Origin: Sphingopyxis sp. FD7 | GTDB lineage: Bacteria > Pseudomonadota > Alphaproteobacteria > Sphingomonadales > Sphingomonadaceae | Length of the DNA stretch: 64,000 nucleotides | Assembly (NCBI RefSeq): GCF_003609835.1 | Contig: NZ_AP017898.1 | Location: 248,001-312,000, forward strand | Direction: 5' to 3' | In this document: positions 1-64,000 of the stretch, in pieces | Numbering within the stretch: the stretch's first letter is position 1 | How the letters are laid out: each line of letters opens with the position of its first letter | Program-made: the position numbers and the translations under genes | The notes under the pieces: model-generated | Database searches by the model: none | The model's input: the letters and a program-made list of their open reading frames with translations, nothing else | What the model was told of the DNA's origin: nothing

Positions 1-1
1 G

Positions 2-142
2 GTGTGGACGCAGATCGACACCACACGGCTGCCGCGTCAACCCAGGCCGGGGCAGAAAGTGAAGATCAAGACCGCGAGCATGGGCAGCTATTTCGCGACG
101 ATCGACGGCGGCCGCACGATCCGCATGAAGCGCGACCGCTGA
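2..142 (+). CDS. 3' end of an unidentified protein (partial)
   Basis: An open frame runs from the window edge to a TGA at 140-142 and encodes the last 46 residues of a protein ending in GSYFATIDGGRTIRMKRDR. I do not recognise the family. The tail is basic and no domain can be assigned from this fragment. It is read in the same direction as the pabB fusion and its stop lies 36 bases before the preferred start of that gene, so the two may be co-transcribed. Confidence 0.55.
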   Translation: MWTQIDTTRLPRQPRPGQKVKIKTASMGSYFATIDGGRTIRMKRDR

Positions 143-178
143 TTGCAGCCGGACAGGGCGCGATGCACGCGGGGCGGG

Positions 179-2017
179 ATGGCGCACAGGATAGCCTTTC
201 CGGGGCCGGATAGCCGGCCCTTCGTGCTGCTCGACGACGCGCGCGCCGACGGAGCGGCGTCGGCGCGGCTGTTCGTCGATCCGGTCGAGGTGCTGACCGC
301 GGCAACGGCCGCCGACGTGCCCGCGCTGCTTGCGAAGCTGGAAACAGCGGTGGCACGCGGCCTCCACGCCGCGGGCTTCCTTACCTATGAGGCGGGGAAG
401 GGGCTCGCGCCCGCCTGGCGCGGCGCGGTTGGCGGCGCGGCCGGGACCATGCCGCTGGGCTGGTTCGGCCTGTTCGCCGAAGTGCGGCGAATAGACGCCA
501 GCGAGGTCGAGCGGCTGCTGCCCGATCCGGCATCGGCGTGGGTCGGCCGGGTTGCGCCGCGGATCGCGCGCGCCGACTATCTCGCCGCGGTCGAGGCGGT
601 GCTCGCCTTTATCCGTGCGGGCGACATCTATCAGGCGAACCTGACCTTCCGCGCCGACGTGCCGGTGGCGGGCGACCCGCTCGCCGTTTATGCGCGGCTG
701 CGGCGAACGGCGCGTGCAGGATATGGCGGCTTTATCTGGACGGGCGAACAGGCGATCGCGTCGCTTTCGCCCGAACTCTTCTTTGCGCTGCGCGGCCATG
801 AGGTGATCGCGCGGCCGATGAAGGGGACCGCGGCCCGGCACGCCGATGCAGCGGCCGATGCAGCGGCGGCGCGCGCGCTCGCCGACGACCCCAAGCAGCG
901 CGCCGAAAATCTGATGATCGTCGATCTCATCCGCAATGATCTGTCGCGCGTTGCGGAACCGGGGTCGGTCGCGGTGCCCGATCTGTTTCGCGTCGAAAGC
1001 TTCCCCACCATCCACCAGCTTGTGTCCGACGTCAGCGCGCGCCTGCCCGCGGGTGCCGGGGCCGTCGACGTGCTGCGCGCCGCCTTTCCCTGCGGGTCGA
1101 TAACCGGCGCGCCCAAGGTGCGCGCGATGGAAATCATCGACGCGCTGGAGGCCGAGCCGCGCGGTCTCTACACGGGGTCGATCGGCTTCATCGAGCCGGA
1201 TGGCGATGCCGCGTTCAACGTCGCGATCCGCACGCTCGTCTTTCCGCCTGCCGACGCGCAAGGCGGGTTGCAGGACGCGGCGTCATGCGCCACGCTGGGC
1301 CTGGGATCGGGAATCGTCGCCGACAGCGTGCCGGGCGAGGAATGGCGCGAATGTCTGGCCAAGGGGGAATTTGTGGGCGCAGCGGGCGAGAGCTTCGACC
1401 TCATTGAAACGATGTTTTTCGATCCCGTGGACGGGATCCAGCGCCTTGAGGGGCATCTGGCGCGGATGAAGGCGAGCGCGGCGGCGCTCGGCTTTTCCTT
1501 CGATCGCCACGGCGCGCGCAACAGCCTGCAATCGGCGACCTTCCGCCTGCGCAGCACAGCGCGGGTGCGGATGCGGCTTGCGCCGTCGGGCGCGCTCGCG
1601 GTCGAGGTGTCGCCGCTGCCGCGCCTCTCCGAGTTGCCGGTGTCCGTGGCGGTGCGCCCGGCGCCGATGCGGCCGGGCGATTTCCGCGTGGCGCACAAGA
1701 CGAGCCTGCGCGCGCCCTATGACATCGCGCGGCAGGACAGCGGCGCCGCCGAAGTCGTCTTCGTCGACGAGCCGGGCTTTGTGACCGAAGGGAGCTGGAG
1801 CAACATTTTCGTCGAACGCGACGGTGTGCTGCTCACCCCGCCGCTCGCGCTCGGACTGCTTCCCGGCGTGCTGCGCGGCGAACTCATCGACAAGGGGCGC
1901 GCGGTCGAATCGCATTTGCGCCTTGCCGACCTGTCGGACGGCTTTTTCCTCGGCAACAGCCTGCGCGGGCTGGTGCCGGCGCGGCTCGCCGCGCCTGCCG
2001 ACGATGCGAACCGCTGA
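179..2017 (+). CDS. pabB: PabB-PabC fusion: aminodeoxychorismate synthase component I / 4-amino-4-deoxychorismate lyase
   Basis: A 612-residue two-domain protein for p-aminobenzoate synthesis in the folate pathway. The first part (about residues 100-370) is a chorismate-binding domain with GDIYQANLTF, PMKGT, ENLMIVDLIRNDLSRV and CGSITGAPKVRAMEIID. The second part (about 385-600) is a class IV PLP aminotransferase fold typical of PabC, with the lysine in VAHKTSLRAPYD and the EGSWSNIF segment. The fusion would convert chorismate plus an amino donor to aminodeoxychorismate and then to PABA plus pyruvate. An in-frame TTG at 143 is possible, but ATG 179 sits just after a GGGGCGGG stretch and gives the usual N-terminus. 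No glutamine amidotransferase (PabA) lies nearby. Confidence 0.92.
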   Translation: MAHRIAFPGPDSRPFVLLDDARADGAASARLFVDPVEVLTAATAADVPALLAKLETAVARGLHAAGFLTYEAGKGLAPAWRGAVGGAAGTMPLGWFGLFAEVRRIDASEVERLLPDPASAWVGRVAPRIARADYLAAVEAVLAFIRAGDIYQANLTFRADVPVAGDPLAVYARLRRTARAGYGGFIWTGEQAIASLSPELFFALRGHEVIARPMKGTAARHADAAADAAAARALADDPKQRAENLMIVDLIRNDLSRVAEPGSVAVPDLFRVESFPTIHQLVSDVSARLPAGAGAVDVLRAAFPCGSITGAPKVRAMEIIDALEAEPRGLYTGSIGFIEPDGDAAFNVAIRTLVFPPADAQGGLQDAASCATLGLGSGIVADSVPGEEWRECLAKGEFVGAAGESFDLIETMFFDPVDGIQRLEGHLARMKASAAALGFSFDRHGARNSLQSATFRLRSTARVRMRLAPSGALAVEVSPLPRLSELPVSVAVRPAPMRPGDFRVAHKTSLRAPYDIARQDSGAAEVVFVDEPGFVTEGSWSNIFVERDGVLLTPPLALGLLPGVLRGELIDKGRAVESHLRLADLSDGFFLGNSLRGLVPARLAAPADDANR

Positions 2018-3343
<1,326 letters not shown>

Positions 3344-3647
3344 AGCCCTTTTTGTCATCCCGGCGAAGGCCGGGATCTCACCCTGTCGGCCTGACGCACC
3401 GGCGAGATCCCGGCCTTCGCCGGGATGACGAGAAATGTGCAAGATAATTTTATACCGACCGGTCTTGAAGTCGCGCGGCCTGGACCTATCTGGACCTGAA
3501 CGACGATTAAGCGCCCGGTTCACCGGATGGTAAGCGATCGCGGCTACAGTGATTCCACTCACTGCACGGATGATCGGGGCGCGTCATATCGTCGGTGTAA
3601 CCAGGGCGGCCACGGCCGCGAAACAGATATAATGACACGAGGCTCCC
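3344..3647. other. Intergenic region with palindromic repeat and likely promoter
   Basis: This gap of about 300 bases holds a long palindromic repeat at 3354-3429 directly after the aminotransferase stop, where it may also end transcription. The remainder (3430-3647) has no convincing gene. A TATAAT-like hexamer just before 3640 and a GAGG at about 3638-3642 suggest that the promoter and ribosome binding site of the small peptide gene lie at the right-hand end. A GACCGGTC palindrome occurs near 3458. Confidence 0.5.
3354..3429. repeat. Palindromic intergenic repeat, family R1 (copy 1)
   Basis: Two perfect 26-base inverted arms (3354-3379 and 3404-3429) surround a 24-base spacer. Each arm itself contains a CCCGGC...GCCGGG hairpin. 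The arm core GTCATCCCGGC recurs at 26486-26513 and, degraded, at 20965-21043, so this is a dispersed REP-like family in this genome. It follows the aminotransferase stop by about ten bases. Confidence 0.85.
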
Positions 3648-3755
3648 ATGCTCTCCATGCTCCGCTCCGACTGGTTTCTGACCATGCTCGCCGGCTTTGC
3701 GATCGGCGCGACCTATATCGTGCTGAGCCAGCCGGCGCTGCCAATTCCCGCATAA
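3648..3755 (+). CDS. Small single-span membrane peptide (35 aa) coupled to msrA
   Basis: ATG at 3648, after a GAGG at good distance, opens a 35-codon frame: MLSMLRSDW followed by a hydrophobic stretch FLTMLAGFAIGATYIVLS and ending QPALPIPA. The middle is a likely transmembrane helix or uncleaved anchor. Its TAA stop overlaps the ATG of msrA by one base (TAATG), the layout of translational coupling. No function is known to me. Support comes from the start site, the coherent hydrophobic profile and the coupling; conservation in relatives would settle it. Confidence 0.6.
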   Translation: MLSMLRSDWFLTMLAGFAIGATYIVLSQPALPIPA

Positions 3756-4441
3756 TGCCGCGGCGCGGCCGCCCGCTGCTGCGCGCGCTCATGGCGCTCG
3801 CATCGGCGGCGCTGCTCGCGCAATGCGCGCCCGCGCAGGCCGAAAATGTCGTCAAGCTCCCCGCCGCGCTGACCGATCCCGCCGTGCCCGCGAAGCGCGC
3901 GACCGCGGTGCTCGCGGGCGGATGCTTCTGGGGCGTCGAGGGCGTCTTTGCGCATGTGAAGGGCGTGATCTCGGTCGAATCGGGCTATCATGGCGGCAGC
4001 GCCGCGACCGCGCGATACGAGCTGACGCACGACGGCACATCGGGCCACGCCGAGGCGGTGCGCATCGTCTATGATCCCTCGCAGGTCAGCTATGGCACCC
4101 TCCTGCGCATCCTCTTTTCGGTGATCGCCGACCCGACGCTCAAGGACCGGCAGGGCCCCGACGTCGGTTCGCAATATCGCGCCGCGATCGTCCCGCTCGA
4201 TGCGATGCAGCGCCAGGTCGCGACCGCCTATCTGGCGCAGATCGACCGTGGCGGATATTTCGCGAGGCCGGTGATCGTGCCGATCGAGCGCTACAAGCGC
4301 TTCTATCGGGCCGAGCCGAACCATCAGGATTTCATGCGCCGCCATCCGCGCAACCCATATATCGTCCGCTGGGATGCGCCCAAGCTGGCGGCGTTCAAAC
4401 GGCTCTTTCCCGACAGGGTGCGCGCGACGCCCGCGCCTTGA
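3755..4441 (+). CDS. msrA: Exported peptide methionine sulfoxide reductase A
   Basis: 228 residues. The N-terminus (basic RRGRPLLR, hydrophobic core, LLAQC) looks like a signal peptide, possibly a lipobox, so the enzyme should work outside the cytoplasm. The catalytic motif GGCFWG places the active cysteine at about residue 57, followed by SGYHGG and, near the C-terminus, EPNHQDFMRRHPRNPY, all typical of MsrA. I see no clear resolving cysteine in the mature part. It reduces methionine-S-sulfoxide in oxidised envelope proteins. The start is chosen because ATG 3755 overlaps the stop of the upstream small peptide; a longer open frame reaches 3527 but lacks support. Confidence 0.88.
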   Translation: MPRRGRPLLRALMALASAALLAQCAPAQAENVVKLPAALTDPAVPAKRATAVLAGGCFWGVEGVFAHVKGVISVESGYHGGSAATARYELTHDGTSGHAEAVRIVYDPSQVSYGTLLRILFSVIADPTLKDRQGPDVGSQYRAAIVPLDAMQRQVATAYLAQIDRGGYFARPVIVPIERYKRFYRAEPNHQDFMRRHPRNPYIVRWDAPKLAAFKRLFPDRVRATPAP

Positions 4442-4584
4442 CGCGCCGACCCCCATGGTTCCACAATTGGTCGCGGCGAAAGAATCGTTCGTCGCAAATC
4501 GCTGGTCCGGCGCGGATCGCTGCGCGACCAACGGAGCAACCAAAGGGGTCGGGGACATAGACAGGTCGCGTGCGCGGGGTTCGA

Positions 4585-5757
4585 ATGAAGATTGAGTTTT
4601 CCGGCAGGCCGCTCCTCGCGATGACGATGAGCGCCGCGGTGCTCGCCGGCTGCGTCAGCAGCGCCGCGGTCATCCCGCTACCGCGCGCGCAGGCGCCGGC
4701 CCCGCAGCAGCCGCAATCGCCGCCGCAGGCAGTGCGCGGGCCGTCCGGGTCGGTGACGGTGCCGATCGGCCAGCCGGTTCCGTCGGCCATGCCGCGCCCC
4801 GCCGGACCGCTCGATCCCGGCTTTCGCCGCGCCCCCGCCGGATTGCAGGATCGTATCCATGCCTTGTGGCGCGCCTTTCCGGGCAAGACGGGAATCGCCG
4901 TGCAGCGGATCGACGGCGAATGGACCTTGTCGCATCGCGGCGGCGAGCTGTTTCCGCAGCAGAGCGTCTCGAAGCTGTGGGTGGCGCTGGCCGTGCTCGA
5001 CGCGGTCGATCAGGGGCGGTTGACGCTCGATCAGCGCGTTCGTATCGGGCCGGAAGATCTGACGCTTTTCTATCAGCCGATCGCATCGCGCGTCCGCGCC
5101 GAAGGGTCGGTGACGATGAGCGTCCGCGAACTCATCGAAATTGCGATCACGCAGAGCGACAATACCGCAAACGACAGTCTGCTGCGTACCGTTGGCGGCC
5201 CCGACGCGGTGCGTCGTTTCATTGCAAAGAAGGATCTGGGCGCGATTCGCTTCGGTCCCGGCGAGCGGCTGCTCCAGGCGGGGACCGCGGGGCTGAAGTG
5301 GCAGCAGGCCTATTCGGTCGGGCGCGCCTTTCAACAGGCGCGCGCCGCGCTGCCCGATGCGACGCGGCGCGCGGCGCGCAACGCCTATCTCGCCAATCCG
5401 CCCGATGGCGCCAGCCCGGCGGCGATCGCGAACGCGCTGACGCGGCTCGCGCGCGGCGCGCTGCTGTCGCCCGAATCGACCGAATATCTGCTGGGGGTGA
5501 TGAGCCGGACCAAGAGCGGCCCGCGGCGCCTGAAGGCCGGACTGCCCCCCGACTGGAAGTTCCTGCACAAGACGGGCACGGGACAGGATTACAAGGGCGC
5601 GACCGCGGGTTACAACGACATCGGCATCGCCACCGCCCCGGATGGAACGCGCTATGCCATCGTCGTGCTGCTCGGTGACACGAGCGCACCGGTGCCCGCG
5701 CGCATGGAATTGATGCAGGCGGTGTCGCGCGCCGTCGCCGAATATCACGGCAAATGA
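4585..5757 (+). CDS. Class A beta-lactamase-like serine hydrolase, lipoprotein
   Basis: 390 residues with an N-terminal lipobox (VLAGC), a Pro/Gln/Ala-rich linker to about residue 85 and a class A beta-lactamase fold. Catalytic landmarks are S127-V-S-K130, S191-D-N193 and K329-T-G. Exactly 36 residues after the SDN serine lies E227-R-L-L-Q, matching the ExxLN general-base motif but with Gln in place of the conserved Asn. The SDN-to-KTG distance is about 34 residues longer than in TEM-type enzymes, so an insertion follows the omega loop. It may be a beta-lactamase or a peptidoglycan-directed hydrolase tethered in the periplasm. GTG 4570 is an alternative start. Confidence 0.8.
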   Translation: MKIEFSGRPLLAMTMSAAVLAGCVSSAAVIPLPRAQAPAPQQPQSPPQAVRGPSGSVTVPIGQPVPSAMPRPAGPLDPGFRRAPAGLQDRIHALWRAFPGKTGIAVQRIDGEWTLSHRGGELFPQQSVSKLWVALAVLDAVDQGRLTLDQRVRIGPEDLTLFYQPIASRVRAEGSVTMSVRELIEIAITQSDNTANDSLLRTVGGPDAVRRFIAKKDLGAIRFGPGERLLQAGTAGLKWQQAYSVGRAFQQARAALPDATRRAARNAYLANPPDGASPAAIANALTRLARGALLSPESTEYLLGVMSRTKSGPRRLKAGLPPDWKFLHKTGTGQDYKGATAGYNDIGIATAPDGTRYAIVVLLGDTSAPVPARMELMQAVSRAVAEYHGK

Positions 5758-5764
5758 CGCGGCC

Positions 5765-6076
5765 ATGAAAAGCGCCATGCTGCCGGTCGCCGCACTGGCA
5801 TGTCTCCTGTCGGCCTGTGCGACGCCCGAAGCGCGGTTGCGCACGGGGCTCAACAATGCCGGACTGTCGAAAGCGATGTCGGCGTGCATGGCCGAACGCA
5901 TGGTCGACCGGCTGTCGCTGCCCCAGCTCCGCCGCCTTGCCGCGCTCGGCAGCCTCAGGGACAAGCATATCGCCGACCTGTCGCTGTCGCAGTTCCTGCA
6001 CAAGGTACGCGCGCTCAAGGATCCGGAGATATTGGCGGTGTCGACCAGTTCGGCCGCGATCTGTGCGATGCGGTAG
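5765..6076 (+). CDS. Small lipoprotein of unknown function
   Basis: 103 residues starting MKSAMLPVAALACLLSACAT, a clear lipoprotein signal with lipobox LSAC. The mature part is mostly helical, contains a repeated Leu-rich pattern (LSLPQLRRLAALGSL, LSLSQFLHKVRALK) and two further cysteines. I do not recognise a named domain. It begins seven bases after the beta-lactamase-like gene and probably shares its transcript. Confidence 0.7.
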   Translation: MKSAMLPVAALACLLSACATPEARLRTGLNNAGLSKAMSACMAERMVDRLSLPQLRRLAALGSLRDKHIADLSLSQFLHKVRALKDPEILAVSTSSAAICAMR

Positions 6077-6226
6077 CCCGTTGTCGCCGGGATCACGGGA
6101 TGGAAAGATGACCGGTTTCCCGCGAAAGAATCTCTTGGCGCGGCAGGGGTAGCCTTGCCGCGCAACTTGGCTTATGCGGCGCCAAACTTCTCCCTCGTCA
6201 CAGAGTCGAAAGGCCCGGCAGACCTC

Positions 6227-7435
<1,209 letters not shown>

Positions 7436-7443
7436 TAATAACT

Positions 7444-7593
7444 CCTCTCCCGCAGGCGGGAGAGGATAGGAAGACTTGGCAGCTTGCTGCCTAGTCGACT
7501 TGGTGTGGGCCTGCGGCGTCGCATGTGCCCACTCCGCTGCGACTAGCGGGACAAGCCCGCAAGTCTCGCTGCCTCTCCCGCCTGCGGGAGAGG
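7444..7593. repeat. 150-base palindromic element, family R3 (copy A)
   Basis: The ends are two short palindromes (7444-7465 and 7572-7593) built on CTCTCCCGC / GCGGGAGAG, inverted to each other. The interior right part, from CCGCTGCGACTAGCG to CAAGTCTCGCTGCC, is nearly the same as in the element at 63080-63194. It carries no gene and sits between sucC and the etfB promoter. It looks like a small non-autonomous repeat; no transposase or clear target duplication is seen. Confidence 0.8.
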
Positions 7594-7605
7594 TGGGACT
7601 GCTGG

Positions 7606-7623
7606 TTGACGTTTACGTAAACG
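7606..7623. promoter_or_regulatory. LiuR-like (MerR family) operator in front of etfBA
   Basis: A 14-base perfect palindrome CGTTTACGTAAACG (7610-7623) lies inside the longer string TTGACGTTTACGTAAA (7606-7621). This resembles the motif described for LiuR, the MerR-type regulator of branched-chain amino acid and fatty acid catabolism in proteobacteria, whose targets include electron transfer flavoprotein genes. It lies 48 bases before the etfB start, where an operator or promoter element would be expected. The assignment rests on recalled motif shape, not on a search. Confidence 0.5.
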
Positions 7624-7670
7624 CCAATTATGGCGCAGTGCACAATTTGCTTGAGAGGAGCTTTGAGCCC

Positions 7671-8420
7671 ATGAAAATCCTCGTCCCCGTGAAGCGGGTG
7701 CTCGATTACAACGTCAAGCCGCGGGTGAAGGCCGACGGCACGGGCGTCGACCTCGCCAATGTGAAAATGTCGATGAACCCGTTCGACGAGATCGCGGTCG
7801 AAGAAGCGATTCGCCTCAAGGAAAAGGGCGTCGCGACCGAGATCGTCGCGGTCAGCGTCGGCCCGGCGAAGGCGCAGGAAACGCTGCGCACCGCGCTCGC
7901 GATGGGCGCCGACCGCGCGATCCTCGTCCAGACCGACGACGAGGTCGAGCCGCTCGCGATCGCCAAGATCCTCAAAGCCATCGCCGACGCCGAAACCCCC
8001 GGCCTGGTCATCCTCGGCAAGCAGGCGATCGACGGCGACAACAACCAGACCGGCCAGATGCTCGCAGCCTTGACCGGCTGGGCGCAGGGCACCTTTGCCA
8101 GCGCCGTGAACGTCGAGGGCGACCATGTCAGCGTGACGCGCGAAGTCGACGGCGGGCTCGAGACGGTGAAGCTCAAGCTTCCCGCGATCGTCACCACCGA
8201 CCTGCGCCTGAACGAGCCGCGCTACGCCAGCTTGCCGAACATCATGAAGGCGAAGTCGAAGCCGCTCGATACCAGGACCCCCGCCGATTACGGCGTCGAC
8301 ACCACGCCGCGCGTCAAGACGCTCAGGGTTTCCGAACCGCCCGTCCGCTCGGCCGGTGTCAAGGTCGCCGACGTCGATGAACTGGTCGCCAAGCTGAAAG
8401 CCATGGGCGTCCACAGCTAA
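7671..8420 (+). CDS. etfB: Electron transfer flavoprotein, beta subunit
   Basis: 249 residues starting [19 protein letters not shown], with [33 protein letters not shown] and the recognition-loop region [26 protein letters not shown], all typical of EtfB. With EtfA it carries electrons from acyl-CoA and other dehydrogenases to ETF-ubiquinone oxidoreductase. ATG 7671 follows a strong GAGAGGAG (7653-7660); the frame stays open upstream through the repeat but that part is not coding. etfA follows after 111 bases. Confidence 0.95.
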
Positions 8421-8429
8421 TCTACCCCC

Positions 8430-8507
8430 GTTCGTGTCGAGCGAAGTCGAGACACCCATCGGGAAAGCGCAAGGTCGAGGGGCATCTCGACTTCGCTCGA
8501 TGCGAAC
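8430..8507. repeat. Palindromic intergenic repeat (family R2)
   Basis: Inverted arms of 23 bases (8430-8452 and 8485-8507) match except at two positions. They contain TCGAGCGAAGTCGAGA and its complement. It lies between etfB and etfA inside what should be one transcript, so it could form a stem-loop in the mRNA. No other copy is evident in this window, but sphingomonad genomes commonly hold many repeats of this kind. Confidence 0.75.
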
Positions 8508-8531
8508 GGCAAGGGATAAAGGATCAAGGTT

Positions 8532-9461
8532 ATGAAAACTCTGGTTTGGGTCGAACATGACGGCAGCGCCGTCAAGGATGCCACGCTCGCCGCGGTGACC
8601 GCCGCATCGAAGCTCGGCGAAGTCCACCTGCTCGTCGCGGGCGAGGGCGTCGACGGCGTCGCCAAGGCCGCGTCGGAAATCGCGGGTGTGGGCAAGGTCC
8701 ATGTCGCCGACAACGCCGCCTTCGCGCACAACCTGCCCGAAAATGTCGCGCCGCTCGTCGCCGAGCTGATGGCGAGCCACGACGCCTTCGTCGCGCCCGC
8801 CACCACGACCGGCAAGAATATCGCGCCGCGTGTCGCCGCGCTGCTCGACGTCATGCAGATTTCGGACATTCTTTCGGTCGAGGGGCCCAAGAGCTTCACC
8901 CGCCCCATCTATGCCGGCAACGCCATCGCAACCGTCGAATCGAGCGACGCGAAGCTGGTCCTGACCGTGCGCGGCACCGCGTTTGAAAAGGCGGCGACGT
9001 CGGGCGGTTCGGGCGCGGTCGAAGCCGTTTCGGCGGGCAGCGACGCGGGTATCTCGAGCTTTGTCGGCGCCGAAATCGCCAAGTCGGAGCGCCCCGAACT
9101 CACTTCGGCCAAGGTGATCGTCTCCGGCGGCCGCGCGCTGGGGTCGAGCGAGAAATATGAAGAGGTCATCGTGCCGCTCGCCGACAAGCTCGGCGCCGCG
9201 CTCGGCGCCAGCCGCGCCGCGGTCGACGCGGGCTATGTCCCCAACGATTACCAGGTCGGCCAGACCGGCAAGATCGTCGCGCCGGAGGTCTATTTTGCCA
9301 TTGGCATTTCGGGCGCAATTCAGCATCTTGCGGGCATGAAGGACTCGAAAACCATCGTCGCGATCAACAAGGATGAGGACGCGCCGATCTTTCAGGTCGC
9401 CGACCTCGGCCTTGTCGCTGACCTGTTCAGCGCGGTGCCCGAGCTTACGGCCAAGATCTGA
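8532..9461 (+). CDS. etfA: Electron transfer flavoprotein, alpha subunit
   Basis: 309 residues. The N-terminal half carries the EtfA alpha domain (MKTLVWVEHDG; ATTTGKNIAPRVAALLDVMQISDI) and the C-terminal half the FAD domain with VSGGRALGSSEKYEEV, SRAAVDAGYVPNDYQVGQTGK and GISGAIQHLAGMKDSKTIVAINKDEDAPIF. It forms the soluble ETF heterodimer with EtfB. The 111-base gap to etfB is filled by a palindromic repeat. Confidence 0.95.
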   Translation: MKTLVWVEHDGSAVKDATLAAVTAASKLGEVHLLVAGEGVDGVAKAASEIAGVGKVHVADNAAFAHNLPENVAPLVAELMASHDAFVAPATTTGKNIAPRVAALLDVMQISDILSVEGPKSFTRPIYAGNAIATVESSDAKLVLTVRGTAFEKAATSGGSGAVEAVSAGSDAGISSFVGAEIAKSERPELTSAKVIVSGGRALGSSEKYEEVIVPLADKLGAALGASRAAVDAGYVPNDYQVGQTGKIVAPEVYFAIGISGAIQHLAGMKDSKTIVAINKDEDAPIFQVADLGLVADLFSAVPELTAKI

Positions 9462-9472
9462 CGCGCCGCGCC

Positions 9473-10837
9473 ATGGCCGGCCATCATCCTGGCGTGCCGG
9501 GCCTCGGCGATGCACCGTTCAACGCCGGTGGTCGCCGTTCGGCACGCCCGGGGGCCGGCCGCGAGGTCGATGACGACGACAATGGCGTCGGCGACGATCA
9601 CGGCCGCGCGCTGGTGCTGGCCAGCGTCGCGCGCGATGCGCGGCTCAACAAGAAGTTCCTGCTGCTGATCACGCTGTCGGCGGCGATCGCGACGCTCGGG
9701 CTGTTGCAAAGCTCGGCCGCCGTCGTGATCGGCGCGATGCTCGTGTCGCCGCTGCTCGGCCCGATCATGGGCATCGGCTTCGGCCTCGCGACGCTCGAAA
9801 GCAACCTCATCAAACGCTCGCTGGTAACGATGGCGGCGGGCATGGCGGTCGCGATCCTTGTCGCGATGTTCATCATCTGGCTGTCGCCGATCCGCGACGT
9901 CACCCCCGAACTGCGCGCGCGGACCCAGCCGACCTTGCTCGACCTGGGCGTCGCGGTCGTCGGCGGCATCGCGGGCGTCTATGCGATCATGCGCAAGCTG
10001 TCGGGGGTGATGGTCGGCGTGGCGATCGCGACGGCGCTGGTGCCGCCGCTCTCGACGATCGGCTTTGGCCTCGCGACGGGGCGTTTCGACTTTGCCGTCG
10101 GCGCGGCGCTGCTGTTCCTCACCAACACGCTCGCCATCGCCTTTGCCGCGACGACGGTGGCGCGGTTCAACCGTTTCGGCCCGTCGCTGACGCCGCAACA
10201 TACGGCAATGCAGGTGGCGGGGATCGTCGTCACGCTGGGCATATTGTCGATCCCGCTTGCGCTCACGCTCAACAATCTGGCCGGCGAGGTGCGCGCGCGC
10301 TCGGTGGTGCAGGCCGAATTGCGGAGCCTGCTCGACGAAAGCGACCGCGTCGACAGCATGAATGTGCGCATGGAACGCGACGCCGTGGCGGTCGACGGCG
10401 TGGTGCTCGTCGATCGCTATGCCGCCAAACTCGACAGTGAACTTGCGGCGCGCATCCGCAAGGCGCTCGACCGCGACGCGCGTGTCAGCATCGTCCAGCT
10501 CCGGCAACAGACCAACGCCGCGGTGCAGGTGGAGGAACAGCTCAACCGCCGTCTCGCGACGCTCGAACAACGCGAGGAGGATGCGCGCGCGATTCTCGCT
10601 GGCCTCACCGTCGGCGAACTCGTGCGCCGCGACCGCGTGCTGATCGACGCGCAGGCGCGCCGCGTCGTCGTCCAGCGCGACCGCGAGGCCGAGGGCGAAC
10701 AGGTCGCCGCCGCGGTCGACCGCATCATGGCCGCGGTGCAGGCCATGCATCCGCGCTGGCTTGTCCAGAACGGCGACCTGACCGCCGCCGAGGCGCCCGA
10801 TCCAAGCGCGGCGCAACCCGCGCCGGAAGCGCCATAG
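9473..10837 (+). CDS. DUF389 family multi-pass membrane protein
   Basis: 454 residues. After a poorly conserved, acidic N-terminus, residues about 55-270 hold five to six hydrophobic segments with the DUF389 signatures SSAAVVIGAMLVSPLLGPIMGIGFG and GVAIATALVPPLSTIGFGLATG. The C-terminal third (about 280-454) is soluble and charged, with a coiled-coil-prone stretch. The biochemical role of this family is not established. It starts 11 bases after etfA; I see no strong ribosome binding site, so the exact start is uncertain. Confidence 0.8.
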   Translation: MAGHHPGVPGLGDAPFNAGGRRSARPGAGREVDDDDNGVGDDHGRALVLASVARDARLNKKFLLLITLSAAIATLGLLQSSAAVVIGAMLVSPLLGPIMGIGFGLATLESNLIKRSLVTMAAGMAVAILVAMFIIWLSPIRDVTPELRARTQPTLLDLGVAVVGGIAGVYAIMRKLSGVMVGVAIATALVPPLSTIGFGLATGRFDFAVGAALLFLTNTLAIAFAATTVARFNRFGPSLTPQHTAMQVAGIVVTLGILSIPLALTLNNLAGEVRARSVVQAELRSLLDESDRVDSMNVRMERDAVAVDGVVLVDRYAAKLDSELAARIRKALDRDARVSIVQLRQQTNAAVQVEEQLNRRLATLEQREEDARAILAGLTVGELVRRDRVLIDAQARRVVVQRDREAEGEQVAAAVDRIMAAVQAMHPRWLVQNGDLTAAEAPDPSAAQPAPEAP

Positions 10838-10880
10838 ACAGCCTGCGGGCAGCCCCGCGTCCGCGGGCCGCCTTCTTTGC

Positions 10881-10892
10881 GTATACGTATAC
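10881..10892. promoter_or_regulatory. Perfect 12-base palindrome before the first TonB receptor operon
   Basis: GTATACGTATAC is a perfect palindrome about 140 bases before the receptor start and is the most conspicuous symmetrical site in that gap. Its TATnnnnATA core resembles the GGTATCGATACC site seen before the GH65 fusion, so it could be an operator for a LacI-type repressor. This is an inference from symmetry and position only. Confidence 0.35.
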
Positions 10893-11034
10893 CCTATGGC
10901 GGTCCGGCGCGATTGGTTTCAATTGCGAGGCTCAAGATGGGAAAGCCCACGCGTCGGAGAGGAGCCTCAAGGACATTCGCGTCCCCGGTCCGACACGCGG
11001 TCGTCACCGCCCGTCTGTGCCAGGGGAGCCTTTT

Positions 11035-13851
11035 ATGACCATGCCGACCAGCCTTCGTCGCGGCGCCAGCGCCATCGCGATGGGCCTTGCCTTGACCGCC
11101 ATCCTGCCTGTTGCCGCGATGGCGCAGGACGCCGATCCCGCCGAAGCGGGCGCCGACGAGGAGATCGTCGTTTCGGGCTTCCGCGCCAGCCTCGAAAGCG
11201 CCGTCGGCGCGAAGAAGGAGCGCGACCAGATCGTCGAATCGATTTCGGCCGAAGATATCGGCAAGCTGCCCGACGCCTCGATCGCCGAATCGATCGCGCG
11301 CCTGCCGGGCCTGACGTCGCAGCGCGTCTCCGGCCGGTCGAACTCGATCTCGATCCGCGGCTTCGCGCCCGACTTTTCGACGACTTTGCTCAACGGCCGC
11401 GAACAGACCTCGACGGGGGACAATCGCGCCGTCGAATATGACCAATATCCCAGCGAAGTGATCAACCAGGTGCTCGTCTACAAGACGCCGATGGCGTCGA
11501 TCGTCGGGCAGGGGCTTTCGGGCACCGTCGACCTGCGCACCATCCGCCCGCTCGAATATGGCAAGCGCGTCATCTCGATCGGCGCGCGCGGCAGCCTCGC
11601 CGACCTCGGCAAGCTCAATGCGGGGTCGAAAAAATATGGTTATCGCGTCAACGGCGTGTTCGTCGACCAGTTTGCGAACGATACATTGGGTGTCGCGCTG
11701 TCGGCGAGCTATGTCGACGAACCCTATCAGATCCAGGAGTTCAACGCCTGGGGCTATGCGGGCAATGGCACCGCCGCCAGCCCGGTGGTGATCGGCGGGT
11801 CGAAAAGCTATGCTACCTCGACCCAGCTCACGCGCCTCGGCCTTCAGGGCACGCTCCAGTGGCAGCCGCACCCCAATTTCACCTCGACGCTCGATGCCTT
11901 TTATTCCGACTTCAAGGATGACCAGATCAAGCGCGGGATCGAATTGCCGCTCGCCTTCGGCGGCGCCGGGGTCAATGTCACCGACATCGACGACAGCGGC
12001 GAGTTCGTCTTTGCCCGCGCGGGCACGTTCACCAATGTCGAGGGCGTCGTGCGCAACGACGTGTTCGAACGCAAGGCCAAGCTCTACAGCTTTGGCTGGA
12101 ACAACCGCTGGGAAGGCGACGACGGCTGGAATGTCACCGCCGACATCAGCCTGTCGAAGACCGACCGCAACGAGCTGATCTTTGAAAGCAACGCCGGCAC
12201 CGGTCGCGGCGGCGGCGTGGGCGCGGTCGACACCATCGGTTTCCGCAGCGACCGCAACGGCACCGTGTTCAGCCCGACGCTCAACTATGGCGATTATGGT
12301 CTCATCCAGCTCACCAGCCCGCTCGGCTGGGGCGGCGACCAGACGAGCGTCGACGGTCGCCGTATCCTTGGCGGTCAGGACGGCTATTACAACAACCGCA
12401 TCATCGAGGACGAGCTGTGGCAATATCGCGTCGAAGTCGAACGCGAGCTCGAAGGCTTTTTCCGCTCGGTCCAGTTCGGCGTCAACTACACCGACCGCTC
12501 GAAGAGCCTCGTTCCCGACGAAGCCTTTGTCGGGCTTGTCGCCAATACCGACGGGCTGACCAGCGTGCCGGTGCCCGAACAGTTCCGCCTGGGCACCACC
12601 AACCTCGAATATCTCGGGCTCGGTCCGGTCATCAGCTACGACCCGCGCGACCTGCTTGCCGCTGGTCTCTATCAGCTGGTGCCGAACCCCTATGGCGACG
12701 TGGTCGTAAAGGCCTATGACGTCAGCGAAAAATTGATGACGACCTATGTTCAGGCGAACATCGACCACGAAATGGGGTCGTCGCTGCTGACCGGCAACAT
12801 CGGCGTGCAGGCCATCTTCACCGACCAGAATTCGAACGGCGCGAGTGCGTCCTTCATCGGCACCAACCCCAACGAATCGCCCAATATCCAGGGCATTCCG
12901 CAGCGTCGCAGCAGCGACTATGTCGACGTGCTGCCCAGCCTGAACCTGTCGCTGCGCACGGCGAGCGATTTCGTGATCCGCTTCAGCGCGGCGCGCGAGA
13001 TCATCCGCCCGCGGCTCGACGACATGCGCGCCTCGCTGAGCTATGGGACGACGGTGGGCGATCCGGGCGGCATGACCTGTCCCCCCGGCCGCCTGTGCGC
13101 GGTCGTGCGCGGCGGAGCGGGCAATCCGGATCTGCGTCCCTGGCGCGCCAACGCCGTCGACCTGACCTTCGAGAAATATTTCGGGTCGAAGGGCTATCTG
13201 GCGCTCCAGCTCTTCTACAAGGATCTGAAGAGCTATATCTATAATCAGGACATTCCGTTCGACTTCACCGGCTACCCGATCGCGCCCGTGGGCAATGACG
13301 CGAACGGCAACCCGATCATCGTCAATTACATGGGCACCGTGAACGCGCCGATCAACGGCGAGGGCGGCGAGCTTTATGGCGCCGAAGTCGCGGGCACGCT
13401 GCCCTTCGGCGAACTGGTCGGCGCGCTCGACGGCTTCGGCGTAACGGGCGGCGCTTCCTATACCAAGACGAAGATCGCGCCGACCCCCGGCGCGCCGGCC
13501 GAGGACATCCCCGGCTATTCCAAATGGGTCGCGAACGGCACCATCTTCTTTGAAAAATGGGGCTTCAACGCGCGCGCCAGCGCACGTTACCGGTCGAGCT
13601 TCGTTGGCGAACTGTCGGGCTTCGGCGGCAATCGTGTGCGCCGCCGCGCGCGGCCGGAGACGATCATCGACGCGCAGATCGGCTATGACTTCCAGCCGGG
13701 CAGCGCGCTCGAAGGCCTGTCGATCTTTGTTCAGGGTCAGAATCTGACCGACGAACCCTTCGTCACCGACGATCCGCGCGATGCGCGCGCGGTGATCGAT
13801 TATCAGATTTACGGCCGCCGCTTCCTCGCGGGCGCGACCTTCAAATTCTGA
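11035..13851 (+). CDS. TonB-dependent outer membrane receptor, MalA-like, for alpha-glucan oligosaccharides
   Basis: 938 residues. A signal peptide (to about residue 35, ending AMAQ) is followed by a TonB-box-like EEIVVSGFRASLESA, a plug domain (SISAEDIGKLPDASIAESI, then LNGREQTSTG) and a 22-strand barrel ending in GATFKF. This architecture matches the large sphingomonad/Caulobacter receptor group that takes up maltodextrins. The following genes encode glycan hydrolases, which supports an alpha-glucan substrate. ATG 11035 follows AGGGGAG (11022-11028); GTG 11017 is less likely. Confidence 0.9.
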   Translation: MTMPTSLRRGASAIAMGLALTAILPVAAMAQDADPAEAGADEEIVVSGFRASLESAVGAKKERDQIVESISAEDIGKLPDASIAESIARLPGLTSQRVSGRSNSISIRGFAPDFSTTLLNGREQTSTGDNRAVEYDQYPSEVINQVLVYKTPMASIVGQGLSGTVDLRTIRPLEYGKRVISIGARGSLADLGKLNAGSKKYGYRVNGVFVDQFANDTLGVALSASYVDEPYQIQEFNAWGYAGNGTAASPVVIGGSKSYATSTQLTRLGLQGTLQWQPHPNFTSTLDAFYSDFKDDQIKRGIELPLAFGGAGVNVTDIDDSGEFVFARAGTFTNVEGVVRNDVFERKAKLYSFGWNNRWEGDDGWNVTADISLSKTDRNELIFESNAGTGRGGGVGAVDTIGFRSDRNGTVFSPTLNYGDYGLIQLTSPLGWGGDQTSVDGRRILGGQDGYYNNRIIEDELWQYRVEVERELEGFFRSVQFGVNYTDRSKSLVPDEAFVGLVANTDGLTSVPVPEQFRLGTTNLEYLGLGPVISYDPRDLLAAGLYQLVPNPYGDVVVKAYDVSEKLMTTYVQANIDHEMGSSLLTGNIGVQAIFTDQNSNGASASFIGTNPNESPNIQGIPQRRSSDYVDVLPSLNLSLRTASDFVIRFSAAREIIRPRLDDMRASLSYGTTVGDPGGMTCPPGRLCAVVRGGAGNPDLRPWRANAVDLTFEKYFGSKGYLALQLFYKDLKSYIYNQDIPFDFTGYPIAPVGNDANGNPIIVNYMGTVNAPINGEGGELYGAEVAGTLPFGELVGALDGFGVTGGASYTKTKIAPTPGAPAEDIPGYSKWVANGTIFFEKWGFNARASARYRSSFVGELSGFGGNRVRRRARPETIIDAQIGYDFQPGSALEGLSIFVQGQNLTDEPFVTDDPRDARAVIDYQIYGRRFLAGATFKF

Positions 13852-13859
13852 TCCTTCCC

Positions 13860-13891
13860 GATGGGGGCGGCGATGTCCTGCCGCCCCCATC
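13860..13891. promoter_or_regulatory. Perfect stem-loop between TonB receptor and halogenase gene
   Basis: Two perfect 12-base arms (13860-13871 and 13880-13891) with an 8-base loop start nine bases after the receptor stop. There is no T-tract, so it is probably not a strong terminator. More likely it protects the receptor mRNA 3' end or partially attenuates, allowing much more receptor than downstream enzymes from the same operon. Confidence 0.65.
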
Positions 13892-13912
13892 ATCCAGTTG
13901 CATAAAGAGGCG

Positions 13913-15433
13913 ATGGCCGATCAAATGAGCCCCATGCGGATCATCATCATCGGCGGCGGGACGGCAGGCTGGATGGCCGCGGCCTGTTTCATCCGCTTCC
14001 TGCCTCCCGGCTGGTCGGTGACGCTGGTCGAATCGGACGCGATCGGCACCGTTGGCGTGGGGGAGGCGACGATCCCGCAGATCCGCCTGTTCAACCAGGC
14101 GCTCGGCATCGACGAGGACGAGTTCCTTACCGCGACGCAAGGCACGATCAAGCTCGGCATCGAGTTCGCGGACTGGACGCGCCCCGGTCACCGCTACATG
14201 CACGCCTTCGGCGCGGTCGGGCGCGGGCTCGGCCTGCTCGAGTTTCAGCATTATTGGCTCCGCGCGCGCGCGGCGGGGGTCGCGGGCGAGCTGGGCGCCT
14301 ATTCGCTCAACGAATGCGCGGCGCGCGCGCGGCGGATGCAGCGCGGCGCGCCGCGCACCTCGCCACATCTCGCCGAAATGCCCTATGCCTTTCATTTCGA
14401 CGCCGCGCTTTACGCCGCCTATCTGCGTCGCCGCGCCGAGGCGGGGGGCGCGCAGCGGGTCGAGGGCAAGGTTGTCGACGTTCGTATGGAGGGCGATAGC
14501 GGGAACGTCGCCGGGATCACCCTGGAGGATGGCCGCCGCATCGACGGCGACCTCTTCATCGACTGTTCGGGATTCCGTGGCCTGCTGATCGAAGGCGCGC
14601 TCGCGACCGGCTATGACGACTGGTCGCACTGGCTCATCAACGACCGCGCGATCGCGGTGCCGTGCGCGCACGGCGATACGCCGCAGCTGCCCTGGACCGG
14701 CGCCACGGCGCGCGACGCGGGCTGGCAATGGCGCATCCCGCTCCAGCATCGTATCGGCAACGGCTATGTCTATTCGTCGCACCATATCACCGACGAAGAC
14801 GCCGAGCGGACGCTGCTCGCCCATCTCGACGGCGTGCCGCAAGCCGCACCCAACCGGCTGCGCTTCGTCAGCGGCAAGCGGCGCAAGCTGTGGAACCGCA
14901 ACGTCGTCGCGCTCGGCCTCGCGAGCGGCTTCATGGAACCGCTCGAATCGACGAGCATCCACCTTGTTCAGTCGGGTATTTCGCGGCTTTTGAAGATGCT
15001 GCCCGTCGGCGCGGCCGACCCTGCGGTCGCCGCCGAATATAATCGCCAGAGCGATTTCGAGTGGGAACGCATCCGCGACTTCCTCATCCTGCACTTCAAG
15101 GCGACCGAGCGGCGCGACACGCCCTATTGGCGGGACCGCGCCGCGATGCCGATCCCCGATACGCTGGCCGCCAAGATCGAGCAGTTCCGCGCGCAGGGAC
15201 TGATCTTTCGCGAGCATGAGGAATTGTTCACCGAATCGGGCTGGCTCCAGGTGCTCGTCGGGCAGGGGGTCGAACCGCGCGCCTGGCACCCGCTTGCCCA
15301 CGGGATCGGCGAGGGCGACCTCGCCAAATATATGGCGGGGATTTCGCTGATGATCGAACGCGAGGTGGCGACAATGCAAAGCTATGACGATTTCCTTGCC
15401 GCGACGCGGCCGGCCGCGGGGGTCGCGGCATGA
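13913..15433 (+). CDS. Flavin-dependent (tryptophan-type) halogenase family protein
   Basis: 506 residues. The FAD-binding GGGTAGWMAA (GxGxxG) is near the N-terminus. Halogenase landmarks are present: GVGEATIPQIRLF, the catalytic lysine at about residue 80 in QGTIKLGIEFADW, the WQWRIP (WxWxIP) motif, and the glutamate at about 342 in SGFMEPLESTSIHLVQ. Such proteins should make hypohalous acid from FADH2, oxygen and halide; a free flavin reductase would be needed and is not nearby. It sits between a TonB receptor and an amylase, an arrangement known in Caulobacterales and Xanthomonadales whose meaning is unclear. ATG 13913 follows AAAGAGG; its stop overlaps the next start. Confidence 0.85.
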   Translation: MADQMSPMRIIIIGGGTAGWMAAACFIRFLPPGWSVTLVESDAIGTVGVGEATIPQIRLFNQALGIDEDEFLTATQGTIKLGIEFADWTRPGHRYMHAFGAVGRGLGLLEFQHYWLRARAAGVAGELGAYSLNECAARARRMQRGAPRTSPHLAEMPYAFHFDAALYAAYLRRRAEAGGAQRVEGKVVDVRMEGDSGNVAGITLEDGRRIDGDLFIDCSGFRGLLIEGALATGYDDWSHWLINDRAIAVPCAHGDTPQLPWTGATARDAGWQWRIPLQHRIGNGYVYSSHHITDEDAERTLLAHLDGVPQAAPNRLRFVSGKRRKLWNRNVVALGLASGFMEPLESTSIHLVQSGISRLLKMLPVGAADPAVAAEYNRQSDFEWERIRDFLILHFKATERRDTPYWRDRAAMPIPDTLAAKIEQFRAQGLIFREHEELFTESGWLQVLVGQGVEPRAWHPLAHGIGEGDLAKYMAGISLMIEREVATMQSYDDFLAATRPAAGVAA

Positions 15434-17232
15434 TGCGCCGTCTCGCCGCGCTGGCGCTGCTCTTCGCGCCGCTCCCCGCCGCCGCCGACGAGGCGGAGCT
15501 GCGCGCGCGTCCGGCAAGCGACGAGGTCATCTATTTCGTCCTTCCCGACCGTTTTGAAAATGGCGATGCGAAGAACGACCGTGGCGGGTTGAGGGGCGAT
15601 CGCCTCCAGACGGGATACGACCCCGCCGCGAAGGGCTTTTTCCACGGCGGCGACCTGGCGGGGCTGACGAAGCGGCTGGACTATATCCAGGGGCTCGGCG
15701 CCACCGCGATCTGGTTCGCGCCGATTTTCAAGAACAAGCCGGTGCAGGGCGCGCCGGGGCAGGAAAGCGCGGGCTATCATGGCTATTGGGTGACCGACTT
15801 CACGCAGGTCGACCCGCATTTCGGCACCAATGAAGAGTTCAAGGCCTTTGTCGATGCCGCCCACGCGCGGGGGATGAAGGTCTATATGGACATCATCGCC
15901 AACCACACCGCCGACGTCATCACCTATAAGGAAGGCGCGGCCCAGGATTTCCGTTACCGCAGCCTCGCCGATTATCCCTGGTCGCGTCGCGGCGGCATCG
16001 ACGGTCCGGCGATCAACGCCGGTTTTGCGGGTGACGAGGACGCGAGTGCGGAGAATTGGGCGCGGCTCACCGATCCCGCCTTCGCCTACACCCCCGTGGT
16101 GCCGAAGGGCGAGGAGCGGGTGAAGGTGCCCGCCTGGCTCAACGACCCCATCTATTACCATAATCGCGGCAACAGCGACTGGGTCGGCGAGTCCGCCCTT
16201 TATGGCGATTTTGCCGGACTCGACGATCTTGCGACCGAAAATCCGCGCGTGGTGCAGGGCTTCATCGACATCTTCGGCCGCTGGATCGACGAATTCGGCA
16301 TCGACGGCTTTCGCATCGACACCGCCAAGCATGTGAACCCGGAGTTCTGGCGCGCCTTTGTCCCCGCGATGCAGGCGCGGGCCAAGGCGCGCGGCATTCC
16401 CCATTTCCACATTTTCGGCGAAGTCTATATCGACGGCGTCGATCCGGGGTCGCTCGCCGCCTATACGCACAGCGCGGATCTGCCCGCGGTGCTCGATTTC
16501 AGCTTCGCGCGCGCGGTGATCGACAGCGTCAGCGGCACGAAGGGCACCGACCTGTTCGCGCGCCTGTTCGACGGCGACGTGCTTTACAAGGGCGGCGCCG
16601 AGGCGGCGCTCCAGCTGCCGACCTTCCTCGGCAATCATGACATGGGGCGCTTCGCGATGTTCGTGAAGCAGGCGAATCCGCAAGCGGACGATGCCGAACT
16701 GCTCGCGCGGACGATGCTCGGCCATGCGATGCTGCTGACGCTGCGCGGGGTGCCGACCATCTATTATGGCGACGAACAGGGCTTCGTCTCCGACGGCCAC
16801 GACCAGCTCGCGCGCGAGGATATGTTCGCCTCAAAGGTCGCCGTCTATAACGACAACGACCTCATCGGCACCGATGCGACCACCGCCGACGCCAATTTCG
16901 ACACCGCGCACCCGCTCTATCGGCATATCGCGAAGCTCGCGGTGATCCGCCGGAGCACCCCGGCACTGACGCGCGGGCCGACGAAGCTGCGCGCCTTCTC
17001 CGACAAGCCCGGCCTGCTCGCGGTTTCGCGATTCGACCCCGACACGGGGCGTGAGGTGGTGCTCGCCTATAATACGTCTGCGGCGCCATTGTCGGCGACC
17101 ATCGCCGTGGATATGAAAAGCGCGGGCTTCACCGCGCTCCATGGTGATTGTCCGGCGCGCCCCGCGGCGCCGGGCAGCCTCCGTCTCTCTCTCCCCGCCT
17201 TCGGCACGCTTGTCTGCCAGGCCAGCGAATAA
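15430..17232 (+). CDS. Exported GH13 alpha-amylase family enzyme
   Basis: 600 residues with a signal peptide (MMRRLAALALLFAPLPAAAD). The catalytic (beta/alpha)8 domain shows all four GH13 regions: DIIANHT, GFRIDTAKH (nucleophile about D297), FGEVYI (acid/base about E331) and FLGNHDMGR (about D404). A C-terminal beta domain ends the protein. Expected activity is endo- or exo-hydrolysis of alpha-1,4-glucans in the periplasm. The ATG overlaps the halogenase stop by four bases (ATGA), so translation is coupled. Confidence 0.92.
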   Translation: MMRRLAALALLFAPLPAAADEAELRARPASDEVIYFVLPDRFENGDAKNDRGGLRGDRLQTGYDPAAKGFFHGGDLAGLTKRLDYIQGLGATAIWFAPIFKNKPVQGAPGQESAGYHGYWVTDFTQVDPHFGTNEEFKAFVDAAHARGMKVYMDIIANHTADVITYKEGAAQDFRYRSLADYPWSRRGGIDGPAINAGFAGDEDASAENWARLTDPAFAYTPVVPKGEERVKVPAWLNDPIYYHNRGNSDWVGESALYGDFAGLDDLATENPRVVQGFIDIFGRWIDEFGIDGFRIDTAKHVNPEFWRAFVPAMQARAKARGIPHFHIFGEVYIDGVDPGSLAAYTHSADLPAVLDFSFARAVIDSVSGTKGTDLFARLFDGDVLYKGGAEAALQLPTFLGNHDMGRFAMFVKQANPQADDAELLARTMLGHAMLLTLRGVPTIYYGDEQGFVSDGHDQLAREDMFASKVAVYNDNDLIGTDATTADANFDTAHPLYRHIAKLAVIRRSTPALTRGPTKLRAFSDKPGLLAVSRFDPDTGREVVLAYNTSAAPLSATIAVDMKSAGFTALHGDCPARPAAPGSLRLSLPAFGTLVCQASE

Positions 17233-17243
17233 GCGACCATAGC

Positions 17244-18887
17244 GTGACACCCAACCAGCCCCTCGTTCAGGACCAGCCCGAATCCGTCGCGGATGCCGAT
17301 ACGCCGTGGTGGAAGGGCGCGGCGATCTATCAGGTCTATCCGCGCAGCTTTGCCGATTCGAACGGCGACGGCGTCGGCGATCTTGCGGGCATCACCGCGC
17401 GGCTCGACCATATCGCCTCGCTCGGCGTCGATGCGATCTGGCTGTCGCCCTTCTATCCCTCGCCGATGGACGATTTCGGTTACGACATCGCCGATTATTG
17501 CGGCGTCGATCCGATCTTCGGCACGCTTGCCGATTTCGATGCGCTGGTGGCGCGCGCGCATGCGCTGGGGCTGAAGGTCACGACCGACCTCGTCTTCGCG
17601 CACACCTCCGACCAGCACGCCTGGTTCGCGCAGAGCCGCGCGAGCAAGGATAATGACCGCGCCGACTGGTATGTCTGGGCCGATGCGCGGGCGGACGGTT
17701 CGCCGCCGACCAACTGGCAGTCGGTGTTCGGCGGCCCGGCATGGACGTGGGACGCGCGCCGCGGCCAATATTATATGCATAATTTCCTGAGCACGCAGCC
17801 GCAGCTCAACGTCCACAACCGCGATGTGCAGGACGCGCTGCTCGATGTCGTGCGCTTCTGGCTCGACCGCGGCGTCGACGGCTTTCGCATCGACGCGATC
17901 AATTTCGCGATGCACGACCCCGAATTGCGCGACAATCCGCCCGCGCCGCCGTCGAACAAGGTGCGCACGCGTCCCTTCGATTTTCAGCAGAAAATCTATA
18001 ACCAGTCGCACCCCGACATCGCGCTCTTCCTCGAACGCATCCGCGCGCTCACCGACGAGCGCGAGGGGCGCTTCACCGTCGCCGAGGTCGGCGGCGACGA
18101 CGCGCTGCGCGAGATGAAGCTGTTCACCGCGGGCGATCGCCGGCTCAACAGCGCCTATGGCTTCGACTTTCTCTACGCCGAGCGGCTGACGCCGCAACTG
18201 GTGCGCGAAGCGGCCGAGGCCTGGCCCGACGCGCCGGGGGTCGGCTGGCCGAGCTGGGCGTTCGAGAATCACGACGCGCCGCGCGCGGTGTCGCGCTGGA
18301 CGCCCGACGGCGTCGACCGCGGTGCCTTTGCGCGCATGAAGATGGCGCTGCTCTGCGCGCTGCGCGGCAATATCATCCTCTATAATGGCGAGGAACTGGG
18401 GCTCGACCAGGTCGATATTCCCTTCGATCAGGTCAAGGATCCCGAAGCGCGCAAGAACTGGCCGCTCACCCTGTCGCGCGACGGCGCGCGCACCCCGCTG
18501 CCCTGGACGGCGGCGGCCGCGAACGCGGGCTTTTCGGACGCCGACCCGTGGCTGCCGCTCGGTCCCGCGCACCGCGACCTGGCCGTCGACCGCCAGGACG
18601 ATGATCCGGCGTCGCTGCTCAACCTCACCCGCCGCCTCGTCGCGCTGCGCGCCGCGCACCCTGCGCTGCGCCTCGGCGGCAACGCGAACTGGGTGGCCGA
18701 GGGCGACCTGCTCGCTTTCGACCGTGTCGCCGGCGACCAGCGCATTCGCTGTCTCTTCAACCTCGGCGGCGACCCGATCGACATTTCGGCGCTCGCGCGT
18801 GGCGGCGCGCCGCTCATCGCGCTGGGTGGCGCCGACACCGTGCACTTGCCCCCCTGCGGCGCGCTCTGGCTCAAAATGGAAGGATGA
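17244..18887 (+). CDS. GH13 alpha-glucosidase (oligo-alpha-glucosidase type)
   Basis: About 547 residues. It opens with WWKGAAIYQVYPRSFADSNGDGVGDL and has LVFAHTSDQHAWF (region I), GFRIDAINF (nucleophile about D217), VAEVGGDD (acid/base about E281) and ENHDAPR (about D344). This pattern fits the GH13 subfamily of proteobacterial alpha-glucosidases. It lacks a signal peptide and is therefore probably cytoplasmic, unlike its neighbours. GTG 17244 is chosen as it is the first start after the preceding stop; the open frame extends further up inside the amylase gene. Confidence 0.88.
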   Translation: MTPNQPLVQDQPESVADADTPWWKGAAIYQVYPRSFADSNGDGVGDLAGITARLDHIASLGVDAIWLSPFYPSPMDDFGYDIADYCGVDPIFGTLADFDALVARAHALGLKVTTDLVFAHTSDQHAWFAQSRASKDNDRADWYVWADARADGSPPTNWQSVFGGPAWTWDARRGQYYMHNFLSTQPQLNVHNRDVQDALLDVVRFWLDRGVDGFRIDAINFAMHDPELRDNPPAPPSNKVRTRPFDFQQKIYNQSHPDIALFLERIRALTDEREGRFTVAEVGGDDALREMKLFTAGDRRLNSAYGFDFLYAERLTPQLVREAAEAWPDAPGVGWPSWAFENHDAPRAVSRWTPDGVDRGAFARMKMALLCALRGNIILYNGEELGLDQVDIPFDQVKDPEARKNWPLTLSRDGARTPLPWTAAAANAGFSDADPWLPLGPAHRDLAVDRQDDDPASLLNLTRRLVALRAAHPALRLGGNANWVAEGDLLAFDRVAGDQRIRCLFNLGGDPIDISALARGGAPLIALGGADTVHLPPCGALWLKMEG

Positions 18888-18889
18888 TC

Positions 18890-20932
18890 ATGCTCCGTCT
18901 CGCTCCCCTCGCTCTTCTCGCCGCCGCCGCAGCGCCCGCCACCGCGCAGCAGGCGCCCGCACCGGTCACCGCCACCTCGCCCGACGGCAACCTCGTCCTG
19001 ACCGTCGCGACCGACAATGATGCGCGCCCGATCTGGTCGCTGTCGCGCAAGGGCAAGCTGCTGATTGCGCCGTCGAAGCTCGGCTTCATCATGACCGATC
19101 GCGTCGGCCTTCAGCGCGGTTTCAAAATCGAGGGCAGCGAAACCGCGAGCGCCGATACGCGCTGGGAACAGCCATGGGGCGAGCGCCGCTTCGTGCGCGA
19201 CCATCATAATGAACTGCTCGTCCGTTTCCGCCAGCATGAAAGCTGGGGCGGCCATGCGATGAACCTGCGCTTCCGCCTGTTCGACGACGGCATCGGCTTT
19301 CGTTACGAGCTGCCCGAGCAGGAGGGCCTCAAGACCGCGAAGATCGCCGACGAGATCACCGAGTTCGACATCGCGCCCGAAGGGACGGCGTGGTGGATCG
19401 CGGGCGGCGAGTGGAACCGCTATGAACAAGTCTATCAGCAGACGCCGATCGACGCGGTATCGACCGCGCACACGCCGATCACGATGCGCCTCGCCGACGG
19501 CACGCACCTGGCCTTTCACGAAGCCGCGCTCGTCGACTATGCCGGCATGTGGCTGAAGCGGATCGAAGGGCGCAAGTTCCGCGCGACGCTCGCGCCCGCA
19601 TCGCGCGGGCCGCGCGTCGTGCGCGACCTGCCGTTCGCGACGCCGTGGCGCACGATCCGCATCACCGATGACGCCGCCGGGCTGGTCGAAAGCGACCTCG
19701 AACTCAACCTCAACGAACCGAACAAACTGGGCGATGTCAGCTGGGTCAAGCCGATGAAATATATCGGCATCTGGTGGGGCATGATACGCGGTCCGTGGAG
19801 CTGGGCCGAAGGGCCGAACCATGGCGCGACGACCGAACGCACCAAGCAATATATCGACTTCGCCGCCAGGCACGGCTTCGGCGGCGTGCTCGTCGAGGGC
19901 TGGAACAAGGGCTGGAACAGCAACTGGTTCGGCCATGGCGACGAATATAGCTTTACCCAGGCCTATCCCGATTTCGACCTGAAAGCCGTCACCGACTATG
20001 CCCGCAAGAAAGGCGTGACCTTGATCGGCCACCACGAAACCGGCGGCAATATCGCGGTCTATGAAGCGCAGCTCGACGACGCGATGAAGCTTTACGGCCA
20101 GCTGGGCGTGAAAGCGGTCAAGACGGGCTATGTCGCCGACGCGGGCGGCATCATCGCGCCGGGCGCGACGCCGGGCGAAAAGGTGATGGAATGGCACGAC
20201 GGCCAGCGACAGGTGCAGCATCACCAAAAAGTCGTCGAGACGGCGGCGAAATATAAGGTCGCCGTGAACCCGCACGAGCCGGTGAAGGACACCGGCCTTC
20301 GCCGCACATACCCCAACTGGGTCGCGCGCGAAGGCGCCCGCGGCATGGAATATAATGCCTGGGGCGCCTTCGCCAACGGCCCCGACCATGAACCCACGCT
20401 CGTCTACACGCGGATGCTGTCGGGGCCGATGGACTATACGCCGGGGGTGTTCAGCCTGAAGGGGGCTGAGGATGTGCCGATGACGTCGACGCTCGCGAAG
20501 CAGCTCGGCCTTTATCTCGCCATCTATTCGCCCATCCAGATGGCGGCCGACTTCATCGAAAACCTCGAAGCGCATCCGCGCGAGCTCGCTTTCGTCAAGC
20601 AGGTGCCGACCGACTGGGCCGAAAGCCGCCTGATCGCGGGCGCGGTCGGCGACTATGCGATTTTCGCGCGCAAGGACCGGGGCAGCGCCGACTGGTATGT
20701 CGGCGGGGTCAACGACGGCACCGCACGCACGTTGACGCTGTCGTTCGATTTCCTCGAACCCGGCAAGACCTATACGGCGACGATCTGGAAGGACGGCGAA
20801 GGCGCGACCTATCTGACCGACGCGCGCCGCAACATCGCCTATGACACGGTCAGGGTGAAAAAGGGCGACACCTACAAGCTCTGGCTCGCCCCCGGCGGCG
20901 GCGCGGCGATGCGGATCGCGCCGGGCCGGTAA
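18890..20932 (+). CDS. GH97 family alpha-glucosidase, exported (SusB-like)
   Basis: 680 residues with signal peptide MLRLAPLALLAAAAAPATAQQ. The N-terminal beta-sandwich (about 25-270) and central barrel are typical of GH97, with IGIWWGM, GFGGVLVEGWNKGW, NPHEPVKDTGLRRTYPN and ARGMEYNAWG. Glutamates at about 463 and 487 are 24 residues apart, the same spacing as the base and acid of the inverting enzyme SusB, which supports an inverting alpha-glucosidase. Two ATGs compete: 18884 overlaps the previous stop, but GGAAGG (18878-18883) is properly spaced only for 18890. Confidence 0.88.
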   Translation: MLRLAPLALLAAAAAPATAQQAPAPVTATSPDGNLVLTVATDNDARPIWSLSRKGKLLIAPSKLGFIMTDRVGLQRGFKIEGSETASADTRWEQPWGERRFVRDHHNELLVRFRQHESWGGHAMNLRFRLFDDGIGFRYELPEQEGLKTAKIADEITEFDIAPEGTAWWIAGGEWNRYEQVYQQTPIDAVSTAHTPITMRLADGTHLAFHEAALVDYAGMWLKRIEGRKFRATLAPASRGPRVVRDLPFATPWRTIRITDDAAGLVESDLELNLNEPNKLGDVSWVKPMKYIGIWWGMIRGPWSWAEGPNHGATTERTKQYIDFAARHGFGGVLVEGWNKGWNSNWFGHGDEYSFTQAYPDFDLKAVTDYARKKGVTLIGHHETGGNIAVYEAQLDDAMKLYGQLGVKAVKTGYVADAGGIIAPGATPGEKVMEWHDGQRQVQHHQKVVETAAKYKVAVNPHEPVKDTGLRRTYPNWVAREGARGMEYNAWGAFANGPDHEPTLVYTRMLSGPMDYTPGVFSLKGAEDVPMTSTLAKQLGLYLAIYSPIQMAADFIENLEAHPRELAFVKQVPTDWAESRLIAGAVGDYAIFARKDRGSADWYVGGVNDGTARTLTLSFDFLEPGKTYTATIWKDGEGATYLTDARRNIAYDTVRVKKGDTYKLWLAPGGGAAMRIAPGR

Positions 20933-20964
20933 GGCGGCGCAGGGCCACTGCGTCCCATCATGCC

Positions 20965-21043
20965 ATCGTCCCGGCGAAGGCCCGAATCCGGCTCTCGCGC
21001 CCCACGGCAATGGCGAGGGTCCGGTCCGTGCCGGGATGACGAT
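20965..21043. repeat. Degraded copy of palindromic repeat family R1
   Basis: The left part (ATCGTCCCGGCGAAGGCCC) and the right end (GCCGGGATGACGAT) match the R1 arms, but the interior has diverged. It lies between the GH97 stop and the promoter of the sulfatase gene and may act as a weak terminator. Confidence 0.6.
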
Positions 21044-21120
21044 CCTGTCAGAATTGGATACTGACCCTAATCTTGTGCGGGAGCCGCGCTGGCCCGCTTC
21101 CACCCCATTGACTCGGCGAT

Positions 21121-21144
21121 ATATTGGCATAGTAAATGCCATAT
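21121..21144. promoter_or_regulatory. Imperfect palindrome before the first sulfatase gene
   Basis: ATATTGGCAT and AATGCCATAT flank a short centre and pair as an inverted repeat with one extra base on the left. It lies 19 bases before the start codon, so a bound repressor would block expression. Which regulator binds it is unknown; it is unlike the operator before the second sulfatase. Confidence 0.45.
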
Positions 21145-21162
21145 CCCTTGGGGGTGGGAGTG

Positions 21163-22989
21163 ATGGCAGTATGCTGGAGGACCACTAGGCCGCGTCGCTT
21201 GGGCGGGTTCCGGCGTGCTGCCATCATCGCGCTGGCCTGTCTGCTGGGGACCACATCGGGTCAGGCGCAGCCGCGATCCGCGTCGCCGCGCCAGCCCAAT
21301 ATCGTGATCCTCCTCGCCGACGACTGGGGCTTTTCGGACGTCGGCGCCTTTGGTTCCGAAATCGCGACGCCGCATATCGACGCGCTGGCGCGCGCGGGGA
21401 TGCGCTTTTCCAATTTCCACGTCGCGGGCTCCTGCTCGCCGACGCGCGCGATGCTCCAGACGGGGGTGATGAACCACCGCAATGGGCTGGGCAACATGCC
21501 CGAGACGATCCCCGACGAGCATCGGGGCAAGCCGGGTTACGACACGGTGATGAACCTGCGCGTCGTGACGATCGCACAGTTGATGAAGGCGGCGGGATAT
21601 CGCACCTACCTCACCGGCAAATGGCATCTGGGCAGCGACGCGAAGCGCCTGCCGCACGCGCGCGGATATGACCGCGCGTTCAGCCTCGCCGATGCGGGCG
21701 CCGACAATTTCGAGCAAAGGCCGATCGAGGGGCTGTACGACAAGGCGAACTGGACCGAGAACGGCAAGCCCGCGACCCTGCCCAAGGATTATTATTCGTC
21801 GACCTTCGTCGTCGAAAAGATGATCGATTATATCGAGACGGACCGCCAGAGCGGCAAACCCTTCCTCGCCTCGATCAACTTCCTCGCCAACCATATCCCG
21901 GTGCAGGCGCCCGACAGCGACATTGCGCGCTATGCGGCGATGTACAGGGAGGGGTGGACGGCGCTGCGCGCGGCGCGCGCGCGGCGCGCGGCGGCGCTCG
22001 GCATCGTGCCCGCGGGCATGCCGATGGTGACGATGCCGACGACGCGCGACTGGCAGAAACTTGATGATGACGAGCGCGCGGCAGCGGTGCGCGTGATGCA
22101 GGCCTATGGCGGCATGGCGACCGCGATGGACCGCGAGATCGGGCGGCTGGTCGCGCATCTCAAGACCACGGGCGATTACGACAATACGATCTTTGTCTTC
22201 CTGTCCGACAATGGCGCCGAGCCGACCAATCCCTTTGCCAGCCTGCGCAATCGGCTGTTTCTGGACATGCAATATGATCTTGCGACCGACAATATCGGGC
22301 GGCGGGGCAGTTTTTCGGCGATCGGAGCCAGCTGGGCGAGCGCGGCGGCGGCGCCCTTGTCGGGGTATAAGTTCAGCGCGACCGAGGGCGGGCTGCGCGT
22401 CCCGCTGATCATCGCCTGGCCGGGGCATGGCGCGATTCAAGCGGGCGCGATCAGCGACGGGCTGGCGCATGTCACCGACCTCTTGCCCACGCTCGCCGAG
22501 CTGGCGGACGTGCCGCTGCACGATGGGCAATGGCAGGGACGGAGCGTCGAGCCGATCACGGGGCGCAGCCTGGTGCCGATGCTGGAAGGCGGGGCGGGCA
22601 GCGTCCATGGCGACGCGCCGCTCGGTTATGAATTGTCGGGCAATGCCGCGCTGTTTCGCGGCGATTACAAGCTGGTGCGCAACCTGCCGCCGACCGGCGA
22701 CGGCCAATGGCGGCTCTATCATCTCAGGACCGATCCCGGCGAGACGCGCGACCTGTCGGCGGCGATGCCTGATCGTTTCGCCGCGATGATGGCCGACTAC
22801 CGCGCCTATGCGAAGGCGAACGGCGTGCTCGACATGCCCGCGGGCTATACGGCCGACGAGCAGATCAACCGTTATGCGTGGGAGCAGCAGGGGCGCAAAC
22901 GCGCGATCAAGGCCGCGCTGTGGCTGGGCGGCGGGTTGATCGTGCTGGCGTTGCTGCTGTGGGGCCGGCGGCGGCGTGCGCGGGGGTAG
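21163..22989 (+). CDS. Arylsulfatase-type sulfatase with C-terminal membrane anchor
   Basis: 608 residues. A signal peptide precedes NIVILLADDWGFSDVGAFG (metal-binding aspartates). The formylglycine site is CSPTR with the cysteine at about residue 91, followed by the conserved TYLTGKWHLG. FLSDNGAEPT supplies further metal ligands. The extreme C-terminus has a hydrophobic helix (about 583-600) followed by WGRRRRARG, consistent with an inner membrane anchor and periplasmic catalytic domain. It should remove sulfate esters from glycans or aryl sulfates once its cysteine is converted by the neighbouring FGE. ATG 21163 follows GGTGGGAG. Confidence 0.9.
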   Translation: MAVCWRTTRPRRLGGFRRAAIIALACLLGTTSGQAQPRSASPRQPNIVILLADDWGFSDVGAFGSEIATPHIDALARAGMRFSNFHVAGSCSPTRAMLQTGVMNHRNGLGNMPETIPDEHRGKPGYDTVMNLRVVTIAQLMKAAGYRTYLTGKWHLGSDAKRLPHARGYDRAFSLADAGADNFEQRPIEGLYDKANWTENGKPATLPKDYYSSTFVVEKMIDYIETDRQSGKPFLASINFLANHIPVQAPDSDIARYAAMYREGWTALRAARARRAAALGIVPAGMPMVTMPTTRDWQKLDDDERAAAVRVMQAYGGMATAMDREIGRLVAHLKTTGDYDNTIFVFLSDNGAEPTNPFASLRNRLFLDMQYDLATDNIGRRGSFSAIGASWASAAAAPLSGYKFSATEGGLRVPLIIAWPGHGAIQAGAISDGLAHVTDLLPTLAELADVPLHDGQWQGRSVEPITGRSLVPMLEGGAGSVHGDAPLGYELSGNAALFRGDYKLVRNLPPTGDGQWRLYHLRTDPGETRDLSAAMPDRFAAMMADYRAYAKANGVLDMPAGYTADEQINRYAWEQQGRKRAIKAALWLGGGLIVLALLLWGRRRRARG

Positions 22990-23078
22990 TGTTGGTGCGG
23001 ATGTGGGCTGCCCTGGGCGGCGGGCGGTAGGCTGAATGGTTGAGGCTGTTGGCGGTTTTGGGGTGGATTCCGGCCGAT

Positions 23079-23097
23079 CCTCCCCCGCAGGGGGAGG
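23079..23097. terminator. Hairpin between convergent sulfatase and FGE genes
   Basis: An 8-base perfect stem (CCTCCCCC / GGGGGAGG) with a GCA loop lies between two genes that point at each other. There is no clear T-tract on either side, so it is a probable bidirectional transcription barrier at most. Confidence 0.4.
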
Positions 23098-23155
23098 AGC
23101 GCCGCGTCCGCAACCGGTCGCTTTCCGCCACTCCCGTCGTCACTACGGCGCGGGC

Positions 23156-24076
23156 CTACCCCTTCGGCGCCGGGCGCTTCGTGTCGATCAGGCGGAAGCC
23201 GATATGGTCGGTCCCCAGGCTGCGTTCCTGGAACTGGCGCGCGGCGGGGCGATAGCGGGCGCAATAATTGGCGGCGCACAGGAAGCTGCCGCCCTTGATG
23301 ACATTGCGCTCGCTGCCCGCCGCGCTCGTCGTCCATTCCCAGACATTGCCGATCAGGTCGTGGACGCCATGCGCATCCGCCGGAAAGCAGGCGACCGGCG
23401 CGCGCCCGGTGAAGCCATCGGTGCCGAGGTCGCGGAAGGGAAAGCTGCCCTGATAAAAATTGGCGCGCGGCTTGCCGTCCCTGCCGACCGGAACATTGCG
23501 GTCGGCGCCGCCGGTCGCCGCGGCGAGCTCCCATTGCTCCTCGCTCGGCAGCGCCTTGCCCTTCCATTTCGCGAAGGCGAGCGCGTCCTCATAGCCCACC
23601 TGCACGACCGGATCGCGGTCGCGCCCGTCGATATTCGTCGCGGGCCCCGCCGGGTGGCGCCACTCGGCGCCGACGACCCAGCGCCACCAGTTCGGATTGC
23701 CGTCGGTCGGGGCGGTGAAGACCGCCGAGCCGGGAATGAGCATGTCGGGCGGCGCGCCGGGGAGCGGCGGCGGGTCTTGCTCGGCGAGCGTCTTGTAACC
23801 CGTCGCGCGGACGAACTCGGCGAACTCGGCGTTGGTCACCTCATGCGTCGCCATCCAGAAGCCCGCGACGGCCACCTCGCGCGGTGGCCCCTCTTCGGGC
23901 AGCCGCGCGTCGGCGCCCATGGTGAAGGTCGCGCCAGGGATCCAGACATAATCCTGTGCCGGCATCGCGGGGCATTCGGGGGGGCTGGCTTCGGCCAGCG
24001 GCGGCGCGGCCTCGTCGCCGCACGCGGCGAGCGTGCCCGGCAGAAGCAGCGCAAGCAGCGCGGCGGCGCGGGTCAT
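23156..24076 (-). CDS. Formylglycine-generating enzyme (SUMF1/FGE family), predicted lipoprotein
   Basis: 306 residues. The FGE-sulfatase domain shows WIPGATFTMG, FWMATHEVTNAEFAEFV, LPSEEQWELAA, HDLIGNVWEW and, decisively, GGSFLCAANYCARYRPAAR: cysteines at about 267 and 272 match the copper-binding active pair of true aerobic FGEs. It would convert the CSPTR and CSPSR cysteines of the two flanking sulfatases to formylglycine. The N-terminus MTRAAALLALLLPGTLAAC is a lipoprotein signal, which implies work outside the cytoplasm. ATG 24076 overlaps the TetR stop (ATGA), so the two are coupled. Confidence 0.9.
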   Translation of the reverse strand: MTRAAALLALLLPGTLAACGDEAAPPLAEASPPECPAMPAQDYVWIPGATFTMGADARLPEEGPPREVAVAGFWMATHEVTNAEFAEFVRATGYKTLAEQDPPPLPGAPPDMLIPGSAVFTAPTDGNPNWWRWVVGAEWRHPAGPATNIDGRDRDPVVQVGYEDALAFAKWKGKALPSEEQWELAAATGGADRNVPVGRDGKPRANFYQGSFPFRDLGTDGFTGRAPVACFPADAHGVHDLIGNVWEWTTSAAGSERNVIKGGSFLCAANYCARYRPAARQFQERSLGTDHIGFRLIDTKRPAPKG

Positions 24077-24696
24077 TCGTCGGCCACCGTCGCCAGCAGC
24101 GCCTCGACCATATGCCCGATCACTTCGCCCGCTTCCTCGGCGGGCAGGCCCTGGTCGTGGCGCAGCGTGCGCCATGTGTGAAAGGAGAGCGCCGCGCACA
24201 GCGCCTCGACGCTGATGCGGTCGGTGAGTACGGAACCGGGGAGCAGGCGCAGGATCAGCTCGCGTTCGAGCATCACGACGCGGCTATATTGCCCCATCAG
24301 GAAGGGCGACTGATAACGTTTGATGTTCGCGGCGAGGCGGAAGGGCAAAGTCGTTTCAAAGACGCGGATACGGCGGCGGACGAGCTCGCGGACATTGGCG
24401 CGCCACGGCTGGTCGGGATAGGGCGCCATGATGATCGGCATCACGCGGTCGGTAACCGTCGCGGTGATCTCCGAATAGAGCGCGTCCATATCGTCGAAAT
24501 GGCGGAACACGGTGCGCAGGCCGATGCCCGCTTCCTCGGCGACGCGCGCCGCGCTCGGCGACAAATCGCCCGCGACAATCAGCTCCATCATCGCCTCGAC
24601 GATGCGCTTGTGGCTCGACCGGCTCCGCGCGCGGCGCCCGTCGATCCGCTCGGCGCCGCCGCGCGCCGCTTCCGATTTCCTCACCCCGATCGTCAT
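24073..24696 (-). CDS. TetR family transcriptional regulator of the sulfatase/FGE cluster
   Basis: 207 residues. The N-terminal helix-turn-helix (about 28-75) includes LSPSAARVAEEAGIGLRTVFRHFDDMDALY; the rest is a helical ligand domain without an assignable effector. It is transcribed away from the second sulfatase, with the palindrome at 24760-24776 between them. The stop overlaps the FGE start. Its likely role is repression of both itself/FGE and the divergent sulfatase. Confidence 0.85.
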   Translation of the reverse strand: MTIGVRKSEAARGGAERIDGRRARSRSSHKRIVEAMMELIVAGDLSPSAARVAEEAGIGLRTVFRHFDDMDALYSEITATVTDRVMPIIMAPYPDQPWRANVRELVRRRIRVFETTLPFRLAANIKRYQSPFLMGQYSRVVMLERELILRLLPGSVLTDRISVEALCAALSFHTWRTLRHDQGLPAEEAGEVIGHMVEALLATVADE

Positions 24697-24759
24697 CGCA
24701 TTCCTCGCTGGCCCAGCGCGCCGCCGACGTCAAACGATCTTGCGCGTCGGTGAATATAA

Positions 24760-24776
24760 TGACACATATAGTGTCA
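24760..24776. promoter_or_regulatory. Likely TetR operator between tetR-FGE and the second sulfatase
   Basis: TGACAC and GTGTCA are perfect 6-base arms around ATATA, giving a 17-base palindrome that overlaps a TATAAT-like hexamer (24755-24760). It sits 63 bases from the TetR start and 43 from the sulfatase start, in the position of a shared divergent operator. Confidence 0.6.
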
Positions 24777-24819
24777 ATAGTTCCATGGCAAGCCGAAGCC
24801 GCGAGCGGGAGGACTGGAC

Positions 24820-26451
24820 GTGACGAAAAAATGGCTCGTTTTGGGCGCCCTGACGCTGGCAGCGGGCGGCGGCTATTGGGCTTATGACGCGAACAAATAC
24901 CGCATCCCCGGCATCGTGCAGGACTGGCGCGACCCGGTGCAGCCGAACCGGGCGATCGCGTGGCAGCAGGGGCCGGCGGCGGCGCCGGAGGGCGAGCGAC
25001 CGCCGAACATCATCCTGATCGTCGCCGATGACCTGGGTTATAACGACATCAGCCTGAATGGCGGCGGCGTTGCGGGGATCGTCCAGACGCCGAACATCGA
25101 CGCGCTGGCGCGCGAGGGGGTCCATTTCACCACCGCCTATGCCGCGAACGCGACCTGCTCGCCTTCGCGCGCGGCGATGATGACGGGGCGCTATCCGACG
25201 CGCTTCGGGTTCGAGTTCACCGCGGTGCCGATCGAGTTCGCCGAAAATCTGGCGCATGGCGAGGGCGTCGGGCCGCACCGCGCGATCTTTCACGACGAGC
25301 TGGTGACCCCCGACATCCCGCCCTATCCGCAGATGGGCGTGCCCGTGAGCGAGGTGACGATCGCCGAGGCGGTGAAGGCGGCGGGCTATCACACGCTGCA
25401 CATCGGCAAATGGCATCTGGGCGAAGCGCCCGAGCTTCAGCCGCAGCGTCAGGGTTTCGATGAAAGCCTTGCGGTGCTCGCGGGCGCGGCGATGTTCCTG
25501 CCTGAGGACGATCGCGATGCGGTCAACGCCAGGCTGCCGTGGGATCCGATCGACCGTTTCCTCTGGGCGAATCTGCGTCATGCGGTGACCTTCAACGGCA
25601 GCCGACGCTTCGCCGCGAAGGGGCATATGACCGACTATTTCGCCGACGAGGCGATCAGGGCGATCGAGGCGAACCGCAATCGGCCGTTCTTCCTCTATCT
25701 GGCCTTCACCGCGCCGCACACGCCGCTTCAGGCGACGCGCGCCGATTATGACAAGCTCGCGGCGATCAAGGACCACAAGACGCGCGTTTATGGCGCGATG
25801 ATCGCGCAGATGGACCGGCGAATCGGCGACGTGATGGCCAAGCTGAAAGACGCCGGGATCGACGACAATACGCTCGTCATCTTCACCAGCGACAATGGCG
25901 GCGCCTGGTATAACGGGATGCCGGGGCTGAACGCGCCGTTTCGCGGCTGGAAGGCGACTTTCTTCGAGGGCGGCATCCGCGCGCCCCTGTTCATGCGCTG
26001 GCCCGCGCGCATCGCGCCGGGGACCGTGCGCGCCGACATGACCGGGCATCTCGACATCTTTGCCACCATCGCCGGGGCGGCGGGGGCGGCGTCGCCCGAA
26101 GGCCGGACGATCGACAGCGAGGATATATTGGCCGGACCCGCGCGGCGGCCTGCGATGTTCTGGCGCTCGGGCGATTATCGTGCGGTGCGCGCGGGCGACT
26201 GGAAATTGCAGGTGACCAGGCGGCCCGAACGGGCGCGCCTCTATAATCTTGCCGCCGATCCGACCGAACGGACCGACCTGTCGGCGCGCGAACCCGCGCG
26301 CGTCGCCGCGCTGCGCGCGATGATCGAAGCGCAGAACAAGGGCATGGCCAGGCCGATCTGGCCGGGGCTGGTCGAAGGGCCGGTGCGCGTCGACGTGCCG
26401 CTCAACGCGCCGTGGCGGGACGGGCAGGATTATATCTATTGGACCAATTGA
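24820..26451 (+). CDS. Sulfatase, envelope-anchored
   Basis: 543 residues. The N-terminus MTKKWLVLGALTLAAGGGYWAY is an uncleaved-anchor or signal-like segment. NIILIVADDLGYNDISLNGGG gives metal ligands, and the formylglycine site is CSPSR with the cysteine at about residue 113 followed by AAMMTGRYPTRFGFE. HIGKWHLG, TAPHTPLQA and IFTSDNGGAWYN complete the family pattern. The GTG start is preceded by CGGGAGGA (24806-24813). It is divergent from tetR-FGE and likely controlled by that regulator. Confidence 0.9.
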   Translation: MTKKWLVLGALTLAAGGGYWAYDANKYRIPGIVQDWRDPVQPNRAIAWQQGPAAAPEGERPPNIILIVADDLGYNDISLNGGGVAGIVQTPNIDALAREGVHFTTAYAANATCSPSRAAMMTGRYPTRFGFEFTAVPIEFAENLAHGEGVGPHRAIFHDELVTPDIPPYPQMGVPVSEVTIAEAVKAAGYHTLHIGKWHLGEAPELQPQRQGFDESLAVLAGAAMFLPEDDRDAVNARLPWDPIDRFLWANLRHAVTFNGSRRFAAKGHMTDYFADEAIRAIEANRNRPFFLYLAFTAPHTPLQATRADYDKLAAIKDHKTRVYGAMIAQMDRRIGDVMAKLKDAGIDDNTLVIFTSDNGGAWYNGMPGLNAPFRGWKATFFEGGIRAPLFMRWPARIAPGTVRADMTGHLDIFATIAGAAGAASPEGRTIDSEDILAGPARRPAMFWRSGDYRAVRAGDWKLQVTRRPERARLYNLAADPTERTDLSAREPARVAALRAMIEAQNKGMARPIWPGLVEGPVRVDVPLNAPWRDGQDYIYWTN

Positions 26452-26485
26452 TCGCTGTGTCCGTCCCGAAATCCCCTGGCTAAAT

Positions 26486-26513
26486 CGTCATCCCGGCCTT
26501 CGCCGGGATGACG
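26486..26513. repeat. Palindromic repeat family R1 (short copy)
   Basis: A 12-base perfect stem (CGTCATCCCGGC and its complement) with a CTTC loop, equal to one arm of the long R1 element at 3354-3429. It sits 34 bases after the sulfatase stop and may serve as its transcript end. Confidence 0.8.
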
Positions 26514-26596
26514 AGGGGAGTGGGGTTGCGTTTCGGTTCGCCCAATCCACGCCTAGCCGCTTGTGAAACAAGGCCGCCGCGCGTTAAGGGACGGGG

Positions 26597-27604
26597 ATGG
26601 CACAGCGACCGGGGTCCAATGGCGGCGGCAACGCGCGCCCGACGATGGCGGACATCGCGAACGAACTCGGCCTGGCCAAGATCACCGTGTCGCGCGCGTT
26701 GTCGAACCCCGCGAGCGTCAAGGAAAGCACGCGGCGCCTGGTCCGCGAGACCGCCGAGCGCATGGGATACCGGCTCAACGTATCGGCGCGCAACCTCAGG
26801 CAACAGCGCACACGCACGATCGCGGTGGTGATCGAAATGACGCCGTCGCACGAACGGTTGATGAGCGAGCCTTACCCGCTGCTGCTGCTCGGCGGCATCC
26901 TGCAGGAACTGACCGCGGCGGGGCAGAATATGGTGCTGACGACGATCGACCTGTTCATCGCGGCGCCACCGTCGGCCGACGGCGTGATCCTGCTGGGGCA
27001 GGGGGTGCACGACGATGCCGCCGCGATGGTCGAGGCGACGGGGCTGCCCTATGTCGTGTGGGGCGCCGAACATGGCCCGCCGGGGCGCATCGTCGTCGGC
27101 AGCGACAATCGCGAGGGCGGACGGCTCGCGGCCGAGCATCTGCTCGGCCGCGGGTGTCGGAGGCTCCTGTTCCTCGGCGATGCCGAACATGGCGAGGCCG
27201 AGGACCGGCTGCGCGGGTTCGAGGCGCGCATCGCGGCGTCGGACGCGGCGATCGTCGGCAATATCCCCTGCGCCTTCACCCTCACCGCGGGACGCGCGGC
27301 GGTAGAGCCGCTGCTCGACGCGCGGGGGCTCGATTTCGACGGCATTTTCGCCGCGAGCGACGCGATCGCGATGGGCGCGATCGAGGCGTTGCAGGCGCGC
27401 GGGCATAAAGTGCCGGGCGACGTCTCGGTCGTCGGCTTCGACGATTCGCCGGGCGCCGCGCTCTTCTCGCCGCCGCTTACGAGCATCCGGCAGGACTGGG
27501 CGTTCGGCGGCGAGTTGCTCGCGCAGAAGGTGCTCGCCAAGGTGGCGGGCCAGCCCGTCGAGTCGCGCGCGATGCCGGTGTCGCTGGTCACGCGCGAAAG
27601 CTGA
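26597..27604 (+). CDS. LacI family transcriptional regulator
   Basis: 335 residues. The N-terminal helix-turn-helix and hinge read MADIANELGLAKITVSRALSNP, VRETAERMGYRLN and VSARNLRQQRTRTIAVV. The sugar-binding periplasmic-protein-like domain follows (VIEMTPSHER; SDNREGGRLAAEHLLGRG; FDGIFAASDAIAMGAIEAL; VVGFDDSP). It lies directly before the GH65 fusion with a remarkable inverted repeat between them, so it probably represses that gene and the TonB receptor behind it, with maltose or a related sugar as candidate inducer. The ATG follows AAGGGACGGGG. Confidence 0.9.
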   Translation: MAQRPGSNGGGNARPTMADIANELGLAKITVSRALSNPASVKESTRRLVRETAERMGYRLNVSARNLRQQRTRTIAVVIEMTPSHERLMSEPYPLLLLGGILQELTAAGQNMVLTTIDLFIAAPPSADGVILLGQGVHDDAAAMVEATGLPYVVWGAEHGPPGRIVVGSDNREGGRLAAEHLLGRGCRRLLFLGDAEHGEAEDRLRGFEARIAASDAAIVGNIPCAFTLTAGRAAVEPLLDARGLDFDGIFAASDAIAMGAIEALQARGHKVPGDVSVVGFDDSPGAALFSPPLTSIRQDWAFGGELLAQKVLAKVAGQPVESRAMPVSLVTRES

Positions 27605-27634
27605 AACAAAGGGATTTTTCCGTTCGTCGATACG

Positions 27635-27690
27635 GCTTTCCCGCAAAATGGTATCGATACCTTGACATCGATACCATTTTGCGGGAAAGC
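27635..27690. promoter_or_regulatory. 24-base perfect inverted repeat with tandem LacI-type operator sites
   Basis: Arms 27635-27658 and 27667-27690 are perfectly complementary over 24 bases with an 8-base centre. Within it are two 14-base pseudo-palindromes in tandem, TGGTATCGATACCT (27649-27662) and TGACATCGATACCA (27663-27676). The second overlaps a TTGACA that could be a -35 element. The site lies 23 bases before the start of the GH65 fusion and 30 after the LacI stop. It is most simply a double operator; it could also form a strong stem-loop in RNA. Confidence 0.7.
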
Positions 27691-27713
27691 AGGCTGAGGA
27701 GCGAGGGGCCGCG

Positions 27714-30701
27714 ATGCCTTCGCCATGGGTGAGGATTGAAGTGGCGACCAGCGGACAATCTCTGGAATCGATGCGGCTCGTCCGGCGCGGCGCGGCGGCG
27801 GAGGGAGCGAGTGCGCGGGCGCTGTTCGCGCTTGCCAACGGGCTGGTCGGGGTCGAAGGCGTGGCCGACGAATGCGCCGCGGCGCCCTCTGCCTATCTGC
27901 CCGACGCCTATATCCGCCGCCCGATCACCTATCATGAAAGCTTCCCCGGCTATGCGACCGCGACCGACACGCGCCTCGCCTGTCCCGGCCCGGTGCTGCT
28001 GCGGCTCGCGATCGACGGGCAGGCGATCGATTTCGCCGCCGCCGAGCTGCTCGACAGCGAAAGCGCGCTCGACCTCGCGAGCGGGCAGTTGCAGCGCCGC
28101 GCGCGCTGGCGGCTGGCGAGCGGGCGGACGCTGGAGATTGCCGCCGAGCGGATCGTGCCGCTGGACGGAGGCGCGATCGTTGCCTCCCGCCTGCATATCC
28201 GCCCCGTCGATTTCGGCGGCGCCGTCGCGGTGTCGCTGACCTATGGTTTCGACAGCGCCGCGCTTCACGAAGGCGATGCCGACGATCCGCGCATTTCGGG
28301 GCGCCTGCGCGCCGCGTGGCGCATGATTCCCCCCCTGCCGGGCGATACCCCTTCGGTCACCCGGTTCGCGCAGGGTGCCGTCGAGCTTGCCTATCGCCAG
28401 CATGTCACCTGTCCGCAAGCGGCGGTTGCCGCGACCGAGGCGGGGCATGTCGTGCGCGGCGATCTGGTCGCCGGCGGCGCCCTGACGATCGACCGGGTGG
28501 TCGCGCTGGCCGCGGCCCGCGGCCACCCGGTCGATGTGACCGCGCTGGACGATGGTGCGACGGACTTTGACGAACTCGTCGAGCGCCAGCGCGCTGCGGT
28601 GCAGCGATTATGGGACAGCGCCGACCTCGCGATCGCGGGCGACGACGAACTCGCGGCGGCGCTGCGCTTCGACCTGTTCCAGCTCCACCAGTCGGCGAGC
28701 CGCGATGCCAGCCACAGCATCGGCGCCAAGGGGCTGACCGGCGAGGGTTATGAGGGCCATTATTTCTGGGACGCCGAAACCTTCATGCTGCCGGTGCTGG
28801 CGTTGCAGGCGCCCGAAAGGGCGCGGACGCTGATCGCCTACCGGATCGGCAAGCTGGGCGCCGCGCGCGCCCATGCCCGCGCGATCGGCCATCGGCAGGG
28901 CGCGCTCTATCCGTGGCGGACGATCGGCGGCGACGAATGTTCGTCGCACTATCCGACGGGATCGGCGCAATATCACATCAATGGCGACATCGCCTATGCG
29001 CTCGCGCTTTACGTGGCGGCGACGGGCGACGAGACATTGCGCGCCGAGGCGGCGGACATGCTGTTCGAGACGGCGCGCATCTGGATGGAGATCGGCGCCT
29101 TCGACCCGCGCCGCGGCGGCGCTTTCTGCATCCATGGCGTCACCGGCCCCGACGAGTATTCGGCGCTGGTCGACAATGATTTCTACACCAACGCGATCGC
29201 GCGCCGCCATCTGTCCTACGCCGCCGAGACCGCCGACTGGCTGGACGTGCGCGGCGATCTGGCGGCGGTGGCGGAGCGGATCGGGCTCGATGCGGCGGAG
29301 GTCGCCGAATGGCGCCGCGCCGCCGCGGCGATGTGGCTGCCCGTCGATGCCGAACTCGGCATCAATCCGCAGGACGATGCTTTCCTCGGTCGCCCCGAGC
29401 TGCCGGGGCTGGCGGCGCGGGACGGCCACGGCCCGCTGCTCATGCGCTATCACCCGATGATCCTCTTTCGCCACCAGGTCGCGAAGCAGGGCAATGTCGT
29501 GCAGGCGATGGCGATGGACCTTGTCGCCATGCCGATCGCGCAGCAGCGGCGCAATCTCGATTATTATGCGCGCGTCACGACGCATGATTCGACGCTGTCG
29601 TCGGTGTCCTTTGCGATAACGGCCGCACGGCTGGGCGACGAGGCGGCGGCGATGGGCTTCATGCGCGAATGCGCGCTCGTCGATCTGGAGGATCGCCACG
29701 GCAACACGTCGCACGGGCTGCACATGGCGGCGCTCGCGGGCAGCTGGCTGGTGCTGGCCGAGGGATGGGGCGGGCTGCGCCTCGACGGCGCACGGCCCGC
29801 CTTCCGGCCGCAGCTTCCGGCGGCGTGGACGGGCTACCGCTTCCGCCTGCAATGGCGGGGCAGCACGGTCGAGGTCGCGGTCGATGGGGCGGGGGCGACC
29901 TATCGCCTGCTGTCGGGCGCGCCATTGGGCATCACCGACCATGGCCGCGCGCTGACCGTCGGCGCCGATCCGGTCTTTGCGTCGCGCCCGGCGTTGAAGG
30001 GCGTGATCTTCGACCTCGACGGCGTGCTCACCGACACGGCGGAGGATCATTATCAGGCGTGGCAGGCGCTCGCCGACGCGCACGGACTGCGCTTCGATCG
30101 CGAGGCGAACCATGCGCTGAAAGGGGTCGATCGCGCCGGATCGCTGCGGCTGATCCTCGAACATTCGGGCAAGGCGGTCGAGCCGCCGAAGTTCGAGGCG
30201 ATGCTGGCGGAGAAAAACGCCGCCTATGTCGCGCGGCTCAGGGGCTATTCGCCCGCCAATCTGTTCGACGGGGTGGAGCGACTGTTCGCCGACCTGCGCG
30301 CGGCGGGGCTGAAGATCGGCCTCGCCTCGGCCAGCCGTAACGCGCGCGACGTCGTGGCGCGGCTCGGCATCGCCGATGCGTTCGATTTCATCGCCGACGC
30401 GGGCGCGGTCGCGAGCCCCAAGCCCGCGCCAGATATTTTCCTGGCCTGTGCCGACGGCATGGGCCTGTCCCCGGACCAGTGCATCGGAATCGAAGATGCG
30501 CGCGCCGGAATAGCGGCCATCCATGCGGCGGGCATGGTGGCCATAGGCATCGGGCCTGAAGAGGCGCTGCCCGACGCCGACGTCCACGTCCCCGCCATCG
30601 GCGACCTCACGCTCGGCCAGATCCTGTCGGCAGAACAGGAAAGGGCCGCGCGCGGGCGCCGGACAAGCAGAACAGCCAATGCGGAGGATATGCCATGTTG
30701 A
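27714..30701 (+). CDS. Fusion of GH65 glycoside phosphorylase and beta-phosphoglucomutase
   Basis: 995 residues with two enzymes in one chain. Residues about 1-750 are a GH65 phosphorylase: catalytic acid about E481 in GVTGPDEYS, phosphate-site motifs KQGNVVQAMAMDL and THDSTLSSVSF. Residues about 758-970 are a HAD-type beta-phosphoglucomutase: FDLDGVLTDTAEDHYQAW (nucleophile and acid aspartates about 766-768), LASASRNA, SPKPAPDIFLAC and GIEDARAGIAAIHAAGM. A disaccharide such as maltose or trehalose plus phosphate would give glucose and beta-glucose 1-phosphate, passed on to glucose 6-phosphate. No signal peptide, so cytoplasmic. The stop overlaps the next gene's start. Confidence 0.9.
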   Translation: MPSPWVRIEVATSGQSLESMRLVRRGAAAEGASARALFALANGLVGVEGVADECAAAPSAYLPDAYIRRPITYHESFPGYATATDTRLACPGPVLLRLAIDGQAIDFAAAELLDSESALDLASGQLQRRARWRLASGRTLEIAAERIVPLDGGAIVASRLHIRPVDFGGAVAVSLTYGFDSAALHEGDADDPRISGRLRAAWRMIPPLPGDTPSVTRFAQGAVELAYRQHVTCPQAAVAATEAGHVVRGDLVAGGALTIDRVVALAAARGHPVDVTALDDGATDFDELVERQRAAVQRLWDSADLAIAGDDELAAALRFDLFQLHQSASRDASHSIGAKGLTGEGYEGHYFWDAETFMLPVLALQAPERARTLIAYRIGKLGAARAHARAIGHRQGALYPWRTIGGDECSSHYPTGSAQYHINGDIAYALALYVAATGDETLRAEAADMLFETARIWMEIGAFDPRRGGAFCIHGVTGPDEYSALVDNDFYTNAIARRHLSYAAETADWLDVRGDLAAVAERIGLDAAEVAEWRRAAAAMWLPVDAELGINPQDDAFLGRPELPGLAARDGHGPLLMRYHPMILFRHQVAKQGNVVQAMAMDLVAMPIAQQRRNLDYYARVTTHDSTLSSVSFAITAARLGDEAAAMGFMRECALVDLEDRHGNTSHGLHMAALAGSWLVLAEGWGGLRLDGARPAFRPQLPAAWTGYRFRLQWRGSTVEVAVDGAGATYRLLSGAPLGITDHGRALTVGADPVFASRPALKGVIFDLDGVLTDTAEDHYQAWQALADAHGLRFDREANHALKGVDRAGSLRLILEHSGKAVEPPKFEAMLAEKNAAYVARLRGYSPANLFDGVERLFADLRAAGLKIGLASASRNARDVVARLGIADAFDFIADAGAVASPKPAPDIFLACADGMGLSPDQCIGIEDARAGIAAIHAAGMVAIGIGPEEALPDADVHVPAIGDLTLGQILSAEQERAARGRRTSRTANAEDMPC

Positions 30702-33055
30702 AGACCACCCACCTGCTGTCGTCGATCGCGCTTTTCGCGCTGCCGATGGCCGCGCACGCCCAGGAAGCGCCTCTCGACGATGCGGCGAGTGCCGACGAGG
30801 AAATCGTCGTCACCGGCACCGCCGGCGGCGGCATCAGCCGCCAGGACGCGGCGTTCGCGATCACCAGCATCAATGCCGAGGCGATCGAGCGCGCGGCGCC
30901 GAACAGCACCGCCGACCTGTTCAAGGTCATCCCCGGCGTGTCGGCCGAAAGTTCGGGCGGCCAGAATGGCGCCAACATCTTCGTGCGCGGCTATCCGTCG
31001 GGCGGCGACGCCGAATTCGTCACGCTGACGGTGCAGGGCGTGCCCTTTTTCTCGCCGCCGACCTTGTCCTTCCTCGAAAACACCCAGCTCATCCGCATCG
31101 ACGAGACGATCGAGCGCGTCGAGGCGGTGCGTGGCGGCACCGGCGCGCTGTTCGGCAACGGCCAGCCCGGCCTGACCGTCAACTTCGTCCAGAAAGAGGG
31201 CGGGCGCGATTTCGAGGGACTGGTGAAGGCGAGCATCACCGATTATGGCGACCTGCGCGGCGACATGCTGCTGTCGGGGCCGCTCGGCGAATCGACCAGC
31301 TTCATGATCGGCGGCTATTATGCGAGCGGCAACGGCATTCGCGATCCGCGCTTCACCGCCGAAAAGGGCGGACAGATCACCGCCAACGTCCGGCACGACA
31401 TGGACCGCGGCTCGATCCTCGTCTTTGCGCGCTACCTCAACGATCGCGGCCAGTGGCTGCTGCCGATCCCGGTGGTCCGCGACGGCGACAAGGTGCGCCG
31501 GTTCGGCAATATCGACCCCGGCACCGGCGTGCTCGCCGGCCCCGAAACGCGATTGAGCCTGCTGCCCGACGGCACGCGCGCCGACCTCGCCGACGGGCGC
31601 GGCGCCGATCTCATCAACCTCGGCACCAATTTCGACTATGAGATCGGCGACGGGCTGCAACTGCGCTATCGCGCCAGCTATTTGAAGGGCGATGCCGACA
31701 CGACCGGCCTTGTTCCCGCCAGCACCGCGACGAGCGCCGACGCCTATGCCGCCTCGCTCGGCAGCACGATCGGCAGCCTCACCTATGTCAACGGGGGGCA
31801 GGCGGTCGCGGGCAGCCAGCAGGTGATCCGCGCGGGCACCTGGATCGTGCGCAAGCAGATCGAGGATTTCACCAACGACCTCGCGGTCGAATGGGACAGC
31901 GGGACCAACAAGTTCACCGTCGGCGCCTATTATTCGGACTTCTCGTCGAACGACCAGTGGAACCTTGGCAACGTCCAGTTGCTCACCGCCGAAACGAATG
32001 CGCGGCTGCTCAACCTCGTGCTTGCGAACGGGCAGGTCGCGACCGACCGCGGTTTCACGCAGGGCAGTTTCTTCAATGTCAATGCCGCCTATGACGGGCG
32101 CGAATATGCCTTTTATGCGGTCGACGAGTTTCAGGTGACGCCCGAACTGCGGCTCGACGCGGGCATCCGCTACCAGCATTACAAGGCGAGCGGGACGCTG
32201 GAGAATAATGATTTCGGCGTGAACGTCGACGGCGATCCCGATACGCTGTACGACAATGGCACCGCGGTGCTCAACGGCACCTTCCGCAACATCGCCTATA
32301 AAAAGGGCGCATGGTCGTGGACGGTCGGCGCCAATTACGACATTTCCTCGTCGGTCGGCGTCTATGCGCGCTACAACCGCGGCAACACCAACCCCTTCTT
32401 CGACAATCTGCGCGACGGGATTTTCGTGTCGCCGCGCGTCGACAATTATGAAGGCGGGGTGAAGGTCCGCACCGACCTCGTGTCGCTTTACGCCACCTTG
32501 TTCCACACGCGGTTCAAGGGGCTGTCGACGACGGTCATCACCGATGGCGCGCCGATCGCGTCGGTCGGCGGCGCGCGCAGCACGGGGGTCGAACTCGAAG
32601 GGCAGATCCGCCCGGTCGACAATTTCTCGATCGCCTTTTCGGGCACCTGGCTCGATGCGAAATATCGCGATTTCTTTGCCGATGGCGGGGCGACCGACCT
32701 GTCGGGCAACCGCGTGCAGCGCCAGCCCAAGTGGCAGTGGCGCGTGACCCCGGCCTATGACATCCCGTTCGGGAACGACGGCAAGGTCTCGCTCTATTCG
32801 ACCTTCACCTATGTCGGCGACCGTTTCTCCGACACCGCGAATGTCCAGACGCTGCCCAATTATTTCAAGATCGACGCGGGGATCAGCGTCGATGTGAACC
32901 GGGCATTGAGCTTTGCGGTGACCGCGGACAATCTGACCGACGAGGTCGGGCTGACCGAAGGCGATCCGCGCCAGCTCGGCGGCGGTAGTCAGGTTGTGAA
33001 CGCCCGCCCGATCCTGGGCCGGTCGTTCCGCTTCAGCGCGGCGTATCGCTTCTGA
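30695..33055 (+). CDS. TonB-dependent outer membrane receptor
   Basis: 786 residues. Signal peptide MLKTTHLLSSIALFALPMAAHAQ, a TonB-box-like EEIVVTG, a plug (ADLFKVIPGVSAES; RIDETIERVEAVRGGTGALFGNGQPGLTVNFVQKEG) and a barrel ending in FSAAYRF. By shape it resembles the FepA/CirA-like class, but its start overlaps the GH65 fusion by seven bases, so it should be co-expressed with sugar metabolism and probably imports the sugar substrate. Followed by a good terminator. Confidence 0.88.
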   Translation: MLKTTHLLSSIALFALPMAAHAQEAPLDDAASADEEIVVTGTAGGGISRQDAAFAITSINAEAIERAAPNSTADLFKVIPGVSAESSGGQNGANIFVRGYPSGGDAEFVTLTVQGVPFFSPPTLSFLENTQLIRIDETIERVEAVRGGTGALFGNGQPGLTVNFVQKEGGRDFEGLVKASITDYGDLRGDMLLSGPLGESTSFMIGGYYASGNGIRDPRFTAEKGGQITANVRHDMDRGSILVFARYLNDRGQWLLPIPVVRDGDKVRRFGNIDPGTGVLAGPETRLSLLPDGTRADLADGRGADLINLGTNFDYEIGDGLQLRYRASYLKGDADTTGLVPASTATSADAYAASLGSTIGSLTYVNGGQAVAGSQQVIRAGTWIVRKQIEDFTNDLAVEWDSGTNKFTVGAYYSDFSSNDQWNLGNVQLLTAETNARLLNLVLANGQVATDRGFTQGSFFNVNAAYDGREYAFYAVDEFQVTPELRLDAGIRYQHYKASGTLENNDFGVNVDGDPDTLYDNGTAVLNGTFRNIAYKKGAWSWTVGANYDISSSVGVYARYNRGNTNPFFDNLRDGIFVSPRVDNYEGGVKVRTDLVSLYATLFHTRFKGLSTTVITDGAPIASVGGARSTGVELEGQIRPVDNFSIAFSGTWLDAKYRDFFADGGATDLSGNRVQRQPKWQWRVTPAYDIPFGNDGKVSLYSTFTYVGDRFSDTANVQTLPNYFKIDAGISVDVNRALSFAVTADNLTDEVGLTEGDPRQLGGGSQVVNARPILGRSFRFSAAYRF

Positions 33056-33069
33056 GTTCATCCCTCCCT

Positions 33070-33107
33070 GGGTGGCCGCAGCCTCTTTGCGGCCACCCCT
33101 CTTTTTT
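33070..33107 (+). terminator. Rho-independent terminator after the second TonB receptor
   Basis: An 11-base perfect stem (GGGTGGCCGCA with its complement, 33070-33080 and 33088-33098) with a 7-base loop, followed by CTCTTTTTT. It lies 15 bases after the receptor stop and ends the GH65-receptor operon. Confidence 0.85.
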
Positions 33108-33145
33108 GGGGCGTTTGTGAAGCAGGTGGATGCTTTTATTTACGT

Positions 33146-33246
33146 GTCACCCTGAACTTGTTTCAGGGTCCATGGCCCGCCGACTCCTTCGGCGCAGCGC
33201 GGGATTGGAGGGCGGGCCATGGATGCTGAAACAAGTTCAGGGTGAC
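33146..33246. repeat. Long palindromic intergenic repeat (family R5)
   Basis: About 36-base inverted arms with few mismatches start with GTCACCCTGAACTTGTTTCA on the left and end with its complement on the right, around a 30-base centre. It lies between the terminator and the MFS gene. No gene content. One copy in this window. Confidence 0.8.
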
Positions 33247-33326
33247 GAGGAGTAAACTGGGCGTTCGACTGTCCGCCGCTTGATTTGCCCCCGATACATC
33301 CGTCCCCTTTCGCCTAAGGACGCATC

Positions 33327-34556
33327 ATGGCCCGCACCCGACTGATCGCCGCGCTGATCCTGACCTATATCGCCTTTGCGATGCTGCTCAACAGCGTCGG
33401 GACGGTGATCCTCCAGTCGATTTCGAGCTTTGACGTCAGCAAGCCGCAGGCGAGCACGCTCGAAGGATTCAAGGACATCACCATCGCGCTCGTGTCCTTT
33501 GCGACGGCGAGCTATCTGGCGCGGATCGGCCTTCGCACCGCGCTGATCGGCGCGCTGCTGCTCGCCATCGCCGGCTGTCTGGTGATGCCGATGCTGGGCA
33601 GCTTCGGCGCGGCGCAGCTGCATTTCGCGATGGTCGGCGCCGCTTTTGCCGTCGCCAAGGTCGCGGTCTATTCGATGATCGGCTTTGTCACGACGGGGCC
33701 GCGCCAGCACGCGAGCCTGACCAGCCTGATCGAAGGCATGTTCATGGTCGGCGTGCTCGCCTCCTATTGGGTGTTCAGCGCGTTCATCGACCCCGCCGGG
33801 CTGCGCTGGCTGAACGCTTACTGGGTGCTCGCGGGCATCGTCGCGCTGGCGCTCGCGCTGCTGCTCTCGGCGCGCGTCGACGAGGCACCGACGGGCGAGG
33901 AGGCCGGAGTGCCCGAGGCGGCGCCCTTCCGCGCGATGCTGCGCCTCGCGGCGTTGCCGCTGGTGCTCGTTTTCGTGCTCTGCGCCTTTGTCTTCGTCGT
34001 CATCGAACAGGGGATCGGCACCTGGCTGCCGACCTTCAACAACGAGGTGCTGCACCTGCCCGCGCAGACGAGCGTGCAGGCGGCGAGCCTGTTCGCGGCG
34101 TGCATCGCGCTCGGGCGCTTCGGTGCCGGGGCGGTGATGGCGCGTTTCGACTGGTATCCGGTGCTCAATGCCTGCCTGATCCTGCTCGCGGCGCTCATCA
34201 TCCTCGTCCTGCCGCTCGCCGACGGGCTGTCGCCGCGGCCGATCGCGGGATGGCGCGACGCGCCCGCCGCCGCCTTCCTGTTCCCGCTCATCGGCTTTGC
34301 GCTCGCGCCGATCTATCCGACGATCGTCTCGGTGATGCTGAGCGCGATGCCGGGCCGCCAGCACCCGCCGCTGATGGGGCTGGTCGTCGTCTTTTCGGCG
34401 CTCGGCGGCACGACCGGGTCGGTGATCACCGGCCAGCTCTTCGCGCATCTCGACGGGCGCACCGCCTTCACGCTGATGCTCGTGCCGACCGCGATCCTCG
34501 GTATCGGCCTCTATCTGCTGCGGCGGCAGATCGGGGCAAAAGACGCCGCGAGGTAA
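33327..34556 (+). CDS. Major facilitator superfamily transporter
   Basis: 409 residues, about 12 hydrophobic helices, with a cytoplasmic loop near the middle (DEAPTGEEAGVPEAAP). The N-terminal half lacks the textbook MFS loop motif. The overall look, with WLPTFNNEVLHLP and FALAPIYPTIVSVMLSAMPGRQ, is that of FucP-like sugar permeases. Its position after a glycan-uptake operon suggests transport of a mono- or disaccharide across the inner membrane. The substrate is not decided by sequence. Confidence 0.8.
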   Translation: MARTRLIAALILTYIAFAMLLNSVGTVILQSISSFDVSKPQASTLEGFKDITIALVSFATASYLARIGLRTALIGALLLAIAGCLVMPMLGSFGAAQLHFAMVGAAFAVAKVAVYSMIGFVTTGPRQHASLTSLIEGMFMVGVLASYWVFSAFIDPAGLRWLNAYWVLAGIVALALALLLSARVDEAPTGEEAGVPEAAPFRAMLRLAALPLVLVFVLCAFVFVVIEQGIGTWLPTFNNEVLHLPAQTSVQAASLFAACIALGRFGAGAVMARFDWYPVLNACLILLAALIILVLPLADGLSPRPIAGWRDAPAAAFLFPLIGFALAPIYPTIVSVMLSAMPGRQHPPLMGLVVVFSALGGTTGSVITGQLFAHLDGRTAFTLMLVPTAILGIGLYLLRRQIGAKDAAR

Positions 34557-34612
34557 TTGGCGGCGGCGCACGGCTGTGGCAGGGGGCGACTGCCACTGCC
34601 CACGGAGACATC

Positions 34613-35458
34613 ATGCGCACCCTGCTCCTTTCGCTCGCCCTGCTCACCCCCTTCGCATCGGCCGCCGCCGCGAACGACGACGTCATCGACACCCACGTCC
34701 ACCTATGGAACGGCGAGGAATCGCTCGCCGAATATCGCGCCAAGCTCAAGGCCGCGGGGCTGTCGGTCGAGCGGTTCGGCGCGATGTGGTTCGGTGGCCC
34801 GAATCAGGCGCGCGCGGGCAATCCCGCCGACATCAGCGCGCGCAACGATGCGCTGATCGCGCTCGCCAAAGACCATCCCGACATGATCCCGATCGCGACG
34901 GTCCACCCCTATGACGGCGAGGCGGCGCTGGCCGAAGTGACGCGCGTTGCCGCGCGCGGCGTCAAGCTGCTGAAAATCCATCCGCACACGCAGGGATTCG
35001 ACGCCGCCGACCCGCGCGTGCTCGCGCTGGTCCAACATGCGGGCGTGGCGGGGATGGTCGTGTTGCTCGACAATGCCGGCATCGTGCCCGCCGACAATGA
35101 AAAGCTGTTCAACCTCGCGCTTGCGGCGCCGAAGACCAGGTTCATCTTTGCGCATATGGGCGGGCTGGGGTTCCGTTTCTGGAACATCCTGGCGCTCGCG
35201 CGCACGGCCGAGGGGCTGTTCGGCGAGAATATCTATTTCGACATTTCAGCGAGCGTCATCCTCGCCGCCGATTCGCCGATCGAGGACGAATATGTCTGGA
35301 CGATCCGTAATGTCGGTATCGACCAGGTGCTGATCGCGTCGGATTATCCGCAGATTTCGCTCGCGAAGACGCTTGAGGCGTTCGACAAGCTGGACCTCAC
35401 CGAAGAAGAGCGCGCAAAGATCCGGTCGGGCAACGCGAAGCGGCTGCTGGGGCTTTAG
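34613..35458 (+). CDS. Exported amidohydrolase (amidohydrolase_2 type metal hydrolase)
   Basis: 281 residues with signal peptide MRTLLLSLALLTPFASAAAA. TIM-barrel metal motifs are present: DTHVHLW (HxH) at the start of the domain, GVKLLKIHPHTQ, IFAHMGG and LIASDYPQ near the end. Members of this superfamily hydrolyse or decarboxylate cyclic and aromatic substrates; the substrate here is unknown. The start is set at ATG 34613 after CGGAGA, since the open frame upstream runs inside the MFS gene. Confidence 0.8.
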   Translation: MRTLLLSLALLTPFASAAAANDDVIDTHVHLWNGEESLAEYRAKLKAAGLSVERFGAMWFGGPNQARAGNPADISARNDALIALAKDHPDMIPIATVHPYDGEAALAEVTRVAARGVKLLKIHPHTQGFDAADPRVLALVQHAGVAGMVVLLDNAGIVPADNEKLFNLALAAPKTRFIFAHMGGLGFRFWNILALARTAEGLFGENIYFDISASVILAADSPIEDEYVWTIRNVGIDQVLIASDYPQISLAKTLEAFDKLDLTEEERAKIRSGNAKRLLGL

Positions 35459-35558
35459 GAAGCGATGCCCCGTCCCCGACATCGAGACGTGGGAGAGCGG
35501 GCGACGGGGCCCGCGCGCTTAAGCAAGGCGCGGATGCCCCGGCGATGAACGAGCGGGC

Positions 35559-36725
35559 CTAACCCGCCCAGATCTTTGCATAAAGCATCGCCATCTCGTC
35601 CGCATCGGGAACGCGCGGATTGTTCGCGGGCGAACCCGAGGCGATGGCCTGCGTGCACATCGTCGGGATCAGCGCATCCCATCGCGCGGCGTCGATGCCC
35701 CATGCTGCGGGGCCCGGCACCTCCAGTTCGCGGTTGAGCACCGCCAGCTCCTCGACCAGCCGCGCCACCGCCGCCTGATCGCCCTCGGCGTCGTCGGCGA
35801 CGCCCATCGCGCGCGCGCAGTCGGCGTAGCGGGGAAGCGCGGCGGGCGCCGACCAGGCGGTGACCGTCGGCAGCAGCATCGCGTTCGACAGGCCGTGGGG
35901 CACATGGAAGTGCGCGCCGATCGGCCGGCTCATCCCGTGGACGAGCGCGACCGAGCTGTTGGAGAAAGCCATCCCCGCCTGCGTCGCGCCCAGCATCATC
36001 GCCTCGCGCGCCGCGGCGTCCATCGGGTCGGCGCACACACGGCGAAGGTTCGGCGCAATCGCACGCATCGCGAGCAGCGCCATGCCGTCGCTGAACGGAT
36101 TGGCGCGGCGCGAGACATAGGCCTCGATCGCGTGCGTCAGCGAATCGATCCCCGTATCGGCGGTAAGGCGCTTCGGTTTGGTAAAGGTCAGCTCATAATC
36201 CACGAGCGCGGCGACGGGCAGATAGGCGAGGCCGGGGCAGAGCATCTTTTCGTCGGTCGCATCGTCGGTGATGATCGTGAAGCGCGTCGCTTCCGACCCG
36301 GTGCCCGCGGTCGTCGGGATCGCGATCACCGGCAGGCCGGCTATGTCCTGAACATGCGGCGCCTTGTAATCGGCCATCGCGCCGCCATGGGCCGCGAGCA
36401 GCGCGATCGCCTTGGCGCTGTCGAGCGGGCTGCCGCCGCCGAAACCGACGACGCAATCGTGACGGCCTTCCTTGAGGAAGGTCACGCCCCTGTCGATCGA
36501 GACGGTGGTAGGGTCGGGCACGGTGTCGGCGAACACGCGCGCGCCGATTCCGGCCGCCGCGAGAAGACCGGTCAGTTCATCGACGCGGCCGCTGCGCAGC
36601 AGCCAGGCGTCGGTGACGATCAGCGGGCGCGACAGGCCCAATGTTTCCAGCACCTCGGCCAGCTGTTTCGACGCGCCGCCGCCGACGCGGAGGATGCGGG
36701 GAAGGGCAATGTGCGCGATGCTCAA
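35559..36725 (-). CDS. Iron-containing (group III) alcohol dehydrogenase
   Basis: 388 residues. The NAD-binding GGGSPLDSAKAIALL and PTTAGTGSEATRF are followed by the metal region: DTGIDSLTHAIEAYVS and ALVHGMSRPIGAHFHVPHGLSN supply Asp and three His ligands for Fe2+. It should interconvert an alcohol and an aldehyde or ketone in the cytoplasm. TTG 36725 is preferred because AGGAG lies 8 bases before it; TTG 36743 is the other in-frame option. It lies 54 bases after the alpha/beta hydrolase on the same strand and may share its transcript. Confidence 0.87.
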   Translation of the reverse strand: MSIAHIALPRILRVGGGASKQLAEVLETLGLSRPLIVTDAWLLRSGRVDELTGLLAAAGIGARVFADTVPDPTTVSIDRGVTFLKEGRHDCVVGFGGGSPLDSAKAIALLAAHGGAMADYKAPHVQDIAGLPVIAIPTTAGTGSEATRFTIITDDATDEKMLCPGLAYLPVAALVDYELTFTKPKRLTADTGIDSLTHAIEAYVSRRANPFSDGMALLAMRAIAPNLRRVCADPMDAAAREAMMLGATQAGMAFSNSSVALVHGMSRPIGAHFHVPHGLSNAMLLPTVTAWSAPAALPRYADCARAMGVADDAEGDQAAVARLVEELAVLNRELEVPGPAAWGIDAARWDALIPTMCTQAIASGSPANNPRVPDADEMAMLYAKIWAG

Positions 36726-36779
36726 CGGACGATCTCCTGACAAGGCGGTCTTACGTCGTGGGGCGCAGGGCGGAAATCC

Positions 36780-37817
36780 CTATTGTGCGCGCTTGCCGAT
36801 CGTCCGTGCGAAGAGGTCGAGCGCGGCGGTGATCGCGGCGCGATGCGCTGCGGCGGGTCGGCGCTGGTGCGCGCAGAAAGGGAGCGGGTCCGGCGACCCC
36901 GCGGCGCAGGTGGTCAGGAAATCATAGTGCCCGGCGTCCGGCACGATCTGATGATGCGCGCGGGGCAGCCGCGCCGCGGCGACGAGGCCATTGGTGGTGT
37001 TGGGCGCCACACGGTCGGCGCCGCCGAGGATGAAGCGCGCCTCGGCGTCGATGGTGGCGAGGCTGGCGGGATCGAACGCCTGCACGATCGCGGGTGCCAT
37101 GACGAGCAGCGCGCGGATCCGGGGGTGCGGCGGTGCGGCGGCGACCTCCGCCAGCCGGGCGCGGGCCGGGGCACCGTCCAGAATCGCCAGCACGTCTTCG
37201 ATGGCAACCGCATATTCGATCTGCGGGCGGCAGACGCCGTCGTCGGGGTTGGCCGCGCAGAAGCGGCGCAGCCGTTCGGGGTCGACGCGCGCGCCCGCGA
37301 GCGCGAGCGCGGTGAAGCCGCCCGCCGAAAAGCCCGCGGCGGCGACGCGGTCGGGGTCGAGCAGCGGGCCAAGCTCGGCGTCGGCGGCGACATGGTCATA
37401 GGCACGCCGCAGATCGCCGGGGCGTTCAAAGAAAAGCGCGGCGCCCGCCCTGGTCATCGGATCGAGCCCGTTGTTGCCGGGATGGTCGACGCCGATCACG
37501 ACATAACCCGCCTCGGCCATTGCGGCGGCGAACCAGTCCATCGCGACCGCTGCGCCACCGAAACCGTGCGAGAGGAGGATGACGCCGCGACGTCCCCCGG
37601 CGACGGACGGCGCGGTTCCGGCGCCGTCATCGCCTGCGGCAGGATACCAGACGGTGATGCGCAGCCGCGTGCTGCCATCGGCGCTGCGTATCGCCGCCGA
37701 CGGATGATCGGCAATCATCAACCGCTGTCCGATCACTGGCCCGGCCCACGTCGCCGGGGCAGCGCACAGCAGCAGAAACAGGACAGCGAGGCGCAGCGGT
37801 GCGCGAAGCCCGATCAT
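36780..37817 (-). CDS. Exported alpha/beta hydrolase (PAF-acetylhydrolase/dienelactone-hydrolase-like)
   Basis: 345 residues with a signal peptide (MIGLRAPLRLAVLFLLLCAAPATWA). The alpha/beta-hydrolase core shows VILLSHGFGGAA (oxyanion region), the nucleophile elbow GFSAGGF, and the catalytic histidine in DAGHYDFLTTC. It probably cleaves an ester or lactone in the periplasm. ATG 37817 is spaced six bases after AAGGA. It stands between the XRE-LuxR regulator upstream and the alcohol dehydrogenase downstream, all on the minus strand with short gaps. Confidence 0.82.
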   Translation of the reverse strand: MIGLRAPLRLAVLFLLLCAAPATWAGPVIGQRLMIADHPSAAIRSADGSTRLRITVWYPAAGDDGAGTAPSVAGGRRGVILLSHGFGGAAVAMDWFAAAMAEAGYVVIGVDHPGNNGLDPMTRAGAALFFERPGDLRRAYDHVAADAELGPLLDPDRVAAAGFSAGGFTALALAGARVDPERLRRFCAANPDDGVCRPQIEYAVAIEDVLAILDGAPARARLAEVAAAPPHPRIRALLVMAPAIVQAFDPASLATIDAEARFILGGADRVAPNTTNGLVAAARLPRAHHQIVPDAGHYDFLTTCAAGSPDPLPFCAHQRRPAAAHRAAITAALDLFARTIGKRAQ

Positions 37818-37892
37818 CACCTGTCCTTTCTCAGCGCGCACCCATGACCATTTTCGCCCTATGGATCGATTACCTGGCGCGTCATGGCGCGG

Positions 37893-38912
37893 TCAAATGA
37901 GCTTGAGCGCCGTGGCGCGGCACGCCGCCATCGCCGGGCTGGCGCACCCCATCGTCGCCGCGATGCTGCGCAACCGCCGCTCGACCTCCGCTTCGGCGAG
38001 CGCGAGCCTTTGTCCGATCCCGTCGATCGAATAGCCGGCCGCAAAAAAAGCGAGCATGTCGCGGTCGGCCGCTGCGAGACGGACCGGATCGTTGACCGGC
38101 AGCGCGGGTGTGCCCAGCCGGGCAAGCCGGTCGAGCAGCGCGGTTGCGACGAGGGTGACGGCGGTGCGCGTCGCAAGGTCGGTATCGATCGGCCCTGCCC
38201 AGGCCGACAGCGCGCGCACCGAGCCGTCGCCCATCTGAACCGGCATGACAAAGCCATCGGCGATCTGAAAATCCTGTGCCTCGTCGAGGATGCGGCGCTG
38301 GAGCGGCGAAAGCAGGCCAGGTGGAATGTCGCTCCAGAAAAAGCCGGCCGATGCGGCAGCGGTGGCGCGGATCAGATAATCATGGTTGCGATAGCCGTTC
38401 ACTTCATTGTGACGAAGCCAGCCGATCGCGGGCCGCCCGTCGGCGTCGCGCGTCACCTCCCAGCCATGGGGGCCGCGCCGCAGCGTGCCGGTCATAAAAT
38501 GGGCGATACCGTTCGCCGCGAGGAAGCGCGCGGCAATGTCGACGGCGGCCGCCGCGCCGCCGGCGCCCGCAATCGCCACCGCGGTCTCGAAGGCGGCCAA
38601 AGCCAGCGACGCCGCTTCGGCGGCGGTGGCCGCTGCGGCGGCCGGCGCGATCGTTGGGGCAAATCCCGCAGCGAGCAGCATCGCGTTGCGTTCGGCGGGC
38701 GCCAGCGCGAGCGCATCGGCGATACGCGCGACCATGTCGGCGCTCGGGCGCGCGCGGCCCTTTTCGAGAAAGCCGAGGTGGCGCGGCGAAATGCCCATGT
38801 CGAGCGCCAGGTTCATCTGCGAACGTCCGTCGCGTTTGCGATGCTGGCGCAGCAGCGCGGGAAAGCCGGTCGGGCACGGGCGGTCTGCGGCAAGGGAAAG
38901 CGAGAATGCCAT
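37893..38912 (-). CDS. Chimeric regulator: XRE helix-turn-helix + LuxR autoinducer-binding + LuxR helix-turn-helix
   Basis: 339 residues with three apparent domains. Residues about 18-88 are an XRE/HTH_3 domain (LLRQHRKRDGRSQMNLAL, ISPRHLGFLEKGRARPSADM, AERNAMLLAAGFAP) like that of MmyB-type regulators. Residues about 120-260 look like a LuxR-family autoinducer-binding domain: GWLRHNEVNGYRNHDYLIRA, FFWSDIP, LSPLQRRILDEAQDFQIADG, FVMPV. Residues about 272-339 look like the LuxR C-terminal HTH (RDMLAFFAAGYSIDGIGQRL, EVERRLRSIAATMGC, ALKLI). Two DNA-binding domains around one ligand domain are unusual. No LuxI-type synthase is present in this window. Confidence 0.8.
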   Translation of the reverse strand: MAFSLSLAADRPCPTGFPALLRQHRKRDGRSQMNLALDMGISPRHLGFLEKGRARPSADMVARIADALALAPAERNAMLLAAGFAPTIAPAAAAATAAEAASLALAAFETAVAIAGAGGAAAAVDIAARFLAANGIAHFMTGTLRRGPHGWEVTRDADGRPAIGWLRHNEVNGYRNHDYLIRATAAASAGFFWSDIPPGLLSPLQRRILDEAQDFQIADGFVMPVQMGDGSVRALSAWAGPIDTDLATRTAVTLVATALLDRLARLGTPALPVNDPVRLAAADRDMLAFFAAGYSIDGIGQRLALAEAEVERRLRSIAATMGCASPAMAACRATALKLI

Positions 38913-39002
38913 GGCGCTGCACTTCGTCGTCGGTCGGAACGCGCTTCACAGCCTAATTGGGGATCGGCAATTTATCCAGCGCTATGCGAAACATTATTAC
39001 GC

Positions 39003-39017
39003 CTACCTGCGAGGTAG
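39003..39017. promoter_or_regulatory. Palindrome between the two divergent regulators
   Basis: CTACCT-GCG-AGGTAG is a perfect 6-base inverted repeat in the 142-base gap between the XRE-LuxR chimera (minus strand) and the XRE regulator (plus strand). It lies 38 bases before the latter's start and is a plausible operator for one or both. Confidence 0.45.
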
Positions 39018-39054
39018 TCGACCGGAACGCCCTTGGGTCACATAGGCGGCACCC

Positions 39055-39897
39055 ATGACCAGCCGCCTCGGGCCCATGCTGAAGGCCATTCGTGAACGCG
39101 CGGGCATCGCGCAGCTCGAACTTTCGCTGCGCATGAATGTATCGCAACGACATATCAGCTTCGTCGAAAGCGGCCGCTCGCGCCCGAGTCGCGACCTGAT
39201 TGAAGCGTGGCTGGGCGAAGCGGACGCGCCGCCTTCGCTGCGCAATGCGGTGCTGCTGGCGGCGGGATATGCGCCTGCATCGCCCGACGTTTCGCCGTGC
39301 GACCCGAGGCTGGCGGTCGCGATCGCGGCGCTCGACCGCACGCTCGACCTGCACGAACCCTATCCCGGCCTGGTTTTCGACGCCGACTGGCAGGCGCATC
39401 TCACCAACCGCAGCGCACGGCGGCTGATGCGACTGAACCTGCCCGATTTCGTCGCCGCGCTCGATGATCTGTCGCTGGGGTTCAGCATGATCGACGCCTT
39501 GATCCACCCCGGCGGCATGTTCCGCTTTATGCGCGATCCGTGGATCGGCGGCGGCGCTTTGCTCGACCAGTTGCGCCGCGAGCAATGGGTGCGCCCCGCG
39601 CTCGAGCCGCGCGCCGACCGCGTCGAAGCCTCGATGATCGAACGCTTCGGCCCGCGCCCGTCGCAGCCCGCGACGCCCTCGGCCGATCCCTATCTGAACC
39701 TCGTTTTCGACACGCCGCAGGGGGTGATGCGCTTTTTCACGATTCAGAGTGTCTTTGCCTTGCCTCAGGATGTCACGCTGGCGTCGCTGCGCATGGAGCT
39801 CTGGTTTCCTTCCGACGAGCCGACGCGCGCCGCGATGAAGGCGCTCGCGAGCAGCGATGCAGTTCCCGGCGAGCCGACGGTCACCGCGAAACCATAA
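39055..39897 (+). CDS. XRE regulator with MmyB-like ligand-binding domain
   Basis: 280 residues. The N-terminal XRE HTH (LKAIRERAGIAQLELSLRMNVSQRHISFVESGRSRP, quoted in part) ends in RNAVLLAAGYAPA, the same junction as in the divergent chimera. The rest (about 95-270) fits the MmyB-like PAS-type ligand domain (PGLVFDADWQAHLTNRSA; PYLNLVFDTPQG; MELWFPSDEPTRAAM). Such regulators are usually repressors or activators of adjacent dehydrogenase or hydrolase genes. It is divergent from the chimera and is followed closely by a tRNA gene on the other strand. Confidence 0.85.
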   Translation: MTSRLGPMLKAIRERAGIAQLELSLRMNVSQRHISFVESGRSRPSRDLIEAWLGEADAPPSLRNAVLLAAGYAPASPDVSPCDPRLAVAIAALDRTLDLHEPYPGLVFDADWQAHLTNRSARRLMRLNLPDFVAALDDLSLGFSMIDALIHPGGMFRFMRDPWIGGGALLDQLRREQWVRPALEPRADRVEASMIERFGPRPSQPATPSADPYLNLVFDTPQGVMRFFTIQSVFALPQDVTLASLRMELWFPSDEPTRAAMKALASSDAVPGEPTVTAKP

Positions 39898-39925
39898 AGC
39901 CGGATATCGCCCCGATCGGGTGAGA

Positions 39926-40012
39926 TGGTGCGGTCGAGAAGACTCGAACTTCCACGGCCTTTCGGCCACAACGACCTCAACGTTGCGCGTCTACCAGTTC
40001 CGCCACGACCGC
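39926..40012 (-). tRNA. tRNA-Leu (anticodon GAG)
   Basis: On the minus strand an 87-base tRNA begins GCGGTCGTGGCGGAACTGG and ends CGACCGCACCA. The acceptor stem GCGGTCG/CGACCGC pairs fully, the anticodon arm is CAACG-TTGAGGT-CGTTG giving GAG, the long variable arm (TGGCCGAAAGGCCG) marks a class II leucine tRNA, and the T arm has GTTCGAGTC. The CCA end is encoded. Confidence 0.96.
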
Positions 40013-40056
40013 ACATCATGATGGTCCGGACGGGTCCGGCACCAGGTAGGAGCGGG

Positions 40057-40085
40057 CGCCTAGCAAAGCTTGCCGGGCGATGCAA
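40057..40085 (-). promoter_or_regulatory. Promoter of tRNA-Leu
   Basis: Reading the minus strand, TTGCAT (40085-40080) and TAGGCG (40062-40057) are separated by 17 bases, 44 bases before the mature tRNA 5' end. The GC-rich discriminator GCGCCC after the -10 is typical of stable-RNA promoters. Confidence 0.5.
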
Positions 40086-40146
40086 GCGAGCTTCGCCGCT
40101 TTTATTTCTGTGCCTGCGAAGGCGCGATGCCCGCCACCACGGCGCC

Positions 40147-40207
40147 TGTCATCGAACCGACTCCGAAACGTCACGCAACTGTCACCGCTCTGGCGTCAGA
40201 CCGTCAT
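40147..40207 (+). promoter_or_regulatory. PhoB-box-like GTCA repeats before the lipoprotein gene
   Basis: GTCA occurs at 40148, 40170, 40181 and 40203, all separated by 11 or 22 bases, on the same face of the helix. The central pair, CGTCACGCAACTGTCAC (40169-40185), fits the PhoB box (CTGTCAT, 4-base AT-rich gap, CTGTCA) well except for the gap composition. The site is 120-180 bases before the ATG at 40329. Confidence 0.6.
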
Positions 40208-40328
40208 CGAATCACCCTAGTGGCGGCGTCACCGGGGGCGAGGGGCAGTTTCGCTCGCCCGCGGCATGTTTTTCATCAGGGGCGCCGCTCAACGCGTTTT
40301 GGGGCGCACACCGGGAACGGAGATTTTC

Positions 40329-41912
40329 ATGGCGGCTTTCGCACGCATTCGTATGGTCATGCTCAGCGGCGTGGCCTGTTCCATTCTGGCCGCTTGCGGC
40401 GCTGACGGCGTTGCCTCGCCGGGCGAAGGCGTGATCGTCGTCCCCGCGCCGACCCCGGCTCCCGCGCCAACCCCGACCCCCACGCCGACCCCGACGCCGA
40501 CCGGCGTGACCCCGGCCGCAAGCTGTCCGACGATCGCCGGCGCCGACCAGCTGACCGACCTCGGCACGATCACCGGCAATGAAGGCACCTGGCGCAACTG
40601 CGGCTTCCCCGCGCGTTTCAACTCGACCACCGCGATCCCGAAGGTCGCGGGCGTCATTTATTCGCTGCCCGGCCGCGTCGACGTCGGCACCGACCAGGGC
40701 GCCACTGAAGATGCCAGCGACCCGGCCGACGTCACGCTGACGATCGATCCGGGCGTCACCATCTTTGGCGCGACGGGCGTGTCCTTCCTCGCCGTCAATC
40801 GCGGCAACAAGATCGACGCGGTCGGCACGCCGACGCAGCCGATCGTCTTCACCGGTCGCGGCAACGTCGTCGGCAGCGCAACCGATAACACGTCGCAGCT
40901 GTGGGGCGGCGTCGTCCTGCTCGGCCGCGCGCCGGTCACCGACTGCCTCGCGCCCGCTGCGACCCCCGGCACGGCGGCGTGCGAACGCAACACCGAAGGC
41001 GCGACGAACGCCCTCTATGGCGGCGCCACCGCGAACGATAATTCGGGCCGCATGTCCTATGTCCAGATTCGCTATTCGGGTTTCGTCCTGTCGGCGAACA
41101 GCGAGCTGCAGGGTCTCACTCCTTCGGGTGTCGGGTCGGGCACGCAGATCGACCATATCCAGATCCACAACAGCTCGGACGATGGGGCCGAAGTGTTCGG
41201 CGGCCGGGTCAATATGAAGCATCTGATCATCACCGGCGCCGAGGATGACGGCCTCGACACCGACGTCGGCTATCAGGGCAACATCCAATATGTCATCGGC
41301 GTCCAGCGCGCCGGTGGTGCGGTTGGCGACTCGATGATGGAGATCGACTCGGACGGCAACGAGGACACGACGCCGCGCCAGCGCGTCGCCCTGTCGAACT
41401 TCACCTATATCCAGCGCAACAATGCGGCGGGTAACGGCGCGGCGATCCGCATCCGCGGCGGCGCCGACTACACCTTCGCCAACGGCCTGATCGTCGCGCC
41501 GGGCATCCGCTGTCTGCGCATCGACAGCGCGACGACGACGCGCCCGGCCGACCCGGCGCTGGACGATCAGGGTCCGCCGCGCTTCGAATCGGTGTCGCTC
41601 CAGTGCAACAGCACGCCGTTCCGCGGTTCGAACGGCGTCACCGACGCCGAAGTGCAGGCAATCTTCGAGGCCGGCACCAACAACCGGTCGAACTATGTGC
41701 CCAGCCTCACCAACCTGTTCGTCAACGGCGCCACCGAAACCGGCTTCACCCCCTTCGATGCGAAGACGTTGAACGCCTTCTTCGACACGACCGCCTATGT
41801 CGGCGCGGTCCGTGACGCCAACGACAGCTGGTATCAGGGTTGGACCTGCAACTCGGCGACGGCGGACTTCGGCACGTCGAGCGGCAGCTGCACCGGCATC
41901 CCGACGACCTGA
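40329..41912 (+). CDS. Secreted or surface lipoprotein with Pro-Thr linker (ElpS-like candidate)
   Basis: 527 residues. The lipobox is ILAAC after MAAFARIRMVMLSGVACS. A linker of alternating Pro and Thr/Ala (about residues 39-58) leads to a domain rich in beta strands and repeated Asp/Asn turns (GVTIFGATGVSF, GGVVLLGRAP, NSSDDGAEVFGGRVNMKHLIITGAEDDGLDTD), suggesting a right-handed beta-helix. It stands before a TonB receptor and the type II secretion operon and has Pho-box-like repeats upstream. Caulobacter ElpS, a lipoprotein released by type II secretion on phosphate starvation, is the closest idea; identity is not shown. Confidence 0.75.
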   Translation: MAAFARIRMVMLSGVACSILAACGADGVASPGEGVIVVPAPTPAPAPTPTPTPTPTPTGVTPAASCPTIAGADQLTDLGTITGNEGTWRNCGFPARFNSTTAIPKVAGVIYSLPGRVDVGTDQGATEDASDPADVTLTIDPGVTIFGATGVSFLAVNRGNKIDAVGTPTQPIVFTGRGNVVGSATDNTSQLWGGVVLLGRAPVTDCLAPAATPGTAACERNTEGATNALYGGATANDNSGRMSYVQIRYSGFVLSANSELQGLTPSGVGSGTQIDHIQIHNSSDDGAEVFGGRVNMKHLIITGAEDDGLDTDVGYQGNIQYVIGVQRAGGAVGDSMMEIDSDGNEDTTPRQRVALSNFTYIQRNNAAGNGAAIRIRGGADYTFANGLIVAPGIRCLRIDSATTTRPADPALDDQGPPRFESVSLQCNSTPFRGSNGVTDAEVQAIFEAGTNNRSNYVPSLTNLFVNGATETGFTPFDAKTLNAFFDTTAYVGAVRDANDSWYQGWTCNSATADFGTSSGSCTGIPTT

Positions 41913-41931
41913 TCGCCCGCGATCGAATCTG

Positions 41932-41965
41932 GGGAGCGGGCTGCCACAACGGTCGGCCCGCTCCC
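41932..41965 (+). promoter_or_regulatory. Stem-loop between lipoprotein and TonB receptor genes
   Basis: A perfect 10-base stem (GGGAGCGGGC / GCCCGCTCCC) with a 14-base loop, followed by only a short TTCTT. It lies 20 bases after the lipoprotein stop. It may be a partial terminator or mRNA 3'-end protector that raises lipoprotein levels relative to the receptor. Confidence 0.6.
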
Positions 41966-41995
41966 TTCTTGACAATATCCCTGGGGACATAATCC

Positions 41996-44689
41996 ATGAC
42001 CAAGCGGCCGATCTTCGCCAGCCTGCTCCTCCTTAGCTCCGCTCTTGTCGCCCCTGCCGCGCTTGCGCAGGACAGCAGCGCCGATCCGGCACCGGCCGCG
42101 GCCGACGAGCCCGTCGCCGATGAGGCTGCGCAGGACGAGGAAGCCGATGTCTCGATCCCCGGCGGCGCCGACGCCGAAATCGTCGTTACGGGCCGTTTCA
42201 CCCCCAATGTCGTGCGTGCGACGCCCGAAGTCGTTTCGGTGCTGTCGTCGGCCGACATCGCGCGGACGGGTGAGGGCGACATCGCCGGTTCGCTCCAGCG
42301 CGTCACCGGCCTGTCGGTCGTCGGCAACGGTTTCGTCTATGTCCGCGGTCTTGGTGACCGCTATTCGCTCGCGTTGCTCAACGGATCGCCGCTGCCCAGC
42401 CCCGAACCGCTGAAGCGCGTCGTTCCGCTCGACCTCTTCCCGTCGAACGTCATCGATTCGACGCTGGTGCAGAAAAGCTATTCGGCGAACTTCCCCGGCG
42501 AGTTCGGCGGCGGCGTCATCAACCTCACGACCAAATCGACCCCGCGCGAAACCTTCCTGACCTTTTCGGGCGGCATCGGCTGGGACAGCGAAACGACGAA
42601 CGAGCTCGGCTATACCTATTATGGCAGCGACACCGACTGGACGGGCTTCGACGACGGTACGCGCGACGTCCCGCCGCTCCTGAAGGCCGCCTTTGCCAGC
42701 GGCAAGCCCATCCTCGAGGGCGCCGATTTCACGCAGGACGATCTCGAAGCGATCCAGATGGAGCTGGTCAACGCCGAGACGAGCCTGCTCCAGCAGAACG
42801 ACCATATCCCGGTCAACTGGTCGGCGGGCATCACCGGCGGCACGACGATCGCGCTGCCCGACGGCGAGCTGGGCATCATCGCGACGATGGGGATCAGCAA
42901 CAAGTGGCGCACGCGCGACACGCTGCAACAGACCTCGCTCAACCAGGATCTGTCGGGCGATCCGCAGACGAGCTTCAACCGCGTCATCACCGACAACCGC
43001 ATCGTCGTGAACGGCCTGCTCGGCCTCGGGCTCGAGCTGGGCGATCACAAGTTCCGCTGGACCAATTTGTTCATCCGCGACACGCTGAAGCAGGCGCGCC
43101 TCGGCCTCGGCGTCGACCGCAACCAGTCCGAACGCGACATTCTGGAGCAGGACACGGCCTGGTACGAGCGCCAGCTCATCAACACGCAGCTCGTCGCCGA
43201 GTTCGATTTCGACCGGCTCCAGCTCGACCTGCGCGGCGGCTATGCCAATTCGCAGCGCGAGGCGCCCTATGAACGCGGCTTCACCTATGTCCGCACCAAT
43301 CTGCCGACCGAACAGGATCCCACCGGCAACAAGTTCGTCAACGATCTGGGCGGCAATCGCGGCGATGCGACGATCGCCTTTTCGGACCTGAACGAGGATC
43401 TGTGGTCGGGCGGCGTCGATCTGTCCTATGAACTGGCACCGCGCATCACCGCGACGGTCGGCTATGCCTATAGCGACACCAGCCGCACCGCGGTGCGCCG
43501 CGCTTTCCAGTTCCGCGGATCGAACCTGCCGGTCGAGGTCACGCAGCTGCGTCCCGACTATCTGCTCTCCGACGCGACGATCCAGCTTTACGACATCTCG
43601 CTGCTCGAAACCTCGGCGCAGGACGGGACCGCCGCGTTCGACGCGGCGCTGACGACGCACGCGGGCTATGCCCAGGTGCAGGCGGAGATCATTCCGGGAG
43701 TCAACATCAACGCGGGCGTGCGTTACGAGGATGCCAGGCAGACGGTGAGCCCGATCGACCTGTTCAACACGGGCAGCAGCGCGATCGTCGCGACGAACCT
43801 CAACAATGATTATTGGCTCCCCGCGGTCACGCTGACCTGGGAAGTCGCGCCCGACATGCAGCTGCGCCTCAACGGGTCGAAGACGATCGCGCGTCCGCAG
43901 TTCCGCGAGTTGATCGCGCAAGTCTATCAGGATCCCGAATCGAACCGCGAGTTCCGCGGCAACCCGTCGCTGACCGACAGCGAACTGTGGAACGCCGAGG
44001 CGCGGTACGAATGGTATTTCGCCAAGGACCAGCGTTTCACGCTGGCGGGCTTCTACAAGTCGATCGACCGGCCGATCGAAACCTTCACCTCGATCAGCAC
44101 CGATTCGGTCGCCAACTCGAGCTTTGCCAACGCACCGAAGGCGACGCTCTATGGCGCTGAGATCGAAGTGCAGAAATATGTCCCGCTCGATACGATGTCG
44201 GACGCGCCTTTCTGGCAGAGCCGCCGCCTCGTGCTGATCGGCAACTATACCTATACCAAGTCCGAGCTGAAGGTTGGCGCCGATGATACGACGGTGATCA
44301 ACGGCGTCACGCTCAACGCCGCCGACTTCTTCTTCGACGGCTCGCCGCTGACCGGCCAGTCAGATCATATCGTCAATTTCCAGATCGGGCTCGAGGACCA
44401 GGACAGGCTGTCGCAGCAGACGCTGCTTGTCACCTATGCCAGCCCGCGCGTCACCAGCCGCGGTCCGTCGCAGCAGCCCGATATCCGCGAAAAGCCGGGC
44501 ATCTCGCTCGATTTCGTGGCGCGGCAGGGCGTGACCCTGCTGAACAAGGAAATCGAACTGAAGTTCGAGGCGCGCAATCTGACCGGGCGCACCTATAAGG
44601 AAGTGCAGGAAGCGGGCGACAATCGCATCTTCCTCAACCGCTACAAGCTGGGCCGGACCTTCTCGCTTAGCGCGTCGATCAAGTTTTGA
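41996..44689 (+). CDS. TonB-dependent outer membrane receptor linked to the type II secretion locus
   Basis: 897 residues. Signal peptide MTKRPIFASLLLLSSALVAPAALAQ, an acidic Asp/Glu/Ala-rich segment, a TonB-box-like AEIVVTGRF, and a plug with the marked signature YVRGLGDRYSLALLNGSPLP, EPLKRVVPLDLFPSNVIDS and FPGEFGGGVINLTTKSTP. The barrel ends RTFSLSASIKF. It is preceded by the Pro-Thr lipoprotein and followed by gspC. The ligand is unknown; the neighbours suggest a link to nutrient release by secreted enzymes. Confidence 0.88.
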   Translation: MTKRPIFASLLLLSSALVAPAALAQDSSADPAPAAADEPVADEAAQDEEADVSIPGGADAEIVVTGRFTPNVVRATPEVVSVLSSADIARTGEGDIAGSLQRVTGLSVVGNGFVYVRGLGDRYSLALLNGSPLPSPEPLKRVVPLDLFPSNVIDSTLVQKSYSANFPGEFGGGVINLTTKSTPRETFLTFSGGIGWDSETTNELGYTYYGSDTDWTGFDDGTRDVPPLLKAAFASGKPILEGADFTQDDLEAIQMELVNAETSLLQQNDHIPVNWSAGITGGTTIALPDGELGIIATMGISNKWRTRDTLQQTSLNQDLSGDPQTSFNRVITDNRIVVNGLLGLGLELGDHKFRWTNLFIRDTLKQARLGLGVDRNQSERDILEQDTAWYERQLINTQLVAEFDFDRLQLDLRGGYANSQREAPYERGFTYVRTNLPTEQDPTGNKFVNDLGGNRGDATIAFSDLNEDLWSGGVDLSYELAPRITATVGYAYSDTSRTAVRRAFQFRGSNLPVEVTQLRPDYLLSDATIQLYDISLLETSAQDGTAAFDAALTTHAGYAQVQAEIIPGVNINAGVRYEDARQTVSPIDLFNTGSSAIVATNLNNDYWLPAVTLTWEVAPDMQLRLNGSKTIARPQFRELIAQVYQDPESNREFRGNPSLTDSELWNAEARYEWYFAKDQRFTLAGFYKSIDRPIETFTSISTDSVANSSFANAPKATLYGAEIEVQKYVPLDTMSDAPFWQSRRLVLIGNYTYTKSELKVGADDTTVINGVTLNAADFFFDGSPLTGQSDHIVNFQIGLEDQDRLSQQTLLVTYASPRVTSRGPSQQPDIREKPGISLDFVARQGVTLLNKEIELKFEARNLTGRTYKEVQEAGDNRIFLNRYKLGRTFSLSASIKF

Positions 44690-44700
44690 GACAATCCACG

Positions 44701-44720
44701 CCCTCCCCTGAAGGGGAGGG
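44701..44720 (+). terminator. Hairpin after the TonB receptor
   Basis: CCCTCCCC and GGGGAGGG pair around TGAA, 12 bases after the receptor stop, followed by GCTTTAG. The short T-run makes it a weak terminator. It separates the receptor from the Pho-box-like site of the gsp operon. Confidence 0.5.
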
Positions 44721-44764
44721 GCTTTAGCGCTCCGCCGCACCGGACTCGCCCGGATGACAAAAAA

Positions 44765-44794
44765 CTGTAATCTTCCCGTCAACTGATTGTCACC
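44765..44794 (+). promoter_or_regulatory. PhoB-box-like triple repeat before the gsp operon
   Basis: Three 11-base units CTGTAATCTTC, CCGTCAACTGA and TTGTCACC stand in direct repeat (GTAA/GTCA/GTCA at 44767, 44778, 44789), a close fit to tandem PhoB half-sites. It lies 60-90 bases before the gspC start, a usual place for PhoB activation. Confidence 0.65.
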
Positions 44795-44853
44795 AATCGC
44801 CCCTAGGCGATTCGCGAGGCGCAGCCTATCAGTTGGGGGACAGGTAAAATCAC

Positions 44854-45723
44854 ATGGCGACGCTGATGCCCCGATCGGCCGTTCGGTTGCCGCGCGCGCT
44901 ACCATCATGGCTGCGCGCGCGCGGACGTTCGCCGCGCGCGATCTGGCCGCAGCTGCTGGTCGGCCTGCTCGGCGCGCTGCTCGTGTGGCAGGCGGTGCGG
45001 CTCTTGTGGGTGCTGCTGACCCCCGTATCGCCGCTCGGCGCGTGGCAGCCGCAGACGGCAGTGATCGCCTCGCCCGCCGAACGGCGCGCGCTGTTCACCA
45101 GCCTCGATCCCTTTTTCCGTGGGGCGGCGCAGGGGCCGGCGGCGGCGACCGTCACGTCGGCTGGCCTGACCCTCTTTGGCATCAACTTGAACGAAGCGAC
45201 CGGTGGCGGTTCGGCGATCATCGCGGGCGAGGACGGAGTGCAGGCGAGCTATGCCGTCGGCGACGAGATCGCGCCGGGGTTGAAGCTCGCGGGCGTCGCC
45301 TTCGACCATGTGCTGCTCGATCGCGGCGGCGCGCGCGAAAGCCTCTTCCTCGATCAGAGCGGCGCGGCGCCGGTCGCCAGCCCCGCGACGCCGCTGCCCG
45401 CGCCGACCGCCGAGGTTGGCGCGGCGACGGCGGGCGGCGAACTGACCGCCGCGGCGATCAAGGCAGGGGTGGCTTTCGCGCCGCGCACCGAGAACGGCCG
45501 CGTCACGGGCATCGTCGTCCAGCCGCAGGGCGACGGCGCGACTTTCCGCGCCGCGGGGCTGCGGCCGGGCGACGTCATCCGGGCGGTCGGCGGCCGCCCG
45601 GTCGGATCGGCGAGCGACGCCGCCGCACTCGCCAACCAGCTCGTGCCGGGCGCGCGCATCGCGCTCGAAGTCGAACGCGGCGCCAGCGTCGTGCCCGTCG
45701 CCATCTTCCTCTCGAAGCAATAG
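44854..45723 (+). CDS. gspC: Type II secretion protein GspC
   Basis: 289 residues. A single membrane helix (about 34-55, LLVGLLGALLVWQAVRLLWVLL) is followed by the periplasmic homology region (LTLFGINLNEATGGGSAIIAGEDGVQASYAVGDEIAPG, quoted in part), a Pro/Ala linker and a C-terminal PDZ domain (VQPQGDGATFRAAGLRPGDVIRAVGGRPV). GspC connects the inner membrane platform to the secretin GspD. It is the first gene of the operon; gspD starts six bases after its stop. Confidence 0.9.
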   Translation: MATLMPRSAVRLPRALPSWLRARGRSPRAIWPQLLVGLLGALLVWQAVRLLWVLLTPVSPLGAWQPQTAVIASPAERRALFTSLDPFFRGAAQGPAAATVTSAGLTLFGINLNEATGGGSAIIAGEDGVQASYAVGDEIAPGLKLAGVAFDHVLLDRGGARESLFLDQSGAAPVASPATPLPAPTAEVGAATAGGELTAAAIKAGVAFAPRTENGRVTGIVVQPQGDGATFRAAGLRPGDVIRAVGGRPVGSASDAAALANQLVPGARIALEVERGASVVPVAIFLSKQ

Positions 45724-45728
45724 GTATT

Positions 45729-47927
45729 ATGCGTCTCAAACTGTCCCTGATGCTCGCCGCCGCGCTCATTTCCGCAAGCCCCGCGTCGGCGATCGCGCAA
45801 TATACGCTGAACGTGCGCGACGCCGATATTCGCGCTTTCATCCAGGATGCGGCGCGGATCACCGGGCGCACCTTCGTCATCGACGGGCGCGTCAACGGCA
45901 AGGTGTCGGTCGTCACCGACCGGCCGCTGTCGCGCAGCGAGTATTTCGAGATTTTCCTCGCGACCCTGCGCTCCAACGGTCTGGTCGCGGTGCCGGGACC
46001 GAACGGCAGCTACCGCGTCCAGCCGATCGACGGCGCCGCGGCGCAGCCGGGCCGCATCGGCAGCGGCGGCGCGGCGCAGAACCAGTTCGTCACCGAAATC
46101 ATCCGCCTCAAGCATATCGACGCGGTGGCGGCGGTCGAAACATTGCGCCCGCTGGTCAGCGCGCAGGGCTCGCTCACCGCCAACCGCAACGCCAACAGCC
46201 TGGTGGTCGCCGACTTCGCCGACAATATCCGCCGCATCCGCGCGCTCGCCGCGAGCATCGACCGCGACAGCTCGACCAGCCAGATCGTCACGCTCAAAAA
46301 TGCCGGCGCGCGCGAGATCGCCGCCGCGCTGCAGGCGCTGGTCCCCGCGGCGGGCGAGGGTGCGCGCGCGCCCGTCGCGATCGTGCCGATCGACAGCAGC
46401 AACGCGATTGCGCTGCGCGGCGATCAGGCGCTTGTGACGCGCTTCGTCGCGATGGCGAACGAACTCGACGCCAAGGCGGCGGGCGGCACCGAGCTGCGCG
46501 TCTACTGGCTCGAACATGCCAATGCCGAAACCTTGCTGCCGACGCTGCAACAGCTGATCGGCGGCGGAAGCGACCCGGCGCAAAAGGCGGGGTTGCCGCC
46601 TGCATCATCATCGTCTTCCGACGGTGGCAGCAATGCCGCGCCCGCCGCCGCAGCGCCCGCGTCCGCCTCAACCGGCGCCGGGGGGACGGGCAGCATCTCG
46701 ACGCGCGGCCCGGCGATCGTCACACGCTATGAGGGCGCCAACGCGATCATCGTCGCGGCGAACAGCGAAGTGCAACGGATGCTCGGCGAGCTGATCCGTC
46801 AGCTCGACGCGCGGCGTCAGCAGGTGCTGGTCGAGGCGATCGTCGTCGAAATCGGCGACGATGCGGCAAAGCGGCTCGGCGTCCAGTTCCTGCTCGGCGG
46901 CAAGAATATCCCCTTCGTCGCGACCAGCTACAGCAATGCCTCGCCCAATATCCTCACGCTGGGCGGCGCCTATGCTTCGACGCAAATCACCGAGGAAACG
47001 ACGACGACCGACGGCACCACCGTCGTCACCCAGACGACGAGCGCGCTCGGCGATGCCTTGCAGGAAGCGGCGGCGGCGCAGCTGCTTTCGGCGACCGGCG
47101 GCTTCGCGGGTTTTGCGGGCGACATCGGCAAGAACACGATCTTCGGCGCGATCATCAACGCGGTGAAATCGGACACGACGTCGAACCTGCTCGCGACCCC
47201 GCATATCGTGACGCTCGACAATCAGCCTGCCAAGTTCCTTGTCGGACAGGATGTGCCGATCACCACCGGCGAACAGCTGGGCGACAATTTCGAAAACGCC
47301 TTCCGCACCGTCCAGCGCGAAGAGGTGGGCATCAAGCTGGAAGTGACGCCGCAGGTCAATGGCGCGGGCGAAGTGAAGATGTTCCTGCGCCAGGAAGTGT
47401 CGAGCGTCGCGGGCCCGGTGTCCTCGCGCAACAGCGACCTCATCCTCAACAAGCGGTCGTTCGAGACGGTGCTCACGGTCGACGATGGCGAAATCCTTGC
47501 GATCGGCGGACTGCTCAACGATGATGAGCGTCGGACGATCGAACGCATTCCGCTTTTGAGCGATATTCCGCTGCTCGGCGAACTGTTCAAATCGCGGAGC
47601 CGCACGCGGTCGAAAACCAATCTGATGGTCTTCATCCGCCCGACGATCCTGAAAAGCCGCGCGGACAATGCCGCGCTCACCGCGCGCCGCTATGGCTATA
47701 TCCGCAATTTCCAGCTCGAACGAAACCCCGATGTCGAACCCGCGATCGACACGCTGGTGCGCGATTATATGGGGACGACGCCGCCGTCGCCGCCGACCCC
47801 GGACGACGTCACCGTCGGCCCGGTCAATCTGCCCGCGCTGCGCGGCGCGGACGGCGCGGTGATCCAGACCGACGTGCCGCCATCGGTTTCCGAGGCCCCC
47901 GCCCCTCCCACCGGAGACATTCCGTGA
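45729..47927 (+). CDS. gspD: Type II secretion secretin GspD
   Basis: 732 residues with a signal peptide (MRLKLSLMLAAALISASPASAIAQ). The N0-N3 domains (YTLNVRDADIRAFIQDAARITGRTF; IIRLKHIDAVAAVETLRPLV; two further modules, one with a Ser/Ala-rich insert near residues 290-315) precede the secretin domain (LVEAIVVEIGDDAAKRLGVQF, LLATPHIVTLDNQPAKFLVGQDVPI, LTVDDGEILAIGGLLNDDE, RTRSKTNLMVFIRPTIL). It forms the outer membrane pore. ATG 45729 starts the signal peptide; the frame is open further up inside gspC. Confidence 0.95.
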   Translation: MRLKLSLMLAAALISASPASAIAQYTLNVRDADIRAFIQDAARITGRTFVIDGRVNGKVSVVTDRPLSRSEYFEIFLATLRSNGLVAVPGPNGSYRVQPIDGAAAQPGRIGSGGAAQNQFVTEIIRLKHIDAVAAVETLRPLVSAQGSLTANRNANSLVVADFADNIRRIRALAASIDRDSSTSQIVTLKNAGAREIAAALQALVPAAGEGARAPVAIVPIDSSNAIALRGDQALVTRFVAMANELDAKAAGGTELRVYWLEHANAETLLPTLQQLIGGGSDPAQKAGLPPASSSSSDGGSNAAPAAAAPASASTGAGGTGSISTRGPAIVTRYEGANAIIVAANSEVQRMLGELIRQLDARRQQVLVEAIVVEIGDDAAKRLGVQFLLGGKNIPFVATSYSNASPNILTLGGAYASTQITEETTTTDGTTVVTQTTSALGDALQEAAAAQLLSATGGFAGFAGDIGKNTIFGAIINAVKSDTTSNLLATPHIVTLDNQPAKFLVGQDVPITTGEQLGDNFENAFRTVQREEVGIKLEVTPQVNGAGEVKMFLRQEVSSVAGPVSSRNSDLILNKRSFETVLTVDDGEILAIGGLLNDDERRTIERIPLLSDIPLLGELFKSRSRTRSKTNLMVFIRPTILKSRADNAALTARRYGYIRNFQLERNPDVEPAIDTLVRDYMGTTPPSPPTPDDVTVGPVNLPALRGADGAVIQTDVPPSVSEAPAPPTGDIP

Positions 47928-49417
47928 GCGACAGCGAACCGGCCGCGCCCGCAACGGCGCCGGTCGACATCCCCTATGGTTTTGCGCGCGCGCATGGCGT
48001 CGTCATCGCGCCGGGTGACGACGGCGTCTGGCTCGCGACCCTGCGCGAAGGCAGCGATCCGGCGGTGCTGATCGAGGTCAAGCGCCACCTCGCGCAGCCG
48101 CTGCGCGTCGCGACCGCCGATGCCGCCGATTTCGACCGGCTGCTCTCGGACCATTATGCGGTCGACAGCTCGGCGGCGGCGATGGCGGGGGCGGTTGGCG
48201 GCGACGGGCTCGACCTCGGCATCCCCAGCGCCGAAGACCTGCTCGACAGCGCCGACGACGCCCCCGCGATCCGCCTGATCAACGCGATCATCGCCGAAGC
48301 GGTGCGGCAGGGGGTCAGCGACATCCATATCGAGCCCTATGAAAGCGGGCTGGTCGTGCGGATGCGCGCCGACGGCGTGCTGCGCGAGCATCTCAGGATG
48401 CCGCCGCACGTCGCGCCGGTTGTTGTCAGCCGCATCAAGGTGATGGCGCGGCTCGACATCGCCGAACGCCGCGTGCCGCAGGACGGGCGCATCGCGCTGA
48501 CGCTCGCGGGCAAGGCGGTCGATGTGCGCGTTTCGACGCTCCCCAGCCGCGCGGGCGAGCGCGTCGTGATGCGTATCCTCGACAAGGAGGCCGCCGGGAT
48601 CGACTTCGACATACTCGGCCTGACGGGCGAGGCGGACCGGATCTTGCGCGAGGCGCTGGCCGAACCCAATGGCATCATCCTCGTCACCGGGCCGACCGGA
48701 TCGGGCAAGACGACGACGCTCTATGCGGCGCTCAAACAGCTCAACGACGGCCAGCGCAATATCCTGACGGTCGAAGACCCGGTCGAATATGCCGTCGATG
48801 GCGTCGGGCAGACACAGGTGAACGCCAAGGTCGGGCTCGATTTCGCCGCGGGACTGCGCGCGATCCTGCGCCAGGATCCCGATGTCGTGATGGTCGGCGA
48901 AATCCGCGACCGCGAGACCGCCGACATTGCGGTGCAGGCCTCGCTCACCGGTCATCTCGTGCTCTCGACCGTCCACACCAATGATGCGGTGGGGGCGATC
49001 ACGCGCCTGAAAGATTTGAAGGTCGAACCTTTCCTGCTTGCCTCGACCCTGCGCGCGGTGATCGCGCAGCGGCTGGTGCGCAAGCTGTGCGACCAGTGCC
49101 GCGAACCGGTGCAGGCCGACAACAGCATCGCCGCGATGCTGGGGCTCGACATCGGCACCGTCATCTGGCGGCCGAAGGGGTGCGAGGCGTGCGGCGGCAC
49201 CGGTTTCAAGGGCCGCATCGGCGTGTTCGAGGCGATCAGGGTCGACGAGACGGTGCGCCGCTATATCTACGCCGGCGGCGACGAAGCGATGATCGCGAAG
49301 CACGCCTTTCTGAAATCGCCGACGCTCGCTTCGGCGGCGCGCGCGATGGTCGCGAAGGGGCTGACGACCGCCGAGGAAGCAATCCGTGTCGCGCGGCGCG
49401 AGGATGTCGATGCCTGA
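47924..49417 (+). CDS. gspE: Type II secretion ATPase GspE
   Basis: 497 residues. Walker A GPTGSGKTTTLYA (lysine about 262), the Asp box LTVEDPVEY, Walker B DPDVVMVGEIRDRETADIAVQA and the His box STVHTNDAVGAI are intact. A C-terminal zinc module has CDQC and CEAC. It powers pseudopilus assembly from the cytoplasmic face. The GTG start overlaps the gspD stop by four bases (GTGA). Confidence 0.95.
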   Translation: MSDSEPAAPATAPVDIPYGFARAHGVVIAPGDDGVWLATLREGSDPAVLIEVKRHLAQPLRVATADAADFDRLLSDHYAVDSSAAAMAGAVGGDGLDLGIPSAEDLLDSADDAPAIRLINAIIAEAVRQGVSDIHIEPYESGLVVRMRADGVLREHLRMPPHVAPVVVSRIKVMARLDIAERRVPQDGRIALTLAGKAVDVRVSTLPSRAGERVVMRILDKEAAGIDFDILGLTGEADRILREALAEPNGIILVTGPTGSGKTTTLYAALKQLNDGQRNILTVEDPVEYAVDGVGQTQVNAKVGLDFAAGLRAILRQDPDVVMVGEIRDRETADIAVQASLTGHLVLSTVHTNDAVGAITRLKDLKVEPFLLASTLRAVIAQRLVRKLCDQCREPVQADNSIAAMLGLDIGTVIWRPKGCEACGGTGFKGRIGVFEAIRVDETVRRYIYAGGDEAMIAKHAFLKSPTLASAARAMVAKGLTTAEEAIRVARREDVDA

Positions 49418-50627
49418 TTATCGCTATGTGGCGATCGATCCCGCAGGCCGCGAGCGCAAGGGGCGGCTGACCGCCGCGAACGACGATGCCGCGCGCGCCA
49501 GCCTGGTCGCGCGCAAGTTCCACATCGTCGCGGTCGAGGTGGCGGGAACGAAGGCGACGTCGGGCCGCTCGCTGCTCGCCTTTCGCAAGGACCGTCTCGG
49601 CCGCAAGGAACTGGCGCTGTTCACGCGCCAGCTCGCGACGCTCGCCGAAGTCGCGCCGCTCGAAGAGGCGCTGCGCACCTTGACGCGCCAGAGCGAGGCC
49701 GAAAGCGCGCGCGCGGTGATCGGCGATGTCCACGCCGGGCTGCTCGAAGGGCGCCGCCTTGCCGACGCGATGGCGCGCCAGCCGGCGAGCTTTCCGCCGC
49801 TCTATCGCGCGATGGTCGCGGCGGGCGAAACGACGGGCAGCCTGACAGTGATCCTCGCGCGCCTCGCCGACCTGCTCGAACGCCAGGCCGAGGTGCGCGG
49901 CAAGCTGATCGCCGCGCTCGCTTATCCGATCGTGCTCGCGGTCGTCGCGATCGGCGTCGTCGCGGCGCTGATGATCTTTGTCGTTCCGCGCGTCGTCGAA
50001 CAATTCACCGACACCGGCCAGCAATTGCCCTTTCTGACGCGCGCGGTGATCGGCGTGTCCAGCTTTGCCGCGAACTGGTGGTGGCTGATCGCGCTGCTGA
50101 TGGCCGCCGCGGCGTTCGGCTGGGTGGCGGCGATGCGGCGGCCGGCGTTCAAGGCGCGCGTCGATGCGCGGCTCTTGCGCCTGCCGCTGCTCGGCCGCCT
50201 GCTCCGCGATCTTTACGCTGCGCGCTTTGCCCGCACGCTCGCGACGATGGTGTCGAGCCGCCTGCCGCTCGTCGAAGGGCTGCGCCTGACCTTGCCGACG
50301 ATCCGCAACGCCGCGCTCGCGGGGGCGACCGCGACGATCGTCGATCAGGTGCGCGCGGGCGGCAGCCTGTCGGCGGCGCTCCGCGATGCCGGGGTGTTTC
50401 CGCCGCTGCTCGTTTACATGACCGCGAGCGGCGAAAGCGCCGGGCGGCTGGAGGTGATGCTCGAACGCGCGGCCGATTATCTGGAGCGCGAGTTCGACCG
50501 TTTCACCGCCGCGTCGATGGCGCTTCTCGAACCTGTCATAATCGTCGTTATGGGGTCATGCGTGGCTCTCATCATCCTCGCCATTCTGCTGCCGATCCTT
50601 CAGTTGCAGAATCTAGCCGGACTGTAA
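49410..50627 (+). CDS. gspF: Type II secretion inner membrane protein GspF
   Basis: 405 residues. Two T2SF domains, each ending in membrane helices, with FTRQLATLAEVAPLEEALRTL and FARTLATMVSSRLPLVEGL as the paired signatures and MTASGESAGRLEVMLERAADYLEREFD before the last helix. It is the platform protein around which the pseudopilus assembles. ATG 49410 is six bases after GAGG and overlaps gspE by eight bases; ATG 49404 is possible. Confidence 0.93.
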   Translation: MPDYRYVAIDPAGRERKGRLTAANDDAARASLVARKFHIVAVEVAGTKATSGRSLLAFRKDRLGRKELALFTRQLATLAEVAPLEEALRTLTRQSEAESARAVIGDVHAGLLEGRRLADAMARQPASFPPLYRAMVAAGETTGSLTVILARLADLLERQAEVRGKLIAALAYPIVLAVVAIGVVAALMIFVVPRVVEQFTDTGQQLPFLTRAVIGVSSFAANWWWLIALLMAAAAFGWVAAMRRPAFKARVDARLLRLPLLGRLLRDLYAARFARTLATMVSSRLPLVEGLRLTLPTIRNAALAGATATIVDQVRAGGSLSAALRDAGVFPPLLVYMTASGESAGRLEVMLERAADYLEREFDRFTAASMALLEPVIIVVMGSCVALIILAILLPILQLQNLAGL

Positions 50628-50630
50628 TAA

Positions 50631-51137
50631 ATGTCGCTGATGCAGCTTTTCCTTCGCCTGATGCTCGACACCTCCTTTTCAGGAGCGGGTCGTCCGCCGG
50701 TTTCCCGTCGCCGCCAAAGGGACGAGCGCGGTTTCACGCTGACCGAACTGATGGTCGTCATCTTCATCATCGGGCTGCTCGCGACGGTGGTGATGATCAA
50801 CGTCCTGCCCAGCCAGGATCGCGCGATGGTGACGAAGGCCAAGGCCGACATTGCGACGCTCGAAACCGCGCTGGAGCAATATCGGCTCGACAATCTGAGC
50901 TATCCGGCCTCGACCGACGGGCTGAATGCGCTGGTCACCCCGCCGCCCGCGCTCGCGCAGCCCGAACGCTATCGCCGCGGCGGTTATATCAAGAAGCTGC
51001 CCGAGGATCCGTGGGGCCGCCCCTATAATTATCAGGCGCCCGGGCCGAACGGCAAGGCGTTCGACGTCTGGTCGCTCGGCGCCGACGGCGCCCCTGGCGG
51101 GACCGACGAGAATGCGGATATTCGCAGCGAGGGCTGA
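50631..51137 (+). CDS. gspG: Major pseudopilin GspG
   Basis: 168 residues as annotated. The prepilin peptidase site is RDERG/FTLTELMVVIFIIGLLATVV with Glu at position 5 of the mature protein. The C-terminal part (LPEDPWGRPYNYQAPG, FDVWSLGADGAPGGTDENADI) is the calcium-binding globular region of GspG. The leader is about 34 residues, long for this family; ATGs at 50640 or 50661 could give a shorter one. Confidence 0.93.
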   Translation: MSLMQLFLRLMLDTSFSGAGRPPVSRRRQRDERGFTLTELMVVIFIIGLLATVVMINVLPSQDRAMVTKAKADIATLETALEQYRLDNLSYPASTDGLNALVTPPPALAQPERYRRGGYIKKLPEDPWGRPYNYQAPGPNGKAFDVWSLGADGAPGGTDENADIRSEG

Positions 51138-51600
51138 AGCCCGCGCGCGCGCGCGTCCCGACGCCAACGGATTCACGCTGGTCGAACTGATGGTCGTGCT
51201 CGCGATACTGGCGCTCGCGGCGGCCGCGGTGGTGCTGACGATCCCCGGCGAGGAACGCAGCGTGCGCAGCGAGGCCGACCGGCTCGCCGCGCGCCTCGCC
51301 GCCGCGCGCGACGTCGCGGTGATCGAGGGGCGCAGCGTCGCGGTGCGCTTCGCGCCGTCGGGTTACGGCTTTGAACGGCGGATCGCGGGCGAATGGCAGC
51401 CGCTGCCCGGCCGCCCCTTTGAACAGCGGAGCTGGCCCGCCGAGGTGTCCTTTTCGGCCGAGGGCGGGCAGGCGGTCGCGCGCATCCTGTTCGATCGCGT
51501 CGGCACCAGTCCGACACCGCAGGCGGTGATCCTGTCGGGCGGCGATGCGCGCGAAATCGTCCGCGTGTCGGCGACGGGGGAGGTCAGCCGTGGGCGCTGA
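51112..51600 (+). CDS. gspH: Minor pseudopilin GspH
   Basis: 162 residues. A basic Ala/Arg leader of 20 residues ends in DANG/FTLVELMVVLAILALAAAAVV. The globular part (RLAARLAAARDVAVIEGRSVAVRF, GYGFERRIAGEWQPL) fits the GspH fold. Its ATG lies 26 bases inside the end of gspG in another frame, so the two are tightly coupled. Confidence 0.88.
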   Translation: MRIFAARAEARARARPDANGFTLVELMVVLAILALAAAAVVLTIPGEERSVRSEADRLAARLAAARDVAVIEGRSVAVRFAPSGYGFERRIAGEWQPLPGRPFEQRSWPAEVSFSAEGGQAVARILFDRVGTSPTPQAVILSGGDAREIVRVSATGEVSRGR

Positions 51601-51967
51601 CGGGCCGCATCGGGGCGAAGGCGGCTTCACCCTGCTCGAAATGCTGGTGGCGCTCAGCATCATCAGCATCGCCGCGCTGACGCTCGTGCGGCTCGACGCC
51701 TATGCGGTGCGCACCGCGGGCGACCTCGATGTCAGCACCGTCGCGGGCATCGTCGCGCAGAATCGCGCGGTCGAGCTGTGGACCGACCCCGCGCCGCCGA
51801 CGATCGGCAACAGCGCGATCGGCGTCGCCAACGCCGGGCGCAACTGGCGCATCGATCAGCGCGTGACGAAGACCGCCGACGCCGCGCTGCTGCGCATCGA
51901 CCTGCTCGTCCGGCCCGAAGGCGGCGGCGGGCAGGCGGCGCTGACGATCATCCGGCCCGCGCGATGA
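51590..51967 (+). CDS. gspI: Minor pseudopilin GspI
   Basis: 125 residues. The leader VGADGPHRGEGG is followed by FTLLEMLVALSIISIAALTLV. The body with NRAVELWTD and the short beta-rich tail fits GspI. GTG 51590 follows GGGGGAGG (51577-51583) and overlaps the end of gspH. Confidence 0.88.
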   Translation: MGADGPHRGEGGFTLLEMLVALSIISIAALTLVRLDAYAVRTAGDLDVSTVAGIVAQNRAVELWTDPAPPTIGNSAIGVANAGRNWRIDQRVTKTADAALLRIDLLVRPEGGGGQAALTIIRPAR

Positions 51968-52575
51968 ACGATCAACGCGGCTTCACCCTCGTCGAGATGC
52001 TCGTTGCGCTGTCGCTGTTCGCGGCGATCGCGGCGATGGGCGTCGGCCTGCTTCGCAGCAGCATCGACACGCAGGATGCGGTGCAGGAGCGGCTCAAGGG
52101 GATGAGCGGGATGAACCGCGTGCGCGCGGTGATGGCGAACGATCTGGCGCAGTCAGTGCAGCGCCCGACGCGAGGGCCGGCGGGCGAGGCGGTGCCGGCG
52201 TTCGTCGGGACCGCGACCGGCTTTGCCTTTGTCCATGCGGGCGCGGCAGCATTGGAGGGCAGCCCGCGGCCCGCGGTCGAGCGCGTCGGCTATGCGCTCG
52301 TCGGCGGCGAATGGCGCCGCGCGACGCAGCCGATGCTCGACGGCACCGCGCTGGGCGAGGGCGACCGGCTGCTGGACGCGGTGGCGGCGGCGCGGGTGCG
52401 CTATCGCGACGCGGCGGGGAGCTGGAGCGAGAGCTGGACGTCCGAACCGGGCGACCGCCTGCCGCGCGCGGTCGAGGTGCGGATCAGCCGCACGGGCCGC
52501 GCGCCGCTGACGATGCTGTTCCTCACCGCGCCGACCTTGCTCCCGCCGCCTGCAATCGCGGGGGAGGCGCCATGA
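51964..52575 (+). CDS. gspJ: Minor pseudopilin GspJ
   Basis: 203 residues. A very short leader, MNDQRG, is followed by FTLVEMLVALSLFAAIAAMGVGLL. The body (RVRAVMANDLAQSVQRPTR, RVGYALVGGEWRR, YRDAAGSWSESWTSE) matches GspJ, which forms the pseudopilus tip with GspI and GspK. The ATG overlaps the gspI stop (ATGA). Confidence 0.9.
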   Translation: MNDQRGFTLVEMLVALSLFAAIAAMGVGLLRSSIDTQDAVQERLKGMSGMNRVRAVMANDLAQSVQRPTRGPAGEAVPAFVGTATGFAFVHAGAAALEGSPRPAVERVGYALVGGEWRRATQPMLDGTALGEGDRLLDAVAAARVRYRDAAGSWSESWTSEPGDRLPRAVEVRISRTGRAPLTMLFLTAPTLLPPPAIAGEAP

Positions 52576-53576
52576 CACCCTCGCCGGGCGAACGCGGCGC
52601 GGCCTTGCTCAGCGTCCTGCTGCTCGTCGCCGTGATGGCGGTGATCGCGGCGACCGCGCTCGACCGGCTGACGCTGGCGACGCGGATCGCGGGCAGCGCG
52701 GCGACGGTCGATCAGGGGCGCGCCTACAGCTTCGCTGCCGAACAGATTGCGCTCGGCCGCGTCGCCGATCTGGTCGGGCGCGATCCGGCGAAACTGACGC
52801 TCGCGGGCGACTGGCTGGGGCGCGATTTCGTGCTGCCGCTGCCCGGCGGCGAAGGCCGCGCGCGGCTGACCGACGCCAACAATTGCTTCAACCTCAACAG
52901 CCTGGTCGCCGAAACGGTGCCGGGGCGCCTGACGCAGCGCATGGGGGCGCAGCGGCAATTCGCGGCGCTGATGACCCTCATCGGCATCGAGGACGGCGAG
53001 GCGCAGGCGATCGCGGGCGCCACCGCCGACTGGATCGACAGCGACAGCAATGAAGGACGGCTCGGCGCCGAGGACAATGTCTATCGCGCGATGCCCGGCG
53101 CCTATCTGCCCGCGAACCGCAAGATGGCGCATGTCAGCGAGCTGCGCGCGGTGCGCGGGGTGAGCGCCAAAATCTACGCGCGGCTGGAACCCTGGGTCTG
53201 CGTGCTGCCCTCGACCGACCCGGTAAAGCTCAACGTCAACACGCTCGCCGCCGGACAGGCGCCGCTCGTCGCGATGCTGTGGCCCGGCGAAATCGATCTT
53301 GCGACGGCGCGGGCGGCGCTAGCCGCGCGGCCCGCGGGCGGCTATGGCAGCAGCGTACGATTCTGGGAGGCGCCGGCGTTCGATCGCCGCAAGCCGCCGA
53401 CCGATGTCGCCGAGCAGGCGGCGGTGACGAGCCGCTGGCTGATGCTGACGACGAATGTGACGATGGGGGACGGGTTCTTGACGGCAGTTTCGCTCATCGA
53501 CGCCAATGGCGGCGCGCCATCGGCCGGCATGGCCCCGCCCGTGATCGTGCGCCGCGACTGGGGCGAGAGCGACTGA
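52572..53576 (+). CDS. gspK: Minor pseudopilin GspK
   Basis: 334 residues. Leader MTPSPGERG is followed by AALLSVLLLVAVMAVIAATAL without the position-5 Glu, as usual for GspK. The large alpha domain includes DANNCFNLNSLV, IEDGEAQAIAGATADWIDSD and SELRAVRGVSAKIYARLEPWVCVLP, and NVNTLAAGQAPLVAML near the end. It caps the pseudopilus tip. The ATG overlaps gspJ by four bases. Confidence 0.92.
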   Translation: MTPSPGERGAALLSVLLLVAVMAVIAATALDRLTLATRIAGSAATVDQGRAYSFAAEQIALGRVADLVGRDPAKLTLAGDWLGRDFVLPLPGGEGRARLTDANNCFNLNSLVAETVPGRLTQRMGAQRQFAALMTLIGIEDGEAQAIAGATADWIDSDSNEGRLGAEDNVYRAMPGAYLPANRKMAHVSELRAVRGVSAKIYARLEPWVCVLPSTDPVKLNVNTLAAGQAPLVAMLWPGEIDLATARAALAARPAGGYGSSVRFWEAPAFDRRKPPTDVAEQAAVTSRWLMLTTNVTMGDGFLTAVSLIDANGGAPSAGMAPPVIVRRDWGESD

Positions 53577-53577
53577 C

Positions 53578-54723
53578 GTGACGCGCACCCTGCTGATCTG
53601 GCTGCCCCCCGTGACGGCGCTCGCGAACGACGATGCCGCCCCCGCCGCGTGGCTGCGCGTCGACGACGGCCTCGTCGTCGACAGCGGACAGGATGATGGC
53701 TGGGTCGCCGATTGGGAAAAGCGGGGCGACGACGGCCCCGACGACCGGCTGGTCGCGCTGGCGCCCGCGTGCGACGTCCCGCTGCGCTGGCACCATTATC
53801 CCGACGCGGCCCCGGCGCAGGCCGCCGCCGCAGCGCGGATCGACGCGCTGAGGGACAGTCTGGGCGATGCGGCGGCGCTGCATGTCGTCGCGGGACAGCC
53901 CGCCGGGATGGGGCAAGCGGTGCCCGTGGCGGTGACGACCCATGCGGCGATGACGGCGTGGACCGGCTGGCTGGCCGCGCGCGGGCTGACCGCGGCCGCG
54001 ATCATTCCGGCCGCCGCCGCGGTGCCGCCGCCCGAAGCCGACAGCCTGTGGGCGGCCGAGCTGGGGGGTGAGCGGATCATCCGGTCGGCCGACCGCGCCT
54101 GGGCGTCGGACCCCGAACTCGACCCGCTGATCGCGGGCCATCACGATGTCGCGCCGCTCGATGCCGAAGCGATGCGCAACGCGCTGCTGCTCACGCTCGC
54201 GGCGCCGCCGCTCGACCTGTTGAGCGGCGCATGGAAGCCGAAGCGCCGCTGGGCGGTCGATCCGGCGATGCTGCGGCTCGCGCGGCGGCTGGCGATCGCG
54301 CTGGTCGTGGCGAGCGTTGCGGTGCCGCTCGTTTACGCGCTGCGTCTGTCGGCCGACACGAGCCGCGCCGACGAGGCGGTGGTCGCAATGGCGAAGAAAG
54401 CGGGGGTGGCCGCATCCGACGCCAGCGCGGCGGAGACCGAAATCGACCGTCGGCTCGCCGCGGCGGGGGGCGGGCCGCTCGCCTTTTCGGTGCCCGCTTC
54501 GGCGCTGTACGACGCGATGCGCGACGCGCCGGGCGTGTCGCTGAAAACGCTGTCGCACCGCACCGACGGCACGCTGACGACGACGCTCGCGGCGCCGCGC
54601 GTCGACGACATCAACCAGGTTTTGCTGGCGCTGCAAGCGCGCGGCTATCGCATCACCGCGCAGCCGATGGCGGGGACCGACGGGCAGCAGATGGCCAATA
54701 TCACGATCCGGGCGGTGCCATGA
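53578..54723 (+). CDS. gspL: Type II secretion protein GspL
   Basis: 381 residues. An N-terminal cytoplasmic actin-like domain (about 1-235) begins TRTLLIWLPP; one membrane helix (about 240-258, LAIALVVASVAVPLVYAL) leads to a periplasmic ferredoxin-like domain (FSVPASALYDAMRDAPGVSLKTLSHR). It links GspE to the membrane platform with GspM. GTG 53578 overlaps nothing but begins one base after the gspK stop. Confidence 0.88.
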   Translation: MTRTLLIWLPPVTALANDDAAPAAWLRVDDGLVVDSGQDDGWVADWEKRGDDGPDDRLVALAPACDVPLRWHHYPDAAPAQAAAAARIDALRDSLGDAAALHVVAGQPAGMGQAVPVAVTTHAAMTAWTGWLAARGLTAAAIIPAAAAVPPPEADSLWAAELGGERIIRSADRAWASDPELDPLIAGHHDVAPLDAEAMRNALLLTLAAPPLDLLSGAWKPKRRWAVDPAMLRLARRLAIALVVASVAVPLVYALRLSADTSRADEAVVAMAKKAGVAASDASAAETEIDRRLAAAGGGPLAFSVPASALYDAMRDAPGVSLKTLSHRTDGTLTTTLAAPRVDDINQVLLALQARGYRITAQPMAGTDGQQMANITIRAVP

Positions 54724-55202
54724 CCGACAGGCTGAAAAACTGGTGGGCGGGATTGTCGGGGCGCGAACGCTGGCTGGTCGGCATCGCCGCGGTGCTGGCG
54801 CTGGGCGTGCTCGGTTGGGGAATCGCGCGGCCCGCGGTGGCCGCCTTCATCGACCTGGAAAGCCGCCACCGTGCCGCGATCGAGCGCGAGGGGCGCGTTG
54901 CGGCGAAGGTCGCGTTGCTCGGCGCGCGGCCCGCGAAATCGGTCGCGGCGGGCGTCGACGCGGGCGCCATCGACCAGTTTCTTCAGCAGTCGGCGGGCGA
55001 GATCGGGCTGACGCTCGACCGCAACGAAGCACGCGGCGCCAATCAGGCGACGATTGCGATCGCGACAGCGAAGGCGCCGGTGCTCACCGACTGGCTCGCC
55101 GCGCTCGAAGCGCAGGGCTTCATCATCGACCAACTGACGATCACCCCCGCCGCCGACGGCACCGTCGGGATGACGGCGGAACTCCGAAAGGGCGGACGAT
55201 GA
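54720..55202 (+). CDS. gspM: Type II secretion protein GspM
   Basis: 160 residues. A short cytoplasmic start (MTDRLKNWWAGLSGRERWL) leads to one membrane helix (about 20-40) and a periplasmic ferredoxin-like domain (LTLDRNEARGANQATIAIA, WLAALEAQGFIIDQLTI). It partners GspL in the inner membrane. The ATG overlaps the gspL stop. Confidence 0.9.
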   Translation: MTDRLKNWWAGLSGRERWLVGIAAVLALGVLGWGIARPAVAAFIDLESRHRAAIEREGRVAAKVALLGARPAKSVAAGVDAGAIDQFLQQSAGEIGLTLDRNEARGANQATIAIATAKAPVLTDWLAALEAQGFIIDQLTITPAADGTVGMTAELRKGGR

Positions 55203-55915
55203 GCGCGCGGCGGCGCTGGATCGTCGCGGCGGCGCTGCTTGCGCTCGTCCTGCTTGTCGCGACCTTTCCGATGCGCCTCGCGCTCGGCTGGTCGGGCGCG
55301 GATGATGCCGGCGTGTCGGCGCGCGCGGTGCGCGGGTCGGTGTGGTCGGCCGAGCTGGTCGACGCGCGGCTCGGCGCGCTGCCGCTCGGCACAGTGCGCG
55401 CCAGCCTGTCGCCGCTGGCCTTGCTCACCGGCGAAACCGAACTCGCCTTCGAACGCAGCGACGACCGGCTCGGCGCGCTCGCAGGAAGGCTGCACGGCAG
55501 CAGTCCGCGCGGCATATCGGACGTCAGCGGGACGAGCGCTATGGCGGGCGGGCTGGGCCTGATCCCGGTCGATACGATCCGCTTCGAGGGTGCGACAGTG
55601 CGGTTCGACGATGCGGGCAAATGCGCGCGCGCGAGCGGGCGGATTCAGCTGATGGTCGCCGCGCCGATCGCGGGGCTCGACCTGTCGCGCGGTCTTTCCG
55701 GGCCGCTGCGCTGCGCGAAGGGGCGCGCCGAGGCGGCGCTCGCCAGCCAGTCGGGGATGGAACGGCTGACGCTCGGCTTCGACGGCGGCGGCGCGTGGCG
55801 TGCGCGGCTGGCGATCAATGTCGACCGCGATCCCGCGATGGCCGCGGCACTCGCGGCGCTGGGCTTCCGCGCCGGGCCGGGCGGGTTCGTGCTGGCGACC
55901 TCGGGCCGGTTCTGA
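55199..55915 (+). CDS. gspN: Type II secretion protein GspN
   Basis: 238 residues. One N-terminal membrane helix (IVAAALLALVLLVATFPMRLAL) precedes a periplasmic beta-rich domain with GVSARAVRGSVWSAELVDARLGALPLG, the GspN signature, and two cysteines (KCARASG, LRCAKGR) that could form a disulfide. GspN is an accessory component. The ATG overlaps the gspM stop (ATGA). Confidence 0.88.
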   Translation: MSARRRWIVAAALLALVLLVATFPMRLALGWSGADDAGVSARAVRGSVWSAELVDARLGALPLGTVRASLSPLALLTGETELAFERSDDRLGALAGRLHGSSPRGISDVSGTSAMAGGLGLIPVDTIRFEGATVRFDDAGKCARASGRIQLMVAAPIAGLDLSRGLSGPLRCAKGRAEAALASQSGMERLTLGFDGGGAWRARLAINVDRDPAMAAALAALGFRAGPGGFVLATSGRF

Positions 55916-55916
55916 C

Positions 55917-56684
55917 GTGACGATCCTCGATGCCTTGCCCTTCGGCACGGGCATCCTGCTGGCCGGGCTGATCGGGCTGCTGCTGGGCAGTTTTATCGCG
56001 ACGCTGGTGCTGCGTTGGCCTGAGGGGCGCTCGCTGCTCGGGCGCTCGCAGTGCGACGGTTGCGGACGGGCGCTCGGCGTGCGCGATCTGGTGCCGATCC
56101 TGTCGGCGCTGTTGTCGCGCGGGCGGTGCCGGACGTGCGGGGCGAGGATCAACCCCTTTCATGGCCGGGTCGAGCTGGCATCGGCGCTGATCGGTGCGGC
56201 GGCGCTGGCGCTGTTGCCCGGCACGGCGGGCTGGCTCTGGGCGTTGTTCGGCTGGCTGCTGCTGCCGCTCGCGCTGCTCGATGCGCGGCATTTCTGGCTG
56301 CCCGACCGGCTGACGCTGTTGCTGGCGGTGACGGGGGTGTTGCTGGCGGGACCGATGCTCGGCACGTCGCTGGCCGATCGCTGGGTCGGCGCGCTGGTGG
56401 GCGGTGGCGCGCTGGCGCTGCTCGCGTGGCTTTACGCGCGTGCGCGCGGACGGGACGGCATGGGCGGCGGCGACCCCAAACTCGTCGCGGCGACCGGCGC
56501 GTGGCTCGGCTGGCAGGCCTTGCCGCTGATGCTGCTGCTTGCCAGCCTTGGCGGGATCGTCTGGGCGCTCGTCGTCCAGCGAAAAGGGGGCTCGCCGCTC
56601 GGCGAGCGGCGAGTCCCCTTCGGTGCATTTTTGTGCGGCGCGGCCTTTGTCGCGGTGCCTGTGTGGCCGTTTATTGCCCGATGA
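55917..56684 (+). CDS. gspO: Prepilin peptidase GspO (PilD-type)
   Basis: 255 residues, multi-pass membrane protein. The N-terminal zinc module has CDGCG and CRTCG. The aspartyl protease residues are in LLDARHFWLPD and GMGGGDPKL. It cleaves and N-methylates GspG-K, so the operon carries its own processing enzyme. GTG 55917 begins one base after the gspN stop. The last 14 bases overlap the end of pal on the other strand. Confidence 0.92.
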   Translation: MTILDALPFGTGILLAGLIGLLLGSFIATLVLRWPEGRSLLGRSQCDGCGRALGVRDLVPILSALLSRGRCRTCGARINPFHGRVELASALIGAAALALLPGTAGWLWALFGWLLLPLALLDARHFWLPDRLTLLLAVTGVLLAGPMLGTSLADRWVGALVGGGALALLAWLYARARGRDGMGGGDPKLVAATGAWLGWQALPLMLLLASLGGIVWALVVQRKGGSPLGERRVPFGAFLCGAAFVAVPVWPFIAR

Positions 56685-57183
56685 CGACGGTCACCGCACG
56701 GCGATTCTGCGCCCAGGCTTCTTCGGTCGAGCCGATCGCCGCCGGGCGTTCCTTGCCGTAGCTGATGACGCTGATGCGCGACGGATCGATGCCGAGCGAG
56801 GCGAGATAGTTTTTCGCGGCATTGGCGCGGCGCTCGCCGAGTGCGATATTATAATCGCGCGTGCCGCGTTCGTCGGCGTGGCCCTCCAGCGTGACGCGGA
56901 CGGCAGGATTGCGCTGCAGCCACTGCGCCTGGCTTTGCAGCGTCGCCTGATCCTGCGCATCGACATTATATTGGTCGAAATCGAAAAAGATGCGGTCGGA
57001 GGTGACATTGGCGACGAAGTCTTCCTGCGATCCCGGAACGACGCCGGTGCCCGTGTCGACGCCCGTATCGGTCCCGGTGCCTTCGGGCGCGGGGGGCAGC
57101 GTGTCCGGGGCCTTTTTTGCGCAGGCGCCAACAGCAAGCATGGTGATCGCCGCGATCATCGCGGTGCTTTTGCGTATCGTCAT
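56671..57183 (-). CDS. pal: Peptidoglycan-associated lipoprotein Pal
   Basis: 170 residues. Lipobox AVGAC after MTIRKSTAMIAAITML, then a linker rich in Gly/Thr/Asp and an OmpA-like domain (FFDFDQYNVDAQDQATL, LEGHADERGTRDYNIALGERRANAAKNYL quoted in part, ISYGKERPAA). It anchors the outer membrane to peptidoglycan and interacts with TolB and TolA. It is the last gene of the Tol-Pal operon here: the usual downstream cpoB/ybgF is replaced by convergent gspO. Confidence 0.95.
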   Translation of the reverse strand: MTIRKSTAMIAAITMLAVGACAKKAPDTLPPAPEGTGTDTGVDTGTGVVPGSQEDFVANVTSDRIFFDFDQYNVDAQDQATLQSQAQWLQRNPAVRVTLEGHADERGTRDYNIALGERRANAAKNYLASLGIDPSRISVISYGKERPAAIGSTEEAWAQNRRAVTVVIGQ

Positions 57184-57289
57184 GTCTTCTGTCCTCTTGT
57201 TCTGGTGGAGAAAAACCTTCGAGCGCGCATTTCCGCGCGGTCGCGACGCGAGTGTTGAACCCGATGGAGGCCCTTTGGTTCCGTGTTTG

Positions 57290-58657
57290 TCAAGGCAGCA
57301 CCGGGCCCCAGCTGGGGTCTGATCCGTCCTGCGGGGTCGGCAGGCGGCGCAGGTTCACGCCGGTCAGGTCGACCTGCCACAGGCTCGACTTGCCCTCGCG
57401 CCCCGGCGTGGTGCGAAAGAACTGGATGACGCGGCCGTTCGGCGACCAGGTCGGCGCCTCGTCCTGCCAGCTGTTCGTCAGCATCCGTACCCCGCCGCCC
57501 GATGGCGTCATCACGCCGATGCGGAACTCGCCGCCGCCCATGCGGGTGAAGGCAATGAGGTCGCCGCGCGGCGACCATTCGGGGGTGGCATAGCGTCCGC
57601 CGCCAAAACTGATCCGCTGCTGGTTCGATCCGTCGATGTTCATCACATAAAGCTGCTGACTGCCCGACCGATCGCTTTCAAAGACGATCTTGCGCCCGTC
57701 GGGCGAGAAGCTGCCGCCGACGTCGATGCCCGGCGCGGTGGTGAGCCGCACCGGCGTGCCGCCGTTCGCCGAAATGCGATAGATGTCGGTGTTGCCGCCG
57801 ACCGCCATCGAATAGAGAATCTGCGTCCCGTCGGGCGACCAGCGCGGCGCGAAGGTGGCGTTCGCGCTTTCGGTCACCAGCTTCTGCGTCCCCGACGCGA
57901 CGTCATAGATGAACACGCGGACGCGGTTGTTGAGGTAGGAGACGTAGACGATCTTCTTGTAATCGGGCGAGAAACGCGGGCTGATCGCGAGCGCCTGGCC
58001 GTTGGTGATGAAGCGGTGGTTGCCGCCATCCGAATCCATGATCGCGAGCCGCTTGATGCGGTTCCCCTTGGGCCCGCTTTCGGCGATATAGGCGACGCGG
58101 CTGTCGAAGAAGGGCGCTTCGCCCGACAGGCGCGAATAGATGGCGTCGGCGCATTTATGCGCGGCGCGGCGCCAGTCGGCGGGCTGAATCTCGAACCCCT
58201 TGCGCACCAGCTCGCTGCCCAGCGCGGTATCATAAAGGTAACAGCCGACGATCAGGCTGCCGTTCGACCCGGCATCGACGAAGCCGTGGACGACATTTTC
58301 GGCGCCGCGCGCCTGCCATTCGGCAAAGCGCGGCGCCTGCACCTCGGCGCGGGTGATCGCGCGGACGCCGTTCGGGCCGATCGGTTCAAACAGGCCGCTG
58401 CGTTCAAGGTCGGCGGCGATGACGTCGGCAAGCTGGCGGCCGAGAGCGTCGGTGCGCAGCCCTGCGACGGTCTGAACCGACGCGGTGGCGAAGGGCGGGA
58501 TGCCGACGACGGTGCGTTCCTGCGACAGCGTGCCCTCGATCGTCTCGCGCGGTTCGGTCTGCGTTACCGCGGGCGGCGTCGGCGCAGTCTGTTGCGCCAG
58601 CGTCGGCGCGCTGGTGAGCAGCAGGGCGAGTGACAGGCTGATCGGGCGGAGGAACAT
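57290..58657 (-). CDS. tolB: Tol-Pal system periplasmic protein TolB
   Basis: 455 residues with a signal peptide (MFLRPISLSLALLLTSAPTLAQQ). An N-terminal domain (LRTDALGRQLADVIAADLERSGLF) is followed by a six-bladed propeller of WD40-like PD repeats (RFSPDYKKIVYVSYLNN, RWSPDGTQILYSM, SFSPDGRKIVFESDRSG, EWSPRGDLIAFTR, TWSPNGRVIQFFR). The ATG follows GAGG, and the frame open further upstream runs inside tolA. Confidence 0.95.
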   Translation of the reverse strand: MFLRPISLSLALLLTSAPTLAQQTAPTPPAVTQTEPRETIEGTLSQERTVVGIPPFATASVQTVAGLRTDALGRQLADVIAADLERSGLFEPIGPNGVRAITRAEVQAPRFAEWQARGAENVVHGFVDAGSNGSLIVGCYLYDTALGSELVRKGFEIQPADWRRAAHKCADAIYSRLSGEAPFFDSRVAYIAESGPKGNRIKRLAIMDSDGGNHRFITNGQALAISPRFSPDYKKIVYVSYLNNRVRVFIYDVASGTQKLVTESANATFAPRWSPDGTQILYSMAVGGNTDIYRISANGGTPVRLTTAPGIDVGGSFSPDGRKIVFESDRSGSQQLYVMNIDGSNQQRISFGGGRYATPEWSPRGDLIAFTRMGGGEFRIGVMTPSGGGVRMLTNSWQDEAPTWSPNGRVIQFFRTTPGREGKSSLWQVDLTGVNLRRLPTPQDGSDPSWGPVLP

Positions 58658-58662
58658 GGTGC

Positions 58663-59481
58663 TTACCTCTTGATGAAATCGAGCGTGTAATTCTGCCAGA
58701 AGTCGTAATTTTCTTCGGGCAGGTCGAAGGGCGCGGCAAGTTCGACCGCGCGTTTGGCGCATTCCTGGTGCCGCTGGACCTGGAAACGGTTGCTGTCATT
58801 CTCGCCGGTCGTGGTGACGCTGGTAAAGCCCGCAAGCGCGCCCGATTGGGTCAGGCGGAACTTCACGACGGTCTTGAGCTGATCGACATCGACCCCCGAC
58901 ACGCGGCAGCCGTTCCAGCGGGGGGCGACCGCGGCCTTGATGCTGACGTCGATCGACCGGCGCACTTCGGCCGCGGTTGCGGCGGCGGGGGCTCCCTTGC
59001 TCGATGGCGATTTGGGCTGCGATTTCGACAGACCCTCGGCGATGCCGTCGAGGCGGCCGGTCGGACGCGCAGCGCGATCGCTGGCGGGTGCCTTGGGTGA
59101 AGCCTTGGGCGGCGCCTTCTTGGCGGCGGGGGGCTGTTTCGGCGGCGCCGCCTTGGGGCGCGCGACCGGTTTGGGGGTCGGTGCGGGCGTCGGGCGCACG
59201 ACGGGTTCGGGCAGCGGCGGCGCGGGCATCGGATCGGGCGCGGCGATGTCGACCATATCCTCTTCGCCCAGCCGCGCGGCGGGGGGCGTATCGGCGATCA
59301 CCGGCGCGGTCGATTGCACCGCGGTCTCGGCGATCAGGTCGACCTCCATCGGCGGATTGTCGAAGCGGCGCTCGCCCGCGGTCCACTGGACCGAGAGCAG
59401 GCCGATGACGACGATATGCGCCGCCACCGCGATGGCAAAGCCGCGTCTTTCATTCCCCCGATTTGCGCCTGCCTCGGCCAT
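58663..59481 (-). CDS. tolA: Tol-Pal system protein TolA (TonB-like C-terminus)
   Basis: 272 residues. One membrane helix (about 15-33) is followed by a long Pro/Ala/Lys-rich periplasmic stretch (about 75-160) and a C-terminal domain of TolA/TonB type (RWNGCRVSGVDVDQLKTVVKFRL, RHQECAKRAVELAAPFDLP) with two cysteines. It transmits energy from TolQR to Pal. The gap to tolB is only five bases. Confidence 0.88.
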   Translation of the reverse strand: MAEAGANRGNERRGFAIAVAAHIVVIGLLSVQWTAGERRFDNPPMEVDLIAETAVQSTAPVIADTPPAARLGEEDMVDIAAPDPMPAPPLPEPVVRPTPAPTPKPVARPKAAPPKQPPAAKKAPPKASPKAPASDRAARPTGRLDGIAEGLSKSQPKSPSSKGAPAAATAAEVRRSIDVSIKAAVAPRWNGCRVSGVDVDQLKTVVKFRLTQSGALAGFTSVTTTGENDSNRFQVQRHQECAKRAVELAAPFDLPEENYDFWQNYTLDFIKR

Positions 59482-59490
59482 GGTCGCAGC

Positions 59491-60015
59491 CTATTGCCCG
59501 CTATCTGAACCGTCGGTGAGCGCCGGATCGGTTGTGCGCGGCCCGGCGGTCTCCGATGCCTCGGCCCCCGTCGTCACCAGCGCGATGCGCGTCAGCCCGG
59601 CGCGGTTGAGTTCGCCCATCACGCGCATCACGCGGCCATAGTCGAGCCCCTTGTCGGCGCGCAGCATGATCTGGCGCGGCGGGTCCTCGCCCTCGTTCGC
59701 GCGCGCGATCGCGTCGAGCCGCGCGGGAAGCTCGGCCTCTGGCACCACTTCATCGCCGATATAGAGCGTGTCGTCGGCACCCACCGACAGCTGCACCGGC
59801 TCCTGCTCCTCGGTCTCGACCGGCTTGGCGCGGCTTTCGGGCAGGTCGATCGGGACGGCGGAGGCGAGCAAAGGCGCGGTAATCATGAAGATGATCAGCA
59901 GCACGAGCATCACGTCGACGAGCGGCGTGACGTTGATTTCCGACATCGGCGCGCGGCGATGGCCGCGCCTGCGCCGGGCGCCGGCGCCCGCGCCCGAAGG
60001 TCCGGTCATCGCCAT
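59491..60015 (-). CDS. tolR: Tol-Pal system protein TolR (ExbD family)
   Basis: 174 residues. The conserved MSEINVTPLVDVMLVLLIIF with the membrane aspartate is preceded by a basic arginine-rich tail; the periplasmic domain includes LRADKGLDYGRVMRVMGELNRAG. A C-terminal Thr/Asp/Gly tail is extra. Its start overlaps the tolQ stop by one base. Confidence 0.93.
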   Translation of the reverse strand: MAMTGPSGAGAGARRRRGHRRAPMSEINVTPLVDVMLVLLIIFMITAPLLASAVPIDLPESRAKPVETEEQEPVQLSVGADDTLYIGDEVVPEAELPARLDAIARANEGEDPPRQIMLRADKGLDYGRVMRVMGELNRAGLTRIALVTTGAEASETAGPRTTDPALTDGSDSGQ

Positions 60016-60713
60016 CAGGCCTCGACCTCCAGTTCGCGGCTGAATGTCGCGTGCAGCCCGTCAGCGAAGCGGCCGAGCCGCGATTCGAGCCGGTTCAGCC
60101 GCTGCGAAAAGGCGTTGTAGGCGATCACCGCGGGGATGGCGGCGAACAGGCCGATCGCGGTCGCGAACAGCGCCTCGGCGATGCCCGGCGCGACGACGGC
60201 GAGGCTGCTGTTGTTTTCCGCCGCGATCGCCGTGAAGCTGCGCATGATGCCCCAGACGGTGCCGAACAGCCCGACGAAGGGCGCGACCGAACCGATGGTC
60301 GCGAGCGTGCCGATCTTCTCCGCAAGCCGGTCGACCTCACCCGCGATCGCGCTGTTCATCGCAATGCCCAGCCGTTCGCGCGTGCCGTCGCGGTCGATCA
60401 GCTTGCCCTTGGTCGAGCGGCGCCATTCGCTGATCCCCGCGCTCAGCACCTTGGCGCTCGGCAGTTCCTCGGCGCCATTCTTGTCAAAGAAACGGTCGAT
60501 ATTGTCGGCGCGCCAGAAATCGCGCTCGAACCGCTCCGACGCGCGCATCAGCTTGCCGACGCCGCGGCCGTGGGAAAAGATCACCGCCCAGACATAGATG
60601 GAGGCGGCGAGCAGGCCGATCATCACCGCCTTGACGATGATGTCCGCCTGAAGGAACAGCGCGACGGGGGACAGGGTGGCCGCATCGGCGGCCAGCGAGA
60701 TATTGTCTAGCAA
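60015..60713 (-). CDS. tolQ: Tol-Pal system protein TolQ (MotA/TolQ/ExbB family)
   Basis: 232 residues with three membrane segments. Signature GSVAPFVGLFGTVWGIMRSF and AEALFATAIGLFAAIPAVIAYN. It forms the proton channel with TolR. The start appears to be TTG 60713, which overlaps the end of ybgC by seven bases; GGAGA lies about ten bases upstream. I see no ATG that would keep the N-terminus LDNISLAADAATLSPV. Confidence 0.93.
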   Translation of the reverse strand: MLDNISLAADAATLSPVALFLQADIIVKAVMIGLLAASIYVWAVIFSHGRGVGKLMRASERFERDFWRADNIDRFFDKNGAEELPSAKVLSAGISEWRRSTKGKLIDRDGTRERLGIAMNSAIAGEVDRLAEKIGTLATIGSVAPFVGLFGTVWGIMRSFTAIAAENNSSLAVVAPGIAEALFATAIGLFAAIPAVIAYNAFSQRLNRLESRLGRFADGLHATFSRELEVEA

Positions 60714-61186
60714 GGGATATTGTCTCCATTCATGATCGCGGTGAAGCGCTGCACCCAGTCGGCGGGCTGGCGCCGCGGCCGACCGCCGGGGGCCAGAAAG
60801 GCTGCCGTGACCTGCCCGTCGGTCAATGTCTCGCCGCTTAACGTGTCATTTGTGCGAAGGATGCGCTGGGCGATCACCACGCTCGCGCCGCGCACGGCTT
60901 TGACGGTGCTGACGACGAGCAGATCGTCGTCGAGCTTTGCGGGGCTGCGGTATTTGATCGAAAGGTCGGTGACCGCCCACGCGCCTTCGCCGCCCTCCAT
61001 CGCCGCGCGCTGGTCGATGCCCGCGAGGCGCAGCATGTCCGATCGTGCGCGCTCCATATAGCGCAGATAATTGGCGTGATAGACGATGCCGCTGAGGTCG
61101 GTGTCCTCGAAATAGACACGCGCCCGATAATGATGTTCGGTCCCGACGAAGGCGCCGGGGACGAAGGGGGGTGGGGCATTTACCAT
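60707..61186 (-). CDS. ybgC: Tol-Pal system acyl-CoA thioesterase YbgC
   Basis: 159 residues, hotdog fold, with YFEDTDLSGIVYHANYLRYMERARSDML carrying the catalytic aspartate. It hydrolyses acyl-CoA at the inner membrane and is the usual first gene of the Tol-Pal operon. ATG 61186 gives the family length; ATG 61231 would add 15 residues and cannot be excluded. Confidence 0.9.
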   Translation of the reverse strand: MVNAPPPFVPGAFVGTEHHYRARVYFEDTDLSGIVYHANYLRYMERARSDMLRLAGIDQRAAMEGGEGAWAVTDLSIKYRSPAKLDDDLLVVSTVKAVRGASVVIAQRILRTNDTLSGETLTDGQVTAAFLAPGGRPRRQPADWVQRFTAIMNGDNIPC

Positions 61187-61332
61187 CGTTTCGACCGATA
61201 GCCGCGCTTCGACTCGTCGCAAAGCCCTCATAAACGGCTCGTCGCAGATGAGCGCCGTTTGGTGGGAGATGATGGCGGAAATCCTCTACATTCCCGCGTG
61301 TTTCGTGCCCCTGCCGTCGCAGGGGCGCAGAG

Positions 61333-62349
61333 TCATTTGTCGAACAGCCCGTCCTGCGCTCCCGCGGGCGGATTGAGCCCCAGATGCTTCCACGCGCTTG
61401 CGTTGAGCGTCCGCCCGCGCGCGGTGCGGGCGATCAGGCCGATTTGCAGCAAATATGGCTCGATCACATCCTCGATCGTGTCGCGCGGCTCCGAAAGCCC
61501 CGCCGCAAGCGTTTCGACGCCCACGGGGCCTCCGCGATAAATGTCTGCGATCATAAGGAGATAGCGCCGATCCATCGCGTCGAGGCCCAGCGCGTCCACT
61601 TCGAGGCGGCTGAGCGCCGCATCGGCGGCGCGTGCATCGACGACCTCGTGCCCTGCGACGCTCGCAAAGTCGCGCACGCGGCGGAGCAGCCGCCCGGCGA
61701 TGCGCGGCGTTCCGCGCGACCGCCGCGCGATTTCGAGCGCGCCGTCGGGCGCGATCGGCAATGACAACAGGCGCGCGGCGCGGCCGATCACCTGTTCGAG
61801 CTCGGCATGGGTGTAAAAGTTCAATCGCACCGGAATGCCGAAGCGATCGCGCAGCGGTGTCGTGAGCAGCCCCTGCCGCGTCGTCGCGCCGACGAGGGTG
61901 AATCGAGGCAGGTCGATACGAACCGAGCGCGCCGACGGCCCTTCGCCGATCATGATGTCGAGCGCGCGGTCCTCCATCGCGGGATAAAGGATTTCCTCGA
62001 CCGCGGGCGACAGGCGGTGGATCTCGTCGATGAACAGGACGTCGCCGTCCTCCAGATTGGTGAGCAGCGCGGCAAGGTCGCCCGCCTTGGCAATCACGGG
62101 CCCGCTGGTCGAACGGAAGCCGACGCCAAGCTCGCGCGCGACGATCTGCGCCAGCGTCGTCTTGCCCAGCCCCGGCGGGCCGAAGAAAAGCACATGGTCG
62201 AGCGCATCGCCGCGCGCCTTCGCCGCCTCGATAAAGATGCGCAGATTCTCGCGCGCCGCCGCCTGGCCGACGAACTCGGCAAGCGTCCTGGGCCGCAGCG
62301 CCGCGTCGGCGTCCTCGGGGGTGCGGATGGGGGTGGTGAGGTCGGTCAC
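61333..62349 (-). CDS. ruvB: Holliday junction branch migration ATPase RuvB
   Basis: 338 residues. AAA+ motor with Walker [18 protein letters not shown], Walker [12 protein letters not shown], sensor [20 protein letters not shown] and C-terminal winged helix ([17 protein letters not shown]). It drives branch migration with RuvA. The ATG overlaps the ruvA stop by four bases (ATGA). Confidence 0.97.
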
Positions 62350-62945
62350 TTCGCCGCCTTCTTCAGCGCCGCGCGCACCAGCGCGTCGAGCCCCGCCCCG
62401 GCGCCCAGTTCCTCGTTCGCCGCCGCGACCGCTGCACTTGCTTCGCCGGGCTTGAAGCCGAGGCCGGTGAGCGCGGCGACGGCATCACCAAGCGGGCCGG
62501 GGGCGGCCGACAGGGCAGGGCCGCCGCCTGCGATTCCGCCGAGCGTTCCCGCCTTGTCCTTCAGCTCGTGCGCGATGCGCTGCGCCAGCTTCGGCCCGAC
62601 GCCGTTCGCGCGCGCGATCATCGCGCTGTCGCCGCTCGCGAGCGCGCGTTGCAAATCGGCGACTTCGAGCGCCGAGAGGATCGCGAGCGCGACCTTGGCG
62701 CCGACGCCCTGGACGCTGGTGAGCAGGCGGAACCAGTCGCGTTCCTCGGCCTTGGCAAAGCCCAGGAGGCGCAGGAAATCCTCGCCGACGAGCATTTCGG
62801 TGTGGATGGTGACCTCGCCGCCGGTGGGGCCAAGCGCGTCCAGGGTGCGCGCCGACGCCTCGACCAGATAGCCGACGCCGCCGACGTCGATCACCGCATG
62901 GCCTGCGCCGCTGCTGTCGAGCCGTCCGGTGAGTTTCGCGATCAT
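62346..62945 (-). CDS. ruvA: Holliday junction DNA-binding protein RuvA
   Basis: 199 residues. N-terminal OB domain ([30 protein letters not shown], quoted in part), two helix-hairpin-helix motifs ([35 protein letters not shown]) and a C-terminal three-helix domain ([15 protein letters not shown]). ATG 62945 is the family start; the frame open to 62984 is not expected. Confidence 0.96.
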
Positions 62946-63455
62946 GGCGCCTGCGTAGCGCGAGGAGAACGAAAAGGGAATCAATTTCCCTCTTTGTCAA
63001 AGTCACTCTGATTTCGTCAGACCGCACCTGATCCGGGACGGCCAATGTCTGGACGCGACCGGTTGCGGACGGTTCCTCTCCCCTCCCGCTTGCGGGAGGG
63101 GTCGGGGGTGGGCAGCGACGGTGCGGTAGCCCACCCCGCTGCGACTAACGAGCAAGCTCGCAAGTCTCGCTGCCCCTCCCGCAAGCGGGAGGGGAGAAAG
63201 TCAACATCCGCTTCCCACCCCAAAGCGGCCACCAAAAAAGCTGTCCTACATGGCCCGGCTGTGCCAGCCTTCATCCGGGCTCTTTCAAAATGTCGACAAA
63301 TCGCTCGCAGCCCGGCGTGGGAACAGGAGCGTAAATCGCGCGCGACCTGCGCCGGGCGCGGTCAATCGGCCGCCGCACAAGGCTGACCTTTCCTGACCTT
63401 TGGACCGATTGCGCCGGGCCGCGCCGACCGCGTCGCACCCCGAAGCCGCCATTTC
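62946..63455. other. Intergenic region between ruvC and ruvA with repeat element
   Basis: This gap of 510 bases splits ruvC from ruvAB. It holds the R3 repeat (63080-63194) and no credible gene; the short open frames there translate the repeat. A minus-strand TTGACA (63000-62995) could be the -35 element of a separate ruvAB promoter, though no good -10 is visible. The stretch 63195-63455 shows nothing else I can name. Confidence 0.55.
63080..63194. repeat. Palindromic element, family R3 (copy B)
   Basis: Both ends are 22-base palindromes (63080-63101 and 63173-63194) of the form CCCCTCCCGC...GCGGGAGGGG, inverted to each other. The right interior (CCGCTGCGACTAACG to CAAGTCTCGCTGCC) matches copy A at 7444-7593 closely. 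It lies between ruvC and ruvA. Confidence 0.8.
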
Positions 63456-63926
63456 TCAGCGCGTCCGATGGTTCGCGTGGCAGATCGCGACCGCCAGCGC
63501 ATCGGCGGCGTCCGCTCCCGCTACCTTCGCCCCCGGCAGCAGCACGCGCAGCATCGCCTGCACCTGCTCCTTCGCGGCGCCGCCGGTGCCGACGATCGCT
63601 TTCTTGACGAGGCGCGGAGCATATTCGGTGACGGGGAGTCCGCCGCGCGCGCAGGCGAGCAGCGCGACGCCGCGGGCGTGCGCGAGCTTCAAGGTCGATT
63701 GCGGATTGTCGTTGACGAACACCTCCTCGACCGCGGCGCAGCGGGGCGCATGATCGGCGATCACCGCCGCGAGCATCGTGTCGAGGTGCGCGAGCCGGTC
63801 GGGAAGCGGCGCCTTGGCGTCGGTCTTGAGCTGGCCGTTGGCGACATGGCCGATCCGGCTGCCCTCGACGCGGATCACGCCCCAGCCGGTGCAGCTCAAA
63901 GAGGGGTCGAGGCCGAGGATGATCAT
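63456..63926 (-). CDS. ruvC: Holliday junction resolvase RuvC
   Basis: 156 residues. The acidic catalytic residues are visible in [29 protein letters not shown] and [16 protein letters not shown]. It cuts Holliday junctions bound by RuvAB. ATG 63926 is nine bases after GGAGG (63940-63936), which itself is part of a stem-loop. In this genome ruvC is separated from ruvAB by a repeat-bearing gap. Confidence 0.96.
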
Positions 63927-63935
63927 ATTTTCGAT

Positions 63936-63962
63936 CCTCCCCATCGACTTGCGATGGGGAGG
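63936..63962. repeat. Stem-loop repeat overlapping the ruvC ribosome binding site
   Basis: CCTCCCCATCG and its complement (63936-63946 and 63952-63962) pair perfectly around a 5-base loop. A second stem follows at 63966-63982 (CAGTCCC-GCA-GGGACTG). In the minus-strand mRNA the GGAGG of ruvC lies in the first stem. Confidence 0.7.
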
Positions 63963-64000
63963 TGGCAGTCCCGCAGGGACTGACGGAGGGGATGCGAGCG

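Follow-up and report, generated by a model that had tools for sequence, protein, structure and literature searches.

A single open frame in Sphingopyxis sp. FD7 raises the question of how a LuxR-type receptor that carries an unrelated helix-turn-helix (HTH) at its front makes contact with DNA. A first-pass annotation of the window (the 64,000-nucleotide stretch of DNA that we analyzed) had described the encoded protein, here called REG, as a chimera with two DNA-binding domains around an autoinducer-type ligand domain, which might bridge two operators or sense a signal with one head and autoregulate with the other. Our analysis leads to a different answer. REG is probably a LuxR-type receptor whose DNA-binding role has passed to its N-terminal MmyB-like XRE HTH.

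REG occupies exactly 37893-38912 on the minus strand and, as first described, is one uninterrupted frame, running from an ATG for 339 amino acids. Residues 19-77 (38682-38858, minus strand) make up the N-terminal XRE/MmyB-like HTH and match HTH_31 in Pfam (E 5.6e-11, 43 bits, cut-off 27), and residues 121-261 (38130-38552, minus strand) make up the autoinducer-binding domain and match Autoind_bind (PF03472; E 3.6e-18, 66 bits, cut-off 23). The claim that an XRE HTH and an autoinducer-binding domain share one chain is therefore borne out, with both domains over their Pfam cut-offs. Residues 275-339 (37896-38090, minus strand) hold a degenerate remnant of a LuxR C-terminal HTH, for which the GerE match stays below its cut-off. 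The ligand domain of the MmyB family, MLTR_LBD (PF17765), gave no match in REG at E<=1 in Pfam. In NCBIfam the best match, to the PA1136-type autoinducer regulator, scored 34.4 bits and so fell far short of the 215.6 cut-off, and a phmmer search of solved structures found RhlR (E 1.8e-4) and LasR (E 5.2e-4) colinear with the REG ligand domain and tail. A model predicted from REG and the nearly identical LK2115 protein was of poor quality, with a mean pLDDT of 44.6. Because two further genomes, G073 (95% identity) and G041 (90%), encode REG colinearly at the same locus, the frame is not an assembly join, and the concern that it had been joined by error falls away. We conclude that REG is a LuxR receptor type with an XRE head at its front and the usual DNA-binding tail decayed or missing.

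The same domain order was sought in other genomes, as the annotation had suggested, and it does recur. Using a profile of three members, we found full-length matches to the XRE and ligand domains in 10 of 80 Sphingopyxis genomes; the XRE-Autoind_bind proteins are a real, small family. The long form occurs in the window genome (G000), Sphingopyxis sp. LK2115 (G073), and G041, with its tail in frame in all three. The short form, of 265-271 amino acids, occurs in seven genomes (G010, G020, G042, G069, G052, G086, and G056); these proteins stop a few residues past the ligand domain, about where a LuxR HTH would begin, and have no LuxR HTH. Short-form XRE heads are 62-68% identical to that of the window protein. 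Across both forms, dN/dS for the XRE and ligand domains ranges from 0 to 0.24 in 10 pairs (3 long, and 7 of the 21 possible short).

In wider samples, full-length matches were listed for this genus only. In the order sample, all six genomes that matched at 1e-25 (of 396) were Sphingopyxis. In the class sample, 73 of 385 genomes matched at 1e-14 and, among the matches listed, only the window protein passes profile position 142 of 270; in the phylum sample, 65 of 398 matched at 1e-15, with only G000 and G052 at full length and the others stopping by position 140. Because each of these three runs scored only five to six candidates per genome, a divergent fusion might have escaped them. An Autoind_bind search of 289 class genomes gave a match in 62, and inspection by eye found no XRE head in 10 other long Autoind_bind frames of the class (eight above 310 amino acids and two of 302-304; one further stretch, L109, was left out of the comparison). 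The surplus length of these ten looks like upstream read-through. A frame-length filter of this kind would miss short fusions of about 265 amino acids, on which the profile searches bear, and the search of named-collection contigs with one REG protein finds close relatives only. Origins on mobile elements were also considered and rejected: the plasmid search yielded no fusion and two LuxR matches with query coverage of 52% and 23%, and for phages there was no match to REG at E<=1e-5 and no viral-contig relative.

The relationships of the family were examined with one tree for each domain. In the XRE-domain tree, the 10 members form one clade (99/98 support) that splits into long (98/89) and short (99/95) forms and stands apart from both the divergent MmyB neighbor and the genus's common paralogue; this tree holds 85 domains (69 different) with few columns, its bootstrap did not settle, and the adjoining fork is weak (80/76). 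The REG head places among heads labelled MmyB. For the other rows this label is ours, and MLTR_LBD was over its cut-off in those scanned (P0002, L124, and L128). Domains of at least 62 residues were taken, which left out L068 and L026; L068 likewise has MLTR_LBD over its Pfam cut-off. The ligand-domain tree (26 rows) also recovers the family as a single clade (100/100), whose branch is long and separate from the LuxRs encoded in the window genome. Taken together, the two clades suggest a single origin of the fusion. Since the LuxR tail lies in its normal place behind the long-form ligand domain, the simplest history would be one in which the XRE head was added in front of a whole LuxR receptor and the tail was subsequently lost in the short lineage.

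The C-terminal tail decides how much of the original description can stand. A LuxR C-terminal HTH had been claimed, and its homology is genuine, but the domain is degenerate. The proposed Pfam check, which placed Autoind_bind over its cut-off, found GerE (PF00196) at residues 283-332 with E 0.062 and 13.4 bits, under the cut-off of 23.5, and gave no GerE match at E<=0.5 in the other two long orthologues. The three luxI-linked LuxRs of the genome all score above the GerE cut-off (43.2, 30.9, and 32.7 bits, the last for a 205-residue piece of L003 scanned without its N-terminal part), as does a LuxR solo of the genus used as a control (36.1 bits). When scored with a profile built from 11 LuxR tails, those of the three long forms reach 29-32 bits, gap-free over 64-65 residues, and 2000 shuffles of the window protein's tail gave at most 6.6 bits. 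Under leave-one-out scoring, 15 LuxR tails gave 52-105 bits compared with 28-34 bits for the three long-form tails. HTH positions E178, L182, and G188 read D, L, and G in the three long forms (the genome's own LuxRs have Q or R at E178, so this position does not discriminate), and the recognition-helix region of the REG tail retains R312, R313, and R315. The profile scores point to a real LuxR HTH homologue, but a degenerate one.

Rates of change agree with a tail under relaxed, not absent, selection. For G000 compared with G041, dN/dS rises from 0.04 in the XRE head to 0.11 in the ligand domain and 0.31 in the tail; the G000/G073 values are, in the same order, 0.11, 0.08, and 0.28. For the G000/G041 pair, with counts rounded, the tail is less constrained than the XRE head (Fisher p 0.012), differs weakly from the ligand domain (p 0.096), and remains below neutral, its nonsynonymous rate being lower than its synonymous rate (p 0.004). 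Because some constraint persists, the tail may retain a role, perhaps in dimerization or in some remaining contact with DNA.

If the XRE head is the part that binds DNA, a site for it may lie upstream of the gene. The 142-bp gap between REG and the divergent mmyB gene does contain the palindrome noted in the first description, CTACCT-N3-AGGTAG (CTACCTGCGAGGTAG), at 39003-39017 (unstranded), which we regard as a candidate XRE-type operator. In the sequence, its half-sites are 9 bp apart, center to center. The palindrome is invariant in the three long-form loci and lies within a 40-nucleotide invariant block on the minus strand (38984-39023), which also holds promoter-like hexamers and is the longest invariant run among the three genomes, equalled in 116 of 20000 column permutations. 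The promoter-like sequence, TCGACT-17-AATAAT at 39021-38993, is directed toward REG; 2 such sites were found in the 2.6 kb scanned, compared with 0.2 expected. The palindrome overlaps the first hexamer and the spacer, a geometry that would suit autorepression of REG.

The pattern CTACCTNNNAGGTAG occurs in 4 of 80 genus genomes, once in each long-form genome at the REG locus and once elsewhere in G070; the copies in the long-form genomes count as a single site passed on by descent. Reading CTACCTNNNAGGTAG backwards gives a control of identical composition, which is present in 14 of the 80 genomes. One such site is therefore unremarkable, and it is the conserved block that carries the weight. 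Three wider roles for the palindrome were set aside: with one site per long-form genome it is not a regulon motif; its absence from all seven short-form genomes leaves it unsupported as the common operator of the whole family; and it is not a lux box, because the search for a lux-box-like site in the REG-mmyB gap stayed at chance level (the best site fits 6 of 10 positions, a score that 1902 of 2000 shuffles also attained). Short-form REG upstream regions share other conserved stretches (L034-L036, L038-L040, and L043), namely CCTTAGG near -108 in six of seven and ATCGGGCTATGA before the start in all seven.

Either XRE protein could bind the palindrome, REG or the divergent MmyB, which is an equally good candidate. 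That the short-form genomes lack the pattern, despite the similarity of their XRE heads to that of the window protein, speaks against REG as the binder. The latter (39055-39897, plus strand, 280 amino acids) is an MmyB-family regulator with an XRE domain and an MLTR_LBD (Pfam: HTH_3 33.9 bits, cut-off 23; MLTR_LBD 38.1 bits, cut-off 26.3). Genome G058 has an mmyB orthologue (59-60% identity), no full-length REG match (an XRE-only match lies elsewhere), and no palindrome. This one case weakly links the palindrome to REG rather than to MmyB. Of the 80 genus genomes, just four have a close mmyB copy (at least 59% identity), and three of these four carry the long form of REG. In G058 (L133, 7754-14164), the orthologue adjoins sulfatase, FGE-like, and TetR genes, names given from resemblance; in the window, genes named in the same way lie at 21136-24696, about 15 kb from mmyB. 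The 16-kb stretch of G058 has no match to the LacI, glycosidase, or TonB genes that separate the two sites in the window, nor to REG beyond the XRE match to mmyB.

Downstream of REG and on the same strand lie an alpha/beta hydrolase (36780-37841; Abhydrolase_1, 37.9 bits), after a gap of 51 bp, and an iron-containing alcohol dehydrogenase (35559-36743; Fe-ADH, E 5.8e-44), the third gene of a putative operon. Both genes are found in all three long-form loci, and the hydrolase adjoins REG in each. The hydrolase also has a weak PETase-like match (28.5 bits, cut-off 28) and falls far under the cut-off of the bis(hydroxyethyl) terephthalate hydrolase model. The short forms occupy another locus, where a hydrolase lies downstream in all seven and an acyl-CoA dehydrogenase and a FAS1-like dehydratase lie divergently in all seven (the G086 contig ends within the dehydratase gene). 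Both forms of REG thus have an alpha/beta hydrolase and redox enzymes as neighbors.

Partner luxI genes lie elsewhere. No luxI matched in the window, in agreement with the first-pass annotation, and the solo-receptor label given there holds by position, as the nearest luxI match is about 107 kb off on the contig. The genome as a whole does have luxI matches: of its four Autoind_bind matches, three are luxR genes that each adjoin one of the three luxI matches, and the fourth is REG. With LuxI-type enzymes elsewhere in the genome, an endogenous AHL is a possible signal for REG. The three luxR-luxI pairs are L001, L002, and L003, and their LuxRs have Q or R at the usually invariant E178. L001 also contains a second open frame of 191 residues with a LuxR-type HTH toward its N-terminal side (E 1.1e-11, own LuxR profile).

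The ligand pocket itself is both conserved and altered. We take LasR position 129 to be the pocket serine site, and the equivalent serine is kept in 10 of 10 family members. Also retained in all ten are W57, D70, W85, and G113 (TraR numbering), and two substitutions are fixed throughout, Y61 to N and P71 to Y. REG thus keeps four rather than all six of the ligand-domain residues W57, Y61, D70, P71, W85, and G113, a list that follows PMC4338825 and PMC10134790. Such a pocket would fit either an unusual AHL or another acyl-type molecule, and Y61N and P71Y in every member argue against a plain AHL.

With this evidence in hand, the alternatives to a swapped head can be weighed. If both the XRE head and the LuxR HTH bound DNA, REG would be a two-headed regulator that bridges two operators or divides sensing and autoregulation between its ends, as first proposed. 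The tail has been kept in frame in all three long forms, evolves at dN/dS below 1 (p 0.004), is clearly homologous to LuxR HTHs, and still has its three arginines in the recognition-helix region, which speaks for a second head. It is also, however, the weakest of all LuxR tails compared, is less constrained than the XRE head (p 0.012), and is missing in 7 of 10 family members, and the intergenic region offers no conspicuous lux-box-like site. Two working heads bridging two operators are thus not what the tail scores, constraint, distribution, and upstream region indicate, and we consider this reading improbable. A failed fusion heading to loss might explain the degenerate tail and the patchy occurrence in 10 of 80 genus genomes. 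A gene in decay would hardly be expected to show purifying selection on the XRE and ligand domains of long and short forms alike (dN/dS 0 to 0.24), to be free of internal stops, or to have a conserved upstream block, and we regard such decay as very improbable.

The remaining alternative overlaps the swapped-head explanation and differs from its AHL version in the ligand only. Here the ligand domain would have shifted its specificity to a compound (acyl, ester, or alcohol) on which the neighboring hydrolase and dehydrogenase act. With a hydrolase and a redox enzyme beside both forms, a catabolite ligand is a serious rival: the long form is followed by the hydrolase and the Fe-alcohol dehydrogenase, every short form combines a downstream hydrolase with the divergent acyl-CoA dehydrogenase and FAS1-like dehydratase, Y61N and P71Y are fixed, and the nearest luxI match is distant. 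On the other hand, all ten members keep the S129 equivalent along with four of the six canonical residues of the AHL pocket, and the genome has three LuxI-type genes. We judge a catabolite sensor to be quite possible. That the REG ligand is an AHL or AHL-like molecule is likewise a tentative proposal, leaning toward doubtful, with roughly equal odds for a catabolite of the acyl or ester type.

Support for the swapped-head explanation includes seven short orthologues that retain the XRE and ligand domains without a LuxR HTH, a long-form tail that scores lowest of the LuxR tails compared and is under weaker constraint than the XRE head, the single origin of the family, its retained pocket residues, and the conserved block with the palindrome. 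Under this explanation, an XRE head would have joined the front of a complete LuxR-type receptor, after which the old C-terminal HTH would have decayed in the long form or been lost in the short form of seven genomes. A REG dimer would contact DNA through its XRE heads, with the autoinducer-binding pocket taking up a small acylated molecule that might switch dimerization or head orientation, as proposed for MltR. As a local, ligand-responsive regulator, REG would most likely govern its own promoter, and hence the REG-hydrolase-alcohol dehydrogenase operon, via the palindrome that this promoter contains; the divergent mmyB gene may be a further target. That the XRE head is the sole working DNA binder in REG seems highly probable; autoregulation through the palindrome at 39003-39017 is a nearly balanced proposition. 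It is rather unlikely, though arguable, that XRE-headed LuxRs form a new receptor class in which an AHL-type pocket reads the cell's own LuxI signal and acts via an MmyB-like XRE operator, not a lux box. If they do, a metabolic operon would be under quorum control outside the lux-box regulon.

Whatever the ligand, this family amounts to a natural experiment, an output swap in a much-studied sensor in which an XRE head was gained and the LuxR HTH became degenerate in one branch and disappeared in the other. It makes testable how LuxR-fold ligand binding couples to an unrelated DNA-binding head at the opposite end of the chain. It also reveals a blind spot, as survey pipelines demanding a LuxR C-terminal domain would omit the short members. 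The Sphingomonadaceae survey in PMC4288048, by its account of what was counted, required the LuxR C-terminal signature, which REG short forms would be expected to lack. The survey in PMC10134790 selected PF03472 proteins without luxI nearby and does not use the term "XRE" in its main text, so XRE-headed proteins may sit unremarked in its lists. Among the papers listed in open-access searches for this architecture, none mentions in its title or abstract opening an XRE head joined to an autoinducer-binding domain.

Comparison with known systems places REG between several of them. Like LuxR receptors and LuxR solos (LasR, RhlR, and TraR), it has an Autoind_bind domain over the cut-off and four of six pocket residues; unlike them, it has an extra XRE head, a degenerate or missing tail, and the Y61N and P71Y substitutions, and at 339 amino acids it exceeds the 230-270 given for LuxR receptors in PMC10134790. 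With the MmyB-like/MltR family (PDB 3pxp), it shares an XRE head followed by a PAS-related ligand domain in the same order, and the short form (265-271 amino acids) is of similar length. MltR, as described in PMC3406030, where it is compared with TraR, has an XRE head and a PAS-like ligand domain with a bound fatty acid. In the model given there the ligand promotes dimerization, and the recognition helices are described as spanning about 10 bp, compared with the 9 bp between the palindrome half-sites here. The ligand domain of REG, in contrast, is Autoind_bind with no MLTR_LBD match, whereas its neighbor and three other XRE proteins have MLTR_LBD. Phaeobacter prophages carry xre-luxR-luxI modules, one of two of which is reported to need XRE and LuxR at one promoter, while in the other the XRE protein represses (PMC13345283). 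XRE and LuxR proteins acting on a single promoter there resemble the XRE and LuxR parts combined in REG, but those modules consist of separate prophage genes with a luxI, and REG is one chain with no adjoining luxI and no phage match. Finally, CerN of Cereibacter sphaeroides, according to PMC11655674, likewise has a ligand domain of the LuxR type that has dispensed with the LuxR HTH; CerN, however, has no DNA-binding domain and antagonizes CerM, whereas REG has its XRE head.
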